From: a virus
IMG/VR virus record: IMGVR_UViG_3300024319_000502
Coordinates: 1-64,000 of that record
Reading direction: 5' to 3' (one strand)
Length of the DNA: 64,000 nucleotides
Positions 1 to 64,000 of the stretch are shown here, in pieces. The position numbers and the translations under genes are program-made. Under the pieces are notes generated by a model. That model was not told the origin of the DNA, did not search any database, and worked only from the letters and a program-made list of their open reading frames with translations. Each line of letters opens with the position of its first letter. The stretch's first letter is position 1.

Positions 1-339
1 GCCACTAAGATACTTAAAAAGCATCACTATCACTTAGATAGACAACAAGGTAAACACGAAGTATGGAAAGATGAGGAAGGACATTCATTTGCTTTACCTC
101 ATAAACATCACGGCAAAGATTTGTCAAAAGGCATAATGCACGCTCTTAAGAAAGAAGTAACACATGAGAACTTTGCTGATGGCAAGGTAAAAGGTAAGAG
201 CAGACCAGGACGTGTAAAACGTGCAGGTGCTAGTTGTAAAGGTTCAGTAACTGACCTTAGAGCAAAAGCAAAAAAGGCATCTGGTGAAAAAGCAAAAATG
301 TATCACTGGTGTGCTAACATGAAAAGTGGTAAAAAATAA
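1..339 (+). CDS. HicA-like domain protein with Cys-rich C-terminal tail (5' partial)
   Basis: The frame is open from base 1, so the true start lies upstream of the window and 112 residues are visible. Residues 7-50 follow the HicA/YcfA mRNA-interferase pattern: a basic helix, the strand with GKHEVW where HicA has GSHH, a second strand, the PHKHHGK turn and the closing helix. The tail holds SCKGSVTDLR and YHWCANMKSG, a module I associate with T4-like marine phages but cannot name. Function as an RNase is inference; the conserved His is present. No partner antitoxin is seen downstream, although one could lie before the window. Confidence 0.5.
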   Translation, partial: ATKILKKHHYHLDRQQGKHEVWKDEEGHSFALPHKHHGKDLSKGIMHALKKEVTHENFADGKVKGKSRPGRVKRAGASCKGSVTDLRAKAKKASGEKAKMYHWCANMKSGKK

Positions 340-485
340 TGACAACAAGTAAAGCAATTATCATTGCGTCTATAATACTAGGACTTAGTCATATAGCTAA
401 TGGCTATCTAATAGATTATGACACAATATTAAAATGTACAGAACCAGGTACTATATGTACCTTACACGTGGAGCCAAATAGATGA
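339..485 (+). CDS. 48-residue single-pass membrane or secreted small protein
   Basis: The ATG overlaps the previous stop (TAATG), and the TGA overlaps the next ATG (ATGA), so the gene is tightly coupled on both sides. Residues 6-20 (AIIIASIILGLSHIA) form a hydrophobic signal or membrane helix, followed by a short tail with two Cys. It lies directly upstream of a lipoprotein gene. A two-gene lysis (spanin-like) pair is a possibility but nothing in the sequence proves it. Confidence 0.6.
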   Translation: MTTSKAIIIASIILGLSHIANGYLIDYDTILKCTEPGTICTLHVEPNR

Positions 486-796
486 AGAATAAATTTTCAG
501 GATATTGGATATTATTTTTTGTATTAGTAGTAATATTAATACTTCAAACTGGATGTACAACTACACCAGAGGTAGAACAACAGATAGAGACAGAACAAAC
601 AGAAAAACAACAAAGTGAAAAGATGAAAAATCCTATATTATGTGCTTTATTGTTAAAAAGCCTTGACTGTTCTATAAAAGAAAAAGATAATGCAAAGGTA
701 GAGTATGAAGCTGAAACACATCCGGTTCCTGTAGAGGATCCAGTACTAGAACTATTAATTGATCTAGGAGAAGTTGAGCCAGATGCGAGCAACTGA
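482..796 (+). CDS. Predicted outer-membrane lipoprotein, 104 aa
   Basis: The N-terminus has Lys residues, a long hydrophobic stretch and a lipobox LQTGC with Cys at about residue 25, so it should be lipid-modified and exported. The mature part begins with a Thr/Glu/Gln-rich linker typical of lipoproteins that span the periplasm. It starts on the ATGA overlap with the upstream membrane microprotein and overlaps the next gene by 14 bases. The o-spanin (Rz1-like) role would fit its size but it lacks the proline-rich hallmark, so I leave function open. Confidence 0.7.
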   Translation: MKNKFSGYWILFFVLVVILILQTGCTTTPEVEQQIETEQTEKQQSEKMKNPILCALLLKSLDCSIKEKDNAKVEYEAETHPVPVEDPVLELLIDLGEVEPDASN

Positions 797-1151
797 GTTC
801 ATAATTGAAAGTTATCTGAATACTGATGTGCTGAAGTATGTTAAGCAAAATCATCACGATTGGTCAGATGATTTAAATTACTCAGTACTTAATCACGACA
901 TGTGGGATATGGATCGAGTACCTATGTCAATGGTTAAAGTAAAAGACTATGATGACGAAGGACTAGATCCTTATGATCGTATTCAAGACTTTGATGATGA
1001 CACAATTGATAGAATCAGTAAAGAAGAAATACTAGCAAGACCTATTGTAATTGATCATAATGGTGTTATAATAGATGGGAACCACCGTGCTTTTAAAGCA
1101 AAACAGTTAGGTATGCAACAAATACCAGCATACTATCCTGTTAAGGAGTAA
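783..1151 (+). CDS. ParB/Srx-fold-like protein with capsid-targeting-like N-terminus
   Basis: I start at ATG 783 rather than the TTG at 774, because this gives the N-terminus MRATEFIIE, shared in design with five neighbours (Glu at position 9 after a hydrophobic pair). Near the C-terminus the pattern I-x-DHNGVIIDGNHRAFKA followed by LGMQQIPAYY matches the ParB/sulfiredoxin-like nucleotide-binding strand-helix (IIDGNHR). The middle is strongly acidic. Inference: a protein packaged in the head and cut after Glu9 by the prohead protease, with a nuclease- or NTP-binding-like core. About 122 residues. Confidence 0.55.
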   Translation: MRATEFIIESYLNTDVLKYVKQNHHDWSDDLNYSVLNHDMWDMDRVPMSMVKVKDYDDEGLDPYDRIQDFDDDTIDRISKEEILARPIVIDHNGVIIDGNHRAFKAKQLGMQQIPAYYPVKE

Positions 1152-1154
1152 CAT

Positions 1155-1889
1155 ATGAAAGTATTATTACTAGCGTTAATGTTGTTTACAAGTCAGGTGT
1201 TTGCATATGATGACAAACATTTTAATCCTGATCTATGGCCCTACATACAAGAAAGAATGTTTGGTGTTAGAACAGCAGTTGAATTATCTAACAATGATGA
1301 GCTAACAATATCGGGTCCTAAAAGAGCGGCCAGTGGTGCTCAGGTACCTATAACTATTACTGTTAATACTGATCGTTTTGTTAAACTTCATCTGGTCATT
1401 GATGCTAATCCAGTACAACATGTAGCAACATTTAAATTAACAGACAAAACACAAAACACTGAAATATCAACTCGTGTTAGAATGGAAACAGATAGTTATG
1501 TGCGGATAGTTGGAGAAACAGTCAACGGTGACTTGTTTACACACAAAACTGGTATTAGAGCCAGTGGTGGCTGTTCAGGTTACATGGATGTACATGATCC
1601 GGCATTGACAAAAGACCTAGGTAAGATATTGTTTAAAGATAAAGAAGGTTATAAAACAACTAGAATTAAACATCCAATGTTTAGTGGACTACAGAAAGAT
1701 TTAGAGTCAGGCGGTTATATACCAGAATGGATTATTAAAACTATTACTTGGGTTGACGAAGAAGAATATATTATTATGCAAGCAGATACTAAGATATCTA
1801 TATCACAGGACCCATATATAAAATTTAAATACGATGGCAAAGTACATGTTATAGCCGAAGATACAAAAGGGAATATATTTAAAAAATGA
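1155..1889 (+). CDS. soxYZ: Secreted SoxYZ-like fused sulfur carrier protein
   Basis: A signal peptide covers residues 1-17 (ends VFA). Residues 25-142 follow SoxY: WPYIQERMFG, a beta-sandwich with VDANP-like IDANP at 83-86, and the swinging-arm end GGC140SG, where SoxY carries its sulfur on Cys of GGCGG. Residues 170-244 follow SoxZ: HPM at 173, a conserved IP at 189, ISQDPY at 216-221. SoxY and SoxZ are normally separate genes; fused forms are known from the quinoprotein-dehydrogenase-associated SoxYZ-like family. In the periplasm it would carry thiosulfate-derived sulfur for the host Sox system. An SD (AAGGAG) precedes the ATG. It sits among virion genes, so it looks like an auxiliary metabolic gene. 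Confidence 0.8.
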   Translation: MKVLLLALMLFTSQVFAYDDKHFNPDLWPYIQERMFGVRTAVELSNNDELTISGPKRAASGAQVPITITVNTDRFVKLHLVIDANPVQHVATFKLTDKTQNTEISTRVRMETDSYVRIVGETVNGDLFTHKTGIRASGGCSGYMDVHDPALTKDLGKILFKDKEGYKTTRIKHPMFSGLQKDLESGGYIPEWIIKTITWVDEEEYIIMQADTKISISQDPYIKFKYDGKVHVIAEDTKGNIFKK

Positions 1890-3208
1890 GAGCAAGACAG
1901 TTTATCTTAGAGTACTCCAGAGAAAAAACTCAGCAGGTGCATGGTGAAAAAATCATACAAGCACTACAGAGAGACACACATGCTCGTGCTGATATAGACA
2001 TATGGAACTTACACTCACGTAGCGGTAGTTGGAAAGAACTACATCCTAACGACAAACAAGATTTATTAAACAAAGTGTTTGCTCAGATTGAAATGGGAGA
2101 TCCTACAAAAAACAAAGAATACAGTCAATGGTTGGCACGTATGTATTCAAAACAAATTATTCCATTAGAAGACATTAAGAGTAAAATGAGAGATGCACTA
2201 GAAAAGTATGCGACTCTCAAGTTAAGAAAGAAACTAAAGCCTGAACACAAAGACATTAATCAAATGAAAAAGCCAGTTGACTTGTTAACAGCAATGGCAG
2301 ATTACAGTGAAGAAGACTTAGAAGCACCTGTTACAGACAGAGGTAGCAGTCGTGAAATATATCGTGACAGTGAGATTAGAGTTATAGTGCCTAAAGACAA
2401 AGCGGCGGCTTGTTATTATGGGCAAGGTACTAAATGGTGTACTGCGGCACGTAGTAACAATATGTTTGATCAGTATCACAAGATGGGCGATATGTATATC
2501 ATTATGCCTAATAAACCTAAGTACGAGGGTGAAAAGTATCAGTTCCATTTCCAAAGTGGACAGTTTATGGACGAGCAAGATCGTGAAGTAGATATGTACA
2601 AGGTACTAAAAGTGTATCCAACAATACGTAATATTAAAACAATAACTGATTGGGCTAAACGTAAAATTGTACCAGCACTGATGAGTGATGAAGATTATGC
2701 TGAGTGGAAAAAAGAAACCGATGAGCAGATAGTTAGAAATCGTGTAATGTACGGTGATATGTATACTCTAAGTTTAAATCAACCTGGAACTTCATTAGAC
2801 ACCTGGAAGATTAGTCGTAGTACCATTGACATGTTAGTTGAAAAGAGTATGATGAAAGGCAACAGTTGGGCAAATCTAGCAGGTACAGAATACATAGCCT
2901 ACGGTTGGTTTGACGCAACAAGTGATGATTGTTTAGGTTTAACATATGCTGAACTAGGTGAAGAACCAGAATCAGCAGTTCTTACAGTTAGTAGTGTTGA
3001 TTTTGAAAAGGCTGAGGAATTAAGTAATGAGCCTGAAGTTGAGAAATTAGAAAAATTCTTAAAAGGTATGGTACGAATAGAAGATGAAGCTCAAACGAGT
3101 AGTTTAGCTGAAGAACAGTATGAGAAAGCGATTAACCAACTGTTAGATAGTTATGGTTATCCAATGTCAGTAACAGGATACGTAGGTGGGGAGCCAGAGA
3201 GAGCATAA
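1886..3208 (+). CDS. Putative head-packaged protein with WCTA-motif core (paralogue A)
   Basis: The protein begins MRARQFILE, a capsid-targeting-like tag with a possible cut after Glu9. Its centre (about residues 170-235) carries ACYYGQGT-x-WCTAA-x-SNNMF, then GDMYI, GEKYQ and SGQ-x-MDEQDR. The same core recurs in the gene at 3600. The N-terminal helices (GDPTK, LARMY) are also shared, while the C-terminal 200 residues are not. I recognise the core as a recurrent phage domain of unknown function. The ATG overlaps the SoxYZ stop by four bases and its own stop overlaps the next ATG. Confidence 0.6.
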   Translation: MRARQFILEYSREKTQQVHGEKIIQALQRDTHARADIDIWNLHSRSGSWKELHPNDKQDLLNKVFAQIEMGDPTKNKEYSQWLARMYSKQIIPLEDIKSKMRDALEKYATLKLRKKLKPEHKDINQMKKPVDLLTAMADYSEEDLEAPVTDRGSSREIYRDSEIRVIVPKDKAAACYYGQGTKWCTAARSNNMFDQYHKMGDMYIIMPNKPKYEGEKYQFHFQSGQFMDEQDREVDMYKVLKVYPTIRNIKTITDWAKRKIVPALMSDEDYAEWKKETDEQIVRNRVMYGDMYTLSLNQPGTSLDTWKISRSTIDMLVEKSMMKGNSWANLAGTEYIAYGWFDATSDDCLGLTYAELGEEPESAVLTVSSVDFEKAEELSNEPEVEKLEKFLKGMVRIEDEAQTSSLAEEQYEKAINQLLDSYGYPMSVTGYVGGEPERA

Positions 3209-3603
3209 TGAGATTTTATGAAATAATTAGAGAAGGTGAGGACGATGCTGGCTGGTATCGTGGCATTAGTAAACAAGAAGCTGATAATATTAGACGAGGT
3301 GGATTACCTAAGCCTAGTGCTGTTCCAATACCAATGGACAATGAAGTAATGGATCACTTAGGTATTGATGATGAAGAAGCATGGGAACTACAGAAAGAGC
3401 TTGAAGGACAAGACGTTATTAATGTTACCAGTGATCAACAAAACGCAGAAGGCTATGGCGATGAAGTACTATGGTTTGAACGTCATCTAGTAGATTTAGA
3501 TTTTAAACCCTATGGTGTTATAAGCCTAAGTATGTTAGAAGGGAACCCAGGTAGTTGGGGACTAGTTACACCTTGGGATGAACAAGTAAAGGAAATAAAA
3601 TGA
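3208..3603 (+). CDS. Small ADP-ribosyltransferase-like protein with capsid-targeting-like N-terminus
   Basis: The N-terminus MRFYEIIRE again places Glu at position 9. Downstream, WYRGISKQEADNIRRGG resembles the first strand and helix of ADP-ribosyltransferase folds (R in YRG), and NVTSDQQNAEGYG resembles the later T-S-D-x4-A-x2-Y strand-helix; YGVISLSM would be a following strand. No clear E-x-E is visible, so catalysis is uncertain. T4 packages the ADP-ribosyltransferase Alt by the same kind of tag, which is the reason for this reading. Coupled to both WCTA-core genes by overlaps of one and four bases. Confidence 0.4.
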   Translation: MRFYEIIREGEDDAGWYRGISKQEADNIRRGGLPKPSAVPIPMDNEVMDHLGIDDEEAWELQKELEGQDVINVTSDQQNAEGYGDEVLWFERHLVDLDFKPYGVISLSMLEGNPGSWGLVTPWDEQVKEIK

Positions 3604-4817
3604 GAGCAAGACATTTTATAATAGAATACGATAGAGCCAAAACAGCACAGGCATTTGCCGCCAAGCTAGTTAATACTGCTATGGCTGACAACACTGTTCC
3701 AGGCGCTGTTAGAAAAAATATACAGGACAACTTAACTCCTGTAGAAGCCGCTGAGATGATACTTAAAAATCAAATTGAAGTGGGTGATCCTACTAAACAG
3801 AAAAAGTATACACAGACACTTGCTCGTATGTATGCCAATGGTTTAATCAAATGGGAAGACATAGGTAGTACAATGCGTGACTATTTGGGCAAGTTTCACA
3901 AACTAAATCTTAAAAAGATGATTCCAGCACCACGCAACGATTTTAATCGCTATAGTGATCTAGCTGACTTCTATAGTGTAGTTGACGAATATCCAGACCC
4001 AGATGTTTCAGATCCCAAGTCAAAAGGTGATGCCAAAGAAGTCTACAAGGATGCTAATGTTCGTGTTATAAGACCTGATGATGAGAATGCCGCTTGTTAC
4101 TATGGACAAGGCACACGCTGGTGTACTGCCGCAAAAAGCAATAACATGTTTACTCGTTATCAGAATGACGGTGATATGTATATCTTAATACCTACCAAAG
4201 CCACCCATGACGGTGAGAAATATCAAGTACATCCTGCGTCAGGACAATACATGGACGAACAGGATCGTGACGTAGAAGCAGACGACTTAATACAACGCTT
4301 TGGTGACGACTTTAGAGAGTGGTGGTTAACTGTTGACCCAGACCTAGGTGGACGTATAATATTTTTCCCTAATGAAGATGAACTTAGAAAAGCCTGTGAA
4401 GAAATTAAACAGATGAGTTTAGAATTCTTAGATGAAGTTATGATGGATTGGGAAATGAGTGATGACACATATTATGAGTATCTTCGAGACGAGGGCTATG
4501 TTGATGAAGAAGGTGATTATAAAGATGATTATCCTTCATACACAGAATACAATGATTCTGCTAGTGCGTATTATAGCAATGTTTACGGTGCCCTTGATAT
4601 AACTGTCGATGAAGTGCGTGAGCTAGCTAGAGATATAGAAGAAGAAGATGGACGTAACCAGTACATAGGCGATTTAGAAAATGTGTTTAGTATTAGTGTA
4701 GAAAACGCAATAGATAGACAAGATGGATTACCAACTACAATATACAGACAGATACAGGTAACACTCAAAGACGGTAAAATAACTGTAGAGTACGTTCCAG
4801 AACCAGCAAAAGATTAA
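3600..4817 (+). CDS. Putative head-packaged protein with WCTA-motif core (paralogue B)
   Basis: A paralogue of the gene at 1886: it starts MRARHFIIE, shares the GDPTK and LARMY helices, and repeats ACYYGQGT-x-WCTAA-x-SNNMF at about residues 165-185 followed by GDMYI, GEKYQ and SGQYMDEQDR. Its C-terminal half is different and very acidic (Asp/Glu-rich, several Tyr). The pair probably arose by duplication with C-terminal replacement, as expected for effectors with different targets, but the function is unknown. Start chosen on the tag and on the ATGA overlap with the upstream stop. Confidence 0.6.
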   Translation: MRARHFIIEYDRAKTAQAFAAKLVNTAMADNTVPGAVRKNIQDNLTPVEAAEMILKNQIEVGDPTKQKKYTQTLARMYANGLIKWEDIGSTMRDYLGKFHKLNLKKMIPAPRNDFNRYSDLADFYSVVDEYPDPDVSDPKSKGDAKEVYKDANVRVIRPDDENAACYYGQGTRWCTAAKSNNMFTRYQNDGDMYILIPTKATHDGEKYQVHPASGQYMDEQDRDVEADDLIQRFGDDFREWWLTVDPDLGGRIIFFPNEDELRKACEEIKQMSLEFLDEVMMDWEMSDDTYYEYLRDEGYVDEEGDYKDDYPSYTEYNDSASAYYSNVYGALDITVDEVRELARDIEEEDGRNQYIGDLENVFSISVENAIDRQDGLPTTIYRQIQVTLKDGKITVEYVPEPAKD

Positions 4818-4856
4818 TAAATACTAGTATAATACACTCTATAGGAAGTTTTTATT

Positions 4857-5183
4857 ATGGCTGAAGATAAAAAAGTTACAGTCCAAGCAACAGAACACAA
4901 GAAAAAAGTTAATTTAGAACTAGAAGTAGATGCTACAGCAAAAGATCTAGGTGTTAATCCTTATGCAAATTGGGTACACATGGCTAAAGCTGTTGACAGT
5001 TGGAGAATCTTTCCAAGACTATTCTTAACTGTCTACATTATTTTATTATATAAATGTGTAATATGGTATATGGATTTACCAGCACCTACAATGGAACAGT
5101 CAGGTTTAATCAGTATCGTAGTTGGTGCTGGTGCGGCATGGTTTGGTTTATACACTGGATCCAGCAAAAAGTTTGACAAATAA
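4857..5183 (+). CDS. Holin-like protein with two membrane segments
   Basis: 108 residues: a charged N-terminal 55, then a membrane helix at about 57-78 (LFLTVYIILLYKCVIWYMDL) and a second at about 85-103 (LISIVVGAGAAWFGLY), ending in a Lys/Asp tail. A short loop between two helices and the glycine-rich GAGAAWFGLY second helix are typical of phage holins and of small T4-like inner-membrane proteins. No endolysin lies beside it in this window, so holin is a likely but unproven assignment. A plain intergenic gap with a TATAAT precedes it. Confidence 0.5.
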   Translation: MAEDKKVTVQATEHKKKVNLELEVDATAKDLGVNPYANWVHMAKAVDSWRIFPRLFLTVYIILLYKCVIWYMDLPAPTMEQSGLISIVVGAGAAWFGLYTGSSKKFDK

Positions 5184-5194
5184 AGACACGCTTT

Positions 5195-5256
5195 AGGACC
5201 GTGTTAGGTTTTACCCCTACCTAGAATTACTTCGGAACTAATTTAAAAGGGGTCCT
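5195..5256 (+). other. Switch-like intergenic RNA element
   Basis: In the 94-base gap the 3' segment AGGGGTCCT (5248-5256) can pair in two exclusive ways: GGTCCT with AGGACC (5195-5200), or AGGGGT with ACCCCT (5213-5218). Between them, AATTA and TAATT can close a small hairpin. There is no U-tract, so it is not a classical terminator. It ends nine bases before a late-type promoter. Structure is by eye only. Confidence 0.3.
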
Positions 5257-5264
5257 CACCAAGT

Positions 5265-5272
5265 TATAAATA
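5265..5272 (+). promoter_or_regulatory. T4-like late promoter TATAAATA
   Basis: An exact match to the T4 late consensus TATAAATA ends five bases before the ATG at 5278. Transcription would start at or very near the start codon, giving a leaderless mRNA. No -35 box is evident, as expected for a sliding-clamp-activated late promoter; the window encodes the clamp. Confidence 0.6.
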
Positions 5273-5277
5273 TCGCT

Positions 5278-6063
5278 ATGAGCATCTTATTTGACGCATA
5301 CAGCGATATTTGTAAATATCCCATCACAAAACATGTACAACGTTTAGATCTTGAAATAGATTATAAACGTATTTCTGATGAAATACTTACTCTGCTAGCC
5401 GACAACGATTATGGATATGATCCAGTAAGTCTACGGTTACCCCCTGGAGAAACTGGTTGGACTAATCCTGAAGAAGATTTGATATCTACAGCAGACGGTG
5501 TACTAAAGTTTGGCACAAAAAAAGAAACTAATCGTGCTGACAATAAGTTATACACTGATTGGCATGAAGGAACAGAATATGTTCAAGAACTCAAAGACAA
5601 ACTAGAACAACTAAGTGGACTTAATATAGGGCGTGTCAGATTAGCCTGGTTACCTGTAGGGTTTGCATATCCTATGCACATTGACTTTGAAGCTATACGC
5701 TTTCATGTTCCTATTGTTACTAACGACTATTCCTATTTTATAAATGGAAATAATCTAACTACAATGCCTAAAGGTAGTGCATATCACATTATTACAGACG
5801 AAATACATACTGCAATGAACTATGGAGGTCTTCCAAGACTGCATTTAGTATATTCAACATACACAACACCAGAAATAGACCAAGTAATTGATCAAGCAGT
5901 TACTGAACTTACTGAAGATCAAACATTTATCAATCATGTTGACTTAACAAAAGAACAACTGTTGAAGTTAATTAAAATTAGTTATAAGCAAAATAGAGCA
6001 GATAGCGAAACTTTTTTGAAACTAATGAAGATAAATACTTACAATGGAAAAACAAGAAATTGA
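5278..6063 (+). CDS. Aspartyl/asparaginyl beta-hydroxylase-like 2OG-Fe(II) oxygenase
   Basis: 261 residues. The central segment MHIDFE (about 139-144) gives the H-x-D iron pair, followed by HVPIVTN, a turn with NG, KGSAYHI and then the distal EIHTAMNYGGLPRLHLV, in the order seen in AspH-type cupins. The C-terminal 60 residues form an extra helical tail. Such enzymes hydroxylate side chains or small metabolites with 2-oxoglutarate. The substrate is unknown. It follows a late-type promoter and its end overlaps the next gene by 20 bases. Confidence 0.6.
   Translation: MSILFDAYSDICKYPITKHVQRLDLEIDYKRISDEILTLLADNDYGYDPVSLRLPPGETGWTNPEEDLISTADGVLKFGTKKETNRADNKLYTDWHEGTEYVQELKDKLEQLSGLNIGRVRLAWLPVGFAYPMHIDFEAIRFHVPIVTNDYSYFINGNNLTTMPKGSAYHIITDEIHTAMNYGGLPRLHLVYSTYTTPEIDQVIDQAVTELTEDQTFINHVDLTKEQLLKLIKISYKQNRADSETFLKLMKINTYNGKTRN
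6030..6037 (+). promoter_or_regulatory. Late-type promoter variant GATAAATA
   Basis: One mismatch from TATAAATA, ending six bases before the ATG at 6044, the same layout as at 5265 and 39713. It lies inside the end of the preceding gene. Confidence 0.35.
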
Positions 6064-6325
6064 TTTAAAATTTGAAGTTCATTGTGAACAATCACAAGAT
6101 GATGTTTATAGAACTTACTTAGGTAAACACTTACTGAGTGAACGTCATTGGAAATGGGAAACAGACACATACTATCTCTTAGAGATAGCACCAGTAAAAT
6201 TAAAACCTGGTGAATATGATCTTCGAATTGAAACTGTTAAACCTGGCAAAGGCATTTTTAAAATTAAAAATGTACAAGTTAAGGATGCAACGGTACAAAA
6301 TAAAACAAGGATAGTAGTATCATGA
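6044..6325 (+). CDS. Small beta-rich protein of unknown function
   Basis: 93 residues, mostly alternating hydrophobic and polar positions in the style of a compact beta-sandwich (for example YYLLEIAPVKLKPGEYDLRIE). No signal peptide, Cys or known motif. It overlaps the oxygenase upstream and shares ATGA with the gene downstream, so it belongs to the late operon that leads into two capsid-tagged proteins. I do not recognise the family. Confidence 0.6.
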   Translation: MEKQEIDLKFEVHCEQSQDDVYRTYLGKHLLSERHWKWETDTYYLLEIAPVKLKPGEYDLRIETVKPGKGIFKIKNVQVKDATVQNKTRIVVS

Positions 6326-6732
6326 AAGCAAATGAATTTGTAAACGAAGAACATTTAGACCATGAAGTTAAAATGGCTAAATCAGAGTTAATGACACTGG
6401 CACAAGATTCAGTGCAGTTAGTTAAACTACTTAATAAGTATGCTTCAGAAGAACGAGGAATACCAGCTTGGGTAGCTAGTAAAATTACTAAAGCACAAGA
6501 CTACATTAATTCAGTTCACAAAACATTAACATATGATGCTATTGAAGATGGAGAAATATCAGAAGATGCTACAGCCGGTGCAACAGCCGCTGGTAACATT
6601 GCTTCAGTTGCTAACCCACACGTAACTAACCCATATCGCAAAGGCAGTAAGAAACATAAAAAACCTGTCTCTGTAAGTGCATTGGACTCTAAGAACACAA
6701 GTATCTTTGGCGGTCCATTAAAGAGACAATAA
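6322..6732 (+). CDS. Putative head-packaged small protein with capsid-targeting-like N-terminus
   Basis: The N-terminus MKANEFVNE fits the M-x7-E tag. Residues 15-65 are an amphipathic helical bundle, then an Ala/Gly/Thr-rich linker and a basic tail (GSKKHKKP, GGPLKRQ). A helical body with a basic end resembles the internal head proteins and DNA-associated cargo of T4-like phages. Function is inferred only from the tag and layout. ATGA overlap with the upstream gene. Confidence 0.55.
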   Translation: MKANEFVNEEHLDHEVKMAKSELMTLAQDSVQLVKLLNKYASEERGIPAWVASKITKAQDYINSVHKTLTYDAIEDGEISEDATAGATAAGNIASVANPHVTNPYRKGSKKHKKPVSVSALDSKNTSIFGGPLKRQ

Positions 6733-6745
6733 AGGAAAAATAACA

Positions 6746-8803
6746 ATGATAGTAACAGATCTATTTACAGAATCACGATACGGGGCGGCCGCTGGCGTCG
6801 AAACTATTCGACAACTACTTCATGCAGTTAAAGATAGTAAAGATATAGAGCTTAAAGTTGGTCCAGAACTATTTCCTGTGACATACGGTGATGCTCGTTA
6901 TTTACTACAATACTTTAAAGCAAACAGAGAAGGTGGTGATGCTACTGCTGAATATTTTGGTGATGCTAATTGGATTGAAAATATGTTAGCTAAACGTGAT
7001 TACACTATGAGTCCAGATAGATTAAAAGATATAGACAGCGAACGTTTTGCAGAAGGTAAATGTCCTGTTACAGGCGAAGATGAATGTCACTGCAATGATG
7101 ACAAAGAAATGAACGAAGCTGAGTTTGAAATAACATATAAAGATCCACAGTTCACTGGCACTAAAACACACACAGTTAAAGCAGTAAATGCCAAAGGGGC
7201 AGAACAAAAGTTCCTAAGTTTTGGTAATCCACACAAAGTATTAGATGTTAAGAAAAAAGAAAAAGTAGACGAAGCTGACAGGCCTTTACCACAAGACTTT
7301 ATACCAGAACCTGTAGTAGCACAAACAATAAAAGATCTAGGACCAGGATTAGACCCGATGGCTAATGGCTTTTATGACCTAGCATATGGAAAACTACTTA
7401 GTAATTATCTAGCACAGAACACTCCTGAAATTAAGAAAAAGTTTAATGTGAACTGGAATTTAGCGTGGGCAAGTCAAATGAGAGAGCTGTACAGTAGAGA
7501 GTACGGTGGCTATATGAAAACACCAGGAAAAGAACCAGTTAAAGAATATAAACTTGAGCCTAGGGACAAAGAAGACAAACTAGAGAAACTTAAAACTCTA
7601 AATGCACTACTAGTTGATCCTAATACATCAAAGGATCCTGAGCTTAAAAAAGCAATACAAAAGAGAATAACACAACTAAAAGAAGATCCAACTCCTAAAC
7701 GTAGAATAATGGACTTTGATAGCCATGCACGTTATTGGAGTGGTAATGGTCAGTACCAAGATGAATATAACCAACTACAAGACAAGCTAGTGCCAGACAT
7801 GGGTAAAGCGGACACTGTTGAAGGTGAACTATTAAGAGCTGTAGGTAAAATTATTTACAGACACGGCAATGACGGTGATAACTTTAGTAATAGTTCATAT
7901 GAGTGGATTGAAAAACATGTAGGTAAGTTTGATCACTTAGACGACATGGCAGACAAAGTTATACAATATGTATTAAGTAAGAAAGGTGATTACACCCCAA
8001 ATAACTTTGATTGGTTAACAGTAGCAGACTACGGCCCAGGTGAATATGAAAAAGACTGGGAACAAGTAGGTTGTCAAAACTGTGGCGGTACAGGCGAAAT
8101 AGAATACGAAAACGACGAAGGTGAAGAAGAATACGAAGAGTGTGATAGCTGTGATGGTAACGGTTGGATTGAACAAACATCAGAAAGCGTTGAGCCAGTT
8201 ACTGAAGACTATAAAGGTTGGAAGTACGGTGAAGATATAGAGCAATATGATGATGTTGCTAAAAAGTTTCAATACGCTGAAAAAGATGGCAAAAAAGTAG
8301 ATATGGATTGGTCACCGTATACAACACCAAGTGATAAAGAATTTAAACTATGGGTTGATTTAGGTATGCCAACACGCAAAGCAGTTAACGGTATTGGTCC
8401 GTTAGATCATGCAGATTTAGTTGCAATAGCAAAAACTAAAAAAGGCACTGCTGGGCTATTACAGCAAGAAGCTAAAGAGGAAGAAGACGATCTAGATCAG
8501 AAAAAGCTAGATGCTAGAACTAAAATTGCTCTTAAAAAAGCAGGCTTAAAATACGGTGCACAAACTAAAGGTGATCCGCTAGCAAGTTTAACTACTTTTG
8601 TTGCTGATAAGGATTCAGAAAAAACTCAAGATATTGATCGTTTAGATAAAGAAAACGATGAAGAAGAACGTGATATTGCCGCACAAGCTAAAGTAGACCA
8701 AAAGCATAATAAAGAGATTGGCAATAACTCATTGAAAGATCGTTATCAAGATCAAGAGATTGAAAAGCTCAAGCAAGACTTACAAAAACTACTCAATAGA
8801 TAA
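6746..8803 (+). CDS. Large multi-domain putative head-packaged protein with DnaJ-type zinc finger
   Basis: 685 residues starting MIVTDLFTE, close in layout to the N-terminus of T4 Alt. Residues 15-85 form a helical domain; around 105-118 lies a Cys/His cluster (KCPVTGEDECHC); about 440-475 carries CQNCGGTG and CDSCDGNG, the two halves of a DnaJ-type CxxCxGxG zinc site separated by an acidic insert. The last 130 residues are highly charged coiled coil. Several further Glu-Ala or Glu-Ser junctions (MNEAEF, VDEADR) resemble prohead protease sites, so it may be a precursor that is cut into pieces. An AAAGGA SD precedes the ATG. Confidence 0.55.
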   Translation: MIVTDLFTESRYGAAAGVETIRQLLHAVKDSKDIELKVGPELFPVTYGDARYLLQYFKANREGGDATAEYFGDANWIENMLAKRDYTMSPDRLKDIDSERFAEGKCPVTGEDECHCNDDKEMNEAEFEITYKDPQFTGTKTHTVKAVNAKGAEQKFLSFGNPHKVLDVKKKEKVDEADRPLPQDFIPEPVVAQTIKDLGPGLDPMANGFYDLAYGKLLSNYLAQNTPEIKKKFNVNWNLAWASQMRELYSREYGGYMKTPGKEPVKEYKLEPRDKEDKLEKLKTLNALLVDPNTSKDPELKKAIQKRITQLKEDPTPKRRIMDFDSHARYWSGNGQYQDEYNQLQDKLVPDMGKADTVEGELLRAVGKIIYRHGNDGDNFSNSSYEWIEKHVGKFDHLDDMADKVIQYVLSKKGDYTPNNFDWLTVADYGPGEYEKDWEQVGCQNCGGTGEIEYENDEGEEEYEECDSCDGNGWIEQTSESVEPVTEDYKGWKYGEDIEQYDDVAKKFQYAEKDGKKVDMDWSPYTTPSDKEFKLWVDLGMPTRKAVNGIGPLDHADLVAIAKTKKGTAGLLQQEAKEEEDDLDQKKLDARTKIALKKAGLKYGAQTKGDPLASLTTFVADKDSEKTQDIDRLDKENDEEERDIAAQAKVDQKHNKEIGNNSLKDRYQDQEIEKLKQDLQKLLNR

Positions 8804-8811
8804 CACAATCC

Positions 8812-8819
8812 AGTAAATA
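8812..8819 (+). promoter_or_regulatory. Possible late-type promoter AGTAAATA
   Basis: Two mismatches from TATAAATA but the same spacing (five bases) to the ATG at 8825, in the short gap after the preceding stop. Weak on its own. Confidence 0.25.
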
Positions 8820-8824
8820 GCATT

Positions 8825-9709
8825 ATGAAACTAATCTTAAAAAAAGATAGTTGGAGTAATGCTACGGCATTTTTCCTCGAAGACTTATATCGTAAACACT
8901 TTGAATTAAGTACTGATCTAGACGATGAAGGTATTGTATATGCACATTGGCAAGATTGGGAGTGGGCAAAAAGTTTAAATAGACCTGCCATCATTGATCA
9001 CTTATGGGATCCTTGGGGCAATCCAGACATTAAAGATACTGAATACTTAAAGGTTATACGCAGTGACGGTTGGTTTTGTATTGCTAACGAATGTCTATGG
9101 TACCAAGCACTAGGGTACAATCAGTATCAAGCAAAGAATATAAACGATCGCACATTTCTTATGTTAATGAATTATCAACGGTTGCATAGAGATCTAATAT
9201 GGGATAAGATACAGCCGTACTTAGATAATGCACTCTATAGTTATCAAGATAGAAAAATAACTATTGACGGAGATATTGCTAGAGAAGAAGGTCCGTGGCA
9301 AAGATATTTAAATGAGTCATGGTATGACAGAACAGCATTCAGCCTAGTAGTTGAATCAGATATTGTACCTGGTGTACACAGTGAAAAAGTATTAAAGCCA
9401 ATGGCTTTCCGACAACCATTTGTAGTATGGGGTCCACAAGGATATCTTAAGTGGTTACGTTCCTGGGGATTTGAAACATTCTATGCCGTTGATGAAAGTT
9501 ATGATGACGAACCTGACAACGAAAAACGATTAGAAATGGTTATTAGAGAAGTCAAGCGTTTAATAAAGTTAGGACCTAATCACTTCGATGACGCAAGGAC
9601 TCAACAAACACTTGACACTAACTATAAAAGATTTTATAATGTAGAGTGGGCAACTAAACAACTTGAGAAATATTTTGACGAAATCAAACAATATAGCAGT
9701 CGTTGGTAA
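8825..9709 (+). CDS. GT10-like glycosyltransferase (paralogue 1 of 4)
   Basis: 294 residues. The C-terminal half has the signature shared with the genes at 21836, 57826 and 58922: E-x-D...SEKVLKPMAFRQPFVVWG, then a conserved L-x-W-G-F-x-T-F and VDESYDD with a trailing R. This resembles the donor-binding end of GT10 (fucosyltransferase-like) enzymes, where (T/S)EK is the hallmark. The N-terminal half is aromatic-rich and unique to this copy. Acceptor and donor unknown. Its end overlaps the next gene by 47 bases. Confidence 0.5.
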   Translation: MKLILKKDSWSNATAFFLEDLYRKHFELSTDLDDEGIVYAHWQDWEWAKSLNRPAIIDHLWDPWGNPDIKDTEYLKVIRSDGWFCIANECLWYQALGYNQYQAKNINDRTFLMLMNYQRLHRDLIWDKIQPYLDNALYSYQDRKITIDGDIAREEGPWQRYLNESWYDRTAFSLVVESDIVPGVHSEKVLKPMAFRQPFVVWGPQGYLKWLRSWGFETFYAVDESYDDEPDNEKRLEMVIREVKRLIKLGPNHFDDARTQQTLDTNYKRFYNVEWATKQLEKYFDEIKQYSSRW

Positions 9710-10361
9710 TGGCTTAATAGGCAAACGTTTACAAGAGTTTGTCAATGCCACACACGTATTCAACAGCTTTCAACTGTTTGACTTACCTTTAGAACATTAC
9801 GACACTGTGTATGTAGCGGCCCCTAGTGGCAATAGAATCTGGGCAAAAGAAAATCCTCACACAGATCAAGCATCAACAGGTTTGTTAATACGCAACCTAT
9901 TAGTAACTAAGTGCGATCGTATAGTGTTAATATCAACAGGTGATACTCAAGCAAGACCCGATACTGGTTACGGAAAGAATAGACTAGAATTAGAAAATGC
10001 AGTTCGTGGACGTTTTGAAAATCATTATGTTATACGCTTACCTGGACTTATTGGTAATGATATTACTAAAAACATCTTATATGATATCAAACATAAAACA
10101 GAATGGGTAGATAAAATCAACGGGGCTATTAAACAACAGTGGTATCCATTAGATGATCTAAAGCACGATATTCCTAAAATAATCAATGGTGATGAAAGAG
10201 TCGTTAATCTAGTCAGCGAGCCTATTCTAAATCAAAACATTGTTAATCAATTCAGCGACACAACTGATGTCAACTTTGAATCAGCAGTTGATTATAATCT
10301 AAAACCATACAAGTATACCAAGGAACAGATCTTTGAGCAAATCAGTTTATATATGCGGTGA
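9663..10361 (+). CDS. NAD(P)-dependent epimerase/SDR-like protein
   Basis: A Rossmann start IAVVGNGLIGKRL (residues 11-23) with G-x-G-x2-G, a strand with TVYVAAPSG, then VLISTGDTQ and GYGKNRLELE, giving the Y-x-x-x-K-like pair of extended SDRs in shortened form (Y-G-K). About 230 residues, shorter than usual 300-residue epimerases. It has no ATG near the domain; TTG 9663 is the likeliest start, 47 bases inside the upstream gene. Probably acts on a nucleotide sugar, judging by the neighbouring glycosyltransferase. Confidence 0.55.
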   Translation: MRNILTKSNNIAVVGNGLIGKRLQEFVNATHVFNSFQLFDLPLEHYDTVYVAAPSGNRIWAKENPHTDQASTGLLIRNLLVTKCDRIVLISTGDTQARPDTGYGKNRLELENAVRGRFENHYVIRLPGLIGNDITKNILYDIKHKTEWVDKINGAIKQQWYPLDDLKHDIPKIINGDERVVNLVSEPILNQNIVNQFSDTTDVNFESAVDYNLKPYKYTKEQIFEQISLYMR

Positions 10362-10926
10362 TAGCTTTTACTGTAGTGATCATGACTCAATTATAGTACC
10401 TTGGCACGAACAGTTTGAACGTACTAGTTTGGCACAGGTATGTGCTAGTAATTTATTAATTAGTCTACAAGTTGAACAAGCTATTGAGAAACAAGCTGAC
10501 TTTATTATTGTAGGATTTACTAGTAGCCTAAGAAGTGAACTAATGTTTGAAGATAAGCTAGTTCCATTTAGTTGGCTTAGCTTAGATGAAACAACACCAT
10601 TTGACCAAACAACCATCAATAATTTAAAACAGCTATTTAATAACATTGATCTCGATACAGAAGTTAAAAGAAACAAATTAGTAATAGAAGCTACTCTACA
10701 AAAGCTAGTAGATTCAAAAATAGCTTTCTTGTTTGATCAAGGTGGCTTTGAACACAAAAGCTATGAGGGAGTTGGAGAATATTTTACCAAATACGATCAA
10801 TATAGGTCACGAGTATGTCTGTGGGATCATGCAGATGTTCGAACACACAGACCTTACTTTCATATAACTGACCAAACAGTACATACACAGATAAGTGATT
10901 ATTATACCAAAATAATTGGCCTTTAG
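10333..10926 (+). CDS. SGNH/GDSL-hydrolase-like protein (1 of 3)
   Basis: The N-terminal strand VYICGDSFY carries the GDS block I of SGNH hydrolases with its Ser nucleophile, and DFIIVGFTSSLRSE matches the block with the G-x-(N/T) strand. A C-terminal His in DQTVHTQIS could be the catalytic His. TTG start inside the end of the epimerase. Two other GDS proteins occur at 23282 and 35824. The role may be removal or transfer of an acyl group from a glycan. Confidence 0.5.
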   Translation: MSKSVYICGDSFYCSDHDSIIVPWHEQFERTSLAQVCASNLLISLQVEQAIEKQADFIIVGFTSSLRSELMFEDKLVPFSWLSLDETTPFDQTTINNLKQLFNNIDLDTEVKRNKLVIEATLQKLVDSKIAFLFDQGGFEHKSYEGVGEYFTKYDQYRSRVCLWDHADVRTHRPYFHITDQTVHTQISDYYTKIIGL

Positions 10927-10944
10927 TTTACAATCATATATAAT
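10916..10944 (+). promoter_or_regulatory. Sigma70-type promoter upstream of dsbA-like gene
   Basis: TTGGCC (10916-10921), 17-base spacer, TATAAT (10939-10944). An AAGGAG SD and the ATG at 10973 follow. Confidence 0.55.
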
Positions 10945-10972
10945 AGTAGCACATAATAAGGAGAAGTAGACA

Positions 10973-11236
10973 ATGTCAGATTCAATTACATTTAGCGGCG
11001 ATCAAAAAGCTAAACTAACACAACTAGTTAACGAAGGCATGCAGGTCATGCGTGAAGTTGAAACGCTCAACGAAGGTCTTAGAGATACTGTCAAAGCTGT
11101 GGCAGAAGAGCTACAGATCAAACCTAGTATTTTAAATAAAGCAATTAAGATTGCACATAAAGCTGACTTTACAAGAGAACAACAAGATCATCAACTACTA
11201 GAAGATATTTTATCAACAGTTGGTCATACTCTTTAA
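10973..11236 (+). CDS. dsbA: DsbA-like dsDNA-binding late-transcription protein
   Basis: 87 residues, all helical, close in length to T4 DsbA (89). The segment LNEGLRDTVKAVAEELQIKP, then ILNKAIKIAHK and a closing acidic helix follow the T4 DsbA plan of helix, D-E-L-G-V-like turn and helix. T4 DsbA binds double-stranded DNA at late promoters and affects late transcription. It has its own sigma70-like promoter and a clear AAGGAG SD. Assignment rests on length and pattern, not on alignment. Confidence 0.55.
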   Translation: MSDSITFSGDQKAKLTQLVNEGMQVMREVETLNEGLRDTVKAVAEELQIKPSILNKAIKIAHKADFTREQQDHQLLEDILSTVGHTL

Positions 11237-11518
11237 TTGCAACAAGTTAAAGACTTTTGGATCAAAAGCTATCGTTCAGATCCTGTTGCATTTGGATTTG
11301 AACTAACTAGTTTTATTTTTACTGTTATAGCTAGCATAATACTAGCCGACACAGCAAATGAACCAAACATGCTTATTGTGTATCCTGGATTTTTTGTAGG
11401 CAGTATAACAGGAGCATACGCATATTATCGCAGAGGACTAGCTTGGCCATTAGTGCTAACAAGTTACTTTGCTGTGGTAAATATATTTGGATACGGAGTT
11501 GCCAGCTATTGGTGGTAA
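11237..11518 (+). CDS. Small three-helix membrane protein (paralogue of 42338)
   Basis: 93 residues with three hydrophobic helices (about 19-37, 45-62, 68-88). The pattern S-D-P-V-x-F-x-x-E, A-S-I-I, then P-N near the first loop and an R before the third helix recurs in the protein encoded at 42338. TTG start immediately after the DsbA-like stop. Function unknown; the three-helix plan resembles half-transporters but no signature proves it. Confidence 0.55.
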   Translation: MQQVKDFWIKSYRSDPVAFGFELTSFIFTVIASIILADTANEPNMLIVYPGFFVGSITGAYAYYRRGLAWPLVLTSYFAVVNIFGYGVASYWW

Positions 11519-11525
11519 CGGTTTC

Positions 11526-11540
11526 GCAGGCCTAACCTGC
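11526..11540 (+). other. Short hairpin in leader of sulfotransferase-like gene
   Basis: GCAGG and CCTGC flank a five-base loop (CCTAA) in the 61-base gap. There is no U-tract, so termination is doubtful; it may be a transcript-stabilising or leader hairpin. Confidence 0.25.
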
Positions 11541-11579
11541 ATGTAGAAGGTAGATCAGCCATAAGTGATCGGAGAAAAG

Positions 11580-12209
11580 ATGCACAGAATACATCGATAT
11601 AGATGGCCAAATCACCCAATGGGTACATGCTTTATACGGCAGAGTGACCAATTGGTATACATCAACATTCCTAAAAATGCAACAGAATATACTAAACTGT
11701 TATTTGATGGCACTCTAACAAACTTCTACGAAAACGCTATACCTGAAGACTATAGATATCTAATAGTGTTACGCAACCCAATTGAACGATGGTACAGTGG
11801 ACTATGCGAATACGTCCAACGTTATACAACAATTAACTCAGACAGCGATGTGTTTGATCAATTTGATACATTAAAAATATTAACTACTGCAGGTGCTAAC
11901 GACGAGCATACTGAATTGCAATTACGCTTTATAGCCGGATTACCGAGTAAGAATGCTATATTTTTTAATTTCGATAACAGTTTTACTACTAATCTAACAG
12001 ATTGGTTTGATCAAAACAACGTAGCATATCCACAATCACTCAGTGGTAAGAAAAGAAATGTTACAGAACAACAGTGGGTTACCCTTAGAAACAGAATAAA
12101 AAAACATGTGGAAGGTAATACTGAATTACTTGAGTCACTGAATGAATATTTAAAACTTGACATCAAGTTATATAATAGTGTACAATACTATATTAAAGGA
12201 GAAAAATGA
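11580..12209 (+). CDS. Sulfotransferase-family protein
   Basis: 209 residues from ATG 11580, chosen over GTG 11565 because GGAG at 11571-11574 is correctly spaced. YINIPKNAT (about 28-36) corresponds to the 5'-phosphosulfate loop (usually PKxGTT or PKVAST) and YLIVLRNPIERWYSG (about 62-76) to the 3'-phosphate motif with R and S, in Sulfotransfer_2 order. Such enzymes transfer sulfate from PAPS to a glycan or other acceptor. Next to glycan genes, so a sulfated surface sugar is a reasonable guess. ATGA overlap with DNA polymerase. Confidence 0.65.
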   Translation: MHRIHRYRWPNHPMGTCFIRQSDQLVYINIPKNATEYTKLLFDGTLTNFYENAIPEDYRYLIVLRNPIERWYSGLCEYVQRYTTINSDSDVFDQFDTLKILTTAGANDEHTELQLRFIAGLPSKNAIFFNFDNSFTTNLTDWFDQNNVAYPQSLSGKKRNVTEQQWVTLRNRIKKHVEGNTELLESLNEYLKLDIKLYNSVQYYIKGEK

Positions 12210-14863
12210 GTTACATAGACGCATATTTTGATAGGCAAGGAGATAAGATACACGTCGTAGAGCGTAAAAACGGTGAGCGTGTGTTTCAAACGTATCCTGC
12301 TGAATTTGTGTTTTACTATGAAGATCCAAAAGGCAAGCAAAAATCAATTCACGGAGATAAAGTAACTAGGTTTAAAACTCATAACTCAAAAGAGTTTCAC
12401 AAAGAATTACGTATTAACAGCGATCGTAAACTGTTTGAAAGTGATATTAATCCTGTATTCCGCTGTTTAGCAAATAATTATATAGGACAAGACGCTCCTG
12501 AACTTAATGTAGCATTTTTTGATATTGAGGTAGACTTTGATCCTGAGAGAGGATATTCAAGTCCAGCAGATCCATTTAATCCTATAACAGCTATATCAGT
12601 ATATTGCACTTGGTTAAGCAAAATGGTTACTCTAGTACTACCGCCTAAGTCAATGAGCAACGAAGAAGCTGAAGCAACCTGTGCAAAGTTTTCAGATACT
12701 TTCTTATTCAATAGTGAAGGGGAAATGCTACAAGCGTTCTTAGGAATAATAGAAGATGCTGATATATTGTCAGGGTGGAACTCAGAGGGGTATGATATAC
12801 CATACTGTGTTAATCGCATTACTAGAGTGCTTAGTAAAGACGACACACGCCGGTTCTGCTTATTTAAACAGCTACCTAAGAAGCGTACATTTGAACGCTT
12901 TGGTGCAGAGAACATTACATTTGATCTTATTGGTCGTGTGCATATGGATTATATGCAACTGTACAGAAAGTATACATATGAAGAAAGACATAGTTATTCA
13001 TTAGATGCTATTGGTGAGCATGAACTACAAGAACGTAAAACACCATATGAAGGTACACTGGATCAACTGTACAACAATGACTTTGAAACGTTTATTGAAT
13101 ACAATAGACAAGATACTTTACTGCTTAAAAAATTAGACGATAAACTAAGATTCTTAGATCTAGCAAATGAACTAGCACACGCAAATACAGTGCTACTGCA
13201 AACAACAATGGGTGCTGTAGCTGTTACAGAACAAGCTATTATTAATGAAGCTCATGAACGTGGCATGGTAGTTCCTAATAGACGAGAAAGACTAACTGAT
13301 GAAGACACACAGGCCGCAGGTGCTTATGTAGCATTTCCGCAAAAAGGACTGCATGATTACATTGGATCCGTTGATATTAACTCACTATATCCAAGTGCTA
13401 TTCGTGCATTAAACATGGGTAACGAAACTATCATTGGACAACTACGTCCTATAATGACTGATAGATATATCAAAGAAAAACAAAGCAAAGGGAAATCATT
13501 TGCATCAGCATGGGAAGGACTGTTTGGATCATTAGAATATGAAGCAGTCATGGCAAAAGAAATAGGTACTGAAATAACTATTGATTGGAACACTGGTGAA
13601 GAAAGTGTACACTCAGGTGCTGATATATGGAAGATGATATTTGATAGCAACAGACCCTGGTTGCTGACTGCCAATGGTACAATATTTACTAATGAAGTAG
13701 AAGCTGTGGTTCCTGGCTTACTTAAACGATGGTATGCTGAACGTAAAGAACTACAAGCAAAACTACGCAATGCAACAGACAAAAAAGAGATAGAGTTTTG
13801 GGATAAGCGACAGCTAGTTAAGAAGATTAACTTGAACTCACTGTATGGTGCTATTCTTAATCCAGGTTGTAGATTCTTTGATAAACGTATTGGGCAATCA
13901 ACTACGCTGACAGGTCGTGCTATTGCTAAACATATGGATGCACATATCAATGAACTAATCACAGGTGAGTATGATCATACTGGTAAAGCAATTATATATG
14001 GCGATACAGATTCATGTTACTTTAGTGCATATCCGACATTGAAAGATGATATTGAAGCAGGTCGTATGGAATGGTCAAAAGATATTGCTATACAACTATA
14101 TGATACAATATCAGATTCAGTAAATGACAGTTTTCCAGGCTTTATGGAAAAAGCATTTCATTGTCCCAAGGAGCAAGGTAGTATTATCAGAGGCGGTCGT
14201 GAGATTGTAGCATACAAAGGATTGTTTATTACTAAGAAACGCTATGCTGTTATGATATATGACAACGAAGGCAAGCGTTTAGATACTGAAGGTAAGCCAG
14301 GTAAAATTAAGGCTATGGGCTTAGATTTGAAACGTTCAGATACTCCGCCTGTTATTCAAAACTTTTTAAGTGACGTGTTGCATAATGTACTAACAGGTGC
14401 TGGCAAAGAACAAGTAACAGAACAAATCTTGCAATTCAAACATGAATTTAGAGAGCGTCCAGGATGGGAAAAGGGTACTCCTAAGCGTGTTAATAACTTA
14501 ACAAAGTATACTAAAGAAGAAAAACGTTTAGGTAAAGCTAACATGCCAGGGCACGTTAGAGCAGGTATGAATTGGAATACTATGCGTAGAATGAATTCAG
14601 ACAAGTATAGTTTACAATGTATTGACGGTATGAAAATTATTGTATGTAAGTTAAAGTCAAATCCACTAGGTTGGACATCAATAGGATATCCTACAGATGA
14701 AACACACATACCACAATGGTTTAAGGAGTTACCGTTTGATAACGAATTAATGGAAGCCACTATTGTTGACAACAAAGTCGACAACCTATTAGGTGGACTA
14801 GACTGGAACTTGGCGGCCGCAACACAGACTGCTAATACTTTTAATAACTTATTTGAATTTTAA
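12206..14863 (+). CDS. 43: DNA polymerase, family B, T4 gp43-like
   Basis: 885 residues, close to the 898 of T4 gp43. Proofreading motifs: ExoI FFDIEVDF (D106, E108), ExoII DILSGWNSEGYDIPY, ExoIII YNRQDTLLL. Polymerase motifs: A as DINSLYPS near residue 390, B as KKINLNSLYGA near 540, C as IYGDTDS near 600, and KKRYAVM in the palm/thumb region. It replicates the phage genome with the clamp encoded at 15884. A GGAG SD lies eight bases before the ATG. All catalytic aspartates are present. Confidence 0.95.
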   Translation: MSYIDAYFDRQGDKIHVVERKNGERVFQTYPAEFVFYYEDPKGKQKSIHGDKVTRFKTHNSKEFHKELRINSDRKLFESDINPVFRCLANNYIGQDAPELNVAFFDIEVDFDPERGYSSPADPFNPITAISVYCTWLSKMVTLVLPPKSMSNEEAEATCAKFSDTFLFNSEGEMLQAFLGIIEDADILSGWNSEGYDIPYCVNRITRVLSKDDTRRFCLFKQLPKKRTFERFGAENITFDLIGRVHMDYMQLYRKYTYEERHSYSLDAIGEHELQERKTPYEGTLDQLYNNDFETFIEYNRQDTLLLKKLDDKLRFLDLANELAHANTVLLQTTMGAVAVTEQAIINEAHERGMVVPNRRERLTDEDTQAAGAYVAFPQKGLHDYIGSVDINSLYPSAIRALNMGNETIIGQLRPIMTDRYIKEKQSKGKSFASAWEGLFGSLEYEAVMAKEIGTEITIDWNTGEESVHSGADIWKMIFDSNRPWLLTANGTIFTNEVEAVVPGLLKRWYAERKELQAKLRNATDKKEIEFWDKRQLVKKINLNSLYGAILNPGCRFFDKRIGQSTTLTGRAIAKHMDAHINELITGEYDHTGKAIIYGDTDSCYFSAYPTLKDDIEAGRMEWSKDIAIQLYDTISDSVNDSFPGFMEKAFHCPKEQGSIIRGGREIVAYKGLFITKKRYAVMIYDNEGKRLDTEGKPGKIKAMGLDLKRSDTPPVIQNFLSDVLHNVLTGAGKEQVTEQILQFKHEFRERPGWEKGTPKRVNNLTKYTKEEKRLGKANMPGHVRAGMNWNTMRRMNSDKYSLQCIDGMKIIVCKLKSNPLGWTSIGYPTDETHIPQWFKELPFDNELMEATIVDNKVDNLLGGLDWNLAAATQTANTFNNLFEF

Positions 14864-14865
14864 TT

Positions 14866-15792
14866 ATGAAACTTAGTGATTTAGTAGCGTACAGAGACAA
14901 ACTTAGAAAACACGATATCAATACCTTTACGTCAATGAACGATCAAATATTTAATTTGTTACAGGCAGAGATTGAGGATCCAGACTATCTAGCATTGTTT
15001 ACTGATCATCGTGACGGAATCATGCGTTCGTTAGATAAATTTAAAAGTGATCATTTAGACTATGATCATTCGCTTACTCAACGCATACACGAACAAGAAA
15101 AAGAATATCTACTTGATAGTGAAGCTAGATTCAATGAATGGTTTCACACAGAAGATATTGACACTAAAATTAATAGAAAACTTGAAATATCAGAGGATAC
15201 AAGAGAGTATCTCTTGTCAAGAATTAAACGTTACACATTCTGGGATCAACCTGGACTACAAATATGTCCTAGTCATGGCGACTTAACTGAAGCAATGGTA
15301 AGTGCAGATCCTTTATATCTAATAGATTTTTCACAAGAATTAAACAACATAGCTATTAATAAATTTGGACCTAGGTATACTTCTAGATTAAGATCTTATG
15401 TTATGCCTGAGTTTAAAGAAAGTAATTTAATATTTGGACAGCTACCACAAGAACAACTTGGTGTTATTGTTGCTTATAACTTCTTTGATAACTTGTCAAT
15501 GAATATGACACAACGCATGTTACGTGAAACATTTAATTTACTGAAACCTGGAGGTAAAATGATTTTCACTTTCAATGACTGTGATTTACCTCACAATATT
15601 ACTTTAGTAGAGCGTAAATTTAAATATTACACTCCTGGTAGACTAGTAAAGCATCACTTAGAAAATATTGGATATACAATAATAAAACAGTTTAGAGAAA
15701 CATATGGAATGGCTTGGTTTGAAGTTGAGAAACCTGGACAAATAGAAAGAATCAAAGGATCACAGACATTAGCACAACCAAAAAGAAAATGA
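14866..15792 (+). CDS. SAM-dependent methyltransferase-like protein
   Basis: 308 residues. The C-terminal half follows class I methyltransferases: LQICPSHGDLTEAM with a reduced motif I, LYLIDFS as the acidic strand end, NLIFGQLPQEQLGVIVAYNFFDNL, then NLLKPGGKMIFTFND as motif post-III. The N-terminal 120 residues are helical and charged. Motif I lacks the usual G-x-G-x-G, so SAM binding is plausible but not certain. Two bases after the polymerase stop; probably co-transcribed with it. Confidence 0.55.
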   Translation: MKLSDLVAYRDKLRKHDINTFTSMNDQIFNLLQAEIEDPDYLALFTDHRDGIMRSLDKFKSDHLDYDHSLTQRIHEQEKEYLLDSEARFNEWFHTEDIDTKINRKLEISEDTREYLLSRIKRYTFWDQPGLQICPSHGDLTEAMVSADPLYLIDFSQELNNIAINKFGPRYTSRLRSYVMPEFKESNLIFGQLPQEQLGVIVAYNFFDNLSMNMTQRMLRETFNLLKPGGKMIFTFNDCDLPHNITLVERKFKYYTPGRLVKHHLENIGYTIIKQFRETYGMAWFEVEKPGQIERIKGSQTLAQPKRK

Positions 15793-15822
15793 TTCAGTTT
15801 GGTAAAATAATTTTAGATAGAG

Positions 15823-15851
15823 TTGTTATCGATCTAAATATCATGTATAAT
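15823..15851 (+). promoter_or_regulatory. Sigma70-type promoter of the sliding-clamp gene
   Basis: TTGTTA (15823-15828), 17-base spacer, TATAAT (15846-15851). A TTTGGTAAAA element lies about 25 bases upstream. The ATG at 15884 has a GAGGG SD. Confidence 0.6.
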
Positions 15852-15883
15852 AAAAATATTAATATTAATCACGAGGGAAAACA

Positions 15884-16618
15884 ATGAGAGATCACTTATT
15901 AGATTTAGTAGAGCACACGTTTGATCTTGGCTTTATTGAATTAGTCAAGGTAACAGGCACAGACAGTGAAACTACTATCGACGGATTAGCAGAGGACCGT
16001 TCAGTAGTTGTATCTGCAAAATTTAAACAGCCAGTATCAGAGTTTGTAGGTACATTTGGTATGCCTAACTTATCAAAGCTTAAAATACTATTAGGTATTC
16101 CAGAGTATAAAGAAAATGCACAGATTAGTGTACAACGTCAAGATAGAAACGGTGAACAGATTCCAACAGGCTTACACTTTGAAAATGCCGCAGGCGACTT
16201 TAAAAATGACTATAGATTTATGACTAGTGAGATTATTGCTGAGAAACTTAAAACAGTTAAGTTTAAAGGTGCTAATTGGAATGTAGATTTTGAACCTACT
16301 ATTGCTGGCATACAGAGATTAAAGTTTCAAGCACAAGCAAACGGTGAAGAAACTGTTATGACTGCTAAAACAGAGAACGGTGATTTAATGTTATACTTTG
16401 GTGATCATTCAACACACGCAGGTAACTTTGTATTTCAACCTTCAGTAGGCGGAACAGGACTTGCAAGAGCTTGGGCATGGCCAGTAAAACAGTTTATTAG
16501 TATCTTAGATCTAACAGGTGATAAAACTATTAAAATGAGTGATGATGGTGCGGCAGAAATTACTGTTGATTCAGGTATTGCAGTTTACAATTATATATTA
16601 CCAGCACAGAGCAAATAA
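15884..16618 (+). CDS. 45: Sliding clamp, T4 gp45-like
   Basis: 244 residues (T4 gp45 has 228). The region VSEFVGTFGMPNLSKLKILL (about 51-70) is typical of gp45-type clamps in marine myophages, with the following strand-rich halves expected for two repeated clamp domains. It tethers the polymerase at 12206 and, in T4, activates late promoters of the TATAAATA type found here. It has its own promoter and a strong SD. The stop is followed directly by the ATG of the dpdA-like gene. Confidence 0.75.
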   Translation: MRDHLLDLVEHTFDLGFIELVKVTGTDSETTIDGLAEDRSVVVSAKFKQPVSEFVGTFGMPNLSKLKILLGIPEYKENAQISVQRQDRNGEQIPTGLHFENAAGDFKNDYRFMTSEIIAEKLKTVKFKGANWNVDFEPTIAGIQRLKFQAQANGEETVMTAKTENGDLMLYFGDHSTHAGNFVFQPSVGGTGLARAWAWPVKQFISILDLTGDKTIKMSDDGAAEITVDSGIAVYNYILPAQSK

Positions 16619-18157
16619 ATGGCAAAGAGAGTAGAACACGACGACTTAACAGCAAAACAGAATGACTATGCAGTATTTTTACCAGCATTAAGTTCTTTTT
16701 ATGCAACATTTATAGGTAAACAAAGAGTAGCTAACGACTATGTTGATCCTCTACGTATGCCTAAGAACTTACCAGATATGGAACATTTAAACTGGTTAAA
16801 CAGTCAGGAAGGTGTGTTTACTTATAAATGGTCGCTATACTCTGCAGGACATGCTAACTTAGATGTTACTGTAGATGCACCCAAAGAAGATATGGTTAGA
16901 AAGAGAGAGCCAGGTGCTTGGGTATTAGGCGATAGTGGTGGCTTTCAGATTGGTAAAGGTGTATGGGAAGGTGATTGGAAAAATCCTAACTGTCCTAAAG
17001 CTAAAAAGAAACGTGAGCAGGTGCTTAAATGGATGGACACTTACATGGACTATGGTATGATATTAGATATACCAGCCTGGGTATGTCGTTCACCAGAAGG
17101 ACGTAAAGCTACAAACATTAATAGCTATGAAGAAGCTGTGCAAGGAACTTATATCAACAATGATTACTTTATTAATAATCGTACAGGTGCATGTAAGTTC
17201 TTAAATGTATTACAAGGTGAGAATCACACAGAAGCTGAAGATTGGTATCAACGCATGAAGAAATACTGTGACCCAACACAGTATCCAGACAATCATTTCA
17301 ATGGTTGGTCAATGGGTGGGCAAAACATGTGTGATATACATTTAATCTTACATAGACTAGTTACTATCATACATGATGGCTTACTTAAAGAAGGTGTTCA
17401 AGATTGGATGCACTTCCTAGGCACATCAAAGCTGGAGTGGGCTACACTATTAACTGACATACAGCGTAGTATTAGAAAGCATCATAATCCTAAATTTACA
17501 ATATCATTTGATTGTGCATCACCGTTCCTTGCTACAGCAAATGGGCAGATATACACTGATGTTGAAACACCAGACAGAGGCAAATGGACTTATAGAATGC
17601 AATCAACTGCTGATGACAAGAAGTATTCAACAGATACTAGACAGTTTAGTCAAGGTGTACTAGCAGATGGATTTCATACTACATTTAACGATTCACCAAT
17701 ATCACGCAACTTAGAGATGAAAGATATTTGTATATACAAGCCAGGTGACCTAAATAAGAATGGTAAAGAAGGTAAAACATCATGGGATAGTTTTAGTTAC
17801 GCACTTATGATGGGACACAATGTTTGGCAACATCTTAATGCTGTACAAGAAGCTAATAGGCAGTATGATGCAGGACACTATCCTAAAATGTTAATACAAG
17901 AAACATTTGATACAGTAACATTTAGAGATGTATGTGAAGCTATATTTTCAGCAGATACTAAAGAAGAATCAATGGCTATTATTGAGCATTATAGTAAGTT
18001 TTGGATGTCAATTATTGGCACTAGAGGAGCAACAGGTAAGAAGACTGTCAACGCAGGTACTATGTTTAATAATTTGTTTGATGTGTCAGAAGAAGAAGTA
18101 GTAGAAGATACATTAGACGAAGCAAAGTTAGATAAACTTGAAATGGAGGAATCATGA
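16619..18157 (+). CDS. dpdA: DpdA/TGT-family DNA guanine transglycosylase
   Basis: 512 residues. WVLGDSGGFQ (D105) is the catalytic-base block of tRNA-guanine transglycosylases and ISFDCASPF-x3-NGQ (D298) matches FDC-x-x-P with the nucleophile Asp. FNGWSMGGQ near 228-235 fits the base-binding loop, LGTSK near 268 the following strand. Phage members of this family (DpdA) exchange guanine in DNA for a 7-deazaguanine. FolE, QueD and QueE encoded nearby would supply the base. The acidic tail (about 490-512) is extra. The TGT zinc Cys cluster is not seen. It follows the clamp with no gap. Confidence 0.8.
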   Translation: MAKRVEHDDLTAKQNDYAVFLPALSSFYATFIGKQRVANDYVDPLRMPKNLPDMEHLNWLNSQEGVFTYKWSLYSAGHANLDVTVDAPKEDMVRKREPGAWVLGDSGGFQIGKGVWEGDWKNPNCPKAKKKREQVLKWMDTYMDYGMILDIPAWVCRSPEGRKATNINSYEEAVQGTYINNDYFINNRTGACKFLNVLQGENHTEAEDWYQRMKKYCDPTQYPDNHFNGWSMGGQNMCDIHLILHRLVTIIHDGLLKEGVQDWMHFLGTSKLEWATLLTDIQRSIRKHHNPKFTISFDCASPFLATANGQIYTDVETPDRGKWTYRMQSTADDKKYSTDTRQFSQGVLADGFHTTFNDSPISRNLEMKDICIYKPGDLNKNGKEGKTSWDSFSYALMMGHNVWQHLNAVQEANRQYDAGHYPKMLIQETFDTVTFRDVCEAIFSADTKEESMAIIEHYSKFWMSIIGTRGATGKKTVNAGTMFNNLFDVSEEEVVEDTLDEAKLDKLEMEES

Positions 18158-18339
18158 GTCAATTTGATCATTTACAAGCATTAAAGGATAAACATCGAGA
18201 TTTAGATAAACAGTGTAGCTTAGGATACAGTAACTATCTAAACGATACTGATTTAAACAAAATGAAAATGGATAAAGCACGGACAAAAGCAGAAATACAA
18301 AAGTTAGAGCAAGAGCTTGACATTAAATCTGAAAGCTAG
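18154..18339 (+). CDS. DUF465/YdcH-like small coiled-coil protein
   Basis: 61 residues: L-x-x-L-K-D-K-H-x-x-L-D-K, a short loop with a conserved DTDLNKMK, then a second helix ending with KLEQEL. This hairpin of two helices matches the DUF465 family, whose role is unknown. ATGA overlap with the dpdA-like gene. A promoter for the next gene lies inside its last codons. Confidence 0.6.
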   Translation: MSQFDHLQALKDKHRDLDKQCSLGYSNYLNDTDLNKMKMDKARTKAEIQKLEQELDIKSES

Positions 18340-18345
18340 TATAAT
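18317..18345 (+). promoter_or_regulatory. Consensus sigma70-type promoter
   Basis: TTGACA (18317-18322), 17-base spacer, TATAAT (18340-18345): a perfect consensus. Only six bases separate the -10 box from the ATG at 18352, so the transcript should be leaderless. Confidence 0.75.
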
Positions 18346-18351
18346 ATCATT

Positions 18352-18879
18352 ATGAAAAGAGATTACTCAACAGGCAGTGCAACAGACGTAAAATATTTTG
18401 TGGGTGATGAAATAGAGCATACACCAGCATTTAATTTACGCACACTGTTTGTTGTTGGAGTTATGGCTCCGGAGCAAATCACCGATATCGCCACAAAACA
18501 TGAATGCGATCATGTGTACTTCGGAGCCAATCAATCATTTGATGGAGAGAACATTGGTGAGTGGGTACGTCAAATTGAACATGTCTTACGTTTAGGTTAT
18601 AAAGTAACATTGGACTTAGACATTAAGCACGTTCAAAAGAAGTGTAAATGGTTAGAACAACTCAATGAGTTTGAAGGTTTCATAACACAGATATCAGTTA
18701 AACTACCTAACATTGAGCAGTATAACGATAACACTACTATTAAGATAGATGACGTAGACTTTAATGCAACTAATGACGGTGTGTGGTGTCATTCATTGGA
18801 CAAATTAAAAAGTTATGATCAAATGACTATATGGTCAGAGTATGGAAATGATGAAATTATAAAGGAAGAAACAGTATGA
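18352..18879 (+). CDS. Conserved-looking phage protein of unknown function
   Basis: 175 residues, no signal or membrane segment. It contains FGANQSFDGENIGEWVRQIE and YKVTLDLDIKHVQKKC, which look like strand-helix units of an alpha/beta fold, and a WCHSLDKL segment. It is the first gene behind a perfect promoter, next to dpdA-like and T-fold genes, so a link to nucleotide metabolism or DNA modification is possible but unsupported. I do not recognise the family. Confidence 0.6.
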   Translation: MKRDYSTGSATDVKYFVGDEIEHTPAFNLRTLFVVGVMAPEQITDIATKHECDHVYFGANQSFDGENIGEWVRQIEHVLRLGYKVTLDLDIKHVQKKCKWLEQLNEFEGFITQISVKLPNIEQYNDNTTIKIDDVDFNATNDGVWCHSLDKLKSYDQMTIWSEYGNDEIIKEETV

Positions 18880-19064
18880 TAGTAGATAATCTAAAAGCAA
18901 AGTACGAAAATGAAATCAATATTGCAAAAACTAATATTAAAATATTTCTAGCAAGTCCACAAGGTGTTGCAGAGCATATTGATTATTCAGAAACAGTAGA
19001 GAAAGAATTAGAAAAAATTGCACATGCACATGACATGTTAGAGGCATTAGATCACATATCATGA
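18876..19064 (+). CDS. Small helical protein, unknown
   Basis: 62 residues, two predicted helices with heptad-like spacing, no motif. It is joined by four-base overlaps to both neighbours, which supports that it is translated. Confidence 0.5.
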   Translation: MIVDNLKAKYENEINIAKTNIKIFLASPQGVAEHIDYSETVEKELEKIAHAHDMLEALDHIS

Positions 19065-19510
19065 GTGTAAATCAGGAGACTAGATCAGTGATAGATCGAA
19101 GAATGGAATCAGCTGAAAGACAGATTTGGGTAACTTTTCAAAGGGAAGGTATACACTGCTACCCTGCCGCAAATACTGATCCTAAGCTAAATACTAGTGA
19201 TGAATACGATGTTAGTTTTTTAGCTCATCCTCATCGCCATATATTTCATTTTAGAGTGGCTATTGATGTTTTTCACAACGATAGAGAAATTGAATTTATT
19301 CAATTTAAACGTTGGTTAAACAATTTATATTCTAACAGTATATTAGAGTTAGACTATAAAAGTTGCGAAATGATCGCTGACGATCTCTATCTGCATATTG
19401 CAGATAAGTACCCTGATAGAAAAGTTATTATTGAGGTATCGGAGGATGGAGAGAACGGTTGTGCGATCACGTACAACACTAGTAGACCAAGTCAGTCTGT
19501 TATAATCTAA
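19061..19510 (+). CDS. T-fold (PTPS/QueD-like) protein
   Basis: 149 residues. HPHRHIFHFRVAIDVFH (56-72) followed by DREIEFIQFKRWL, then LELDYKSCEMIADDL (95-109) and VIIEVSEDGENG (122-133) follow the order of strands and helices in the tunnel-fold of QueD/PTPS: a His cluster, the E/DF-x-x-(L/F)K strand-helix, S-C-E at the pterin site and a closing E. The usual HGH zinc motif is replaced by HPHRH. It could be a second pterin or deazapurine enzyme or a degenerate relative. ATGA overlap with the upstream gene. Confidence 0.45.
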   Translation: MSVNQETRSVIDRRMESAERQIWVTFQREGIHCYPAANTDPKLNTSDEYDVSFLAHPHRHIFHFRVAIDVFHNDREIEFIQFKRWLNNLYSNSILELDYKSCEMIADDLYLHIADKYPDRKVIIEVSEDGENGCAITYNTSRPSQSVII

Positions 19511-19550
19511 ATTAGATATATTTTATTAAATTTATTAACCAAGGACGATA

Positions 19551-19769
19551 ATGGCAAAATATCATTCTAGATTAGATATTACAGATATATTTAATGATTT
19601 GGAAAAACTAAAACTCTTTTGTAGAGACCATGGCTTTCGTTTCGACGAAAACGATCTATATAATCCGAAGACCTTTGTTTGGCAACAGTACATGAAGTGG
19701 AGTGCTGGTAAAAATTGTAGAAACAACTGGAAGGAATTTAAGTATAGACAGCATGGGCGACGACGATAA
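19551..19769 (+). CDS. Small hypothetical protein, 72 aa
   Basis: Charged and aromatic-rich protein with a basic tail. No motif recognised. The gap upstream contains TATAAT at about 19501-19506 but a poor -35. The ATG has AAGGA at suitable distance. Its end overlaps the next gene by 17 bases. Confidence 0.5.
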   Translation: MAKYHSRLDITDIFNDLEKLKLFCRDHGFRFDENDLYNPKTFVWQQYMKWSAGKNCRNNWKEFKYRQHGRRR

Positions 19770-20058
19770 CAGAGACGACTTTTTTGAAAACTTCGACGAG
19801 CCGGACTGGCTTAGCGATCACCCCTACGGATACCATCAGACCTCACCCAATCACTCAGACGTTGAAACTTGGGTAATTGAAAAATCAATAGATGCACATA
19901 ACGATCTAGACAAAAGTCGACGCATCGAAGCCAAACGTGAACTTTACCTACTAAAATGTAAACTAGATCGTGTATACAATTCTTTACCAAGTCACCCTAA
20001 ACAAGAACGTGAATGGGATAAGCAAGAAGTCCATCGTATTTTAAAAGAGGGAAAATGA
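19753..20058 (+). CDS. Small paired protein A (paralogue of 20055)
   Basis: I start at ATG 19753 rather than TTG 19702. The C-terminal half, KRELYLLKCKLDRVYNSLP then EWDKQEVHRILK, aligns with KKELFEFIWLLGDIYEDLP then EWEKQRLYNKLK of the next gene, so the two are tandem paralogues. The N-terminus is acidic and aromatic. No known family. Confidence 0.5.
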   Translation: MGDDDNRDDFFENFDEPDWLSDHPYGYHQTSPNHSDVETWVIEKSIDAHNDLDKSRRIEAKRELYLLKCKLDRVYNSLPSHPKQEREWDKQEVHRILKEGK

Positions 20059-20327
20059 GTCTTAGACCAAATTGGCTAAAGAAAATTGATCAACGATATA
20101 GCACAGATCATAACAAAGACATACAGCGATGGCTAAATCTAGTTGTAGCTGAAATTAATAATCCTTATACTTCACAAGACACATGTTTACAAATTAAAAA
20201 AGAACTGTTTGAGTTTATATGGCTACTTGGAGACATTTATGAAGATTTACCTAATTTTGGTGAGGATGAAGTTGAATGGGAAAAACAAAGGCTGTATAAT
20301 AAGCTAAAAAAGAGGAATAACAAATGA
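20055..20327 (+). CDS. Small paired protein B (paralogue of 19753)
   Basis: 90 residues, mostly helical, sharing its C-terminal helix-loop-helix with the previous gene. ATGA overlaps at both ends. Unknown function. Confidence 0.5.
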   Translation: MSLRPNWLKKIDQRYSTDHNKDIQRWLNLVVAEINNPYTSQDTCLQIKKELFEFIWLLGDIYEDLPNFGEDEVEWEKQRLYNKLKKRNNK

Positions 20328-20494
20328 TAAACATGCAACCAAAAGATACAAGCCCTGGACACTTTTACACTAGTTTAGTTAAAAGTGTTTTGCGTATTAT
20401 AGCAGGCTGTAGTTTGTTGTATGGTATGATATGGTTAGCAGGACTATTATTAATACTTGCAGAGATACTAGGAATAGTAGAGGAGATAGTATAA
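20324..20494 (+). CDS. 56-residue membrane protein
   Basis: Residues 23-55 are almost entirely hydrophobic (IIAGCS, GMIWLAGLLLILAEILGIV) and should form one or two membrane helices, with a short polar N-terminus. It begins on an ATGA overlap and ends on TAATG with the next gene. A small inner-membrane protein of unknown role. Confidence 0.55.
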   Translation: MINMQPKDTSPGHFYTSLVKSVLRIIAGCSLLYGMIWLAGLLLILAEILGIVEEIV

Positions 20495-20751
20495 TGGCTA
20501 CAGATTTAAATACGCTTATTGATAACAAGATAGAACATCTGCGTAAACTAATGGAAAGTGATACGCATATACATAGACAAGACTACGTGATTGATTACAT
20601 ATACGACACAGAAAAATACTTTTCGTCAATGAACAGTAGAGATAGGGAATATCTTGCTATTGCAAGAGCGGCCACTGAAAAAGGTTGGACTTGGAAGACC
20701 CAGGATAAAGAACGTGTGGTATTAGATGAAGATGACGGGTACGCAGACTAA
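20494..20751 (+). CDS. Small soluble protein, 85 aa
   Basis: ATG 20494 is preferred over an upstream TTG because it overlaps the preceding stop and follows AGGAG. Helical N-terminus, acidic C-terminus (DEDDG). No motif recognised. Confidence 0.5.
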   Translation: MATDLNTLIDNKIEHLRKLMESDTHIHRQDYVIDYIYDTEKYFSSMNSRDREYLAIARAATEKGWTWKTQDKERVVLDEDDGYAD

Positions 20752-21839
20752 TGGCTAACGTATTTCTAGTAGACTTAGAAGCAGTTGAATCCAGATACAC
20801 TGGACAATGGAAAACTCACGTACCTAAACTATTAAAAGATGCTGGACACAATGTCACAGTTATTGAAGGACCTAGTGATATTCCCAATGCCACTACTCCT
20901 GGCGCTTTTCTTAACTTTGGTGGTACTAACATATACAAGGCTAGACAAGTTGAGGAACTCAGTCGCTTGTTCACTAGCGGTAAAATACACAGTGGGGATC
21001 ACGTTATCTTTACTGACGCTTGGCATCCTGGTATCATTAACTTAAAGTATATGAGTGAGTTACTTCAAATAAAAGTAACTATTCACGCACTATGGCACGC
21101 TGGATCATATGACCCACAAGACTTCTTAGGTAGACTGATAGGTGATGCTAATTGGGTAAGACACACTGAACACGCTTTCTTTGAATCAATTGATCATAAC
21201 TACTTTGCTACAGACTTTCATATTGATATGTTCTGCGAGAACTTGTTAGGTATGGATCTTGCTAAAGAAAGAGATGGGCAACTAGCTATATGGAAGTATC
21301 GTAAAAAGATTGTACGCACAGGTTGGCCAATGGAGTATATGAGTGACACGCTTACTCTGTACAAGAATATGGAAAAGAAAGATATTATATTATTTCCTCA
21401 TAGAATAGCACCTGAGAAACAAGTAGAAATATTTAAAGACCTGGCAACAGTTATGCCCGAGTATGAATGGATAGTATGTCAGGAACAAGAGCTAACTAAA
21501 AATGAATATCACAACTTACTAGGTGAAGCTAAGGTAGTATGGTCAGCAAACTTACAAGAAACACTAGGCATTAGTTGGTATGAGGGTGCAGTAGTTGATG
21601 CTATACCTCTAGTTCCAGATAGACTAAGTTATTCAGAAATGGGTCTTGAAGAGTTTAAATATCCATCAGAGTGGACTGAATCATTTGACGCATACAAGCA
21701 ACACAAAGATGAAATCATCAAAAAGATTAAATGGGCAATGAGCCAACACTCAGCATACCAAACAAGATTGAAAGAGCAAGTTAAGTTTCTTGAAGATAAC
21801 TTCTTTTCAGCAAGAGGCCTATTAGAGAATATAGAATGA
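20751..21839 (+). CDS. GT-B glycosyltransferase
   Basis: 362 residues in two halves. The C-terminal half has ILFPHRIAPEKQVEIFKDL (about 213-231), the start of a GT4-like donor domain, then YEWIVCQE and the E-x7-E-like ETLGISWYEGAVVDAIPLVPD near 270-290, where the second Glu binds the nucleotide sugar. Donor and acceptor unknown. Phage GT-B enzymes can act on DNA bases, teichoic or LPS sugars or tail proteins. One-base overlap with both neighbours places it in a glycan operon with the next four genes. Confidence 0.7.
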   Translation: MANVFLVDLEAVESRYTGQWKTHVPKLLKDAGHNVTVIEGPSDIPNATTPGAFLNFGGTNIYKARQVEELSRLFTSGKIHSGDHVIFTDAWHPGIINLKYMSELLQIKVTIHALWHAGSYDPQDFLGRLIGDANWVRHTEHAFFESIDHNYFATDFHIDMFCENLLGMDLAKERDGQLAIWKYRKKIVRTGWPMEYMSDTLTLYKNMEKKDIILFPHRIAPEKQVEIFKDLATVMPEYEWIVCQEQELTKNEYHNLLGEAKVVWSANLQETLGISWYEGAVVDAIPLVPDRLSYSEMGLEEFKYPSEWTESFDAYKQHKDEIIKKIKWAMSQHSAYQTRLKEQVKFLEDNFFSARGLLENIE

Positions 21840-22672
21840 TAGACTGGACTGATATTAGTCCATTCTTTGATAGTGAATTTAATATTAATTTAAATCATGT
21901 TAATACTCTACCCAACACTCCCCAATTATACATCAACGGAGCCAGTGAACATTATGGTGACGGCATACTCGAAGACCTAGCTAAACTAGTTCCTAATCAC
22001 ACAGTACTGAGTCATTATCACAGCGAACATACCCAGTTTTATCCTCATTGGTATTATTGGAGTTTGAATAATTTTGAAAACTGTTTTAAACAGAACACAG
22101 ACAATAACAGTAAAAAATACACTGTAGGTTGTCTAAACAGAGCGTCAAGAACACACCGTATACTAAATTACATTTGGTTCAATCCAACAGATGATATGTT
22201 TTTTACAATGACAACAGCAGAGTCTAATAGAGACTGGTTAGAGTTACCTAAAGAAGTTGAACAAGAATGGAACCAGATTAAACCTACTCTTAAGCAAGAT
22301 TATATAACACCGAATCACTGCTTAGGCCCTGCCTGTCAAGATTCATACGTACACTTAGTAACTGAAAGCACAGTAGAGCCAAAACTTTTTATTACAGAAA
22401 AAACTTGGAAACCTATTGCTAGTGGACAACTATTTTTAATACTAGGTAATCCAGGTATTATCAAACATCTAAGAGATCAAGGTATAGACTGCTTTGATGA
22501 CGTAATAGATCACAGTTACGATCTGGAAGAAGATGCCTTTAAGCGTATAAAAAAGATACATACAAGTATACGTTCTTTATTAAAAGAAGATTTATTACAA
22601 ATTAATATAGCGACTAAACAACGCAGGATAAAAAATGCAGAGTTGTTTTGGTCTAACAATGTTTATGATTAA
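21836..22672 (+). CDS. GT10-like glycosyltransferase (paralogue 2 of 4)
   Basis: 278 residues. C-terminal signature LVTESTVE...FITEKTWKPIASGQLFLILG, then IDCFDDVIDHSYDLEED and a final R, matching the family described at 8825. The N-terminal half has a GCLNRASRTHR segment where GT10 enzymes bind the nucleotide. Coupled by ATGA overlap to the GT-B gene. Confidence 0.55.
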   Translation: MIDWTDISPFFDSEFNINLNHVNTLPNTPQLYINGASEHYGDGILEDLAKLVPNHTVLSHYHSEHTQFYPHWYYWSLNNFENCFKQNTDNNSKKYTVGCLNRASRTHRILNYIWFNPTDDMFFTMTTAESNRDWLELPKEVEQEWNQIKPTLKQDYITPNHCLGPACQDSYVHLVTESTVEPKLFITEKTWKPIASGQLFLILGNPGIIKHLRDQGIDCFDDVIDHSYDLEEDAFKRIKKIHTSIRSLLKEDLLQINIATKQRRIKNAELFWSNNVYD

Positions 22673-23285
22673 TATAGCCTGTGTTTACAAAGATCAGAAG
22701 TACTCTGAAGATTGGGTAGATCGATTATATCGTGGAGTTGAACGCAATATCAATATTGACTTTAACTTTTACTGTATTAGTAATAGACAAACAAAATATA
22801 ATACCATTCCGTTACAGCTTGACAGTGACGGATATTGGAACAAAGTTGAATTGTTTAGGAAAGATCTTTTTAATGGTCCTGTACTTTATTTTGATTTAGA
22901 TGTAGTGATATGTAATGATATTACTCCAATGATTAAATCTTGTACTGACAGCAAACTATACATGGCTGAAGAACCTTATCGATCAATACACAACAGCAGT
23001 GTTATGTTATGGAATCAAGACTACAGTAATCTCTATGATGACTATGTTAGCAATCAAGCAGATGTAGTTCGAGAATATCAAGATATTACAAGGCAAGGAG
23101 CACTTGGAGATCAAGCTTATATCAGTGAAAACATTGAACACAATGTTATTGATCACAAGTATATTTCATGGGAGCATCACAAAATAAAAACTAATTATGC
23201 TGACCCAACTGTGTTAATTTTTACTGGTAGCAAAAAGCCTAATCTAAATCAACACTTAGATATTGTTAAGGATAACTGGATATGA
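22665..23285 (+). CDS. GT-A type glycosyltransferase-like protein
   Basis: I use ATG 22665 (206 residues) so that the protein starts MINIACVYKD. VLYFDLDVVI (about 83-92) is a GT8-like D-x-D block at the end of a hydrophobic strand, preceded by a segment LDSDGYWNKVELFR common in lipopolysaccharide-type GT-A enzymes; SSVMLWN follows as in GT8. It would use a nucleotide sugar and a divalent cation. Overlaps the upstream GT10-like gene by eight bases. Confidence 0.6.
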   Translation: MINIACVYKDQKYSEDWVDRLYRGVERNINIDFNFYCISNRQTKYNTIPLQLDSDGYWNKVELFRKDLFNGPVLYFDLDVVICNDITPMIKSCTDSKLYMAEEPYRSIHNSSVMLWNQDYSNLYDDYVSNQADVVREYQDITRQGALGDQAYISENIEHNVIDHKYISWEHHKIKTNYADPTVLIFTGSKKPNLNQHLDIVKDNWI

Positions 23286-23929
23286 GTAAAATACTAGCAC
23301 TAGGAGATAGCTTTACCTGGGGCGAAGAGTTAGAAGATAGACGTGATTGCTGGGCACAGCGAGTTGCTGATCACTTTAATCTTGAGTTGGACAATCAAGG
23401 TATTCCGGGCGGAAGTAACCAACGTGCTATGAGAATGTTAATGATGCATACATTAAAAGATGTTAAACTAGTATGTATTGGGTGGAGTCACTTTGATAGA
23501 TTTGAAGCCAGTGATGAACTAGGTACTTGGGATATATGGCCAGGTGGACAACGTAGTAAATATGTTAAAGAAGCAAGTTGGCGTAAGACATTAACAGATT
23601 ATGTGTCAAGACATCATAATGATGACAATCTATACATGCACTATCTAACTTATATTGTTCTTGTACAAAGTTATTTAAAACAAAAACAAGTTCCTTTTAT
23701 TATGATGGATGCGTTTGGTAACAATGAGGATACAAGAAGAACTGATAGTAAATTTAAAGTATTATTAGATCAAGTCAACTCAGATACATTTGTTGGGTGG
23801 CCTGACTCTACTATGATGGATTGGGCAAAAGACACTCCGCATGGTCCAGGTAATCATTTTTTAGAACAAGGACACGAAATAGTAGCCGATAGAGTTATTA
23901 AACAAGTAAATAAAATATATGAACTATAA
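23282..23929 (+). CDS. SGNH/GDSL-hydrolase-like protein (2 of 3)
   Basis: 215 residues. LALGDSFTWGEEL gives block I with Ser10, NQGIPGGSNQRAM the block II Gly, LVCIGWSHFDRFE the block III region with W-S in place of G-x-N, and GPGNHFLEQGHEIVADRV the block V D/N-x-x-H with a catalytic-type His. Likely an esterase or O-acyltransferase partner of the surrounding sugar genes. Confidence 0.6.
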   Translation: MSKILALGDSFTWGEELEDRRDCWAQRVADHFNLELDNQGIPGGSNQRAMRMLMMHTLKDVKLVCIGWSHFDRFEASDELGTWDIWPGGQRSKYVKEASWRKTLTDYVSRHHNDDNLYMHYLTYIVLVQSYLKQKQVPFIMMDAFGNNEDTRRTDSKFKVLLDQVNSDTFVGWPDSTMMDWAKDTPHGPGNHFLEQGHEIVADRVIKQVNKIYEL

Positions 23930-24947
23930 TGAAGCAGAACTAGTACATTGGATGCAAAACAAGGACACTATGTCTTTGTTGCCTGCACAGGTTGACATTG
24001 ACCTTACTAATGTCTGTAATCAAGACTGTTATTATTGTAACTCAGTAGATTTTCGCAAGGACGAGCCTGTACAAAAGAAATATCACAAATACATTGAGCT
24101 GTTAGATAAGTTAGCAACCTGGAGAGCTCATACACCAAAAAGTTACGGAACAACACACACAATAACATACCCAGGTGGTGGCGAGCCAACTATACTAACA
24201 GGCTTTGAAAAGGTAATAGAACATACTGTAGATCAAGGCTTTCTTGGATCCATTACTACAAACGGTAGCTACTTAGACAAACTGTTTGATATGCCTGTAG
24301 AAAAACTTAAGAAATTAGCTTGGATAGGTATAGACATTGATGCTGGCACTGAAGACTTGTATGAAAAGATAAGACGTAGTTTAGTTAAAGAGAATCTATT
24401 TGAACGTATGCAGTCTAATGCTCGAGAGTTAATTAAGAGAGGGGCTAACGTAGACTTTAAAGTATTACTATGTCCAGACAATGACACACCAGAAGCACTT
24501 GAAAACATATTCACATTTGTTAAAGGTCTAGGAGGTCGTAAAATATTCTTCCGTCCTGTTATTGTTAACGATAAGGCACATGACATTACATATCAAACAC
24601 AGTCAACTATAGAACAATTAGGTCGCAAGTATAGCCAACCTTTTTGGATTAACAATAATAAAACACTGCCACGCAACTATAAACGCTGTCATCAAATGTA
24701 TCACTTTCCTGTATTCTGTGCAAATGGTAAAATATATGTATGCTGTGAAGGTAAGGGTAATCCACAGTTTGAACTAGGACAATGGGATGAAGGTGACTTT
24801 AGAGATATATGGATGAGTGAACGTCATCACGATATATACAATAAAACAAACACTGGCCTATGTCAACCTTGTAGACCAAATAAGACTAATATTAATATAC
24901 AGAACATGATAGATACACCACAACAGATAGAAGGATTATATAAGTGA
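23919..24947 (+). CDS. Radical SAM/SPASM enzyme
   Basis: 342 residues. DLTNVCNQDCYYCN (about 27-40) is the canonical C-x3-C-x2-C cluster site. PGGGEPTIL is the G-G-E SAM-binding motif. The C-terminal region has CHQMYHFPVFCANGKIYVCCEG and ends GLCQPC, a SPASM-type auxiliary Fe-S domain. SPASM enzymes modify peptides, sugars or tRNA-like substrates. It sits between an SGNH gene and a DUF6165-like gene, so the substrate may be a glycan intermediate. Confidence 0.8.
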   Translation: MNYNEAELVHWMQNKDTMSLLPAQVDIDLTNVCNQDCYYCNSVDFRKDEPVQKKYHKYIELLDKLATWRAHTPKSYGTTHTITYPGGGEPTILTGFEKVIEHTVDQGFLGSITTNGSYLDKLFDMPVEKLKKLAWIGIDIDAGTEDLYEKIRRSLVKENLFERMQSNARELIKRGANVDFKVLLCPDNDTPEALENIFTFVKGLGGRKIFFRPVIVNDKAHDITYQTQSTIEQLGRKYSQPFWINNNKTLPRNYKRCHQMYHFPVFCANGKIYVCCEGKGNPQFELGQWDEGDFRDIWMSERHHDIYNKTNTGLCQPCRPNKTNINIQNMIDTPQQIEGLYK

Positions 24948-25303
24948 GTTTCTTCCCAAACATTGAATTATTTGATAGACTAGCTATTGCAGAAGTTAAA
25001 CTAGCAAGAATTGGAGACAACCAAGAAGAAGTTGTGTGGTACAGGCAACGGATAAACGAAAAAGAATTTAATCAAGTATATACTCACTTCCAAGAGCTTA
25101 AAGAAATACACGATACTATTTGGGACTTAGAAGGATTACTTAAATCAGGTCGAGAACAAGAACTAGGTTTAGAAGAAATTGGTCGACGTGCTATTGAGAT
25201 ACGTGACTGGAATAACAAGCGTGTTGCATTAAAAAATAAAATAGCTGATATACTAGCAACGGATAACGTCAGAGAAATTAAAAAAGATCATTTAAGTGAA
25301 TAA
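24944..25303 (+). CDS. DUF6165-like protein
   Basis: 119 residues starting with GTG on an ATGA-like overlap with the radical SAM gene. LFDRLAIAEVKLARIG, IHDTIWDLEGLL and a final N-x-K-R-V-A-L-K-N-K-I helix match the layout of DUF6165, which usually occurs inside polysaccharide or LPS loci. All helical. Role unknown. Confidence 0.5.
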   Translation: MSFFPNIELFDRLAIAEVKLARIGDNQEEVVWYRQRINEKEFNQVYTHFQELKEIHDTIWDLEGLLKSGREQELGLEEIGRRAIEIRDWNNKRVALKNKIADILATDNVREIKKDHLSE

Positions 25304-25892
25304 TCCATTTGACTACATAACAGAGTTTGAAGAAGCACTGGCAAGTTATACAGGTGCTAGGTACTCTGTAATGACTGATTGTTGCACACACGCACTCGAA
25401 CTATCGTTCTTAGCAACAGGTTTCAAACGAACACAGTTTACTCCTTACACTTATATTTCAATACCAATGATGTTACATAAAATTGGTGTTAAGTTTGAGT
25501 ATAATGATCAAGATAATTGGTTGGGAGAATACTACTTTTGGAACACTAACATCTGGGATTCAGCAAGAAAGCTAGCAGAAGGAATGTATAAACCAGGACA
25601 GATACAGTGTCTAAGTTTTGGTCACGATAAACCATTAACTATTGGTCGTGGTGGTGCTATCCTACTAGATGATTATGAATTGTATAAGAAGCTTAAATTA
25701 ATGTGCTATGATGGTAGAGACTTATCAATACAACCTTGGTCAAGTCAAGAACAATTTGAACTAGGTTATCACTATAAGCCTGTGCCTGAAGAAGCAGAAC
25801 GTGCATTAACATTATTAGGCAGTCATGATCAAATGCCTAAATACAAACAGTATCCTAACTTAAAAAATATTAAAATTAAATTGGATACATGA
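25296..25892 (+). CDS. Short DegT/DnrJ/EryC1-type protein
   Basis: 198 residues against about 370 for the family. It keeps the N-terminal ALASYTGARYSVMTDCCTHALEL block and the PLP-site region CLSFGHDKPLTIGRGGAIL, where Lys of HDKPL would hold the cofactor, and RD and LGYHYK near the end. The usual small C-terminal domain is almost entirely missing. It may be a minimal aminotransferase or a degenerated partner. The start (GTG 25296) overlaps the previous gene by eight bases. Compare the full-length family member at 54935. Confidence 0.6.
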   Translation: MNNPFDYITEFEEALASYTGARYSVMTDCCTHALELSFLATGFKRTQFTPYTYISIPMMLHKIGVKFEYNDQDNWLGEYYFWNTNIWDSARKLAEGMYKPGQIQCLSFGHDKPLTIGRGGAILLDDYELYKKLKLMCYDGRDLSIQPWSSQEQFELGYHYKPVPEEAERALTLLGSHDQMPKYKQYPNLKNIKIKLDT

Positions 25893-25907
25893 TTTGGTAA
25901 AATACTA

Positions 25908-25936
25908 TTGCAAACTTGATAAAACTTTGCTATACT
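25908..25936 (+). promoter_or_regulatory. Sigma70-type promoter of folE
   Basis: TTGCAA (25908-25913), 17-base spacer, TATACT (25931-25936), followed by TTTTAAG as in two other promoters of the window. The 48-base leader contains a hairpin ACGAC/GTCGT and a CGGAG SD before ATG 25985. Confidence 0.6.
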
Positions 25937-25984
25937 TATTTTAAGTAAACGACATCCTCGTCGTCAATAACTCGGAGAAAAAAC

Positions 25985-26725
25985 ATGTCAATAGAAAATC
26001 ACATTGATTGGAATGAAAAGCAAGACCCAGAAAAAGCATCAGTCAGTAAAGAAGTAAAACGTAGACTTGAAGCAAATGGAATACGTTATTGGGCTAATGA
26101 TAACATCAGTGAAGTGCTGTTACCAGGTGACAAAGAAGCACTTATCGAAGAAGCAGTTCCTGCTTTTGAAGAAGTATTACAAAAACTTTTAATAGATACA
26201 AAAACAGATCCAAATTCAATGGATACTGCAAGACGTATGGCTAAGATGTATATCAATGAGATAATGGCTGGACGTTATGAAGCAATGCCTAATCCTAGTG
26301 CGTTTCCAAACTATGTTGGCGAAGGTGGTTACGAAGGTATGTTGGTTGTACGTAGTGAGCTAACAAGTTTGTGTTCTCATCATCATCAGACAGTAAAAGG
26401 TGTAGCATACATTGGTATCATTGCAGGACCTAAACTATTAGGTTTAAGTAAGTACACTCGTATCGCTCAGTGGTGTGCTACAAGAGGTACACTACAAGAA
26501 GAACTTAATGTTATGATTGCTGATGCAATTCAAAAAGAAACAGGTAGTGAACACGTTGGTGTGTATGTACAAGCAACACACGGGTGTTGTGAAAATAGAG
26601 GTATTAAAGCACATTCAAGTCTAACACAAACTACAGTATTACGTGGTGCGTTTAGAAATGATCCAGCTACTAAGAAAGAGTTCATAGACAATGTTAAACT
26701 ACAACAAGAGTTTGCCCAAAAGTAG
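25985..26725 (+). CDS. folE: GTP cyclohydrolase I
   Basis: 246 residues. LTSLCSHHHQTVKGVAYIGI (126-145) supplies Cys130 and the His pair 132-133, and HGCCENRGI near 199-207 the second zinc Cys, as in FolE. GLSKYTRIAQWCATRGTLQEEL is the family signature. It opens GTP to dihydroneopterin triphosphate, the first step towards 7-deazaguanines as well as folates. With QueD, QueE and the DpdA-like enzyme in this window, DNA modification is the likely purpose. The N-terminal 55 residues are extended but ordinary for the family. Confidence 0.9.
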   Translation: MSIENHIDWNEKQDPEKASVSKEVKRRLEANGIRYWANDNISEVLLPGDKEALIEEAVPAFEEVLQKLLIDTKTDPNSMDTARRMAKMYINEIMAGRYEAMPNPSAFPNYVGEGGYEGMLVVRSELTSLCSHHHQTVKGVAYIGIIAGPKLLGLSKYTRIAQWCATRGTLQEELNVMIADAIQKETGSEHVGVYVQATHGCCENRGIKAHSSLTQTTVLRGAFRNDPATKKEFIDNVKLQQEFAQK

Positions 26726-26726
26726 G

Positions 26727-26755
26727 TTGACCAAAAAATCCGAATTTAGTATAAT
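26727..26755 (+). promoter_or_regulatory. TTGACC-class sigma70 promoter
   Basis: TTGACC (26727-26732), 17-base spacer, TATAAT (26750-26755), two bases after the folE stop. One of four promoters sharing TTGACCAwwAAATC and the same spacing. It drives the subtilisin autotransporter gene. Confidence 0.75.
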
Positions 26756-26786
26756 ACTAACAAGGCTTAAAATTTAAGGAGAAGTT

Positions 26787-29726
26787 ATGTTGTTCTTAAG
26801 ATCGATCTTAGTTGTAGTTATGTTGTTTGTGTCAACCTCTGTATATGCAGGTCGATGGACGGTATTAGATACCTGGTCAACTACAGACACTCCATATGTA
26901 CATACTAGTGACGCAACCTACGAATATGTCGTTGATTCTGTTACAGATTCTTACATAGATACGGACGGAAATACTATTGAACGTATATCAAACGTAAGAT
27001 ATCGAGTCGAAACAAGAACCATAACTACTTCCATTACACATAGAGACAGAGTACGTGAACAAAATGCTATGGGTAGAGTACGAGAGCGTGGACTAGACGT
27101 ATACGCTACAGTAACTACTGAAACAGATGTTCAACGCAATCATATGGGAACTTCTGTAGTATCTGAAACTATTACTGCTGTTTCTCCTAGTGTAGAAGAA
27201 GCACGTCTAGCAGAAGAGGCTCGTTTAGCAGAAGAAGCCAGACTTGCTGAAGTTGCAAGATTAGAAGAAGTAGCAAGGTTAGAAGCATTAGAAGTTGCTA
27301 GGTTAGCTGAAGAAGCTCGACTCGCTGAAATTGCAAGATTAGAAGCACTTGAGGCAGAAAGGCTAGCAGAAGAAGCACGCCTTGCAGAGGTAGCCAGATT
27401 AGCAGAAGAAGCACGCCTTGCGGAAGAGGCTCGTTTAGCTGAAGAGGCTAGACTGTTAGCCATTGCTGAGGAAGAAGCAAGGTTAGCCGAGGTAGCTAGA
27501 TTAGAAGCATTAGCAGAAGAAGAAAGGCTAGCAGAAGAAGCCAGGTTGTTAGCTATTGCAGAAGAAGAAGCTAGAGTTGCTGAAGAAGAAAGATTGGCCG
27601 CATTAGCAGAGGAAGAAAGATTAGCTGAAGAGGCACGTTTATTAGCGGTAGCTGAAGAAGAAGCCAGGTTAGCTGAGGAGGCACGTTTAGCAGAAGAAGC
27701 CAGACTTGCTGAAGAGTCCGAAACAGTTGCAACATTAGACTTTGGTGCTAATAGTATATACTTAGGTACTCCAACTGAAATGCCTAGTTCGGATCCAACA
27801 TACTATCAAGGACTTGATAACTTTAAAAACTTTAACTCAGCCGTAGGACAAGACTGGGCATTGTCAAGAGGATGGACAGGTAAAGGATCTACAATTGGTA
27901 TATTAGATAGTGGTATTGATCTTGATCATCCAGAGCTTGCAGGTAAAGTTACATTTCAATGGGAACCAGGTTATGACAATGGCATTGAAGACTCAGTAGG
28001 TCATGGTAGTCATGTAGCATCAATTGCGGCAGGTAACATGGGTGGCGAAGTGTTAGGTATAGCACCTGATGCTAATCTAGCTATTGTTAAAATTACTGAT
28101 TCATGGTCAGCTTCAATGAGCTTTGCTCGTCAGGGTATTGTGCAACTTAAAAACAATACTGACGCAGTAGTAGCTAACTTATCAGCAAACACTAGTTATC
28201 ATAACTCATATAAAAGCACAGTAACAGATAGAGGCAATGGTGTGTTTACCAGCAACCATGAATACTATGGTGGAACTAATTATTATAATATGGAAACACC
28301 AGATGCTTGGGGCAGTGCTATGTCAGGTAGTGAAATAGTATTAACTATATCAGCAGGTAATCAATCAAATGGTTATGTACAAAATCCTGCGACATTTGCG
28401 GTAGCAACAGACAGTTCAGGTAACTTGGTTATGGACGGTCGTGCTATTGTAGTAGGTGCTTGGAATACTGCTACCGAAACTATTGATGGTGCTAAGTCAG
28501 GGCACATGTGTAAAAACTACAGTGGCAGTGAATGTTTAGACACTTATAGAACTTCAGACTTTTATATATTGGCACCAGGTAATAATATAGTAGGTGCTGA
28601 TAAAGACGGCGGTTATAGATCAATGTCGGGTACATCACAAGCGGCTCCTGTGGTTGCTGGTGCAGTAGCAGTTATACATCAAATGTGGCCATACATGAAA
28701 GGCGAGAACATTGTTCAAGTGTTGTTAGATACTGCTGATAAAACTATAACAGGATACAATGTTAATACACACGGACAAGGACTGTTAGATCTTAAACGTG
28801 CTACAGAACCAATTGGTGATTTAGGTATATCAATGACAGGTAGAACAGGAACTACTACTCCTCTATCGGGTGGTATTGCAGTTGCTGGTATTAGTTCTGT
28901 TACAGAGTTGTCAAGCGTTAAAGTAGTAGATGAAATAGGTCGTGACTATACAGTTGATTTAAGTTCTGCAACTATTGATCTTAAAGGTAGCACTAATAAT
29001 TTAATTCCAGTATATCAATTAGATCACTCAGTAGGCAGTGCATGGTCAAGTAAATTTGTTGGAGGAGAAGGTGCAAACTATCGAGGTTGGTATCTTAACA
29101 GTTACGAACAAGAAGTAGGCAACATAAATCAAGAAACATTTAGTGCAATGTCATTTGGATTTGATAGTTCAGCACTAGCTGTAAGAGATATATACACTGG
29201 AGAAATTAAGGATCCAAGTGACTGGACAGAAAGATTTACTTACACAAGAAGTTACGGTTCACCTTTTATGAGCTTTAGTGGTATGTGGGGACAAGTTAAC
29301 TCAACAGACACATTTGAGTATTCAACAATGTATAAGCCAAACAATTGGTATGGACAAGTAGGTGTTATGTATTCTATAACAGACTTTGATAGCGGACTAG
29401 TTGAGGACGTTGATAACATTACATCAATGTATGGTGTTGCTGGTTGGGCTAACGATAATGTAAACTTATATGTAGGTGTTAAGCCTACTGTGATCGATGG
29501 TGAGTTAGATTTAAGAGTACCCACATCAGTTAGTAGTACAGGAGTTATGTCGTATACTAATGCTAAAGCAGATATGACAGGTGACCCAGTAACGTATGTA
29601 GGTGCACAATATAACTTAACTAATTCAGAAGATCAATTTGGTAATGTACATAACTTAAGAGTTAACGGTGCAGTTGATCAATATGGTGACGCACTAGTTG
29701 GTGCATTTTATGAGTTTACATTCTAA
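26787..29726 (+). CDS. Subtilisin (S8) serine protease autotransporter with long EARLAE-repeat stalk
   Basis: 979 residues. Signal peptide 1-22 (ends VYA). Residues about 135-312 are a six-residue repeat of the type EEARLA, predicted as a long charged helix. The S8 catalytic triad is complete: D374 in ILDSGID, H406 in GHGSHVA, S617 in GTSQAAP, with oxyanion Asn in SAGNQ. The last 280 residues are strand-rich with alternating aromatics and end in TF, as in outer-membrane autotransporter barrels. It should be exported by the host and displayed or secreted. Unusual in a phage. GGAG SD and a consensus promoter precede it. Confidence 0.8.
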   Translation: MLFLRSILVVVMLFVSTSVYAGRWTVLDTWSTTDTPYVHTSDATYEYVVDSVTDSYIDTDGNTIERISNVRYRVETRTITTSITHRDRVREQNAMGRVRERGLDVYATVTTETDVQRNHMGTSVVSETITAVSPSVEEARLAEEARLAEEARLAEVARLEEVARLEALEVARLAEEARLAEIARLEALEAERLAEEARLAEVARLAEEARLAEEARLAEEARLLAIAEEEARLAEVARLEALAEEERLAEEARLLAIAEEEARVAEEERLAALAEEERLAEEARLLAVAEEEARLAEEARLAEEARLAEESETVATLDFGANSIYLGTPTEMPSSDPTYYQGLDNFKNFNSAVGQDWALSRGWTGKGSTIGILDSGIDLDHPELAGKVTFQWEPGYDNGIEDSVGHGSHVASIAAGNMGGEVLGIAPDANLAIVKITDSWSASMSFARQGIVQLKNNTDAVVANLSANTSYHNSYKSTVTDRGNGVFTSNHEYYGGTNYYNMETPDAWGSAMSGSEIVLTISAGNQSNGYVQNPATFAVATDSSGNLVMDGRAIVVGAWNTATETIDGAKSGHMCKNYSGSECLDTYRTSDFYILAPGNNIVGADKDGGYRSMSGTSQAAPVVAGAVAVIHQMWPYMKGENIVQVLLDTADKTITGYNVNTHGQGLLDLKRATEPIGDLGISMTGRTGTTTPLSGGIAVAGISSVTELSSVKVVDEIGRDYTVDLSSATIDLKGSTNNLIPVYQLDHSVGSAWSSKFVGGEGANYRGWYLNSYEQEVGNINQETFSAMSFGFDSSALAVRDIYTGEIKDPSDWTERFTYTRSYGSPFMSFSGMWGQVNSTDTFEYSTMYKPNNWYGQVGVMYSITDFDSGLVEDVDNITSMYGVAGWANDNVNLYVGVKPTVIDGELDLRVPTSVSSTGVMSYTNAKADMTGDPVTYVGAQYNLTNSEDQFGNVHNLRVNGAVDQYGDALVGAFYEFTF
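27190..27720 (+). repeat. Degenerate 18-bp coding repeat (EARLAE hexads)
   Basis: About 30 copies of a hexad based on E-E-A-R-L-A. Arg, Leu and Ala codons vary freely between copies (CGT, CGC, AGA, AGG, CTA, TTA), so the DNA repeat is old while the protein repeat is maintained. Some units carry two or three extra residues (LEAL, LLAIAEEE). Confidence 0.85.
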
Positions 29727-30181
29727 TGATATTTGATAAAGTAAAACAACTTAAAGACCAAGGGTTAAGAATAGGAATAACATTCTCAACCTTTGACCTA
29801 TTACACGCAGGGCATGTTGCTATGTTAAGTGAGTGCAAGAATCATTGTGATTATCTGATAGCTGGCTTACAAACAGATCCTACACTAGACAGAGCAAACA
29901 AAAACAGTCCTATACAGTCAATAGTAGAAAGACAGATACAGATAGGCTGTAATCGTTTCGTTGATGAAATTGTGGTATACCAAACGGAAAAAGATTTAGA
30001 AGATATCTTGCTTTCAATGCCAATAGATGTTAGAATATTAGGTGTAGAGTATGAGAACAAGGACTTTACTGGTAAAGATATTTGTAACAAAAGAGGAATT
30101 GAATTAGTATACAATGGCAGAGACCATTCATTTAGTTCAAGTTCATTACGTAAACGAGTAGCAGAAGCGGAGAAAAAATAA
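29726..30181 (+). CDS. Cytidylyltransferase-like nucleotidyltransferase
   Basis: 151 residues. GITFSTFDLLHAGHVAML carries the H-x-G-H motif of the TagD/RfaE-type family and FSSSSLRKRV near the C-terminus the S-S-S-x-x-R-x-R motif. It would join a nucleotide to a sugar or polyol phosphate (CDP-glycerol or ADP-heptose type). One-base overlap with the autotransporter stop. Fits the surface-sugar theme. Confidence 0.75.
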   Translation: MIFDKVKQLKDQGLRIGITFSTFDLLHAGHVAMLSECKNHCDYLIAGLQTDPTLDRANKNSPIQSIVERQIQIGCNRFVDEIVVYQTEKDLEDILLSMPIDVRILGVEYENKDFTGKDICNKRGIELVYNGRDHSFSSSSLRKRVAEAEKK

Positions 30182-30342
30182 TGGCATATGATGCAAAAGC
30201 AGTAAAGATACCAACAGAATTAAAAGTAATGGCGGCAAGTTTTCCTACTAAAGCAGAAGGCAAGGCTTTTATTAAAAGATTTGTTGCAATTAAAGAAGGT
30301 GAGTATAATAATTACCAAGCAAAGAAAAGAAGTGGTAAGTAA
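30181..30342 (+). CDS. 53-residue basic protein, unknown
   Basis: ATG overlaps the previous stop (AATAATGG). Basic, Lys-rich with a central KAFIKRFVAIKEGEYN segment. No recognised motif. Confidence 0.5.
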   Translation: MAYDAKAVKIPTELKVMAASFPTKAEGKAFIKRFVAIKEGEYNNYQAKKRSGK

Positions 30343-30351
30343 TATACTCAA

Positions 30352-30417
30352 AGACGCCTTAAGACAGTCATCCGTCTCAAAATATTCTGCCTGTCATCAA
30401 ACTTACTCACAGGAGAC
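30352..30417 (+). promoter_or_regulatory. Possible structured leader of queD (pseudoknot topology)
   Basis: AGACG (30352-30356) can pair with CGTCT (30373-30377), and GACAG (30363-30367) with CTGTC (30391-30395), giving an interleaved H-type order. GTCTC (30374-30378) could instead pair with GAGAC (30413-30417) of the SD AGGAGAC. The helices are short (5 bp), so this is a candidate only. Confidence 0.25.
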
Positions 30418-30422
30418 AAGAG

Positions 30423-30872
30423 ATGGCAACATACTACTCAACTAAAACATACGGTCACAACATTGGCCTTTCAGCCTGCTTTAGGCAACCTAACGCTGAT
30501 CATTCACATTGTCATTTACTACATGGCTACAGTTTACAATTTAAATTTACGTTTGCATGTAGTGAACTAGATAATAAAAACTGGGCAGTAGACTTTGGTG
30601 GACTTAAACAAGTTAAGAAATGGTTAGAAGATCACTTTGATCATAAAACAGCTATTGACAAAGATGATCCACACCTAGATAAGTTTAAAGAACTTGAAGA
30701 AATGGATCTAGCAGAAATTGTAGTCATGGATGGTGTTGGTGCAGAAAAGTTTGCTGAACACGCATTTATGTTTGCAGACAAATTAATTAGAGAACAAACA
30801 AACGATCGTTGTTGGGTGCATTCAGTAGAGTGTGCGGAACACGGTGCTAACTCAGCAATCTACGAGGGGTAA
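30423..30872 (+). CDS. queD: QueD-like 6-carboxytetrahydropterin synthase
   Basis: 149 residues. The zinc/catalytic block reads DHSHCHLLHGYSL (26-38) with Cys30 as likely catalytic Cys; the second His of the usual HGH is Tyr36. VDFGGLK (56-62) is the pterin-site motif, FDHKTAI the catalytic His strand and SVECAEHGANSA the closing segment with Glu. It converts dihydroneopterin triphosphate, made by FolE, to carboxytetrahydropterin for QueE. AGGAG SD. Many alpha-proteobacterial and phage members share the HGY form to my knowledge, so activity is still likely. Confidence 0.8.
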   Translation: MATYYSTKTYGHNIGLSACFRQPNADHSHCHLLHGYSLQFKFTFACSELDNKNWAVDFGGLKQVKKWLEDHFDHKTAIDKDDPHLDKFKELEEMDLAEIVVMDGVGAEKFAEHAFMFADKLIREQTNDRCWVHSVECAEHGANSAIYEG

Positions 30873-30874
30873 TA

Positions 30875-30964
30875 ATGGAAACAGAAGCAATAATTGGATT
30901 AATAATTATGGTAGCGATAGTGGCTATTGCAACTGCGGTATCATTAAAGGATAAAGATGACTAA
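30875..30964 (+). CDS. 29-residue membrane microprotein
   Basis: One hydrophobic helix (AIIGLIIMVAIVAIATAVSL) with a charged end KDKDD. The ATG follows the queD stop by two bases and the end overlaps the next gene by eight. No SD other than GAGGGG at a suitable distance upstream. Function unknown. Confidence 0.4.
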   Translation: METEAIIGLIIMVAIVAIATAVSLKDKDD

Positions 30965-31418
30965 GAAAGCATATTATACATGGTCGCAAGTTGAAGAAAT
31001 GACACAGGACATTATTAGACAACTGCACGTGGATCAACAGAATATTGACTGTGTAGTTGGGCTCACAAGGGGCGGTTTAACGCCCGCTGTGCTGGTTTCA
31101 CAGTATCTAGACATACCAATGCACGCCGTAAAGGTAAGCTTACGTGATCACGTAGGAGCAGAGGATCTTGAAAAGATCAAAGAAGATATTGGTATCGATA
31201 AAGGCAAACGAGTGTTAGTGATAGATGATATCAATGATACTGGTGCTACTATATCAGCTATTAAAGATGTATGGGGGACTGACACAGTGACTTATGCAGT
31301 ATTAATTAACAATGAAGCTAGTACAGAAGATGTTGATTACTCAAGCATGGACATTAACAAACACGAAGAAAATGTTTGGCAAGTGTTTCCTTGGGAGGAC
31401 TGGTGGCAATGGAGTTAG
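30957..31418 (+). CDS. Type I phosphoribosyltransferase
   Basis: 153 residues. VLVIDDINDTGATI (about 83-96) is the PRPP-binding motif. CVVGLTRGGLTPAVLVSQYL is the upstream strand-helix typical of xanthine/hypoxanthine (Gpt-like) members. It could salvage a purine or a deazapurine. It lies between queD and a glycan block. All key Asp/Thr residues of the PRPP loop are present. Confidence 0.8.
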   Translation: MTKKAYYTWSQVEEMTQDIIRQLHVDQQNIDCVVGLTRGGLTPAVLVSQYLDIPMHAVKVSLRDHVGAEDLEKIKEDIGIDKGKRVLVIDDINDTGATISAIKDVWGTDTVTYAVLINNEASTEDVDYSSMDINKHEENVWQVFPWEDWWQWS

Positions 31419-32287
31419 ATGCATCAGCCCTGACAGGGACAACTGTTGATATATCTGTTCTACTACCTACTAGAGGTAGAGGCAAACTAGCAGAACGTTC
31501 ATTGTTATCCTTAATTGATCGAGCTAAGGACAATACTAGAATTGAATATCGTATAGCTCTCGACAATGATGATAAAGAATCAGTTGATTACTTTGATAAA
31601 ACTGTAATGCCTGCATTTAAAGAAAGAGATCTTAACTTTGTAATAGTAACAACACCACCAATTGGGTATCAAAGACTAAATGAATATGTTAACTATTTAG
31701 GAAAATATGCACAAGGTCGTTGGTTAATGTTTTGGAATGATGATGCTATTATGGAAACAGATCATTGGGATGAAATAGTAGCAACACACACAGATAAGTT
31801 TCGTGTGTTACGTATGCAAGAACAAAGCAAACATCCTTATGCTATATTTCCTATTGTTCCTAAGGAATGGTATTACTTGTTAGGCACATTAAGCACACAC
31901 CAAATGAGTGATGCACAAATTAGTCAGATTGGTTACATGTGCAATATTGTAGAAAACATTGATGTACACTGTACACATGATCGTTTTGATCTAACAGGCA
32001 ATAACAATGATGAAACATATAATAATAGACCACAACTAGAAGGCAATCCTGAAAATCCTAAAGATCTAAATAGTCCACAAACTGCTCAAAGTAGATTTGA
32101 ACAAGCTATTAGAATTATGTGGTATCTTAATAAGATAGGCGACGGTAATGATCATTTACAAAACTCATTACAACATGGCGAAGATTTGTGGAAACATTTA
32201 AAAGCCAATGATCCTAACGGACATACTTCAAGATACAGTGTTGACAAAGAGACTGGTAAACAAGTAAAGTCTAACGAAGATGAGTAA
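31409..32287 (+). CDS. Glycosyltransferase family 2-like protein
   Basis: 292 residues from ATG 31409, chosen over TTG 31376 because GGAGG lies at 31395-31399. VDISVLLPTRGRGKLAERSL is a GT2 start, RIALDNDD the strand with the nucleotide-binding Asp, and GRWLMFWNDDAIM the D-x-D equivalent (N-D-D). The C-terminal 100 residues are polar and Asn-rich. Overlaps the upstream gene by ten bases. Confidence 0.65.
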   Translation: MELDASALTGTTVDISVLLPTRGRGKLAERSLLSLIDRAKDNTRIEYRIALDNDDKESVDYFDKTVMPAFKERDLNFVIVTTPPIGYQRLNEYVNYLGKYAQGRWLMFWNDDAIMETDHWDEIVATHTDKFRVLRMQEQSKHPYAIFPIVPKEWYYLLGTLSTHQMSDAQISQIGYMCNIVENIDVHCTHDRFDLTGNNNDETYNNRPQLEGNPENPKDLNSPQTAQSRFEQAIRIMWYLNKIGDGNDHLQNSLQHGEDLWKHLKANDPNGHTSRYSVDKETGKQVKSNEDE

Positions 32288-33059
32288 TCTAGAACAAGAA
32301 ATAAAAGATTATTGGAACAATCAACCTTGTAATGTTAAACACGGAACTAGCGAAGTTGGTACTCGAGAGTTCTTCAATGAAGTTACTGCTAAACGTTTTC
32401 GAGCAGAACCGCACAACTTAGACTTTCCGCAGTTTCATCAATACAGAGGTAAGCGTGTGTTAGAAATTGGCTGTGGTATAGGAACTGATGCACAACAATT
32501 TGCACAAAACGGTGCTCACTATGTAGGCATTGATCTAAGTGATGAAAGCTTAACACTAGCCAAACAACGTTTTGAAGTATTTGACCTTAAAGGTGACTTT
32601 TATAATATTGATATGACTAACTTAAATGAACTTAAAAAATTAGGTACATTTGATTTAGTTTACTCATACGGAGTTATACACCACTTTCCCAACATAGAAA
32701 AAATTATAACAAACGTTCACACTGTTCTAAATACCGGTGGAGAATTTAAGTTTATGGTCTATGCCAAAAACTCTTGGAAGTATGCTATGATTAGAAAAGG
32801 ATTAGATCAGTTTGAAGCACAGAGTAATTGTCCTTATGCTGAAGCATATACCAGTGAAGAAATTGAACAACTTTTAGGTAAAAAATTTACCATAGAAAGG
32901 TTGCGTCAAGCACACTGTTTCATGTATAATATAGACAAGTATAAAGAAGGTAAGTTTGAATTAGAACCATGGTTTGAAGCAATGCCAGAACTTATGCGTG
33001 AAGCAGTTAAAGAATACTTAGGATGGCATTTACTAGTTAAAGCGAGGAAAACATTATGA
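32280..33059 (+). CDS. Class I SAM-dependent methyltransferase
   Basis: 259 residues. VLEIGCGIGTDAQQFA (about 60-75) is motif I, VGIDLS motif post-I, FDLVYSYGVIHHF motif II and LNTGGEFKFMVYA motif III, as in Methyltransf_11/25. The N-terminus (IKDYWNNQPCN) is common in methyltransferases of sugar loci. The substrate is unknown. Eight-base overlap with the GT2 gene and four with the next. Confidence 0.8.
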   Translation: MSNLEQEIKDYWNNQPCNVKHGTSEVGTREFFNEVTAKRFRAEPHNLDFPQFHQYRGKRVLEIGCGIGTDAQQFAQNGAHYVGIDLSDESLTLAKQRFEVFDLKGDFYNIDMTNLNELKKLGTFDLVYSYGVIHHFPNIEKIITNVHTVLNTGGEFKFMVYAKNSWKYAMIRKGLDQFEAQSNCPYAEAYTSEEIEQLLGKKFTIERLRQAHCFMYNIDKYKEGKFELEPWFEAMPELMREAVKEYLGWHLLVKARKTL

Positions 33060-33265
33060 GTACAGGACTATTAGTTTTTGGTTTATGGATATTATTTTGT
33101 GCAGTAGTGGTAGGCGGCGTTCTTTGGGTACTTAGTCTTATGACTGAGGCTGAGGATGAAGAATGTCCATTAGGGAAAGACTGTAAATTTAAAGACAAAG
33201 TTATAGAAAATAACGACGAGTATGAACATACTAAAGAATACTACGATACAGAAAGGAACAAGTAA
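33056..33265 (+). CDS. Small membrane-anchored protein, 69 aa
   Basis: One N-terminal membrane helix (LLVFGLWILFCAVVVGGVLWVL) and a soluble acidic tail with CPLGKDC, two Cys six apart. Directly precedes queE without a gap. Unknown. Confidence 0.5.
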   Translation: MSTGLLVFGLWILFCAVVVGGVLWVLSLMTEAEDEECPLGKDCKFKDKVIENNDEYEHTKEYYDTERNK

Positions 33266-34132
33266 TTGAAAAAACTTAAAGTAGCAGAGATATTTTACAG
33301 TTTACAAGGTGAAGGTAAATGGGCTGGTGTTCCTAGTGTATTCTTAAGAACGTTTGGCTGTAACTTTCAATGTAGAGGGTTTGGTTTACCTAGAGGTGAG
33401 CAAACTACACAACCTGAGGAAATAGCCGAAGCAGTTGCAGAGTTTAAAACATATGAAGAACTTCCGTTGGCAAATACTGGTTGTGATAGTTATGCGTCAT
33501 GGCATCCAAAGTTTAAGCATTTATCTCCAGTATTAGAAACTGGTGCAGTTCGAGAGCGTATGGAAGATCTTATTCCTCACAATACTTGGACACAAGACAA
33601 CTATGAAGATGTACACTTAGTCATTACAGGTGGCGAACCGTTATTAGGTTGGCAACGTAGCTATCCTGAACTAATTGCATCATGTATGGATAACGGCTTA
33701 CAAAACGTTACGTTTGAAACTAATGGTACACAACCATTGCATGAAGATTTTAAAACATTCTTTAAAACAGTATGGCACGAAGAACGTGGATATCAAAAGT
33801 TAACGTTTTCAGTGAGTGCTAAACTACCTGATTCAGGTGAGAAGTGGGAAGAAGCTATACTTCCAAATGTGGTCACAGAATACGAAAATTACGGATATAC
33901 ATACTTAAAGTTTGTAGTAGCAACTGAAGAGGATGTTAAGGATGTTGATCGTGCAGTAAAAGAATATAGATCAGCAGGATTCAAAGGACCAATATACTTG
34001 ATGCCTATCGGTGGACTACCTGAAGACTATCATTTAAATACAGCACAAGTTGCTGAGTTAGCTATGGCAAGAGGTTATAGATATTCACCTAGACTGCAAG
34101 TTGACATATGGAGAAACGCTTGGGGAACTTAA
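33266..34132 (+). CDS. queE: QueE-like 7-carboxy-7-deazaguanine synthase with displaced third cluster Cys
   Basis: 288 residues, TTG start. EIFYSLQGEGKWAGVPSVFLRTFGC is the QueE N-terminus. The cluster site reads C32-x3-C36, but the third Cys of C-x3-C-x2-C is Phe39; the expected C-D-S-Y-A-S-W block appears only at C73 after a 36-residue insert. ITGGEPLL is the SAM motif and NVTFETNGT the next strand. QueE makes 7-carboxy-7-deazaguanine from carboxytetrahydropterin. The insertion is likely a family variant that still ligates a 4Fe-4S cluster. No QueC is seen in the window, so the base might stay at the carboxy stage. Confidence 0.8.
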   Translation: MKKLKVAEIFYSLQGEGKWAGVPSVFLRTFGCNFQCRGFGLPRGEQTTQPEEIAEAVAEFKTYEELPLANTGCDSYASWHPKFKHLSPVLETGAVRERMEDLIPHNTWTQDNYEDVHLVITGGEPLLGWQRSYPELIASCMDNGLQNVTFETNGTQPLHEDFKTFFKTVWHEERGYQKLTFSVSAKLPDSGEKWEEAILPNVVTEYENYGYTYLKFVVATEEDVKDVDRAVKEYRSAGFKGPIYLMPIGGLPEDYHLNTAQVAELAMARGYRYSPRLQVDIWRNAWGT

Positions 34133-34872
34133 TATCTAATTTGCTTGACGATCCAGGGAAAGTTAGTTGGCAGTGGGCAGTTAGTATTATATCAATTGTA
34201 TGTTTAATTCTAGGTAAATTTGCCTGGATTGACTTGTTATGGATTCTTATAGCACATTACGTTATATATCTAGTAGGCTTAGAAATTGGATACCATAAAC
34301 TACTAGCTCATAAGGCATTTAAAACTAATAGTTGGATTAAAAACATATTAGCATTTATAGGTAATATAACATGCCATCCACCTGTCCTACAATGGGTAAC
34401 TATACACAGATTGCATCATGCAACCAGTGACGGGTTAGGTGATCCACATTCTCCCTGGGTTCCAAAAAGAGGTCTGCTATCATATCTATTTTTTACCAGA
34501 TGGGAACCTATGGTTAGAGAGTACGAGTTTAAAAATGATAAATTTTTAATATGGTTAACTAATCATCAAGGACTATGCTTATGGTTTACAACAGCTATAT
34601 TATTATCGTTTTTTGATCTAACAACTGTGTTAGTTTGGTTTGCTATCCCAAGTATAATATCACCTTACTGTTTAGGACTAGCTAACTATGTTACACACCA
34701 AGGAAAACATAACGGATACGATCATGCACAGAATTGGTATTGGATAGAACCTATAGCACCAGGTATGGGCTTTCATGGTAATCATCACGATAAACCAGGT
34801 ACTTGGACTTTAGCAAAAAAATATTGGTGGATTGACTTATCAAGCATTATTGTAAAATTAATAAAAAGGTAG
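34108..34872 (+). CDS. Membrane fatty acid (acyl-CoA/acyl-lipid) desaturase
   Basis: 254 residues with at least four membrane helices. Three His boxes are complete: HKLLAH, HRLHH and HGNHH, as in delta-9-type desaturases. It would insert double bonds in host acyl chains using O2. It overlaps queE by 25 bases in another frame; the domain begins soon after ATG 34108, and the translation has no later ATG before the first helix. A second desaturase lies at 38945. Confidence 0.8.
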   Translation: MEKRLGNLISNLLDDPGKVSWQWAVSIISIVCLILGKFAWIDLLWILIAHYVIYLVGLEIGYHKLLAHKAFKTNSWIKNILAFIGNITCHPPVLQWVTIHRLHHATSDGLGDPHSPWVPKRGLLSYLFFTRWEPMVREYEFKNDKFLIWLTNHQGLCLWFTTAILLSFFDLTTVLVWFAIPSIISPYCLGLANYVTHQGKHNGYDHAQNWYWIEPIAPGMGFHGNHHDKPGTWTLAKKYWWIDLSSIIVKLIKR

Positions 34873-34878
34873 TATACT

Positions 34879-34998
34879 ATGTTTAAATGGTTAACAGAGT
34901 TTTGGGAAGATTATATACTAATGAAAGATATAGAACTGTTAGACGAAGCGTATATGGAACTTAAGATAGACGAAAAGATGCATCATGGAGAATTTTAA
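34879..34998 (+). CDS. 39-residue acidic microprotein
   Basis: Short amphipathic helices with WLTEFWEDYIL and ELLDEAYMELK. Its TAATG overlap with the next gene supports translation. A TATACT precedes it but no -35. Unknown. Confidence 0.4.
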   Translation: MFKWLTEFWEDYILMKDIELLDEAYMELKIDEKMHHGEF

Positions 34999-35357
34999 TG
35001 TTTGATAAAATTAAAAAAGTATTTAAAAAAGAACCAGTTAAAAAGACAAAAGGCAAAAAGAAAACTGATATGGATATTGCCACAGAAAAAGGTGAGCCAT
35101 ATGTTAATGTGATTAGCATGGATATTAATCCAGAACAAATTAACGACGGTGCCTTTGAACTAGAGTTTAATGACTTGTTTCTTGCTAAGTTAATTAAGGC
35201 AGGATATCAAGAAAAGAAAGATGAAACTGATATACAAATAGTTGATCGTTGGTTCCAAACTATTTGTCGTAATGTTGCTCAAGAAACATACGAGCAGTAT
35301 CAAGCAGATCCAGACAACAGGAAAGACTTAGGCGGCGGTTATACGGAGGTTAAATAA
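34998..35357 (+). CDS. Hypothetical protein with basic N-terminus, 119 aa
   Basis: A Lys-rich first 25 residues followed by an alpha/beta body with acidic patches (FELEFNDLFLAKL, DRWFQTICRNVAQETYEQY). No motif known to me. One-base overlaps with both neighbours. Confidence 0.5.
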   Translation: MFDKIKKVFKKEPVKKTKGKKKTDMDIATEKGEPYVNVISMDINPEQINDGAFELEFNDLFLAKLIKAGYQEKKDETDIQIVDRWFQTICRNVAQETYEQYQADPDNRKDLGGGYTEVK

Positions 35358-35479
35358 TGGACTTATCATTTATTACAGCAGATTTATTAAACAACATATC
35401 ATGGTGGGACGGTATCATTTATATATTAATGGCACTTGTGGTATACGCACTCATTAGATGGATTAACAAAAAAATATGA
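35357..35479 (+). CDS. 40-residue membrane microprotein
   Basis: A single helix (GIIYILMALVVYALIRW) with Lys at the end, so likely N-out, C-in. ATG overlaps the preceding stop; the TGA is in ATGA with the HIT gene. Confidence 0.45.
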   Translation: MDLSFITADLLNNISWWDGIIYILMALVVYALIRWINKKI

Positions 35480-35823
35480 AACTAGAAGACACTCCTTGGT
35501 TTGAATCAACACCAATAATGGATCACCCATTATTTTTAGTATTTGAAGACAAGTATCCTGTAACCAAAGGACACTTATTGTTTGTTCCTAAAGTAGACGA
35601 CCCGATGCACAGAAAAGCCTGCTACGAAGAAGCATATGATTGGGGATTAGATCTATACCAAAAAGGTTACTGCTCTGGTTTTAATATAGGACAAAACGTA
35701 GGCGAGTCAGCAGGACAAACAGTAATGTATCCTCATGTACATATGATTCCACGCACAGACGGCGATTGTGCAGATCCTAGAGGCGGTGTACGTGGTGTTA
35801 TTGCAGACAAGCAAAAGTACTAG
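35476..35823 (+). CDS. HIT-family nucleotide hydrolase/transferase
   Basis: 115 residues. AGQTVMYPHVHMIPR (about 77-91) is the histidine triad H-x-H with the first His replaced by Tyr (YPHVH), then GDCADPRGGVRGV as in HIT proteins that cleave dinucleotide polyphosphates. GHLLFVPK is the second conserved strand. It could remove AppppN or AMP adducts. ATGA coupling with the upstream microprotein. Confidence 0.75.
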   Translation: MKLEDTPWFESTPIMDHPLFLVFEDKYPVTKGHLLFVPKVDDPMHRKACYEEAYDWGLDLYQKGYCSGFNIGQNVGESAGQTVMYPHVHMIPRTDGDCADPRGGVRGVIADKQKY

Positions 35824-36525
35824 ATGATACTTGTAGTCAATGGCGATAGTCACACTGCTGGTGCTGAAATTGTAAATACTTACGCATTCGCAGAAGATGA
35901 TCCTAAGTATGTTTATCAAGGACGCAAACCACACCCAGATAATATTCCTTTAAGTTGGGGAGCGTTATTAGCAAAACCATTAAATGCAAAGTTTCACTGT
36001 CTAGCAGAATCTGCATCAGGCAATGAACGTATTATAAGAACTACTAAAGAATACTTAAAACAATACGACGGCAAAGAAGAACTGTTAATAGTTATTGGTT
36101 GGTCAACTTGGGAAAGACAAGAATGGTTAATCGACGGAACGTACTTTCAAGTTAATGCTAGTGGTATAGATGATGTTCCAGACAGTCACAAAACCAAATA
36201 CAAACAATTTATTGCTGATATAGATTGGTTAAAATGTACACAACAAGCACACAAAGATATTTGGCAATTCCACGAAGAACTCAAACAACAAAATATTAAT
36301 CATTTATTTTTTAATTGCAACAGTCACTTTGGTGATATTAAAGAACAAAAAGATTGGGGTCTCAACTATATTGCACCATATGACTATAATGAAACTTTTG
36401 ATAAATGGTTAACTGATAATGGTTGTGATAAAGTAGCTCAAAATAGTTATCATTATGGTAGTGATGCTCATAGTCTATGGAAAACCAAAATACTTCGTTA
36501 TATCATTGACAATAAACTCGTTTGA
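35824..36525 (+). CDS. SGNH/GDSL-hydrolase-like protein (3 of 3)
   Basis: 233 residues. LVVNGDSHTAGAE is block I, SASGNERIIRTT block II and LLIVIGWSTWERQEW block III, with the same I-G-W-S-x-x-x-R-x-E signature as the gene at 23282, so the two are paralogues. HSLW near the end may hold the catalytic His. It starts directly after the HIT stop. Confidence 0.55.
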   Translation: MILVVNGDSHTAGAEIVNTYAFAEDDPKYVYQGRKPHPDNIPLSWGALLAKPLNAKFHCLAESASGNERIIRTTKEYLKQYDGKEELLIVIGWSTWERQEWLIDGTYFQVNASGIDDVPDSHKTKYKQFIADIDWLKCTQQAHKDIWQFHEELKQQNINHLFFNCNSHFGDIKEQKDWGLNYIAPYDYNETFDKWLTDNGCDKVAQNSYHYGSDAHSLWKTKILRYIIDNKLV

Positions 36526-36534
36526 TCATATAAT
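36506..36534 (+). promoter_or_regulatory. Consensus sigma70-type promoter, leaderless RNase H gene
   Basis: TTGACA (36506-36511), 17-base spacer, TATAAT (36529-36534). The ATG at 36541 begins seven bases after the -10 box, where transcription would start. Confidence 0.7.
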
Positions 36535-36540
36535 AATAAA

Positions 36541-37542
36541 ATGAAATACTTATTAATAGACACAGCAAATACATTTTTTAGAGCTAGGCATTCAGCGTAT
36601 AGAGCTAGTGACCTTGAAGAAAAGGTCAGCTTTGCAATACATGTTACCCTGGCAAGTATCAATAAAGCATTCCGTGATCAGAAAGCAGATCATGTGATAT
36701 TCTGTTTAGAAGGACGTTCATGGCGTAAAGACTTTTATGAGCCATATAAGAAAAATAGATCAGTGGCTAGACAAGCACAGACAGAAAGTGAACAAAGAGA
36801 AGACGAAGCATTTTGGGGTGCATTTGATGACTTAACATCTTTTATTAAAGATAAAACTAACTGCACTACACTGCAACATGCTAATCTAGAAGCAGATGAT
36901 TTAATAGCAGGTTGGATACAGAGTCATCCTAATGATCAACATACTATTGTAAGTTCAGACACAGACTTTTATCAACTACTAGCAGACAACGTAAAACAGT
37001 ATAATGGTATATCAGATGAACTACACACGCTTGAAGGTATATTTGATAAAAAAGGCAATCGTGTTATTGATAAGAAAACTAAAGAACCAAAAGAAATACC
37101 TAATCCTGAATGGATTCTATTTGAAAAATGTATGCGAGGTGATGCAACAGACAATGTGTTTAGTGCTTATCCTGGTGTACGTAAAAAAGGTACACGTAAC
37201 AAAGTAGGCTTGTTAGAAGCATTTGACGATAGAGATAGCAAAGGTTATAATTGGAATAACTTAATGCTACAGCGTTGGGTTGATCATAATGAACAAGAAC
37301 ATCGTGTGTTAGATGATTATGAACGTAATAGAATACTAGTAGACTTGACAATGCAACCAGATGATATTAAAGTTAAAATTGCTGAAACAATAGCAGATGG
37401 TCAGCAGGCAAAAACAGTACAACAGATAGGAACAAAGTTCTTAAAATTTTGTGGTAAGTACGATTTAGTAAAATTAAGCGATAATGCAACAACAATAGCG
37501 GAGTGGATGAACGTAGGTTATCCAGAAAAAGATTATGGTTGA
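36541..37542 (+). CDS. rnh: RNase H / 5'-3' exonuclease, T4 Rnh-like
   Basis: 333 residues (T4 Rnh has 305). LLIDTANTFFRARH is the N-terminal metal-binding start, HVIFCLEGRSWRKDFYEPYKKNR the FEN arch with R-x-x-x-Y-K-x-x-R, NLEADDLIAG and IVSSDTDFYQLL the two acidic metal sites, and RGDATDNVFSAYPGV the helix-hairpin region. It removes RNA primers from Okazaki fragments. It is transcribed from its own strong promoter. Confidence 0.85.
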   Translation: MKYLLIDTANTFFRARHSAYRASDLEEKVSFAIHVTLASINKAFRDQKADHVIFCLEGRSWRKDFYEPYKKNRSVARQAQTESEQREDEAFWGAFDDLTSFIKDKTNCTTLQHANLEADDLIAGWIQSHPNDQHTIVSSDTDFYQLLADNVKQYNGISDELHTLEGIFDKKGNRVIDKKTKEPKEIPNPEWILFEKCMRGDATDNVFSAYPGVRKKGTRNKVGLLEAFDDRDSKGYNWNNLMLQRWVDHNEQEHRVLDDYERNRILVDLTMQPDDIKVKIAETIADGQQAKTVQQIGTKFLKFCGKYDLVKLSDNATTIAEWMNVGYPEKDYG

Positions 37543-38023
37543 AACTAACGAAAAAAACTTAACAGATATTAAAGTAACTATACATGCAAAGCCTATTGTG
37601 AAAGATCAGTTTTGGGTCTTAACAGCAGGTGACAAACGCATAGGTGAAATTAATAAAGCAAGCAAAGGATATAAACTTAAAATTGGAGACTCAGTCTTTA
37701 CCTATAAAAATGTAGGCAGGATTAAAGCCAATGTTAACATTATGTTTGACAGACAAATTACTGCTAAACAGAGAGATGAAAATCAAGTTCATCAATATCC
37801 TACAGATGATAAACCATTTAATGGTGTTTGGTCATTACAACAAAAAGCACCCATCTTTACTAAAGAAGAAAACTCAAAATCCTGGTTCGCCGCTGGGTGG
37901 TATCTAGTAAAACAAAATAAGATATGGCGTCAAGACTTTTGTCCTAAACTAATTACCTTACAAAGGTATCAGCATCATGGACCATATAAATCACAAAAAG
38001 AACTATTAAAAGTAAAAGCATGA
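37535..38023 (+). CDS. Hypothetical protein, 162 aa
   Basis: Beta-rich, basic protein; contains GDSVFTYKNVGRIKANVNIMF and SWFAAGWYLVKQNKIWRQDFCPKL. Overlaps the RNase H gene by eight bases, so a replication or repair role by association is possible. I do not recognise the family. Confidence 0.5.
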   Translation: MVETNEKNLTDIKVTIHAKPIVKDQFWVLTAGDKRIGEINKASKGYKLKIGDSVFTYKNVGRIKANVNIMFDRQITAKQRDENQVHQYPTDDKPFNGVWSLQQKAPIFTKEENSKSWFAAGWYLVKQNKIWRQDFCPKLITLQRYQHHGPYKSQKELLKVKA

Positions 38024-38217
38024 TACACATACAAAGATTCTTAGATAGAATAAAGTTTTTACAACAGCAAAATTCAAAAGAATATACTGTGTCAATGCAC
38101 GAAGCACGAAATCTACACATGGACATTACCAAATTACTGTTAGAATTAAAAAAATATCAAGATGGTACGAGCAGTGATGAAGCAATTAGTGTAGAAGTAA
38201 AAGGCGAAGACTTTTAA
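38020..38217 (+). CDS. Small helical protein, 65 aa
   Basis: Two helices and an acidic tail (VEVKGEDF). ATGA overlap with the gene before it. No motif. Confidence 0.5.
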   Translation: MIHIQRFLDRIKFLQQQNSKEYTVSMHEARNLHMDITKLLLELKKYQDGTSSDEAISVEVKGEDF

Positions 38218-38289
38218 CCCCACGTAATCATTAACTACCTAGTTAATTTGATAAATAATAGTACAATATTATTCAGGTAAATTAACATA

Positions 38290-38607
38290 ATGAGTAGACC
38301 TAAACCAACGGTACTGGTTGAGATAACCGATAAAGAAACATATAAAACTGAGCAAGTACTTGCATCAGATGGTATATGGGCAATCTATTATCAAGACCGA
38401 CCGATAAACTTAAAAACAAGTAACTATCTTGTTCAATATCCAGGACCTAAATATAAGAAAGTATCATTTAGTAATCCAGGGCACGCTATTAATCTAGCAA
38501 AAAAGCTCAATGAGCAATTCAAAACAGACGAGTTCTCAGTAGTACTTCTAAACAAAGGTGAGACTGTCTTTCCAGCAGATGCAAAAAAGTCGACAAAGTC
38601 TAACTAA
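38290..38607 (+). CDS. Hypothetical protein, 105 aa
   Basis: An alpha/beta protein with IWAIYYQDRPINLKT and HAINLAKKLNEQF. A 72-base gap upstream contains GATAAATA and TACAAT but no well-spaced promoter. Overlaps the next gene by 29 bases. Confidence 0.5.
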   Translation: MSRPKPTVLVEITDKETYKTEQVLASDGIWAIYYQDRPINLKTSNYLVQYPGPKYKKVSFSNPGHAINLAKKLNEQFKTDEFSVVLLNKGETVFPADAKKSTKSN

Positions 38608-38950
38608 AAGGCTTTGTCAATTAACCAAAAACCCAACCGAATATGAAACTGCGTTAAAAACATGGTGGTGGTCAAAGTATTCTAACGGAGGCCTCAGACT
38701 TACTGTTGACGGCTTACTATGTTTTACTAATGATATCAACATACAATCATATTCATGGAAGTTGCCCGAGCCATTGAGAGTAACACCTGGTATATTACTA
38801 AAGTTAGATCGTAAGTTAGATAATCCTTACTATGTTAGATTTGGAGGCAAGAAAGAAATGTTTGTAAATGAACTAATCTTGTTTGCTGAAAAAGATGCTA
38901 CATTTCTTGCTTTGATAGGTAGCTTGGATAAGTTCTTAGAAAACTTATAG
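38579..38950 (+). CDS. Hypothetical protein, 123 aa
   Basis: ATG 38579 is preferred to TTG 38558. Contains TALKTWWWSKYSNGGLRLTV and KKEMFVNELILF; pattern suggests a small mixed fold, no known family. It is convergent with the desaturase gene, their ends overlapping by six bases. Confidence 0.45.
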   Translation: MQKSRQSLTKRLCQLTKNPTEYETALKTWWWSKYSNGGLRLTVDGLLCFTNDINIQSYSWKLPEPLRVTPGILLKLDRKLDNPYYVRFGGKKEMFVNELILFAEKDATFLALIGSLDKFLENL

Positions 38951-39682
38951 CCAGCGAGCTAACTTAAAAGTAACCAATAGCTGACAGTACCAATACCCTA
39001 TATCAAATTCAAACCAACGCACTGCAAAGTTTCTGCGTGATGCATCATTGTGATGATTAGTATGAAGTTCTTCTCCGCCTAATAGAACTGCAACAGGAAA
39101 TACTATCTTACTTTGATCTTTGCCGGTACTTGCATAATTAAAACCAATTTTATGTATGACCCACTTACCGACAAATGTAATAAACATATTGTGAAATAAA
39201 GCATATACTACAGCAACAGCAAAACCAGTGACTCCAAATAACAATGTTTGAATAACTATGTGTATCCATAATCCTAAATTAGGAAACTTCCAAAAGACAT
39301 GTTCTAATGTATCATTGTGTATAGCAACATTACCTGCATACTTTTCATATTCTTCTTTACTAATATAATGATCGCTTTCAGGTAACATATGTGTATTAGC
39401 ATCTGACAGTTCTTTAAATGTTTGATGTACTGGACTATGTGGGTCGTTTTTTAAATCTGAATATCTATGGTGTTTTCTATGATGTGTAGCATAGTGTTTT
39501 GCCCAACCTGGCCAGTTAAATGCTACTGTTGCCCATAACCAAAATCTAAATAATCCTTCAACTACAGGATTAAATTTTATATAAGAATGTGCGATTGCTC
39601 TATGTACATATATACTCTGAATAGCTACTGTAATATGCCATACAACAATAAAATCAATAATAAAAAGGGTTAAGTTGAACAT
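38945..39682 (-). CDS. Membrane fatty acid desaturase (divergent from 2OG-like gene)
   Basis: 245 residues from the ATG at 39682, chosen over an upstream ATG because a CATAAATA box sits five bases before it. His boxes: HRAIAH, HYATHHRKHH and HTNHH, all present. At least three membrane helices. Only about a third of its residues look shared with the desaturase at 34108, so the two are probably from different sources. It lies alone on the minus strand between plus-strand genes. Confidence 0.8.
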   Translation of the reverse strand: MFNLTLFIIDFIVVWHITVAIQSIYVHRAIAHSYIKFNPVVEGLFRFWLWATVAFNWPGWAKHYATHHRKHHRYSDLKNDPHSPVHQTFKELSDANTHMLPESDHYISKEEYEKYAGNVAIHNDTLEHVFWKFPNLGLWIHIVIQTLLFGVTGFAVAVVYALFHNMFITFVGKWVIHKIGFNYASTGKDQSKIVFPVAVLLGGEELHTNHHNDASRRNFAVRWFEFDIGYWYCQLLVTFKLARWL

Positions 39683-39687
39683 GATAA

Positions 39688-39695
39688 TATTTATG
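39688..39695 (-). promoter_or_regulatory. Late-type promoter variant CATAAATA (minus strand)
   Basis: One mismatch from TATAAATA, five bases before the desaturase ATG at 39682. Back to back with the plus-strand box at 39713, 17 bases apart. Confidence 0.4.
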
Positions 39696-39712
39696 CCCAC
39701 AGATACCTGGTG

Positions 39713-39720
39713 TATAAATA
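39713..39720 (+). promoter_or_regulatory. T4-like late promoter TATAAATA
   Basis: An exact consensus match ending five bases before ATG 39726; same geometry as at 5265. Indicates a leaderless late transcript for the oxygenase-like and FabF genes. Confidence 0.6.
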
Positions 39721-39725
39721 CTGGC

Positions 39726-40385
39726 ATGAAACAATTCACCTCTTGGAATCCGGACTGGCGCTATACTAAATTCAACATAGATTGTCTGAAGGAAATTCAA
39801 CAAGAATTTTTAAATGTTCGTAAACTAATTTGGCATAAACATAGTGATCAAAACTTAGAGGATCCAGATCCATCCTGGTGGGACTTTTCAATGATGCCAA
39901 GACAAGAACTTGAGCCGTTGGTTCCTACATTAGCTAATTGGTTTAAAAGTAAAGGTATATTAGATAAGTGGTCATCAACAGCTTTTGCTGTAGTTAATAA
40001 ATCTAGTAATCCAATGGATATTCATGTAGACAGCACTGTTATTGATGTTAGAAGATATAGTTTAAATATGCCTTTTATAAACTGCGACAATACCTGGACT
40101 GTATGGTACGATGCAGATGTAGATCAAACACGACTGCCAACTGACATACCTCCTGAAGTATTACACTCGAGATTTAAATATGATCCAACGTTGAGATTTG
40201 GGCTATGGTATCAAGAACAAACTGCAACAGAAATAGATCGTGCTGAAATGGATTCGCCAGTAATAATAAACATCACTGTGCCACATAGACCCGTTAGTGG
40301 ACACGAAGATACACGTATTTTACTATGTCATAGATTTACTCCTGAACTTACAACCGAAGAGGTATTAACTATATGCAACCAATAA
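39726..40385 (+). CDS. 2OG-Fe(II) oxygenase-like (cupin) protein
   Basis: 219 residues from ATG 39726, placed right after the late promoter; an upstream ATG (39675) would lie before the promoter. MDIHVDSTVIDVRRYSLNMPFINC holds an H-x-D pair and the R-x-S-L-N strand common in phage AspH-like cupins; a distal His is likely in TVPHRPVSGHEDTR. Substrate unknown. Overlaps fabF by 13 bases. Confidence 0.5.
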   Translation: MKQFTSWNPDWRYTKFNIDCLKEIQQEFLNVRKLIWHKHSDQNLEDPDPSWWDFSMMPRQELEPLVPTLANWFKSKGILDKWSSTAFAVVNKSSNPMDIHVDSTVIDVRRYSLNMPFINCDNTWTVWYDADVDQTRLPTDIPPEVLHSRFKYDPTLRFGLWYQEQTATEIDRAEMDSPVIINITVPHRPVSGHEDTRILLCHRFTPELTTEEVLTICNQ

Positions 40386-41578
40386 GTATCACTGGACTAG
40401 GTATTGTCAACAGCTTAGGCGTTGGTGTTGAACAAACGTGGCAAAAGATGCTAAACAACGAAACAGGAATCAAACCTATAAGTTGGGCAGACAAAGATGA
40501 TAAAGACTTTTACTTTCGAGAGTATCTTAGTAAATGTCCTGTTCCTATAGGTGCACCATTAACTGAATTACCTGAATGTCCTATCTCAGAATTTAGTAAA
40601 GACTGGAGACACTTAGATCCAAGTATTCGTATTGCACTACATGCAACATGGCAAGCAGTCAATGACTCTAAACTTACTAGTAAACGTGTGGCAGTTATAT
40701 ACGGTTCAATAGGGTCAAGTCATACACGCTCTGAAGGTAACAATGCAATGTATAAAGGTCGGGTAAAATTTCCCCCACGCAAAACCTTAAACTTTGAACT
40801 AGGACACATGACTGCTATCATAAGTCGTGTATTTGGTTTTGAAGGACCCAGTCTTATGGTACACAATGCTTGTTCAACAGGATTAACAGCAATTGACTAC
40901 GCACAACGTATGCTCGAAACTGATCCAGAACTAGATGCAGTTGTTGTCGGTGGAGGTGATTTGCCTCTAGAAGCTACATCAGCATTTTATTTTAGTAACT
41001 TGCAAGCGTTAACGTCAACAGAATGTAAACCATTTGATCAACAACGAAGTGGTTTTGTATTAGGCGAAGGTAGTGGAGCAATGGTACTAGAACGTAAAAG
41101 TGATAAACAGTCATACAGTGACGTTCTAGCTGTAGGTGCTGTTACTGTAGGCGAACATGAAACTTCACCCGATCATGCAGGCAAGGCCGCAACTCAAGCA
41201 GTACTCAAAGCTGTTAACAGTGCCAGTGCTAATCTAGATGACATTGGTTATATTAATGCACATGCTACTGGAACAGAAGTAGGAGATATTATTGAATATA
41301 CAGCTATGCACTCAATACTACCTGGCAGAACTATGACGGCCAACAAAGGTCAAATTGGACATACTATATGTTCAAGTGGTATTATTGAAACTGCATATAC
41401 TGCTCTGGCTCTTAGAGATCAAGTTACTCCTCCTATACACGGACTAACTAATCCTGTTGGTCTAGACATGATTTTACCTCAAGAATTACACTATCCTATA
41501 TCTACGCAACTAGCCATCAAAAATAACTATGCTTTTGGTGGTAGATCAATGAGCGTATTATTATCTAAATCTGCTTGA
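40373..41578 (+). CDS. fabF: Beta-ketoacyl-ACP synthase II-like
   Basis: 401 residues, the usual length. NACSTG with Cys167 is the condensing nucleophile, NAHATGTEVGD the first catalytic His and ANKGQIGHT the second His with its Lys, so the C-H-H triad is complete. GFVLGEGSGAMVLE and NNYAFGGRSMSV are family signatures. It extends fatty acids on ACP. With the two desaturases it suggests phage control of acyl chain length and unsaturation. No acyl carrier protein gene is seen. Confidence 0.9.
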   Translation: MQPISITGLGIVNSLGVGVEQTWQKMLNNETGIKPISWADKDDKDFYFREYLSKCPVPIGAPLTELPECPISEFSKDWRHLDPSIRIALHATWQAVNDSKLTSKRVAVIYGSIGSSHTRSEGNNAMYKGRVKFPPRKTLNFELGHMTAIISRVFGFEGPSLMVHNACSTGLTAIDYAQRMLETDPELDAVVVGGGDLPLEATSAFYFSNLQALTSTECKPFDQQRSGFVLGEGSGAMVLERKSDKQSYSDVLAVGAVTVGEHETSPDHAGKAATQAVLKAVNSASANLDDIGYINAHATGTEVGDIIEYTAMHSILPGRTMTANKGQIGHTICSSGIIETAYTALALRDQVTPPIHGLTNPVGLDMILPQELHYPISTQLAIKNNYAFGGRSMSVLLSKSA

Positions 41579-41603
41579 CTTTTAAATAACCTGGTGTTAT
41601 ACT
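41575..41603 (+). promoter_or_regulatory. Sigma70-type promoter of the omega-like gene
   Basis: TTGACT (41575-41580), 17-base spacer, TATACT (41598-41603). It overlaps the fabF stop and leads to ATG 41631 with a GGAG SD. Confidence 0.7.
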
Positions 41604-41630
41604 AGCGTTATCATTTAAATGGAGATCGCA

Positions 41631-41957
41631 ATGAGTAGAGCATTTATCGTAACCGAAGCAATGAAAGAAAAAATTCCTAATATATATGAATTAAATTTAG
41701 TAGCCGCGGCAAGAGCACACGCTATTGAAAGAGGAAGTACTCCTAGAATCACCGAAGAAGAATGTGGTGAACATAAACCAACTGTGATTGCACTCAAAGA
41801 AATAGAAGCTGGGTTGATTGATTTAGAATACTATCATAACCAAAAAGCTATTGAACAAAGATGGAAAGCTGAAAGAGAGCAAGACGGGAAGGAAGAGGTT
41901 GAGCAAGATGACCAAAATTTTTTTCCAAGATCAAGCAAGGATATGATACAAGAATAA
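41631..41957 (+). CDS. rpoZ: RNA polymerase omega subunit homologue
   Basis: 108 residues from ATG 41631 (GGAG at 41620-41623; the ATG at 41619 contains that SD). EKIPNIYELNLVAAARAHAIERG and KPTVIALKEIEAGLID align by eye with the two conserved blocks of bacterial omega (IGNRFDLVLVAARRA and TTVIALREIEEGLIN). The C-terminal 40 residues are a charged extension. Omega binds the beta' C-terminus and forms part of ppGpp site 1. A phage copy could replace the host subunit in its RNA polymerase. Confidence 0.8.
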   Translation: MSRAFIVTEAMKEKIPNIYELNLVAAARAHAIERGSTPRITEEECGEHKPTVIALKEIEAGLIDLEYYHNQKAIEQRWKAEREQDGKEEVEQDDQNFFPRSSKDMIQE

Positions 41958-41967
41958 TTTAATAAAT

Positions 41968-42075
41968 ATGAGTTCACTATTACTAAAAGCGATTGTGTAT
42001 GGAACAACGGCCTGGGCATTATATTTGTTAGCCTGGGTAGTAAACAATCCTTGGTTACAAGAAATTATTTTTTAA
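41968..42075 (+). CDS. 35-residue membrane microprotein
   Basis: A single helix (AIVYGTTAWALYLLAWVV) between short polar ends. It lies between the omega-like and TraR-like genes with small gaps. Unknown. Confidence 0.4.
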   Translation: MSSLLLKAIVYGTTAWALYLLAWVVNNPWLQEIIF

Positions 42076-42084
42076 GGATAAAAA

Positions 42085-42348
42085 ATGTTAGATAATGATG
42101 ACGACTTTCAATGGAGTAATGAGTCTGAAGAAGATATGGGACAACTTCATGCTATTCACAATAACATGAATCATATTGCTGAAGTTAATCGTAAATTACA
42201 AGAACAAGCAAAAAGACCCAGTGCAACAGAGTGTGAAGAGTGCGGTGATACCATTCCTGAAGCTAGACGTCTAGCAGTTAAAGGTGTACAATTATGTGCT
42301 CCTTGTCAAGAGGCATTAGAACAAGTAAAAAGAGTCTATGGTTCGTAA
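42085..42348 (+). CDS. TraR/DksA-like zinc finger RNA polymerase regulator
   Basis: 87 residues (TraR has 73). C50-x2-C53-x17-C71-x2-C74 with CGDTIPEARRLAVKGVQLCAPC is the DksA/TraR C4 zinc domain. The first 20 residues are acidic (DNDDD, SEED), where TraR uses N-terminal acidic residues near the RNA polymerase active site, followed by one helix rather than the DksA coiled-coil pair. It would enter the secondary channel and mimic DksA plus ppGpp. AAGGA SD. Lies 127 bases after the omega-like gene. Confidence 0.8.
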   Translation: MLDNDDDFQWSNESEEDMGQLHAIHNNMNHIAEVNRKLQEQAKRPSATECEECGDTIPEARRLAVKGVQLCAPCQEALEQVKRVYGS

Positions 42349-42634
42349 TTGTCCCCTATTAGGTAGGGTAGCACAATTTGTCGCTAAAGACTGGCGCAGT
42401 CATCCTGTGAGGTTTGTAATTGAAGTTATAGCATGGGCGTTGAGTATATCAGCTTCAGTTATCATGGCGTTAACTGTACCTAATCCTCCACTGTTACTCA
42501 TATACATATTTTGGGTGATTGGCTGTTCACTTTATTCTTGGGCCGCAATCACTAGAGGAAGTTTTGGAATGCTCGCTAACTATTTGCTACTCACAGCAAT
42601 TGATACGTACGGTTTAATTCAGCTTATTGGTTGA
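42338..42634 (+). CDS. Small three-helix membrane protein (paralogue of 11237)
   Basis: 98 residues, helices at about 30-47, 50-66 and 75-95. It shares with the protein at 11237 the pattern W-R-S-H-P-V-R-F-x-x-E, ASVIMAL, N-P-P-L-L-L-I-Y and R before the last helix. Ten-base overlap with the TraR-like gene. Function unknown. Confidence 0.55.
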   Translation: MVRNCPLLGRVAQFVAKDWRSHPVRFVIEVIAWALSISASVIMALTVPNPPLLLIYIFWVIGCSLYSWAAITRGSFGMLANYLLLTAIDTYGLIQLIG

Positions 42635-42659
42635 CCATAAAATCCATTTTTGCTATAAT
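42631..42659 (+). promoter_or_regulatory. TTGACC-class sigma70 promoter
   Basis: TTGACC (42631-42636), 17-base spacer, TATAAT (42654-42659), then TTTTAAG. The TTG partly overlaps the upstream TGA stop. Confidence 0.75.
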
Positions 42660-42676
42660 AGTTTTAAGAAATAAGG

Positions 42677-42733
42677 AAGTTGCGTGACAACTTTACGGTC
42701 CCAGTTTACTGTCCCTAACTTAAACCGGGCAAC
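42677..42733 (+). promoter_or_regulatory. Structured 5' leader with alternative helices
   Basis: AAGTTG/CAACTT (42677-42693) forms a local hairpin. Alternatively GTTGC (42679-42683) pairs with GCAAC (42729-42733) and CGGT (42696-42699) with ACCG (42724-42727), an exclusive long-range fold. The leader of about 85 bases precedes a 45-codon membrane gene with an AGGAG SD. Confidence 0.35.
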
Positions 42734-42751
42734 TAATTTTTAGGAGACGAT

Positions 42752-42889
42752 ATGTTTGAATTCTTTATTGGTGTAGTAGCTGGTATGTTAATAATGGATC
42801 TATTATGGGCTTGGAAGATTGGTCTAGTTGAAAAGGTTATACAATACGTTAGTATGAAATGGAAACTTTTTCAAGCTAGGTCACTGTAA
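42752..42889 (+). CDS. 45-residue membrane microprotein
   Basis: One N-terminal helix (FFIGVVAGMLIMDLLWAW) and a basic amphipathic tail. Good AGGAGA SD and own promoter with long leader; TAATG overlap with the next gene. Confidence 0.55.
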   Translation: MFEFFIGVVAGMLIMDLLWAWKIGLVEKVIQYVSMKWKLFQARSL

Positions 42890-43098
42890 TGAGTGATAAC
42901 TTCCATCAAGAAGAGATTAAATTTAGTTTTGGTGAAACAACCGACAGTGCATTTAGATTATGGATCAATGAGAAATGGTTTGAATACAGAGAAGAATGTC
43001 TAGCATGGGAAGGTAAAATGCCAAAAGGTAGTCCGCAAGATTACTTCAATAAGTATAAATGGTTTTTAAAAGCAAAGTATAAACAGGAGAATCAATGA
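42889..43098 (+). CDS. Small hypothetical protein, 69 aa
   Basis: Aromatic, charged (FRLWINEKWFEYREE, FNKYKWFLKAKYK). It is translationally coupled upstream and downstream. No motif known to me. Confidence 0.5.
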   Translation: MSDNFHQEEIKFSFGETTDSAFRLWINEKWFEYREECLAWEGKMPKGSPQDYFNKYKWFLKAKYKQENQ

Positions 43099-43349
43099 TG
43101 AATGAAGCAGTAGTAACTTTAATGTTAATAACAGCATCAGGTTTTCAACCTGGTCCATCATACGATACATTTGAAGAATGCGAAGCGATCAGTGGTGAGA
43201 TTAAGCAATTTGAAACTTTTTGTCACTATCAAAAACCTATTGATATCGAAAAAATAACACAACAACTCAGTCAATTTATGAATGAGATGAAGAAGCAGTT
43301 AGATGAAACTAAAGAAGAAAATAACAAACAAGCAGTACCTACAATATAA
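43095..43349 (+). CDS. Small secreted or periplasmic protein with two Cys, 84 aa
   Basis: The first 16 residues are mildly hydrophobic (VVTLMLITASGF), then an E-E-C...FC pair and a Gln/Glu-rich helix. Either ATG 43095 or 43098 may be used. Similar in style to small T4-like proteins with C-x(n)-C. Unknown. Confidence 0.45.
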   Translation: MMNEAVVTLMLITASGFQPGPSYDTFEECEAISGEIKQFETFCHYQKPIDIEKITQQLSQFMNEMKKQLDETKEENNKQAVPTI

Positions 43350-43680
43350 ATTATGGGCTTATGCAGTCATTGGTGCACTTACTTTGATAAGTGCATATTG
43401 TGATTATCAGCACTGGCTCAATCCGTTAGACCTCAAACTAGAACACGATCCAAAACAACACGACGGCAGTCAAGAGTTTCAAAGACCTATAGATTTTGAA
43501 AGTACAATACAACCTGCACCCGATGAAGATGGAACTACTAGATACTTAGGACCTAATGAACTCGAAGCACTTGACGGATTGACTACAGATGGTAATGTTA
43601 TATCCCCCAAAGATCAAGAAGTATTTAACGAACTTAAAAATAAACCTGAATATCCACACGAAATACCGGTTGACCAATAA
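43303..43680 (+). CDS. Single-pass membrane protein with acidic soluble domain, 125 aa
   Basis: Basic N-terminus (KLKKKITNKQ), a helix at about 16-33 (LWAYAVIGALTLISAYC), then a 90-residue acidic, Pro-rich exterior domain. Overlaps the previous gene by 47 bases in a different frame; the SD would be the AAGAAG run. Unknown. Confidence 0.5.
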   Translation: MKLKKKITNKQYLQYKLWAYAVIGALTLISAYCDYQHWLNPLDLKLEHDPKQHDGSQEFQRPIDFESTIQPAPDEDGTTRYLGPNELEALDGLTTDGNVISPKDQEVFNELKNKPEYPHEIPVDQ

Positions 43681-43698
43681 ATCACAATTTAGTATAAT
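43670..43698 (+). promoter_or_regulatory. TTGACC-class sigma70 promoter of the MoxR gene
   Basis: TTGACC (43670-43675), 17-base spacer, TATAAT (43693-43698). Very similar to the copy at 26727, including the AATTTAG before the -10 box. Confidence 0.75.
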
Positions 43699-43733
43699 TA
43701 CTAAGTCAGGAAAACAACTATAAAGGGTATAAT

Positions 43734-44831
43734 ATGTCAGACGTAAGAACAATAACATCAGAAGAAGCAAGAAACAGTTTATTAAAATGCTTTAACAAAC
43801 AACGCCCAATATTTTTATGGGGGCCTCCAGGGATTGGTAAATCAGAACTAGTTGCATCTGTTGCTGAGGAACTAGATGGACTAATGTATGATCTACGTTT
43901 AGGTCAAATGGATCCAACAGATATCAGAGGTATTCCTTTTTATAATAAAGATAACGGCACAATGGATTGGGCACCTCCAATTGATTTACCTGATGTTGAC
44001 ACTGCAAGTAAGTATCCAGTGGTTGTATTATTTTTAGATGAAATGAACTCAGCGGCTCCTGCTGTACAGGCCGCGGCATATCAACTAATATTAAACAGAC
44101 GTGTTGGTAAGTATCAACTTCCAGACAACGTTGTTATGGTAGCCGCAGGTAACAGAGAATCAGATAAAGGTGTTACTTATAGAATGCCTACTCCGCTAGC
44201 AAACAGATTTATTCATCAAGAAATGAGAGTAGACTTTGATTCATGGGAACACTGGGCAGTTAAAAATAAAGTGCATAAAGATGTAGTTGGTTACCTTGCA
44301 TCAAGTAAACAAGACTTATATGACTTTGATCCAAAAGGTGCTAGTCGTTCATTTGCTACACCTCGTTCATGGACATTTGTTAGTGACTTGTTAGAAGATG
44401 ATACTACTGATAAGCCAACATTAACTAACTTAATTGCTGGTGCAATTGGCGAAGGACTTGCTGTTAAATTTATGGCACATAGAAAAGTTGCTAGTGAAAT
44501 GCCTAACCCAACAGACATCTTAGAAGGCAAAGAAAAAGATCTTAAGGTTAAAGATATATCAGCTATGTATGCCTTAGTTGTTTCGATGTGTTATGAGCTT
44601 AAAGAGCGTCAAGATAAAGATACTGCAGAAGCAGAGTTTAATAGATATGTTGACAACTTCTTTGAGTATATGATGAAAAACTTTGAGACTGAAATTACCG
44701 TTATGGGTGCTCGTACTGCTCTTACTACATATGATTTAAAATTTAGTCCAACTAAACTTAAATCGTTTGATAAGTTTCATGAGAAGTATGGTAAGTATAT
44801 TCTTAAAGGCTCAGTTGGACATGAGCGATAG
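43734..44831 (+). CDS. MoxR-type AAA+ ATPase
   Basis: 365 residues. FLWGPPGIGKSELV (Walker A), VVLFLDEMNSA (Walker B), VVMVAAGNRES (sensor 1) and LANRFIHQEM (arginine finger region). MoxR proteins act as chaperone-like ATPases with VWA-domain partners. A fitting VWA protein is encoded 5 kb downstream (49769) behind the same promoter class. Cooperation between the two is inference. Confidence 0.85.
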   Translation: MSDVRTITSEEARNSLLKCFNKQRPIFLWGPPGIGKSELVASVAEELDGLMYDLRLGQMDPTDIRGIPFYNKDNGTMDWAPPIDLPDVDTASKYPVVVLFLDEMNSAAPAVQAAAYQLILNRRVGKYQLPDNVVMVAAGNRESDKGVTYRMPTPLANRFIHQEMRVDFDSWEHWAVKNKVHKDVVGYLASSKQDLYDFDPKGASRSFATPRSWTFVSDLLEDDTTDKPTLTNLIAGAIGEGLAVKFMAHRKVASEMPNPTDILEGKEKDLKVKDISAMYALVVSMCYELKERQDKDTAEAEFNRYVDNFFEYMMKNFETEITVMGARTALTTYDLKFSPTKLKSFDKFHEKYGKYILKGSVGHER

Positions 44832-45135
44832 ACTAAAAAGTATAAAGGTGAAACGCACTAACCAGCAATGGAAGGCGTTTCCCTCTTTTAAGCATTGTGT
44901 AGAATTCTCAAGACAGTATAACTATGAAAACTATTGGGAATATTATAATGCACAACAATGGTGCTGGGATAATATGGGACCTAGCATCAATTTAGATATA
45001 CTACAAGAACTGTCTAGGACAAATCATTCTATGGATCAAGTCTGGGCATATCAACCAAAAACTAACATGTATCCTTGTAGAATATATCTTAAAAGTGACA
45101 AAGAGTTAGAATTGTTTTTACTGAAATGGGGGTAA
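44821..45135 (+). CDS. Small protein of the LKF/LKWG family, 104 aa
   Basis: From ATG 44821, overlapping the MoxR stop. Contains CRIYLKSDKELELFLLKWG at the C-terminus, which resembles the end of three tandem proteins at 47838-48560 (hydrophobic strand, D/E-A or E-L, F-x-L-K-F). Trp-rich centre. Unknown. Confidence 0.5.
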   Translation: MSDRLKSIKVKRTNQQWKAFPSFKHCVEFSRQYNYENYWEYYNAQQWCWDNMGPSINLDILQELSRTNHSMDQVWAYQPKTNMYPCRIYLKSDKELELFLLKWG

Positions 45136-45758
45136 GAACATTACTGATAGGTTGCGATAATGCTTATTATGAACAATGGGCAGTACCGTTACTGAAGTCG
45201 TTAAATTACTTTGTTCCGTGGTTAGAGCTTCATGCTCACATAGTCAATCCTGACAATTATACCCAACTTGACTATGTCAAGTATACTACGGAGCATCGTA
45301 ATTTTCCTACACAAGATAGTATGACAGCATATCTTCAGGCAGTTAGATTTAAAGTTGCTTACGAAGAATATATCAATCAACCAATAATGATAGTTGACTC
45401 TGATTCAATTTGTACACAGGCTTTCTTTCCTGAAGAATACGATCAAGTAGTTCAAGGTCAGACTATACTACATCACCCTAAAGCTGATCGTTGGTTAGCG
45501 GGCTTCTTTGCTACTAACAATCCAGACTTCCTTAGTGATTATTACAATTTACTAATTAGCGAACCTTTTAATCTTTGGCAGTATGGCAGAGATCAGGATG
45601 TGCTTAGAGATCTAAGCGTCAAATACAACTACACTCCAGCAAGTCTACGTTGGATGAAAATAGGCAAGCCTAATAAAGAAAGCGTGTTCCTAACTTTAAA
45701 AGGTGATCAAAAAACTTCCAATAAATACTTACATCATTATAATCAATTTATAAAGTAA
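45126..45758 (+). CDS. GT8-like glycosyltransferase
   Basis: 210 residues. QPIMIVDSDSICTQ is a hydrophobic strand ending in D-x-D; the upstream R-F-K-V-A and downstream WLAGFFATNN (G-F-F) are typical of GT-A enzymes that transfer hexoses to LPS or glycogenin-like acceptors. The final HHYNQF may supply the metal-binding His. Overlaps the gene before it by ten bases. Confidence 0.6.
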   Translation: MGVRTLLIGCDNAYYEQWAVPLLKSLNYFVPWLELHAHIVNPDNYTQLDYVKYTTEHRNFPTQDSMTAYLQAVRFKVAYEEYINQPIMIVDSDSICTQAFFPEEYDQVVQGQTILHHPKADRWLAGFFATNNPDFLSDYYNLLISEPFNLWQYGRDQDVLRDLSVKYNYTPASLRWMKIGKPNKESVFLTLKGDQKTSNKYLHHYNQFIK

Positions 45759-45763
45759 GTTTT

Positions 45764-46318
45764 ATGCTTGAAGAACATCTAGGCGGTCACTTAGGTCGTA
45801 CTCATTTAGATCACGGCGCATTAGATTGGCTCATTGCAAAATTTAATGCAAAATCATATCTAGACATCGGGTGTGGTCCTGGTGGCATGGTTGAACTAGC
45901 TGAGCAAAAAGGATTGCAAGTTCAAGGTATAGATGGTGATCATACTATAGAGAGATATAATCCTGACTGTTTTCTAATACATGACTTTACCCAAGGTCCG
46001 GTTAACCTTGAGCAACAATATGACATAGGTTGGTCATGTGAATTTGTAGAACATGTCTATGAAGAATACATACCAAACTTTGTATCAGCATTCAAACACT
46101 GTAAGATTCTTATGATAACGTATGCTCCTCCGGGGTGGCCAGGGCATCATCATGTTAACTGTCAACCAGAAGACTACTGGATTAATCAATTAAAGAAGTA
46201 TGGTTTTAAATATAACAGTGACTTTACTCGAGAACTTCGAGCACAAAGTACTATGAACAAAAACAAAAAGAAAAAAGCCTTTGTACGCAATAGAGGATTG
46301 GTATTTACTAATGAATAA
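45764..46318 (+). CDS. SAM-dependent methyltransferase-like protein
   Basis: 184 residues. YLDIGCGPGGMVELAEQKG is motif I, VQGIDGD post-I, YDIGWSCEFVEHV motif II. A Lys/Arg-rich C-terminus follows. It resembles methyltransferases of surface sugar loci. The next gene begins within its last codons. Confidence 0.7.
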   Translation: MLEEHLGGHLGRTHLDHGALDWLIAKFNAKSYLDIGCGPGGMVELAEQKGLQVQGIDGDHTIERYNPDCFLIHDFTQGPVNLEQQYDIGWSCEFVEHVYEEYIPNFVSAFKHCKILMITYAPPGWPGHHHVNCQPEDYWINQLKKYGFKYNSDFTRELRAQSTMNKNKKKKAFVRNRGLVFTNE

Positions 46319-47249
46319 AGACTTACTAGTTGTTGGTATTGAAGGATCAATGCGTACACACCCACTACCTGATTTAGACAACTTTGTGTTAGTACCCTGG
46401 AGCGATCAACGCACTATCAGGTCTGCAGACTGCTTTATACAAGCTAATATCAAAGAAAATAAGCACAAAGACCTAAGAGCTCAATACCAATATATAATTG
46501 ATTCAGGTAAGCCGTACATAGTTACCGAAAGTGCTGTGTTTCGACAAGGTATGAATGAGGAAAAGTTATATCATAGATGGGCGTGGAATCATTACTTTCA
46601 AGACCAAGCTGATTACTGTAATATCAATTCTCCAGAAGATAGATGGTTACAGATAAAACAAGATCAAGACTTACAAGTTAAACCCTGGCAACATAACAAA
46701 CAAGGTTATATTTTGTTGTGTTTACAGCGTCCAGGTGATTCAAGTTTACATAGAATAGTTAAAAAGAAAAAGACAGAATATCGAGATTGGATATGGTCTT
46801 GCGTTGAAGAAATTAGACAGTATACTGAAAGGACAATACGTATTCGTATACATCCGTTAAAGCAAGAAGTTACCCTAGCATACCTTGAAGGAATACAAGA
46901 CAAGTTTGAAAACATTGAAATATCTAGCAACTGTGATGGCGGAACTTTAGAAAATGGATCAAACGGTGGAGATGGATTTAAACGTGATCTTGACAAGGCG
47001 TATGTAGTTGTTGGATTAAATTCAAATGCTCTCACAGAATCAGTTATGGCTGGCATACCTACATTTAGTTTATGTTCTGGCTCTATGGCATATCCAGTAA
47101 GCAATCATAATTTAAGTCAAATTGAAAATCCTAAATTAGAGTTTGATCGAACACAATGGCTTAACGATTTAGGTTATTGTCAATGGCGAGAAGATGAAAT
47201 TAAACAAGGTCTACCTTGGTACCACTTAGTGAAAAAGCTCAATGTTTAG
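46311..47249 (+). CDS. Capsule-type glycosyltransferase-like protein
   Basis: 312 residues from ATG 46311. IRIRIHPLKQE and VVGLNSNALTESVMAGIPTF (about 240-260) resemble the donor domain of KpsS/KpsC-like and related GT-B enzymes, in which H-P and the N-S-x-x-x-E-A/S-x-x-x-G-x-P loop bind the nucleotide sugar. The N-terminal half is a separate alpha/beta domain. Overlaps the methyltransferase by eight bases. Confidence 0.5.
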   Translation: MNKDLLVVGIEGSMRTHPLPDLDNFVLVPWSDQRTIRSADCFIQANIKENKHKDLRAQYQYIIDSGKPYIVTESAVFRQGMNEEKLYHRWAWNHYFQDQADYCNINSPEDRWLQIKQDQDLQVKPWQHNKQGYILLCLQRPGDSSLHRIVKKKKTEYRDWIWSCVEEIRQYTERTIRIRIHPLKQEVTLAYLEGIQDKFENIEISSNCDGGTLENGSNGGDGFKRDLDKAYVVVGLNSNALTESVMAGIPTFSLCSGSMAYPVSNHNLSQIENPKLEFDRTQWLNDLGYCQWREDEIKQGLPWYHLVKKLNV

Positions 47250-47838
47250 TGCTGATCAAAAGATTGGAGGTGCAATAAATGTATATCGTAATACCTGGGT
47301 ATACCCAAAAGGTACTATAGATATAATAGAGCAAACTGCTAATGATCCAGCACGTGACTTATGTAATTGGCAAGAAGCACCTTTTGTTGGCTCAGCTAAA
47401 AGGCATTGTGATAGTATTAATTTAACCTGGCTTAAAAAGAATTCACCTAATCCGTTACTGCACGTTATATTTGATGAACTACATCAAACCATATTAAACT
47501 ACACTAAAAACTATTACAAGGACTATGGTATAAATGAAAACTGTTATACCAACGAATGTTATAGTATTGTTCGTTATAAACAAGGTGATCATTATCCAGC
47601 CCACTATGATGGTAATACTAGTTTAGGTCGACACATAAGTTGTTTATTATATCTCAATGACGACTTTGAAGGTGGAGAGTTGCACTTTACAAATCAGAAT
47701 ATTACTATTAAACCAGAACCAGGAATGTTAGTATTATTTCCTAGTAACTTTGCTTTTAGACACGAAGCTCGACCAGTTACTAAAGGAACCAAATATGCTT
47801 TTGTTACCTGGTTACACGATAGAAAGAATCATAAGTAA
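47242..47838 (+). CDS. Prolyl-4-hydroxylase-type 2OG-Fe(II) oxygenase
   Basis: 198 residues. The jelly-roll signature is complete: Y-K-Q-G-D-H-Y-P-A-HYD (H-x-D), FEGGELHF, IKPEPGMLVLFPS and HEARPVTKGTKYAFVTWL, giving the distal His and the 2OG-binding Lys/Arg. Phage members are common and usually have unknown substrates (proteins or nucleic acid). ATG in an eight-base overlap. Confidence 0.85.
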   Translation: MFSADQKIGGAINVYRNTWVYPKGTIDIIEQTANDPARDLCNWQEAPFVGSAKRHCDSINLTWLKKNSPNPLLHVIFDELHQTILNYTKNYYKDYGINENCYTNECYSIVRYKQGDHYPAHYDGNTSLGRHISCLLYLNDDFEGGELHFTNQNITIKPEPGMLVLFPSNFAFRHEARPVTKGTKYAFVTWLHDRKNHK

Positions 47839-48065
47839 TGATTAAAGTTCCTGCAGAACCAATCTGGGAAAATGTAAAAAAGCATTTTATGTCGCACCGT
47901 AATGAATGGATTATGGAAAGTGAAAATCTTAATAACGAATTAGCATTATGGTTAACAAATGAATATCGTTGTATGATAAGAGGACGCAAAACATTATATT
48001 TTCTATTTGAAAATGAGTATGATGCTGAAATGTTTGTGATGAAGTTTAGTGCAAAAAAAGATTAA
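47838..48065 (+). CDS. LKF-family small protein 1 of 3, 75 aa
   Basis: The C-terminus reads LYFLFENEYDAEMFVMKFS. The same strand, D-A-E and F-x-x-K-F end recurs in the next two genes. N-terminal helix with W-E-N-V and E-W-I-M. Translation is coupled by TAATG to the oxygenase. Confidence 0.5.
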   Translation: MIKVPAEPIWENVKKHFMSHRNEWIMESENLNNELALWLTNEYRCMIRGRKTLYFLFENEYDAEMFVMKFSAKKD

Positions 48066-48345
48066 AATACCAATGCACCCTTATTGGTTTGCTAGCCAAA
48101 AGTATTTCTTTACTGAAGTAGTTGAAAGAGATAGTCTAACTCAAGATATGATATTGAGTTGGTGGGCAAATGAAAGTTTCTTTGAAATTTATAAAGAATG
48201 GTTATATGAAGAATATCAAGCAACACCTGGAACAATGTATACGTTTAAGTATGATAACTCAGATATTAAAGATAATTTAGAAGAATGGATTGAGTTCAAA
48301 GATAGTAGACAAGCAGAATTATTTGTGTTAAAGTTTAGCAAATGA
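48049..48345 (+). CDS. LKF-family small protein 2 of 3, 98 aa
   Basis: GTG start 48049 inside the end of copy 1 (ATG 48073 is the alternative). C-terminus WIEFKDSRQAELFVLKFSK matches the family end. The middle is acidic and aromatic. Confidence 0.5.
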   Translation: MQKKIKIPMHPYWFASQKYFFTEVVERDSLTQDMILSWWANESFFEIYKEWLYEEYQATPGTMYTFKYDNSDIKDNLEEWIEFKDSRQAELFVLKFSK

Positions 48346-48560
48346 ATGAAATAGTAATGCACAAAGTTAGAATGTATTGGCGTACACGTGACGAAGTAGA
48401 AATGTGGAACGAACGCATGGCTTGGGTAGTTGAAAACTTTGGAGTACCTGGTGCTCGTTGGGTAAGTCATGCTAAAGAAGATTGGATTGATATACATTTT
48501 TATAACGAGCAAGATGCAGTACTGTTTAAATTAAAATTTGGACCATACTGCAAAGAATAG
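48342..48560 (+). CDS. LKF-family small protein 3 of 3, 72 aa
   Basis: C-terminus WIDIHFYNEQDAVLFKLKFG matches copies 1 and 2. ATGA overlap with copy 2. The array precedes the tRNA. Confidence 0.5.
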   Translation: MNEIVMHKVRMYWRTRDEVEMWNERMAWVVENFGVPGARWVSHAKEDWIDIHFYNEQDAVLFKLKFGPYCKE

Positions 48561-48575
48561 ATAACTAATTATATT

Positions 48576-48651
48576 GCTGGCATAGCTCAGTTGGTAGAGC
48601 AACGCACTTGTAATGCGTAGGTCCTCAGTTCGAATCCGAGTGCCAGCACCA
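48576..48651 (+). tRNA. tRNA-Thr (UGU)
   Basis: 76 bases with encoded CCA. Acceptor GCTGGCA/TGCCAGC, D arm GCTC...GAGC, anticodon stem ACGCA/TGCGT with loop CTTGTAA giving anticodon TGT, variable AGGTC, T loop TTCGAAT. The T stem CTCAG/CCGAG has one A-C mismatch. It reads ACA, a frequent Thr codon in this AT-rich genome. Confidence 0.95.
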
Positions 48652-48668
48652 ATTTATAGGATACTAAA

Positions 48669-49397
48669 TTGATATTTTTAGGAAGTAACTCAGCAATGAG
48701 TATTTGGGTAGAAGTTTGTAAACGTGCAAACATTCCTATTCAAGGTATTATAGATTCAGACTACTACGGCAACACAGATTCAATATGTGGCATTCCTGTC
48801 ATTGACAAAGAAGAAAACTTAGAAAACTATAAAAGAACACTAGGCACGTCTAGCAGTAAGATATGGACTAACAGTTTCTTTGTCGCTACCAATTGGGATC
48901 CAAGTAGACGTGATGATGTTACTCAACGCAACAATGAAAAACGTGAACGACTAAAAGCCTTACTAGAACAGTTCCCAGATATACCTTTAAAAAACATTAT
49001 TGATCCATTAGCAGTAGTACCTAAAGATGTAGAACTAGGTGGTGGTAACTATATAGGTGCAGGTGCTGTTATTGAACCTGGAGTTAAGATTGGTAAACAT
49101 ACACAGATATGGTATCAAACTATTGTAGGACACGAAACAGAAATAGGAGAAGATTGCACTCTACAGAGACGCTCAGGTATTTGGGGTGGTAATATGGGCA
49201 ATCATGTTTATCTCTCTATTGGTGCTATCTACGGTGGCAACTATAAAGATAGTTATATAGGTGACAATGCCTTTATACATCCTGGACTAGCAGTAGCAGG
49301 ACGTCCAATCAAAGAAGGTGAAACTGTTACTATACGTGAACAATTACGTCAACGTAGAACACAAACAGTAGGTGCAGTAGACGGAGAAAATTTATAA
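48669..49397 (+). CDS. PglD/NeuD-like hexapeptide-repeat acyltransferase
   Basis: 242 residues, TTG start after the tRNA. N-terminal Rossmann-like FLGSNSAMSIW and DSDYYG as in PglD, then a left-handed beta helix: IGAGAVIEPGVKIGKH, IGEDCTLQ, GNHVYLSIGAI and IGDNAFIHPGLAV. The catalytic His may be that of VGHET. These enzymes acetylate an amino sugar made by a DegT aminotransferase; one is encoded at 54935. Confidence 0.75.
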   Translation: MIFLGSNSAMSIWVEVCKRANIPIQGIIDSDYYGNTDSICGIPVIDKEENLENYKRTLGTSSSKIWTNSFFVATNWDPSRRDDVTQRNNEKRERLKALLEQFPDIPLKNIIDPLAVVPKDVELGGGNYIGAGAVIEPGVKIGKHTQIWYQTIVGHETEIGEDCTLQRRSGIWGGNMGNHVYLSIGAIYGGNYKDSYIGDNAFIHPGLAVAGRPIKEGETVTIREQLRQRRTQTVGAVDGENL

Positions 49398-49714
49398 TGG
49401 GAGAATTTTTAAGTGAATATTGGTTAGTAATAATACTTGGATTTTTATTCCTGGTTGTAGCCTACAATAATCTTAAAAATTATGTTGGAGCAGTCGTGTT
49501 GCTTACTCCTTTAATTGCATTATTTTTCTATGCTGTACTTGATTTTACTGTAGTGGGTTCATTGATTGCTGGACTTATTTGTTCAATATTCTGTAACAGT
49601 GCTAGTGGTAGTAGTTCTAGCAATATTAGACTAGAATCAACTGATTGGTTTAGTTATAAAATTGGCAATATCAAAAAGAACTTTACTGATTATAAGTTTA
49701 CTAAGAAAAAATAG
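49397..49714 (+). CDS. Membrane protein, 105 aa
   Basis: Three hydrophobic helices (about 8-25, 30-48, 50-66), then a polar Ser-rich and basic tail. One-base overlap with the acyltransferase gene. Unknown. Confidence 0.55.
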   Translation: MGEFLSEYWLVIILGFLFLVVAYNNLKNYVGAVVLLTPLIALFFYAVLDFTVVGSLIAGLICSIFCNSASGSSSSNIRLESTDWFSYKIGNIKKNFTDYKFTKKK

Positions 49715-49715
49715 C

Positions 49716-49744
49716 TTGACCATAAATTCGTAATTCGCTATAAT
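49716..49744 (+). promoter_or_regulatory. TTGACC-class sigma70 promoter of the VWA gene
   Basis: TTGACC (49716-49721), 17-base spacer, TATAAT (49739-49744), then TTTAAG and an AAGGAG SD before ATG 49769. Confidence 0.75.
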
Positions 49745-49768
49745 GTATTTAAGAATAAAGGAGCGGAC

Positions 49769-51073
49769 ATGGCAACTACTACAACATCAAACACAAAAGA
49801 TTTAGAAGACAAGTTCAAAGACATACTAGGTCCTACAGATAAAGCTGTTGACAGAGAAGCAAGAGAACGTCTAATTACTGCTCGAGTAGGTCTACTACTT
49901 AAACAACCATTCTTTGGTAACCTAGCAACAAGACTAACACTTACTAATGCAGACGAATGGTGTCCTACAGCCGCAACAGACGGTCGTAAATTTTACTATA
50001 ATTCACGCTTTATCATGATGTTAGAAGATGAAAACGAGTGTGAATTCTTGTTTGGTCATGAAGTTCTTCATGCTGTCTATGAGCATATTGGTAGACGTGT
50101 TGACAACGAACACGAAGCTCAACTTTCAAATATTGCCGCTGACTATTGTGTTAATGGCGATCTAGTTCAACAAAAGGTAGGTCGTATGATTACTACTGTT
50201 CCTTGTTTACATGAAACAAAATACTATGGTTGGTCATATGAACAAGTGTACAAAGATCTATATGATAATGCTGAAAAGATTGATATCAGCAGTCTAGTAG
50301 ATCAAATGTTAGATGAACATTTAGACAACGAACAATCAACTAATGAATCAGAAGGTAATGGTCAAGGTTCAGATGAAAAAGAATCTAAAAGCAAACGTCC
50401 TACACTAAGTGAACAAGACCTTAAAGAAATTAAAGATGAGATGAAAGAAGCTCTTGTTAATGCGGCCAAACAAACTAGTAATGCAGGACAGTTACCTAGT
50501 GGTGTTAAACGTATACTTTCAGATATCACAGAACCTAAAATGAATTGGCGTGACCTACTTCGTCAACAGTTAGAGTCAACTATTAAAAGTGACTTTACGT
50601 TTGCTCGTCCTAGTCGTAGAGGTTGGCATATGGATGCTATACTTCCGGGTATGAAAAACGATCAAATGATTGATATTGCACTTGCTATTGATAGTTCAGG
50701 TTCAATGGATGATAAAATGTTAACAGACATCAAGAGTGAAGTTAAAGGTATCACAGAAGAATTTTCAAACTTTAAAATACATATGTTTAGCTTTGATACA
50801 GCCGTACACAATCCAGAAGAATATACTAGTGATAACTTAGATGACATCACAGAGTATGAAATACAAGGTGGTGGCGGTACTGATTTTGGTTGTATGTTTG
50901 ATTACCTTAAGAAAGAAATGATTGAACCAAAAAGACTAGTAGTATTTACAGATGGTTATCCATGGGATACCTGGGGTGATCCTAACTACTGCGAAACTGT
51001 TTGGATCATACATTCAAACGATAATCCTACTCCGCCCTTTGGTACTTGGGCAAAATACGAAGAAGAACAATAA
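49769..51073 (+). CDS. VWA-domain protein with metallopeptidase-like domain (DUF2201-type)
   Basis: 434 residues. FGHEVLHAVYEHIGRR (about 93-108) is an H-E-x-x-H metal site of the putative metallopeptidase domain, followed by CVNGDL. A charged linker (about 185-215) leads to a VWA domain with the MIDAS start IDSSGSM near 310, GGGGTDF as the MIDAS Thr and VVFTDGY as the last Asp. Such proteins often work with MoxR ATPases. Here that partner is at 43734. Confidence 0.8.
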   Translation: MATTTTSNTKDLEDKFKDILGPTDKAVDREARERLITARVGLLLKQPFFGNLATRLTLTNADEWCPTAATDGRKFYYNSRFIMMLEDENECEFLFGHEVLHAVYEHIGRRVDNEHEAQLSNIAADYCVNGDLVQQKVGRMITTVPCLHETKYYGWSYEQVYKDLYDNAEKIDISSLVDQMLDEHLDNEQSTNESEGNGQGSDEKESKSKRPTLSEQDLKEIKDEMKEALVNAAKQTSNAGQLPSGVKRILSDITEPKMNWRDLLRQQLESTIKSDFTFARPSRRGWHMDAILPGMKNDQMIDIALAIDSSGSMDDKMLTDIKSEVKGITEEFSNFKIHMFSFDTAVHNPEEYTSDNLDDITEYEIQGGGGTDFGCMFDYLKKEMIEPKRLVVFTDGYPWDTWGDPNYCETVWIIHSNDNPTPPFGTWAKYEEEQ

Positions 51074-51079
51074 TATTTT

Positions 51080-51094
51080 GGTAAAAAATTTACC
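51080..51094 (+). other. Intergenic hairpin GGTAAA/TTTACC
   Basis: A perfect six-base palindromic hairpin with a three-base loop just after the VWA stop. Without a U-tract, so a weak terminator or a protein-binding site. It contains the TTTGGTAAAA element seen in two other gaps. Confidence 0.3.
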
Positions 51095-51161
51095 ACCTGA
51101 TGTTGCGACCTGTTAAATATCAGTGTAATATTACATACTTATAAGTTAAAGGAAGAAACAA

Positions 51162-51473
51162 ATGGCTGACAAGAAGAAAAAAGTTGAAGAAGCTAAAGTA
51201 GATGAAGCTTCAACAGTTGATAAATCGACACAGGCAGTAATCGATGAAGGTAATAAACAACTAGAACAACTAACAGTTAATGACTTAATTGTTATTAAAA
51301 ACGTGTTTGATGCTTGCTCACAACGAGGTGCTTTTAAAGCAGAAGAGTTTCAAACAGTAGGTGCAGTATATACAAAGTTATCAAACTTTTTGACTACTAT
51401 TATGCCACCACAACAACCTGAAGGGGAGTCTGCAGAAGAGCCTAAAGGTGAAGAATCAAAAGGAGAATCATAA
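51162..51473 (+). CDS. Hypothetical protein, 103 aa
   Basis: Lys/Glu-rich N-terminus, a central helix pair (LTVNDLIVIKNVFDACSQRG) and a Pro/Glu-rich end (EGESAEEPKGEE). AAGGAAG SD. Looks like a small head- or replication-associated protein of T4-like marine phages; I cannot name it. Confidence 0.5.
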   Translation: MADKKKKVEEAKVDEASTVDKSTQAVIDEGNKQLEQLTVNDLIVIKNVFDACSQRGAFKAEEFQTVGAVYTKLSNFLTTIMPPQQPEGESAEEPKGEESKGES

Positions 51474-51475
51474 TT

Positions 51476-52138
51476 ATGATGAAACATATAGGTAAGCACA
51501 ACAACAAAAAAGTTGTAGTCGTGTTTAGAAAAATACCTGGAGATGATCACTTAGCTCTAGTAGTGTACGGTGATAATATTCCAAGTCAAATACATGATGA
51601 TATCATGAAAGTAGTAGAAGGACCAGTTGGACAGCAAGAGCATGAATTTGCTAGTGCTTTACATCGTTCGGTATTAACTGATGGTAGAAATGCTCTTTCA
51701 GCATTGCACTCAGAAGGATATTTGAAAAAGGTTCCTACTAACCAAGTTATCATGACACCAAACTCAACATCATCAGTACGTTTAGATGAACTGAATAATA
51801 TTGTTGATAAACTTAATACTGGTGAAGAAGCTAAAGCAGAACTAGCGGCCAATGACGCGGCAAGAGGTATTGTTGACCCTACAGCTAGTCAGAAAGCAAG
51901 AGCTAAAGCACAAGCACCAGCAGACGGTGCATTGCAAGATGACGATATTGCTAACAACATGCTTGCTCAAGCTGAGCAAATGGAAACTGAAGCTAAATCA
52001 TTAATGGCAGAAGCTAAACGCATGGTTAAAGAAGCAAAGGATATGCTACCAAAGCCTAAGAAAAGTAACAGCAGTAAGAAAGCAGTACAGGCAAAGGTTA
52101 GTACAGCCAAAAAAAGAGCAACGAAAGCGACGGCCTAA
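51476..52138 (+). CDS. Hypothetical protein with basic Lys/Ala-rich tail, 220 aa
   Basis: The first 110 residues are a compact alpha/beta domain (VVVVFRKIPGDDHLALVVY); the remainder is a helical linker and a histone-like tail (KKSNSSKKAVQAK, KKRATKATA). The basic tail suggests nucleic acid binding. Co-transcribed with the gene before it. Confidence 0.5.
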   Translation: MMKHIGKHNNKKVVVVFRKIPGDDHLALVVYGDNIPSQIHDDIMKVVEGPVGQQEHEFASALHRSVLTDGRNALSALHSEGYLKKVPTNQVIMTPNSTSSVRLDELNNIVDKLNTGEEAKAELAANDAARGIVDPTASQKARAKAQAPADGALQDDDIANNMLAQAEQMETEAKSLMAEAKRMVKEAKDMLPKPKKSNSSKKAVQAKVSTAKKRATKATA

Positions 52139-52141
52139 TAG

Positions 52142-52450
52142 ATGGCTACCGGACTCAGCCAAGAGTTTCTTGAAAAATGGGAAGACCTTGTTGAAGGGGT
52201 TGAAAAGAAAGATATTCCTATAGAGTGTATTAAAAGAGTGGTCATTCGATTAAAGAATGGCCGCAGACGTTATTTTAATATGTCAACTCTGAGAAAGCAA
52301 GGTCTTAACATTCATGAACTCGAATTTGCATTAAATGAAAAACTGAAACGCTATGACGCAAACATTGACGGTATTGATTTCTTTGTTGATGTTGAGTCAG
52401 TTGCTGAACTAATCCAACCCGAAACAGACGAACTGCTTAGGAAGTTATAA
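52142..52450 (+). CDS. Hypothetical protein, 102 aa
   Basis: Mixed fold with RVVIRLKNGRRRYFNMS and DANIDGIDFFVDVESVAE. A small conserved-looking phage protein between the basic-tailed protein and DHFR. One-base overlap with folA. No family recognised. Confidence 0.5.
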   Translation: MATGLSQEFLEKWEDLVEGVEKKDIPIECIKRVVIRLKNGRRRYFNMSTLRKQGLNIHELEFALNEKLKRYDANIDGIDFFVDVESVAELIQPETDELLRKL

Positions 52451-52905
52451 TGAAAGCCATACTGGCCTGTGATCCAAAAGGCGGTATTGGTAAGGACAAT
52501 AAACTACCGTGGGATCGTTTAGACGGTGACCTCAAACGTTTTAAACAATTAACTGACGGAGAAAGAATTGTCATGGGTAGGAATACCTGGGACAGTTTAC
52601 CAGTTAAACCACTTCCTAATAGACATCATTGGGTAATGACAACACACGGTGAAGATCTTAAAGGCTACAAACATGTTACACAACTATTAAATGATGTTTT
52701 CCTTACAGATGACGTTTGGTTAATAGGTGGTGCTACATTGTTCAAACAACAGTACAATAAAATCAACACACTACATCTATCAGTAACATATTCAGTCTAC
52801 GATTGTGATACATACATTGACTTAGATAAAATTTATCAAGACTTTGAACTACAATCAAGAACAGAACATTCTGATCACGCATATGAGATATTGACAAGAA
52901 AATGA
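52450..52905 (+). CDS. folA: Dihydrofolate reductase
   Basis: 151 residues. ILACDPKGGIGKDNKLPWDRLDGDLKRFK contains the Met20-loop equivalent and substrate Asp; VMGRNTWDSLP and WLIGGATLF are the NADPH-binding blocks. It regenerates tetrahydrofolate consumed by ThyA, whose gene overlaps it by four bases. Confidence 0.9.
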   Translation: MKAILACDPKGGIGKDNKLPWDRLDGDLKRFKQLTDGERIVMGRNTWDSLPVKPLPNRHHWVMTTHGEDLKGYKHVTQLLNDVFLTDDVWLIGGATLFKQQYNKINTLHLSVTYSVYDCDTYIDLDKIYQDFELQSRTEHSDHAYEILTRK

Positions 52906-53723
52906 AACAATACTTAGAGAGCTTACAGCATATACTAGATAACGGTAAAATCAAAGATGATCGTACCGGAGTAGGCACACAGTCAGTGTTCGGGCATCAG
53001 ATGCGTTTTGATTTATCTAAAGGTTTTCCTGCTGTTACTACAAAAAAACTTGCGTTCAAGGCTTGCTTGAGTGAACTATTATGGTTTATAGAAGGTTCAA
53101 CAGACGAACGTCGACTAGCAGAAATACTGCACGGCACTAGAGATAGTGAAAAGAAAACTATATGGACTGCTAATGCTCAAGCACACGGCAGTAATGACCT
53201 AGGTCCAGTATATGGTAAGCAATGGAGAGAGTGGGAAACTGATCGCTTAGTTATAGACCAACTACAAGATCTAATAGACACAATTAAAACTGATCCTACC
53301 AGTCGTAGACTTATACTCACAGCATGGAATCCAGGGCAAGTAGAAGATATGGCTTTACCACCTTGTCATTGTTTTGTACAATTCTTTGTACAAGATAATA
53401 AGCTGAGCTGTCAACTGTATCAACGTTCATGTGATATGTTTTTGGGTGTACCATTCAACATTGCTAGTTACTCAATACTAACACACATGATAGCACAGGT
53501 ATGTGGACTAGGTGTAGGAGAGTTTGTATGGACAGGAGGAGACTGTCATATCTATCTAAATCATATAGAACAGGTTAAAGAACAACTTACTAGACAACCA
53601 AAAGAACTGCCAACATTATGGCTAAATCCAGACATAAAAAGCATTGACAAGTTCACCATGAGTGATGTTATAATACAGGATTACAATCCAATGGATTCAA
53701 TTAAAGCGGAGATGGCAGTATGA
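52902..53723 (+). CDS. thyA: Thymidylate synthase ThyA
   Basis: 273 residues. The nucleophile lies in LPPCHCFVQFF; RRLILTAWNPGQ, CQLYQRSCDMFLGVPFNIASYS and HIYLNHIEQ are the phosphate-, dUMP- and folate-binding signatures. All standard residues are present. The phage makes dTMP for its AT-rich DNA together with the adjacent DHFR. Confidence 0.95.
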   Translation: MKQYLESLQHILDNGKIKDDRTGVGTQSVFGHQMRFDLSKGFPAVTTKKLAFKACLSELLWFIEGSTDERRLAEILHGTRDSEKKTIWTANAQAHGSNDLGPVYGKQWREWETDRLVIDQLQDLIDTIKTDPTSRRLILTAWNPGQVEDMALPPCHCFVQFFVQDNKLSCQLYQRSCDMFLGVPFNIASYSILTHMIAQVCGLGVGEFVWTGGDCHIYLNHIEQVKEQLTRQPKELPTLWLNPDIKSIDKFTMSDVIIQDYNPMDSIKAEMAV

Positions 53724-54001
53724 CAACACTAGAAAAACATAGAGTAAGATTATTAGTACATGACGAAAAGACAAGCTTAGATAAAGATGAACTATTTTGG
53801 AAAGTAGCGGATATGCTACAACCTAAAGAAGAGTTTAAATGGGCTCAATCAAATAACATTGAATTACATTACGAAGTGCATGACGATACCAAATGGCATG
53901 GTATAGGAAGTCAGGTACTAGTCTACGCTGATCTAAACAGTAGTCAGTATTCAGATTATATACTAAACTTTTACGAGTTTGAAAGTGAAGACTGGAAATA
54001 A
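53720..54001 (+). CDS. Small hypothetical protein, 93 aa
   Basis: Acidic protein with alternating strands (YEVHDDTKWHGIGSQVLVYADL). ATGA overlap with thyA. No motif recognised. Confidence 0.5.
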   Translation: MTTLEKHRVRLLVHDEKTSLDKDELFWKVADMLQPKEEFKWAQSNNIELHYEVHDDTKWHGIGSQVLVYADLNSSQYSDYILNFYEFESEDWK

Positions 54002-54003
54002 AT

Positions 54004-54957
54004 TTGAACATACTAGTTAGTGGTGGATTAGGTTTCATAGGACACGAAGTTGTCCGTTTGCTAGGTGATCATAATGTTATAGTCATTGACAGCATGACTA
54101 ACTATGACTTTATTCCTCTAGATCAAATGATGAAACTGTTTCAACTACGTCAAGGTGACTTACGTAATCAGGTTCCTAACAAGCGTGTTGATATAAGAGA
54201 CAAGGCACAGGTCGACTCTGTGTTTGAAAACTTTAAGCCAGACGTAGTCATACACCTAGCTAGTTACCCAAGACAGAAAGTAGTGTTAGAAAATCCTGGG
54301 GTAGCTTCAGAAGTTATGTCAACAGGACTAATCAACTTATTAGAAGCTAGTAAGAAAACAGTTTCAAAATTTGTTTATGTATCGAGCTCAATGGTATATG
54401 GAGACTTCGACGATCATGTTGAAGAAACACAACCATGTGATCCTCGTGGGCAGTATGCTATAATGAAGTATATGGGAGAGAAGTTAGTTGAAGATTACAG
54501 TAAACACTTTGACTATACTATCATACGTCCAAGTGCAGTATATGGTCCTAGAGATGTTGAAGATAGAGTATTAAGTAAATTTGTGTTAGGTGCTCTTAAC
54601 AATGATACACTAAAAGTAAGAGGCGTTGATGAGATACTAGACTTTACATATGTCACTGACACAGCACAAGGTATTGCACTTGCATCAACTAAAGACTGCA
54701 AGTATGCGATATACAACATTACTAGATGTGAGGACACACCTGTTACCTTAGCCCAGGCGGCTACTACTGTAGTAAAACTTACCGGACAAGGTAGTTGGTT
54801 AGAATATGCAAAGGATCCAAACTTTCCAAGTAGAGGTAGACTAAGTATTGATAGAGCTAGATCAGATCTAGGATATAATCCCCAAGTAGATTTTGAACAA
54901 GGCTGTCAACAATATATTAATTGGATGAAGGCCAATGATTCCATTTATAAATCTTAA
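54004..54957 (+). CDS. NAD-dependent nucleotide-sugar epimerase/dehydratase
   Basis: 317 residues, TTG start. ILVSGGLGFIGHEVVRLL is the G-x-x-G-x-x-G dinucleotide site; VYVSSSMVYGD and YAIMKYMGE supply Ser and the Y-x-x-x-K pair of extended SDRs. IIRPSAVYGPRD and FTYVTDTAQG are substrate-site signatures. It probably works with the DegT enzyme encoded in the next gene on the same nucleotide sugar. A 23-base overlap joins them. Confidence 0.85.
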   Translation: MNILVSGGLGFIGHEVVRLLGDHNVIVIDSMTNYDFIPLDQMMKLFQLRQGDLRNQVPNKRVDIRDKAQVDSVFENFKPDVVIHLASYPRQKVVLENPGVASEVMSTGLINLLEASKKTVSKFVYVSSSMVYGDFDDHVEETQPCDPRGQYAIMKYMGEKLVEDYSKHFDYTIIRPSAVYGPRDVEDRVLSKFVLGALNNDTLKVRGVDEILDFTYVTDTAQGIALASTKDCKYAIYNITRCEDTPVTLAQAATTVVKLTGQGSWLEYAKDPNFPSRGRLSIDRARSDLGYNPQVDFEQGCQQYINWMKANDSIYKS

Positions 54958-56056
54958 ACTACAATACAACAACATTCGTAAAGAAATACTAGATGCTACC
55001 GACGAAGTACTGTCTAGTGGTGTTCTCATGAATGGACCCAATACAGAGTTACTAGAGTTTCAACTGGCTAGACGTATGGAAGTTCCTCATGTTGTTTGTG
55101 TGGGATCAGGTACAGAAGCATTAGAAATAATAGCTAGATTCCACAAAGAAAGTTTTTACGGTGTCACTAAAACAAAGCCACGTGTAATTGTTCCTGCATT
55201 AACTTATCCTGCTACTATTAATGCTTTCATTAGTACTGGGTGGGACGTTATTATAGGAGAAGTCAACGCTGAAACAGGAATATTAGATTTAGAAAAAATA
55301 ACAATAGACGACTTTGATGCTGTTTGTATAGTTGGATTATACGGGCAACCTGTGTTTGCTGATTGGTACCTGCGTAGGAAAGAAGGACACAATAAACTAG
55401 ATGGAAAAATAATTATTGAAGATGCCGCTCAACATTGGCTTGCCAGTGACTATAGTGGTGCTCCTATAATGAAAGCTATATCATTTGACCCTACTAAGAA
55501 CTTACCTAACTATGGTAGTGGTGGTGCTATTGCATGTTGGGACGAGTATGCAATGAATTGGTTTAGGATGTATAGAGACAACGGTAAGCCACATAAAAAT
55601 AGTTACGGTACTAACTCACGCATCTCAGAAGTAGATGCCGCACAGATGTTAGTTAAATTAAAATATCTAGATGGTTGGCAAGAACGTAGATTAGCTATTG
55701 CTGAATACTATTGTGAACGTTTTGAACAAGAAGCACCGCATGTCAGAGTGCTTATGAGTAAGATGATAAACAAAGCAATGCACGGATTACAGAAGTTTGT
55801 TATTGAAATAGATCATAGAGACCGTGTTAAAGATTTATTACTGACAGATGGTATTGAATGTAAAGTACACTATGAACAACCGTTACATGAAATGGAACCT
55901 TATGGTAACTTTCCAGGTCCAAATATTATTAGTGCGGCCAGTGCGTTAGCAAGACGTGTGTTAAGTTTACCTTTCTATCCTGAACTAACTGACAAAGAAA
56001 TAAAACTAATTGCCGATCGTGTTATTCATCATGTAGAGAGTGATACCTCTCAGTAA
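54935..56056 (+). CDS. DegT/DnrJ/EryC1-family aminotransferase
   Basis: 373 residues, full length. FINLKLQYNNIRKEI is the family start, VCVGSGTEALEII the PLP-phosphate loop, IIIEDAAQHW the Asp that binds the pyridine nitrogen and SFDPTKNLPNYGSGGAI the Lys region (Lys in PTKN). NSRISEVDAAQ follows as usual. It aminates a keto nucleotide sugar from the preceding epimerase. Its 3' end overlaps the convergent minus-strand gene by 35 bases. Confidence 0.85.
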   Translation: MIPFINLKLQYNNIRKEILDATDEVLSSGVLMNGPNTELLEFQLARRMEVPHVVCVGSGTEALEIIARFHKESFYGVTKTKPRVIVPALTYPATINAFISTGWDVIIGEVNAETGILDLEKITIDDFDAVCIVGLYGQPVFADWYLRRKEGHNKLDGKIIIEDAAQHWLASDYSGAPIMKAISFDPTKNLPNYGSGGAIACWDEYAMNWFRMYRDNGKPHKNSYGTNSRISEVDAAQMLVKLKYLDGWQERRLAIAEYYCERFEQEAPHVRVLMSKMINKAMHGLQKFVIEIDHRDRVKDLLLTDGIECKVHYEQPLHEMEPYGNFPGPNIISAASALARRVLSLPFYPELTDKEIKLIADRVIHHVESDTSQ

Positions 56057-57818
56057 GCCACTGCCAATCGTAACTAAGTTTTAGTAGATCAAAGTCACCG
56101 TTGACTTCTTCGTAGTAATCAACAGCATCCTTAGAACCCATCATTGACCATTTACCTTTAGTACCTTGACCTTTATTCAACCAAGCACGTAATCTATATT
56201 CAGTTTCTACATCACTGTCTTGAGATAGACTGTGTTTAAGTTTTACAACTTCACGGAATGCTGAACGCCACGCCATGAATTCATCATCAGCATAGTTAGC
56301 TTGACCTGATAATATAGGAACTACTTCGTGTTGTTGATCAAGTGTAAAGTCTAATCCAGGTGCAGTGTTTTCTAACACTAGTTTTTTGTTGTATGCTATC
56401 ATGGCCATGTGTCCGTACTCTAATCCATTTATAGGATTACGTGCATGAAATATATAATGTTTTGGTTGCTGTAGACAGTCTGGTTGCCATGCCCAATCAA
56501 AGTTGTCATCAACTTTTAACTTGGCAAACACAGCAAAAAACCACGGGGTACTACTGACCTTAGCCGCGGCCTGATAAGCGGCTACACGACCCTTAACGTT
56601 GCTTACACGGTGTATTGTGTTAGTGTTTACTGTGTTAGTTAAGTGTTGAAAGTTTTCTTCTCTATTAACTTCACCGTTATCAATGAACACTATGTCCAAT
56701 GGTTTGTCCCGAACAGTCTGATGTGTTTTATCTATAAATTCATAATCCCATAACTGTTCTTTAACTTCTACTATAGCCTGTCTTGGTACTATAACTGTTG
56801 TACCTCTCGTAGTTAACGGTGTAACTGTTTTAGTTTTTGCTCTCCATAATGGCACTGCTGGAAGACTACCTTGATAATCATCATTCTGAAAAACTATCAA
56901 TGGATCTACTAACTTACATTGTTTAACTTGTTCAACATGACTGTCCTCTGTGTGTCTAATCCAAGGTATAGGTAATCTAGGAACTGATATGTTAAGAAAG
57001 TTTAAATCATACCAATCTAATAATTCAACACTGTCTATACGTTGTTTAAAACTTGGTACGTGCATAAAGAATGTGTCTCCAAACTTCTCTCCGTCTGATT
57101 GAAAAACATGTAACATTCCTTGTTGCCAAGTTTCAGGATGCCAAGTAAAATCAAAGTCTGTATAGTCACATAAGCTACTTAGGATCCAAACAAACTCTAC
57201 GTCATCTGGCAATGAATTAGATACTCTTTTTAAAGTGTCTAAGTAATTGTCAAAATATCTACTCTTTTTAATAACATCTATGTCAGGTGTTACTGTGTTT
57301 TCATTGTTATGATTAATTATAACAGCTTGATCCGCAACTTTGGTACCTCGAGCATGTACCTGTGTTACATATTTTACATCTCGTGCATCTGGAACATGAT
57401 AAACTGGGCCTCCAGTCTTTTGATGCTGTGTGCCAAACTGATATTGATACGGAGGATCTGTTGGATCAGGATGCCAACTAGTGTCAAAGTCGTTAACAGT
57501 GTCAGGTATTTCCCAACTGTCTAGGGTTGGTAATCTTGTTATTGTTGTATCATTATGATAGTTAGTTTCTTGATAATCTTGTTTAGGAACTAGATACGTC
57601 CCGCTATCTTTTTGCCACTGACTAGGCCAAGCATGTCGCTGATGTTTTTCCCAAGGTGCAGGTTCCCAAAAGAAGTCCCACCCTGTGTAATCACTATAAG
57701 TATTTACAATCCAGCAGTAACGAGTACGTGACTGTTGCTGTGCATGTTCAATGGAACTTGCCTCTTTTTCAAAAGGAACAACGTTTGGTTTTTTACCTAT
57801 ATAAAATATATCAAACAT
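56022..57818 (-). CDS. Large repeat protein with W-P-W-Q modules and GT-A-like segment
   Basis: 598 residues from ATG 57818 (an upstream ATG would overlap the divergent gene). Three or four modules recur: a hydrophobic strand, a Y/F-D-F-x-W-x-P-x-x-W-Q turn and H-x-F (e.g. DYTGWDFFWEPAPW, DYTDFDFTWHPETWQQ, DDNFDWAWQPDCLQQ). The segment DIVFIDNGEVNREEN then RVAAYQAAAKVSSTPWFF resembles a GT2-like donor half. It may bind or build glycans. I do not know the family. It stands next to two GT10-like genes transcribed the other way. Confidence 0.5.
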   Translation of the reverse strand: MFDIFYIGKKPNVVPFEKEASSIEHAQQQSRTRYCWIVNTYSDYTGWDFFWEPAPWEKHQRHAWPSQWQKDSGTYLVPKQDYQETNYHNDTTITRLPTLDSWEIPDTVNDFDTSWHPDPTDPPYQYQFGTQHQKTGGPVYHVPDARDVKYVTQVHARGTKVADQAVIINHNNENTVTPDIDVIKKSRYFDNYLDTLKRVSNSLPDDVEFVWILSSLCDYTDFDFTWHPETWQQGMLHVFQSDGEKFGDTFFMHVPSFKQRIDSVELLDWYDLNFLNISVPRLPIPWIRHTEDSHVEQVKQCKLVDPLIVFQNDDYQGSLPAVPLWRAKTKTVTPLTTRGTTVIVPRQAIVEVKEQLWDYEFIDKTHQTVRDKPLDIVFIDNGEVNREENFQHLTNTVNTNTIHRVSNVKGRVAAYQAAAKVSSTPWFFAVFAKLKVDDNFDWAWQPDCLQQPKHYIFHARNPINGLEYGHMAMIAYNKKLVLENTAPGLDFTLDQQHEVVPILSGQANYADDEFMAWRSAFREVVKLKHSLSQDSDVETEYRLRAWLNKGQGTKGKWSMMGSKDAVDYYEEVNGDFDLLKLSYDWQWLTERYHSLHDE

Positions 57819-57825
57819 ATTAACT

Positions 57826-58944
57826 ATGATTAGAATTGATGAAATATATGATAACACATTTTGGCCGTATATTGCAAAGAATATACCCGATACAGCAATG
57901 TTTTATCATGACCCATTTGGCTGTAGTGATCCAGACAGTGTCTACGTTACTCCTAAGTCAAACGCTGAACGACTACAAAATTATATATACCTTTTTGACC
58001 AGGAGCCTGTAACTTTTGAAAGGCAAAAGCCAACTTGGGACAGTGTAAGAGAAAGAAGTAATTTTGATACTATAAACGAGCAACGTTGTGTATTAATAAC
58101 CAGTGAAAAGAATAGTGAAGAAGTAGAACGAGTTACAGACTATCTTATTGGCAAAAGCTTCTATTATTTCTTTCATGGATGGGCGGCATTAGATTGGTAT
58201 CGAGGTTATGACCGTACATTTCTTATTACTCCCCCTCGAGATAGAACAATAACAAAGACATTTATATCACCTAATCGTATAGTAGGTGGCGAACGCTTAC
58301 ATCGTGTTGCTATGCTATACCATTTTGAGAAACTTGGTTTGTTTGATAATCATATATCTGCTCCACTAATATGTCCAGTTGAAAATGAACACATAGCTAA
58401 AATATCTAGACAATTAAGAAATCAATATCCTGACATAGAACAAACATTTACTAATTCAACTAACTTTCCTAAACTGTTTAAAGGGGAACAAACTCAGCAG
58501 ATGCACAGTTGTTGGCTTAGTCTGTTTGATGAAAGTGCAGAAAGTTTGTTATACCATGTTTCGGAAACTGTTTGCTTTGGTAGGAAAAATCATCTGACTG
58601 AAAAAACATTTAAACCAATAGCAATGGGTATGCCTTTTGTAATTACAGGTACTCAGGGCTCGCTGGCATACTTGCGTGAATATGGATTTAAAACATTCGG
58701 TGACATATGGGACGAAAGTTATGATCTTGAACAAGATGACTTTAAGCGTTTAGAAAAGATAGCGATGCTGTTAAAAGAACTTGACAGTAAAACTGAAAGC
58801 GAAAAACAAAAAATATTTGAGCAGTGCATACCTATAATAGAACATAACTGGAATCATTTTTATCGCGGTGAGTTTGCTGACGTACTATGGAAAGAGCTTA
58901 TGTCAATGATGGAGGATATTCGTGATCACCTTAGCGATAGATAA
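57826..58944 (+). CDS. GT10-like glycosyltransferase (paralogue 3 of 4)
   Basis: 372 residues. C-terminal signature HVSETVC...LTEKTFKPIAMGMPFVITGTQG, then GFKTFGDIWDESYDLEQDD and R, the clearest copy of the family. The N-terminal half has an acidic FDQEP and a PPRDR loop. It starts seven bases from the divergent minus-strand ATG, so the two must share a bidirectional promoter region overlapping the coding starts. Confidence 0.6.
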   Translation: MIRIDEIYDNTFWPYIAKNIPDTAMFYHDPFGCSDPDSVYVTPKSNAERLQNYIYLFDQEPVTFERQKPTWDSVRERSNFDTINEQRCVLITSEKNSEEVERVTDYLIGKSFYYFFHGWAALDWYRGYDRTFLITPPRDRTITKTFISPNRIVGGERLHRVAMLYHFEKLGLFDNHISAPLICPVENEHIAKISRQLRNQYPDIEQTFTNSTNFPKLFKGEQTQQMHSCWLSLFDESAESLLYHVSETVCFGRKNHLTEKTFKPIAMGMPFVITGTQGSLAYLREYGFKTFGDIWDESYDLEQDDFKRLEKIAMLLKELDSKTESEKQKIFEQCIPIIEHNWNHFYRGEFADVLWKELMSMMEDIRDHLSDR

Positions 58945-60085
58945 TTTTACTGATCGAGGTAGGCCTTTGCCTAACGGTCTACGACCAGAGCAGTGTGTCA
59001 GTGATGACTTTACTATGAAGTCACCTTTCTTAGACTACCCAAGAATATTTTATTATCTTAAAGAATCAAATATCGATATGGAAATTAAATATACCAACGA
59101 AGCACCACAAGGTGCCTGGTATCCTGTCACAGTAAGTTGGTTTGATCATACCGTAGACTATTTTGAACTATTAAATCCTTTAGTATTTAAAAACAATCTT
59201 AAGATAGTATTCTTTTATCAAGAAGCAGATAATCCACAATACATAGACAAACGTATTCAAGAACTGTGCGACAAACACAACTATTATAATGTAGCATTTG
59301 TATCGGGTAATTCGTCAGCAGATCAGTATGAATATACCTGGTATTGGCCTGAAGTAGAGTACATGTTTCAGCGGTCGGTTGACTTTAGTAAGGCGTCAAT
59401 AACGCATTTTAAGCGTCGTAGTAAGCATTTTATGGCTTTATGTAGGATAGACAAGCTAGAAAGAAGAATATTTATGAGCAATTTATGGAAAAATGGGCTA
59501 GATAAGCATGGTTATTTTAGTTATTGTCAAGAGCAGTTAAATCAACACAATGATTATGCCGGTATTGACTTGTATGATGAGTTCTTAGCTGAACAAGAGC
59601 AGTTAGGACAAGAGTTTATCAAAGCAGGTCCTTTTTATGTAGATAGTTTAACCAGTGAACAGCGTAACGATTATTCAGTATTAACAGATGATATGTATCA
59701 AGACAGTTACTTTAATTTTGTGTTAGAAAGTTTTATTTGTATCGACGGTAGTGACGGACAGAGTATAACTGAAAAAACTTGGAAACCTATTCTACATTGT
59801 CAACCATTTATCTGTTTAGCTGAACATCATCACTTACGTCATCTGCATGAGCTAGGATATCATACCTTTGATAATATAATAGACGAAAGCTATGACGATA
59901 TAGAAAACACTCAAGAACGATTTGAAGCTGTTGTAGCGTTAGCTCAAGACTTGGCTAGTATAGACTTAGACACTGCACACGAAATGTATAAGAAGTGTAG
60001 TGACAAGTTATTTGAAAATAGAGTACTGTTAGAAAATGTCAACGGTAGTAGACTTAGGACTTTGATCGAGAACCTCTCAAAGTAA
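58922..60085 (+). CDS. GT10-like glycosyltransferase (paralogue 4 of 4)
   Basis: 387 residues. C-terminal signature FVLESFI...ITEKTWKPILHCQPFICLAEHHHLRHL, then GYHTFDNIIDESYDD, matching the other three copies. HFMALCRIDKLERRIFMSNL occupies the place of the GT10 basic nucleotide-binding segment. The start is GTG 58922 within a 23-base overlap with copy 3; the end overlaps the convergent gene by 32 bases. Confidence 0.6.
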   Translation: MITLAIDNFTDRGRPLPNGLRPEQCVSDDFTMKSPFLDYPRIFYYLKESNIDMEIKYTNEAPQGAWYPVTVSWFDHTVDYFELLNPLVFKNNLKIVFFYQEADNPQYIDKRIQELCDKHNYYNVAFVSGNSSADQYEYTWYWPEVEYMFQRSVDFSKASITHFKRRSKHFMALCRIDKLERRIFMSNLWKNGLDKHGYFSYCQEQLNQHNDYAGIDLYDEFLAEQEQLGQEFIKAGPFYVDSLTSEQRNDYSVLTDDMYQDSYFNFVLESFICIDGSDGQSITEKTWKPILHCQPFICLAEHHHLRHLHELGYHTFDNIIDESYDDIENTQERFEAVVALAQDLASIDLDTAHEMYKKCSDKLFENRVLLENVNGSRLRTLIENLSK

Positions 60086-60797
60086 TATAAGTGTATACCT
60101 GATCAAAGAATCTTTTTCTCTTAGGTCCTTTAAAATCAACAAACACTGCCTTGGTATCAAACGCCGGACCACTTTTACTAACTCCAGTTATTCCGTTAGT
60201 GTTGTAATCAAATAACTTTATTCGTAAACCGTTCCACTCGTATATTCTATCTTTATTTTTTATTTCAGGTAGTATGCCTTCTTCCTCAAGTAAGCGTTGT
60301 ATAGCATACTGGTCGCCGCCCCATCGTTTCATCTTAGAACTTAGCTGTTCAAACACTTTTACTCTTGCATTAAAGAACTCGTCAATAAATCGATGATTGT
60401 GTAAATCACTGTCAACCAGTACTACTGTGTTATTAACTTTTTCTTTGACTAACATTATACCGAGATCAAATGTACCGTCAAACATTTCATCAAGATCACC
60501 ATTTATTAAATGATCGCATCCACACATTACATAACGTCCTGGATTTTTCCATACGGCATGAGCATTTGCTACACAAACATTTTCCATTAATGAATTATTA
60601 GGTAAGTCTATTACTAGATACTGATCAAACTTTTCTTCAAAAGATGCAGTATCGTATTCTGTAATTAATGTAAAGCTATCACTGTTAAACTGTTTATATG
60701 TTTTATGAAGTTGTAGTACAGCACTACGATAATCAAATCCTTCAATTTGAGAAATTTTATCTTTGACGTCTTGATAAAAACAGATTACGTCAGCCAT
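60054..60797 (-). CDS. GT-A-like protein of the minus-strand sugar operon
   Basis: 247 residues. FTLITEYDT, LVIDLPNNSLMENVCVANAHAVW and GRYVMCGCDHLINGDLDEMF follow a GT8/GT-A layout in which C-x-C-D-H replaces D-x-D; the C-terminus has GDQYAI and a basic tail. ATG overlaps the stop of the carbamoyltransferase by one base. The missing D-x-D makes activity uncertain. Confidence 0.5.
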   Translation of the reverse strand: MADVICFYQDVKDKISQIEGFDYRSAVLQLHKTYKQFNSDSFTLITEYDTASFEEKFDQYLVIDLPNNSLMENVCVANAHAVWKNPGRYVMCGCDHLINGDLDEMFDGTFDLGIMLVKEKVNNTVVLVDSDLHNHRFIDEFFNARVKVFEQLSSKMKRWGGDQYAIQRLLEEEGILPEIKNKDRIYEWNGLRIKLFDYNTNGITGVSKSGPAFDTKAVFVDFKGPKRKRFFDQVYTYITLRGSRSKS

Positions 60798-62269
60798 TAG
60801 CTACATACCTTAACACCATAAAGTTTTTCAAAACGATCAGCGTCGCTTCGATCATTGACCATTGGCTCGCCTCTGATATTTAAACTTGTATTAACTAACA
60901 TAGGACAGCCAGTCATAACCATCCATTTTTCTAATAGCTGTCTTATACCACTTACTGAATCTTTAGGTACTGTCTGTACACGACTAGTTCCGTCTTTGTG
61001 TATAATTGCAGGAAAGTCTTTAGGGTGCTTACAACGAGCAACTGTTTGCATATATGGTGATGTTGGAAATCCTGTAGGCATTTCAAAATACTCATTGACG
61101 TATTCTTCTAATATAACAGGCGCAAACGGTCTAAACTTTTGTCTACGTTTAATTTCGTTCACTTGATCTTTTATTTCTGCACCTCTTGGATCAGCTAGTA
61201 ATGATCTATTACCTAAAGCACGAGGACCAAACTCAGCACGCCCACTTGCTACACCAACTATCTTCTTATTCATTAGTTCATCTAATAGTGCATTAACAGG
61301 ATACTCACCTTCGATGTTTGTACCTAAGTAAGGATGTTGCCAGTTAACTTGTTTTCCGTATGCTAGAGACGCGGCACCTAATGCTGACCCACAATCACCC
61401 GGGTTAGGCATAATCCAAATATTGTCAAAGTATGCACCTAGATGTTCATTGGCTAAACAGTTAAGAGCAACTCCACCCATGTAAACTAAATTATTGCTAC
61501 GTCCTATTTGTTTTGCACGAGCCATTACTTCATGTAATAATGTTTCTAAAGCGTTCTGTGCTGATGCCGCAATTTCAAAATCTGTCATTGAAGGCCTGTA
61601 ATCATCACAGCCAAGATGTAGATTATTTTTAAATGTAAGTTCTGCTTTGTCTGATACAAAGTCATCTATCATCTTAAACTTGGGCATTGCATATGCGGCC
61701 ATTCCCATTAAAATATATTCTTCATCTAACGGTCTTAGTCCTGCACGTTTAGTCATTGCTGAATAAAACAATCCTATTGAATGCGGGTAACGCTTACTCC
61801 ATAATTTTTTATATTTGGCATAACCTCGGCTATCATACTCAGCATGCCATATAGTAACTGTTTCAAATTCTCCAATAGCGTCTATAACTACTACTGTTGC
61901 ATCTTGATATGGTGATGTTTGGAAGCCTGCGGCCGCATGTGACTTATGATGATTGTTTGTTTGTATTGGTGCATGTATAGGCAAGTCAGGTAACTGTTGC
62001 TTTAATATATTTTTAACTGTGAGTTTGTCCCACTCAATACCTTGCCCAGTTCTTAACTGTCTTAACTGTTTTAACCAAGGACGTTCATAATAGCTTATAC
62101 TGTCAATGTTATTATAATCAAATTCTTTAAATTGATCTATATGAAGTAGGCTGTCATTCTTATTTTTAGAATAACGCTCACTGTGACTAGCTAATACTAT
62201 ATCACCTTTATTATCAATAACAGCAATTCCAGCATCGTGGAATCCTGAACTAATCCCCAAATAACTCAT
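60797..62269 (-). CDS. NodU/CmcH-family O-carbamoyltransferase
   Basis: 490 residues. YLGISSGFHDAGIAVID is the YrdC-associated ASKHA start, NNHHKSHAAAGF the metal-binding His block, VVVIDAIGEFET the phosphate loop, MGGVALNCLANEHL and PNPGDCGSALGAA the adenosine site, and GRAEFGPRALGNRSLLADPR the C-terminal domain signature. It transfers a carbamoyl group from carbamoyl phosphate to a hydroxyl of a sugar or similar compound. In a sugar-rich region the acceptor is probably a glycan. Coupled to the DUF1289 gene by a 20-base overlap. Confidence 0.9.
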   Translation of the reverse strand: MSYLGISSGFHDAGIAVIDNKGDIVLASHSERYSKNKNDSLLHIDQFKEFDYNNIDSISYYERPWLKQLRQLRTGQGIEWDKLTVKNILKQQLPDLPIHAPIQTNNHHKSHAAAGFQTSPYQDATVVVIDAIGEFETVTIWHAEYDSRGYAKYKKLWSKRYPHSIGLFYSAMTKRAGLRPLDEEYILMGMAAYAMPKFKMIDDFVSDKAELTFKNNLHLGCDDYRPSMTDFEIAASAQNALETLLHEVMARAKQIGRSNNLVYMGGVALNCLANEHLGAYFDNIWIMPNPGDCGSALGAASLAYGKQVNWQHPYLGTNIEGEYPVNALLDELMNKKIVGVASGRAEFGPRALGNRSLLADPRGAEIKDQVNEIKRRQKFRPFAPVILEEYVNEYFEMPTGFPTSPYMQTVARCKHPKDFPAIIHKDGTSRVQTVPKDSVSGIRQLLEKWMVMTGCPMLVNTSLNIRGEPMVNDRSDADRFEKLYGVKVCS

Positions 62270-62429
62270 CGGCTCTCTTATCTAGTTCTTCTATTAATTT
62301 AACTTTATCATTGTCAGACATAGTTTCCCATTCTGCAATTTCTTCTGGTGTGCGTTGGCATCCATGACATTGTTTTGTTTCAGGATTTTGACTGCACACT
62401 CCTATACACGGATTTAAGTCTTGACTCAT
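62250..62429 (-). CDS. DUF1289 small Cys-rich protein, 59 aa
   Basis: Starts MSQDLNPCIGVCSQNPETKQ and carries CHGCQRTPEEIAEW; the four Cys in P-C-x-G-x-C and C-x-G-C-x-R-T-x-x-E-I-x-x-W spacing are the DUF1289 signature, thought to bind metal or an Fe-S cluster. ATGA overlap with the microprotein upstream and 20-base overlap with the carbamoyltransferase downstream. Function unknown. Confidence 0.8.
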   Translation of the reverse strand: MSQDLNPCIGVCSQNPETKQCHGCQRTPEEIAEWETMSDNDKVKLIEELDKRADELFGD

Positions 62430-62527
62430 TTGTATATAAAAGGATCCTTTTTCCTTAGTGCTTTTAATTTTTTACGATAACGTATTTCTAGTTTAATCTT
62501 GTTTATTAAGTTTCTTAGCCATTTCAT
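62426..62527 (-). CDS. 33-residue basic microprotein
   Basis: Reads MKWLRNLINKIKLEIRYRKK and ends RKKDPFIYK. Strongly basic amphipathic helix. It starts inside the 3' end of the 404-codon gene in another frame, and its TGA overlaps the ATG of the DUF1289 gene, which supports translation. I believe very similar ends occur in other marine T4-like phages, from memory only. Confidence 0.5.
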   Translation of the reverse strand: MKWLRNLINKIKLEIRYRKKLKALRKKDPFIYK

Positions 62528-63707
62528 TTTGATAATCGTATCCTGGTTTTAATTTATTAATTTGCTGTTGTTTATGATCTTCATCCGACCAACAATAATC
62601 ATATACTGCTTTTATGTCATCTATTTCAATACTGTATATATCTAAGTAATTACTCATGATGTTCCAAATCTTAAACATGTCAGTAGTACCAAAGCTACGC
62701 TCAAAGTTTATTTGTCCTAACGGTAAGTAGCCTAAACTAAGTTTAGGATCTTTAGGATCTAAACCGTTTTTAAGTAACCAATTTTCAAACTCAAGTTGTT
62801 CTTCATCATGCCATGGACAGTCTTTATTTCTCATAACGTCTCTTGCCCACTCAACGTCAAACTCTCCTGAGTAGTATTGTAAGTGTGTTATTGCCTCACA
62901 TGTTGCTTCATCTAACTCCGGTGCACCTTCATCACGGAAAACTTCAAATAATGTTTTACCTATCTGTGTCCAGTGCATATAAACATGTCCAAACTGTCTA
63001 TCGTACCCATTTGTTAAGAAGCCTTGTCTATGTTCGTCTGTTAACTCTTTACGGTTAACTCCAAAGTAAGTAGTTATTTGACTTGGGCGTGTCCATTCTG
63101 GTTCTATATAATCTTTACGCTGACTTAATATTAAACTTTCTATCTCGTGACATAAATTGTTTAATTGTCTAATAGCGTACTTTGTTTCGTAATCAGCTAA
63201 CTGATAGTAAGGACTTGGATTCTCTACTGTATTTTGTAATCGTTCAAAATGATTATGTAATACATTCATAGTATGATCTTTTATTCCTAAACCTACCCCA
63301 TCGTTGGGATTTTGTTTAGTAGCTACACCGTATTCTTTTGGCCATCTAACTTGGTCTGGTGTATAATGATCAAATATAATATAAGGTTCTAGACCATGTT
63401 CTTGCCACGTGTCAGTATAGTTAAACATGTTGATAGTCTTAACATGTGTATTAAGTTCCTCGCACAAGTATTCAAGTGTTCTTTGTGTTTTAGGGAATCC
63501 TAAGAAGCAATAGTTTTTTTCTAAGTGAAGATTAGTTTTAAGTATTTCTTTAAGACTAGTGTACCAGTCTTGGCCAATTTGTGTATTATTGACCTCAATA
63601 TAATATGCAATCTTATCTTTTTTATCTAACGGATTTTGTAATGTAACTTTAACTTCCAATTGATTCCCACCATTCAAGTACTGATTGTCTATTAGATAAT
63701 ATATCAC
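62493..63707 (-). CDS. Hypothetical protein, up to 404 aa
   Basis: Mostly helical and aromatic. NYCFLGFPKTQRTLEYLCEEL near the N-terminus suggests a strand-loop-helix; NGYDRQFGHVYMHW and a C-terminal region with CWSDEDHKQQ are notable. The ATG at 63707 lies 59 bases inside the upstream gene; TTG 63659, overlapping that gene's stop region, is an equally good start. Family not recognised. Confidence 0.55.
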   Translation of the reverse strand: MIYYLIDNQYLNGGNQLEVKVTLQNPLDKKDKIAYYIEVNNTQIGQDWYTSLKEILKTNLHLEKNYCFLGFPKTQRTLEYLCEELNTHVKTINMFNYTDTWQEHGLEPYIIFDHYTPDQVRWPKEYGVATKQNPNDGVGLGIKDHTMNVLHNHFERLQNTVENPSPYYQLADYETKYAIRQLNNLCHEIESLILSQRKDYIEPEWTRPSQITTYFGVNRKELTDEHRQGFLTNGYDRQFGHVYMHWTQIGKTLFEVFRDEGAPELDEATCEAITHLQYYSGEFDVEWARDVMRNKDCPWHDEEQLEFENWLLKNGLDPKDPKLSLGYLPLGQINFERSFGTTDMFKIWNIMSNYLDIYSIEIDDIKAVYDYCWSDEDHKQQQINKLKPGYDYQNEMAKKLNKQD

Positions 63708-64000
63708 GCAGAGTTAATTTGTCGTTACGTATTTGCTCTAGCTGTAATATCCGTTGTTTGCCCTTAATAAGACCTTGTTCATACTGATCAGGCCATTGCT
63801 CTGCAAATGTAGGTCTATTTTTTAATTGTAGCATTACATCACGCATAGCACCATTGGGCAGTGTATTTACAATTTCATCTACCCATGGGTCTAATAATTC
63901 TCTTGGAAGTGCTAGCGGACTTAGAATAATGTCTGGCGTAAAACTGAATATTACTTTTGCGAGGACGTCGGTCCCTTTTTGGTCGGCGAAGTCTTGGATG
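63649..64000 (-). CDS. Hypothetical protein, 5' end outside the window
   Basis: The frame stays open upstream of ATG 63846 to the window edge, so this is the C-terminal 117 residues of a longer protein. Visible parts include DIILSPLALPRELLDPWVDE and a basic helical end with KGKQRILQLEQIR and EWWESIGS. First gene of the minus-strand operon seen here; no family recognised. Confidence 0.5.
   Translation of the reverse strand, partial: IQDFADQKGTDVLAKVIFSFTPDIILSPLALPRELLDPWVDEIVNTLPNGAMRDVMLQLKNRPTFAEQWPDQYEQGLIKGKQRILQLEQIRNDKLTLRDILSNRQSVLEWWESIGS

Follow-up and report, generated by a model that had tools for sequence, protein, structure and literature searches.

The window analysed here, 64,000 nucleotides of the IMG/VR virus record IMGVR_UViG_3300024319_000502, carries a gene whose product is likely to be an exported S8 subtilase with a predicted outer-membrane β-barrel, displayed on the infected cell by autotransport. 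Its genomic setting is best explained if large T4-like phages carry it as an accessory (cargo) gene. The open reading frame (ORF) begins with ATG, occupies exactly positions 26787 to 29726 of the plus strand and encodes a protein of 979 residues, which its Pfam match and domain layout mark as a phage S8 autotransporter-like protein. A ribosome-binding-site-like AAGGAG, read from the sequence, lies just upstream (26776–26781, plus strand). If the barrel reading is right, the hosts are Gram-negative.

The Peptidase S8 domain spans residues 365 to 663 (27879–28775, plus strand; PF00082, E 4.3e-33) and aligns with subtilisin 1ndu in VIA-align at Z 35.6. The family alignment places the catalytic residues Asp374, His406 and Ser617 at codons 27906–27908, 28002–28004 and 28635–28637, respectively, and the oxyanion-hole residue Asn525 at 28359–28361 (all plus strand). 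The protein thus has the fold, the Asp–His–Ser triad and the oxyanion Asn of peptidase family S8, and the complete triad named in an earlier, sequence-only reading of this DNA is borne out, with N525 in addition. None of the four residues varies among the 75 informative members; the alignment has 76 rows, of which that of relative L090 ends before the catalytic Ser and is uninformative. The two Hylemonella copies described below are included in the family sets for this count and for those of export signals, C-terminal Phe residues and charged stretches. Between the window protein and relative L025, dN/dS is 0.137 for the S8 part and 0.154 for the C-terminal part, which supports purifying selection on both; together with the invariant triad, these values suggest that a working protease has been kept. 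Three further genome matches (L022–L024) are remote S8 proteases and were left out of the analysis.

The N terminus carries a putative Sec signal peptide (approximately residues 1 to 21; 26787–26849, plus strand), with the cleavage site VYA|G placed by eye. This hydrophobic segment is positive in a simple hydrophobicity test, in agreement with the export signal proposed earlier. A crude scan, made without a dedicated predictor, assigned either a signal peptide or a lipobox to 66 of the 69 five-prime-complete members. A crude regular expression for the lipobox matched 39 of these 69, with the match in L045 probably false, and none was seen in the window protein. The signal peptide is followed by a variable N-terminal domain (residues 22 to 135; 26850–27191, plus strand), delimited by its contrast with relative L029: identity to the window protein is 27% over residues 1 to 135, as against 88% in the protease part.

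Between the variable domain and the protease lies a charged EARLAE-like repeat of R[L/V] units and E–R pairs (residues 136 to 311; 27192–27719, plus strand). It comprises 25 R-[L/V] units, with 17 of the 24 spacings equal to 6 residues and the remaining 7 ranging from 8 to 10. The sequence-only reading had described about 30 EARLAE-like hexads with a period of six; the repeat itself stands and most spacings are six, but the count is lower and breaks of 8–10 residues interrupt what would otherwise be a pure hexad array. The 11 exact EARLAE hexads are encoded by 10 different DNA versions; between two hexads there are on average 3.7 third-position, 1.05 first-position and 0 second-position codon differences, so the codon scrambling noted earlier is real. 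The misfit to a heptad coiled coil also held, since no hydrophobic moment was found at 98–103 degrees and we rejected that structure. The repeat lacks a hydrophobic stripe (moment 0.006 at 100 degrees) and contains 25 E–R (i+3), 4 E–R (i+4), 18 R–E (i+3) and 13 R–E (i+4) pairs; it is possibly a single α-helix of the ER/K type. A periplasm-spanning, TolA-like role, as had been suggested, found no support: the match to the TolA profile reaches 12.8 bits where the cut-off is 59.45, the repeat lies in the passenger part, ahead of the barrel, and among 75 other members, some of them cut at the 5′ end, only 3 have a similarly charged stretch that passes the threshold (L070 falls just below). The stalk is optional and not TolA-like. 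Three viral matches (L017–L019) shared only the low-complexity repeat and were dropped.

The C-terminal domain (residues 674 to 979; 28806–29723, plus strand), defined using profile alignment A2, AlphaFold2 and VIA-align, consists of a linker with an SSVxVVDxxxRDFxVDLS-type motif and, from approximately residue 768, a predicted outer-membrane β-barrel ending in GAFYEFTF. Because subtilisins filled both the Foldseek and the VIA-align lists obtained with a two-domain model, a separate model of residues 674 to 979 was made (pLDDT 86.2, pTM 0.83), in which DSSP assigns 11–12 long strands, with two short helices preceding the first strand; the barrel of a classical (type Va) autotransporter has 12 strands and an α-helix in its pore. 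The 50 VIA-align matches listed for it are outer-membrane or designed β-barrels, except for two type 9 translocon chains, the titles of which give no chain name. They include the NalP translocator (1uyn; Z 11.2, 183 residues, 4.0 Å) and the autotransporters EspP, AaaA and BrkA, and the best match is the porin KdgM (Z 13.1). The modelled fold thus agrees with the barrel-like C terminus proposed earlier; since porins and FadL-type channels score like NalP, the search points to a barrel without singling out a translocator. Foldseek returned no match to the barrel model in the PDB at E 0.001 or better, and autotransporter barrels are absent from the 50 Foldseek matches listed, which is not counter-evidence. 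The Pfam Autotransporter profile PF03797 matched none of 30 members' C-terminal domains at E 0.1 and none of ten bacterial S8 relatives at E 0.01, so formal membership of that family is not claimed. A C-terminal Phe is present in 50 of 66 members as compared with 50 of 1675 neighbouring ORFs, and an amphipathic last-strand pattern in 52 of 66 as compared with 39 of 1675; these controls still include the window protein itself, as well as L029, L090, L091 and L096, which are truncated relatives. The protein shows two features of a classical (type Va) autotransporter, namely an N-terminal Sec signal (by the crude scan) and a predicted C-terminal barrel with an aromatic last strand.

IMG/VR contains 119 relatives, and gene order is conserved across the phage contigs. 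We chose 17 records (15 virus records, mostly the longest, and two Hylemonella MAGs), of which 6 have T4-type gp23 and 5 the PF17289 terminase; the six relatives' contigs with gp23 are 197–353 kb long. The record of the window itself, a 66-kb fragment, has no gp23 or PF17289 match. The possibility, raised by the sequence-only reading, that the gene lacks phage homologues and sits in a chimeric assembly fails, as homologues on phage contigs are abundant and the locus is syntenic. The barrel model also matches two predicted structures in BFVD from uncultured Caudovirales phages, A0A6J5L9S5 (TMq 0.78) and A0A6J5TBB6 (TMq 0.60), which are probably members of this S8 family, judging from the models; they bear generic names, the latter Peptidase S8/S53. 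The phage collection also gave a match in Pseudomonas phage Y5 (UNVERIFIED), a record that looks like host DNA. We rejected core status in the phage lineage, because the S8 gene is missing from all 21 related loci that extend at least 9 kb upstream (from a sample of 80 of 598 relatives). Both borders of the slot described below are present in 11 of these 21, so the carriers are a subset, whose size this sample does not give.

The slot is bordered upstream by FolE (GTP cyclohydrolase I; 25985–26725, plus strand; PF01227, E 1.3e-36) and downstream by a QueD/PTPS-like gene (30423–30872, plus strand; PF01242, E 1.9e-15). FolE lies upstream of the S8 gene in all 42 loci that have it; of the 27 loci with both border genes, 26 have the S8 gene between them. 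The neighbours scanned include FolE, QueD, a radical-SAM gene and an exonuclease gene. In the window, a σ70-type promoter-like site, TTGACC-N17-TATAAT (26727–26755, plus strand; −10 box at 26750–26755), agrees with the consensus at 11 of 12 positions and ends 31 nt before the ATG. Such sites (penalty ≤1) precede 28 of 60 family genes; the corresponding rates are 0.6% for shuffled sequences and 6.9% for 1348 other ORFs. These other ORFs are mechanical ones, many probably internal to operons, which makes the contrast look larger. In the window surroundings, promoter-like sites of this kind are fewer than in shuffles (11 versus 19.4). Duplicates were removed by hand before the promoter, slot-order and neighbour-ORF counts. 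The T4 late promoter TATAAATA has no exact site in 65 regions upstream of S8 genes, and one-mismatch sites are no commoner there than those of scrambled motifs. Nor do sites like it occur upstream of gp23 in any of 6 cases, one of which offers only 64 nt of upstream sequence, so this contrast is uninformative. The promoter-like sites suggest that the S8 protein is probably produced early, and, together with the accessory slot, they favour a cargo function aimed at the host over one in the virion.

Lom and the Eib trimeric autotransporters are phage genes that place proteins in the host outer membrane, but they come from temperate phages and encode small barrels or trimeric adhesins rather than proteases. 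Among the literature matches listed, none describes a phage autotransporter or a phage S8 surface protease. Other close counterparts are bacterial. NalP of Neisseria and SphB1 of Bordetella, presented in PMC9289746 and PMC9977779 as lipidated subtilisin autotransporters that cleave other surface proteins, share with the phage family the Sec signal, the lipobox (in many relatives), the S8 protease and the C-terminal outer-membrane barrel. The phage family differs from them in being phage-borne, in carrying the protease after a long variable N-terminal part, in its lack of a PF03797 match and in having a linker and no β-helix between protease and barrel in the model, the confidence of which is partly low. 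Ssp of Serratia and EprS of Pseudomonas resemble it in the S8 domain, with 8e7f among the Foldseek matches and the EprS profile aligning to the S8 part, but that profile scores 54 bits against a cut-off of 1700. Their order is protease first and then β-helix (PMC9289746, PMC9977779), and the subtilisin-like autotransporters of group 15 in PMC9289746 have the protease domain at the N terminus of the passenger and a β-helix between protease and barrel. In the window protein, by contrast, the S8 match begins at residue 365, after the variable domain and the repeat.

Unnamed bacterial S8 proteins (for example, L105 and L207) share the phage layout of an S8 domain followed by a related C-terminal domain. 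The C-terminal profile A2 matches bacterial proteins in a Pseudomonadota sample, and, Hylemonella aside, all ten ORFs that it matches are S8 proteases. A quick first tree held 63 phage rows; a second, with several long branches, combined 35 of these with the two Hylemonella copies and 12 bacterial proteins. The phage members group in a single clade that excludes most of the bacterial S8 proteins sampled: 11 of the 12 bacterial proteins lie outside it, and L207 and the two Hylemonella copies inside. The nesting of two bacterial copies within the phage clade suggests that such genes have passed from phage to bacterium.

Our proposed mechanism would run as follows. Soon after infection, host RNA polymerase would read the S8 gene from its own σ70-like promoter, and the signal peptide would send the protein through host Sec; many relatives would be exported as lipoproteins instead. 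The host BAM complex may then recognize the C-terminal aromatic strand and build the predicted outer-membrane barrel. The N-terminal domain, the optional helical stalk and the protease would reach the outside, with the protease presumably near the membrane, where it could shave or mature host surface proteins. Surface shaving against superinfection is our leading candidate for the function, and we tentatively regard as the likeliest benefit that phage receptors are removed or masked, so that the infected cell and its debris would adsorb no more phage.

Other uses of a displayed protease deserve weighing. The enzyme might supply the infected cell with nutrients by digesting extracellular or surface protein, a role akin to that of other phage uptake genes. 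Such scavenging finds encouragement in two loci read by eye: on the 316-kb contig L139, the FolE–QueD slot contains a gene for a BMP-family-like exported binding protein, which suits nutrient uptake equally well, and BMP-like, NMT1-like and ABC-permease-like ORFs lie approximately 3–7 kb upstream of the S8 gene in L086. We nevertheless consider it rather unlikely, because a membrane-anchored protease would lose most of its peptide products and the fast-varying N-terminal domain suits a surface target better than bulk digestion. Moreover, no peptide importer was recognized among the scanned window genes, most shared neighbour clusters being unannotated. That the protease instead matures other exported phage or host surface proteins has a precedent in NalP and SphB1 (PMC9289746, PMC9977779) and would fit the lipobox that the crude regular expression finds in 39 of 69 members. 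Three loci (L055, L058 and L070) encode a related exported protein of approximately 190 residues about 280 nt after the S8 gene; in L048, a gene for a small outer-membrane-like protein lies at a greater distance. An exported-looking or hydrophobic same-strand ORF within 2 kb is nevertheless found by a crude test in only 17 of 67 non-duplicate loci, no one family of such ORFs recurs widely and the window member has no lipobox, making a maturation role unlikely.

A late role in lysis or release, by weakening of the outer membrane or detachment of virions from the cell surface, would suit an outer-membrane location, but the σ70-like site of the gene, its accessory status and the lack of any recognized lysis gene among the scanned neighbours make it very improbable. 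As for a structural protein of the virion whose signal is cryptic, or an assembly that joined host DNA to a phage contig, the absence of gp23 and PF17289 matches from the window record and the host-like appearance of the Y5 record lean that way. Against both stand a locus and gene order common to dozens of contigs (several of them carrying gp23), the export signals of 66 of 69 members, and the separation of the clade from most of the bacterial S8 proteins sampled; this explanation is extremely improbable and largely refuted.

Autotransporter proteases have been studied as bacterial factors, and here a sizeable family looks like phage cargo, with a shared slot, frequent promoter-like sites and a strictly conserved active site. 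A broader and somewhat doubtful extension is that large lytic phages run a type V display programme, in which an early, exchangeable cargo subtilisin with a fast-changing tip tracks host targets and excludes rivals, and that phages are also a source of such proteases for bacteria. If the surface display is true, it would give a large phage a concrete way to alter the exterior of the cell that it occupies; judged from the parts of the gene, our analysis suggests that some large bacterial viruses remodel the exterior of infected cells.

The S8 gene is an open reading frame at 26787–29726 (+), and its 979-residue product comprises a hydrophobic signal (residues about 1–21), a variable domain (22–135), a charged repeat (136–311), an S8 protease domain (365–663) and a C-terminal domain (674–979). 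The S8 domain and complete triad described in the sequence-only reading are both confirmed: Pfam recognizes the domain with an E value of 4.3e-33, and the triad and oxyanion Asn are invariant in all 75 informative family rows. Scanning viral contigs with the window protein returned 18 loci, including 15 true relatives, and scanning with alignment A1 returned 119 relatives, of which 80 were retained. Between the window protein and that of locus L025, dN/dS is 0.137 for the S8 part and 0.154 for the C-terminal part; compared with L029, the N-terminal 135 residues are 27% identical and the protease part 88%. The family is real and conserved, and, as far as our searches show, the literature searched contains no description of it as a family. 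In tblastn searches of 50,697 phage records, the window protein matched 6 and the L050 protein 31, all at the S8 level only, and no match spanned 80% of either query. The L050 matches include L115 (OQ572407.1, 51162–60154; UNVERIFIED Pseudomonas phage Y5), which encodes a 1013-residue bacterial-type S8 autotransporter among chromosomal-looking genes and is probably host DNA.

The charged repeat contains 25 R-[L/V] units rather than the roughly 30 hexads originally proposed, with a spacing of six residues in 17 of 24 intervals. Its 11 exact EARLAE hexads have 10 DNA spellings that differ at codon positions 3 and 1 alone, indicating that the amino-acid pattern is old and under selection, as the scrambled codons had suggested. 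The rejection of a standard heptad coil was likewise upheld: at 100 degrees the moment is 0.006, with no hydrophobic stripe, and E-R pairs at i+3 are regular (n = 25). Together these features suggest a solitary helix, stabilized by salt bridges and about 26 nm long, in place of a coiled coil. Among 75 other members, some cut at the 5′ end, only L028, L029 and L095 passed the charged-stretch threshold, and the stretches of L028 and L095 differ in sequence from that of the window; the stalk is therefore an optional spacer.

The C-terminal domain is well supported as a predicted β-barrel, in keeping with its barrel-like appearance in the sequence-only reading. AlphaFold2 modelled residues 674–979 from a 30-sequence alignment with a pLDDT of 86.2 and a pTM of 0.83, and the matches of this model listed by VIA-align are outer-membrane or designed barrels, apart from two type 9 translocon entries whose titles do not name the chain. 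Z scores were 13.1 for KdgM, 10.8 for EspP, 9.8 for AaaA and 9.6 for BrkA, and 11.2 for the NalP translocator (183 residues, 4.0 Å). A Foldseek search of the PDB was empty at E 0.001, and none of the 30 C-terminal domains compared with PF03797 gave a match. The C-terminal residue is Phe in 50 of 66 distinct closed members (50 of 1675 neighbouring ORFs) and aromatic in 53 (140 of 1675); the remaining 13 end in Leu (4), in Phe-Lys (1) or in a tail past the last strand of the barrel (8). The tailed members (L016, L072, L076, L078, L093, L095, L098 and L100), several of which end in motifs like MFVPIxx, are mostly lipobox proteins and have a different gene context. The barrel's putative identity as a translocator is drawn from the domain architecture, together with homology to S8 proteins of bacteria that the same C-terminal profile recovers. 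The protein would work like a subtilisin-like autotransporter. We withhold formal membership because that family matches PF03797 and has its protease at the passenger N-terminus, whereas the phage protein shows neither feature.

A crude export scan of 69 distinct five-prime-complete members assigned a lipobox to 39 and a signal peptide to 27, with 3 unclear and L045 probably misclassified. Within the 110 nt upstream of each gene, a sigma-70-like site (at most one mismatch) occurs in 28 of 60 family genes. The corresponding frequency is 0.6% in shuffled sequences and 6.9% in 1348 other ORFs, a set in which many may lie inside operons. In 25 of the 28 family genes, the −10 box lies 25–38 nt ahead of the start. 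The window's site, TTGACC-N17-TATAAT at 26727–26755, ranks first among the 11 promoter-like sites found in 25000–31000, a number lower than the shuffle mean of 19.4. The natural reading is that host polymerase would express the gene early.

The window lies in a 66,041-base IMG/VR virus record, classed as linear, that also encodes a 5′–3′ exonuclease, FolE, a QueD-like gene and a T4-type family B DNA polymerase (phrog_262, E 1.5e-193), which in the phage collection matches best, at about 48% identity, proteins of the 470–490-kb phages Atu_ph07 and Phosso. Its radical-SAM gene, with a Pfam match below the cut-off, is read as QueE-like. Of 17 records searched, two were Hylemonella MAGs and 15 were viral, the longest ones for the most part. 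Six of the 17, which are 197–353 kb long, contain gp23, and 5 contain the PF17289 terminase; the window's own record yielded neither. The window also encodes a fatty acid desaturase (34108–34872; PF00487, E 7.4e-09), a Nol-like carbamoyltransferase (60797–62269 (−); phrog_1601, E 1.3e-96), two more exported-looking proteins (482–796 and 1155–1889), one with a lipobox-like LQTGC, and a 512-residue protein (16619–18157) whose only match, Ig-like, is weak, common to 32 loci and upstream of the conserved block.

Across 67 non-duplicate phage loci, the S8 gene keeps its neighbours in a conserved order: FolE is upstream wherever present (42/42), the QueE-like gene downstream (51/51), and FolE, S8 gene and QueD follow in that order in 26 of the 27 loci that contain both FolE and QueD. 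Eight loci lacking all five tested marker genes form one clade with L103 in the first tree and represent another gene context. The block gene at 34998–35357 has at least 598 relatives, and none of the 80 loci examined has the S8 gene, including all 21 whose upstream sequence reaches 9 kb or more; most of these 21 retain the downstream part of the block, and in 11 of them FolE and QueD are both present and either adjoin or enclose other genes. The S8 gene is therefore cargo, carried by a subset of these phages. By eye, a 316-kb phage contig without it has a BMP-family-like exported substrate-binding protein between FolE and QueD (L139, 3094–4203), the stretch ahead of the S8 gene in L086 (1973–5503) contains ORFs resembling BMP, NMT1 and ABC permease, and a hydrophobic protein of about 207 residues upstream of the S8 gene (L052, 7411–8031, with relatives in 9 loci) resembles a queuosine-precursor or vitamin transporter.

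The C-terminal profile matched 9 of 398 Pseudomonadota genomes and 6 of 399 from the family of Hylemonella, Hylemonella being included in both counts, and 40 of 385 from the class of genome G331. A second, more careful tree places 35 phage rows in one clade (100/100) with two Hylemonella MAG copies (L020, 7440–9995; L021, 1980–4538) and a chromosomal copy from genome G990 (L211, 9138–11318). The Hylemonella copies group with L045 (100/100) and the G990 copy with L086 and L097 (100/98). ABC transporters, an amidase and QueG are among the genes flanking the former; the latter, on a 2.75-Mb contig, has, by eye, gcv, ggt and pan genes on one flank and recombinase/integrase-like ORFs on the other. 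Repeated moves from bacterium to phage could also be proposed for these nested copies, but two phage-to-bacterium transfers are the simplest account.

As to function, the known subtilisin autotransporters NalP and SphB1 are described as lipidated and as cleaving other surface proteins (PMC9289746, PMC9977779). We favour an analogous role, in which the S8 protein would shave surface proteins of the cell during infection; this reading draws on that analogy, the accessory nature of the gene, its frequent own promoter-like site and the fast-changing tip. Nutrient release by the protease ranks next, followed by maturation of other proteins. The latter gains from related exported proteins of about 190 residues directly downstream (about 280 nt) of the S8 gene (L055, 12200–12769; L058, 3406–3987; L070, 4110–4691), possibly partners or substrates in that subclade; however, a same-strand exported-looking or hydrophobic ORF lies within 2 kb in only 17 of 67 loci. 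In L048, a 178-residue signal-peptide protein with a Phe end (19067–19600), encoded some 7 kb away from the S8 gene, looks like a small outer-membrane barrel. Of the three roles, surface shaving is the one preferred, and its likeliest purpose, which we put forward only tentatively, may be to act against superinfection.
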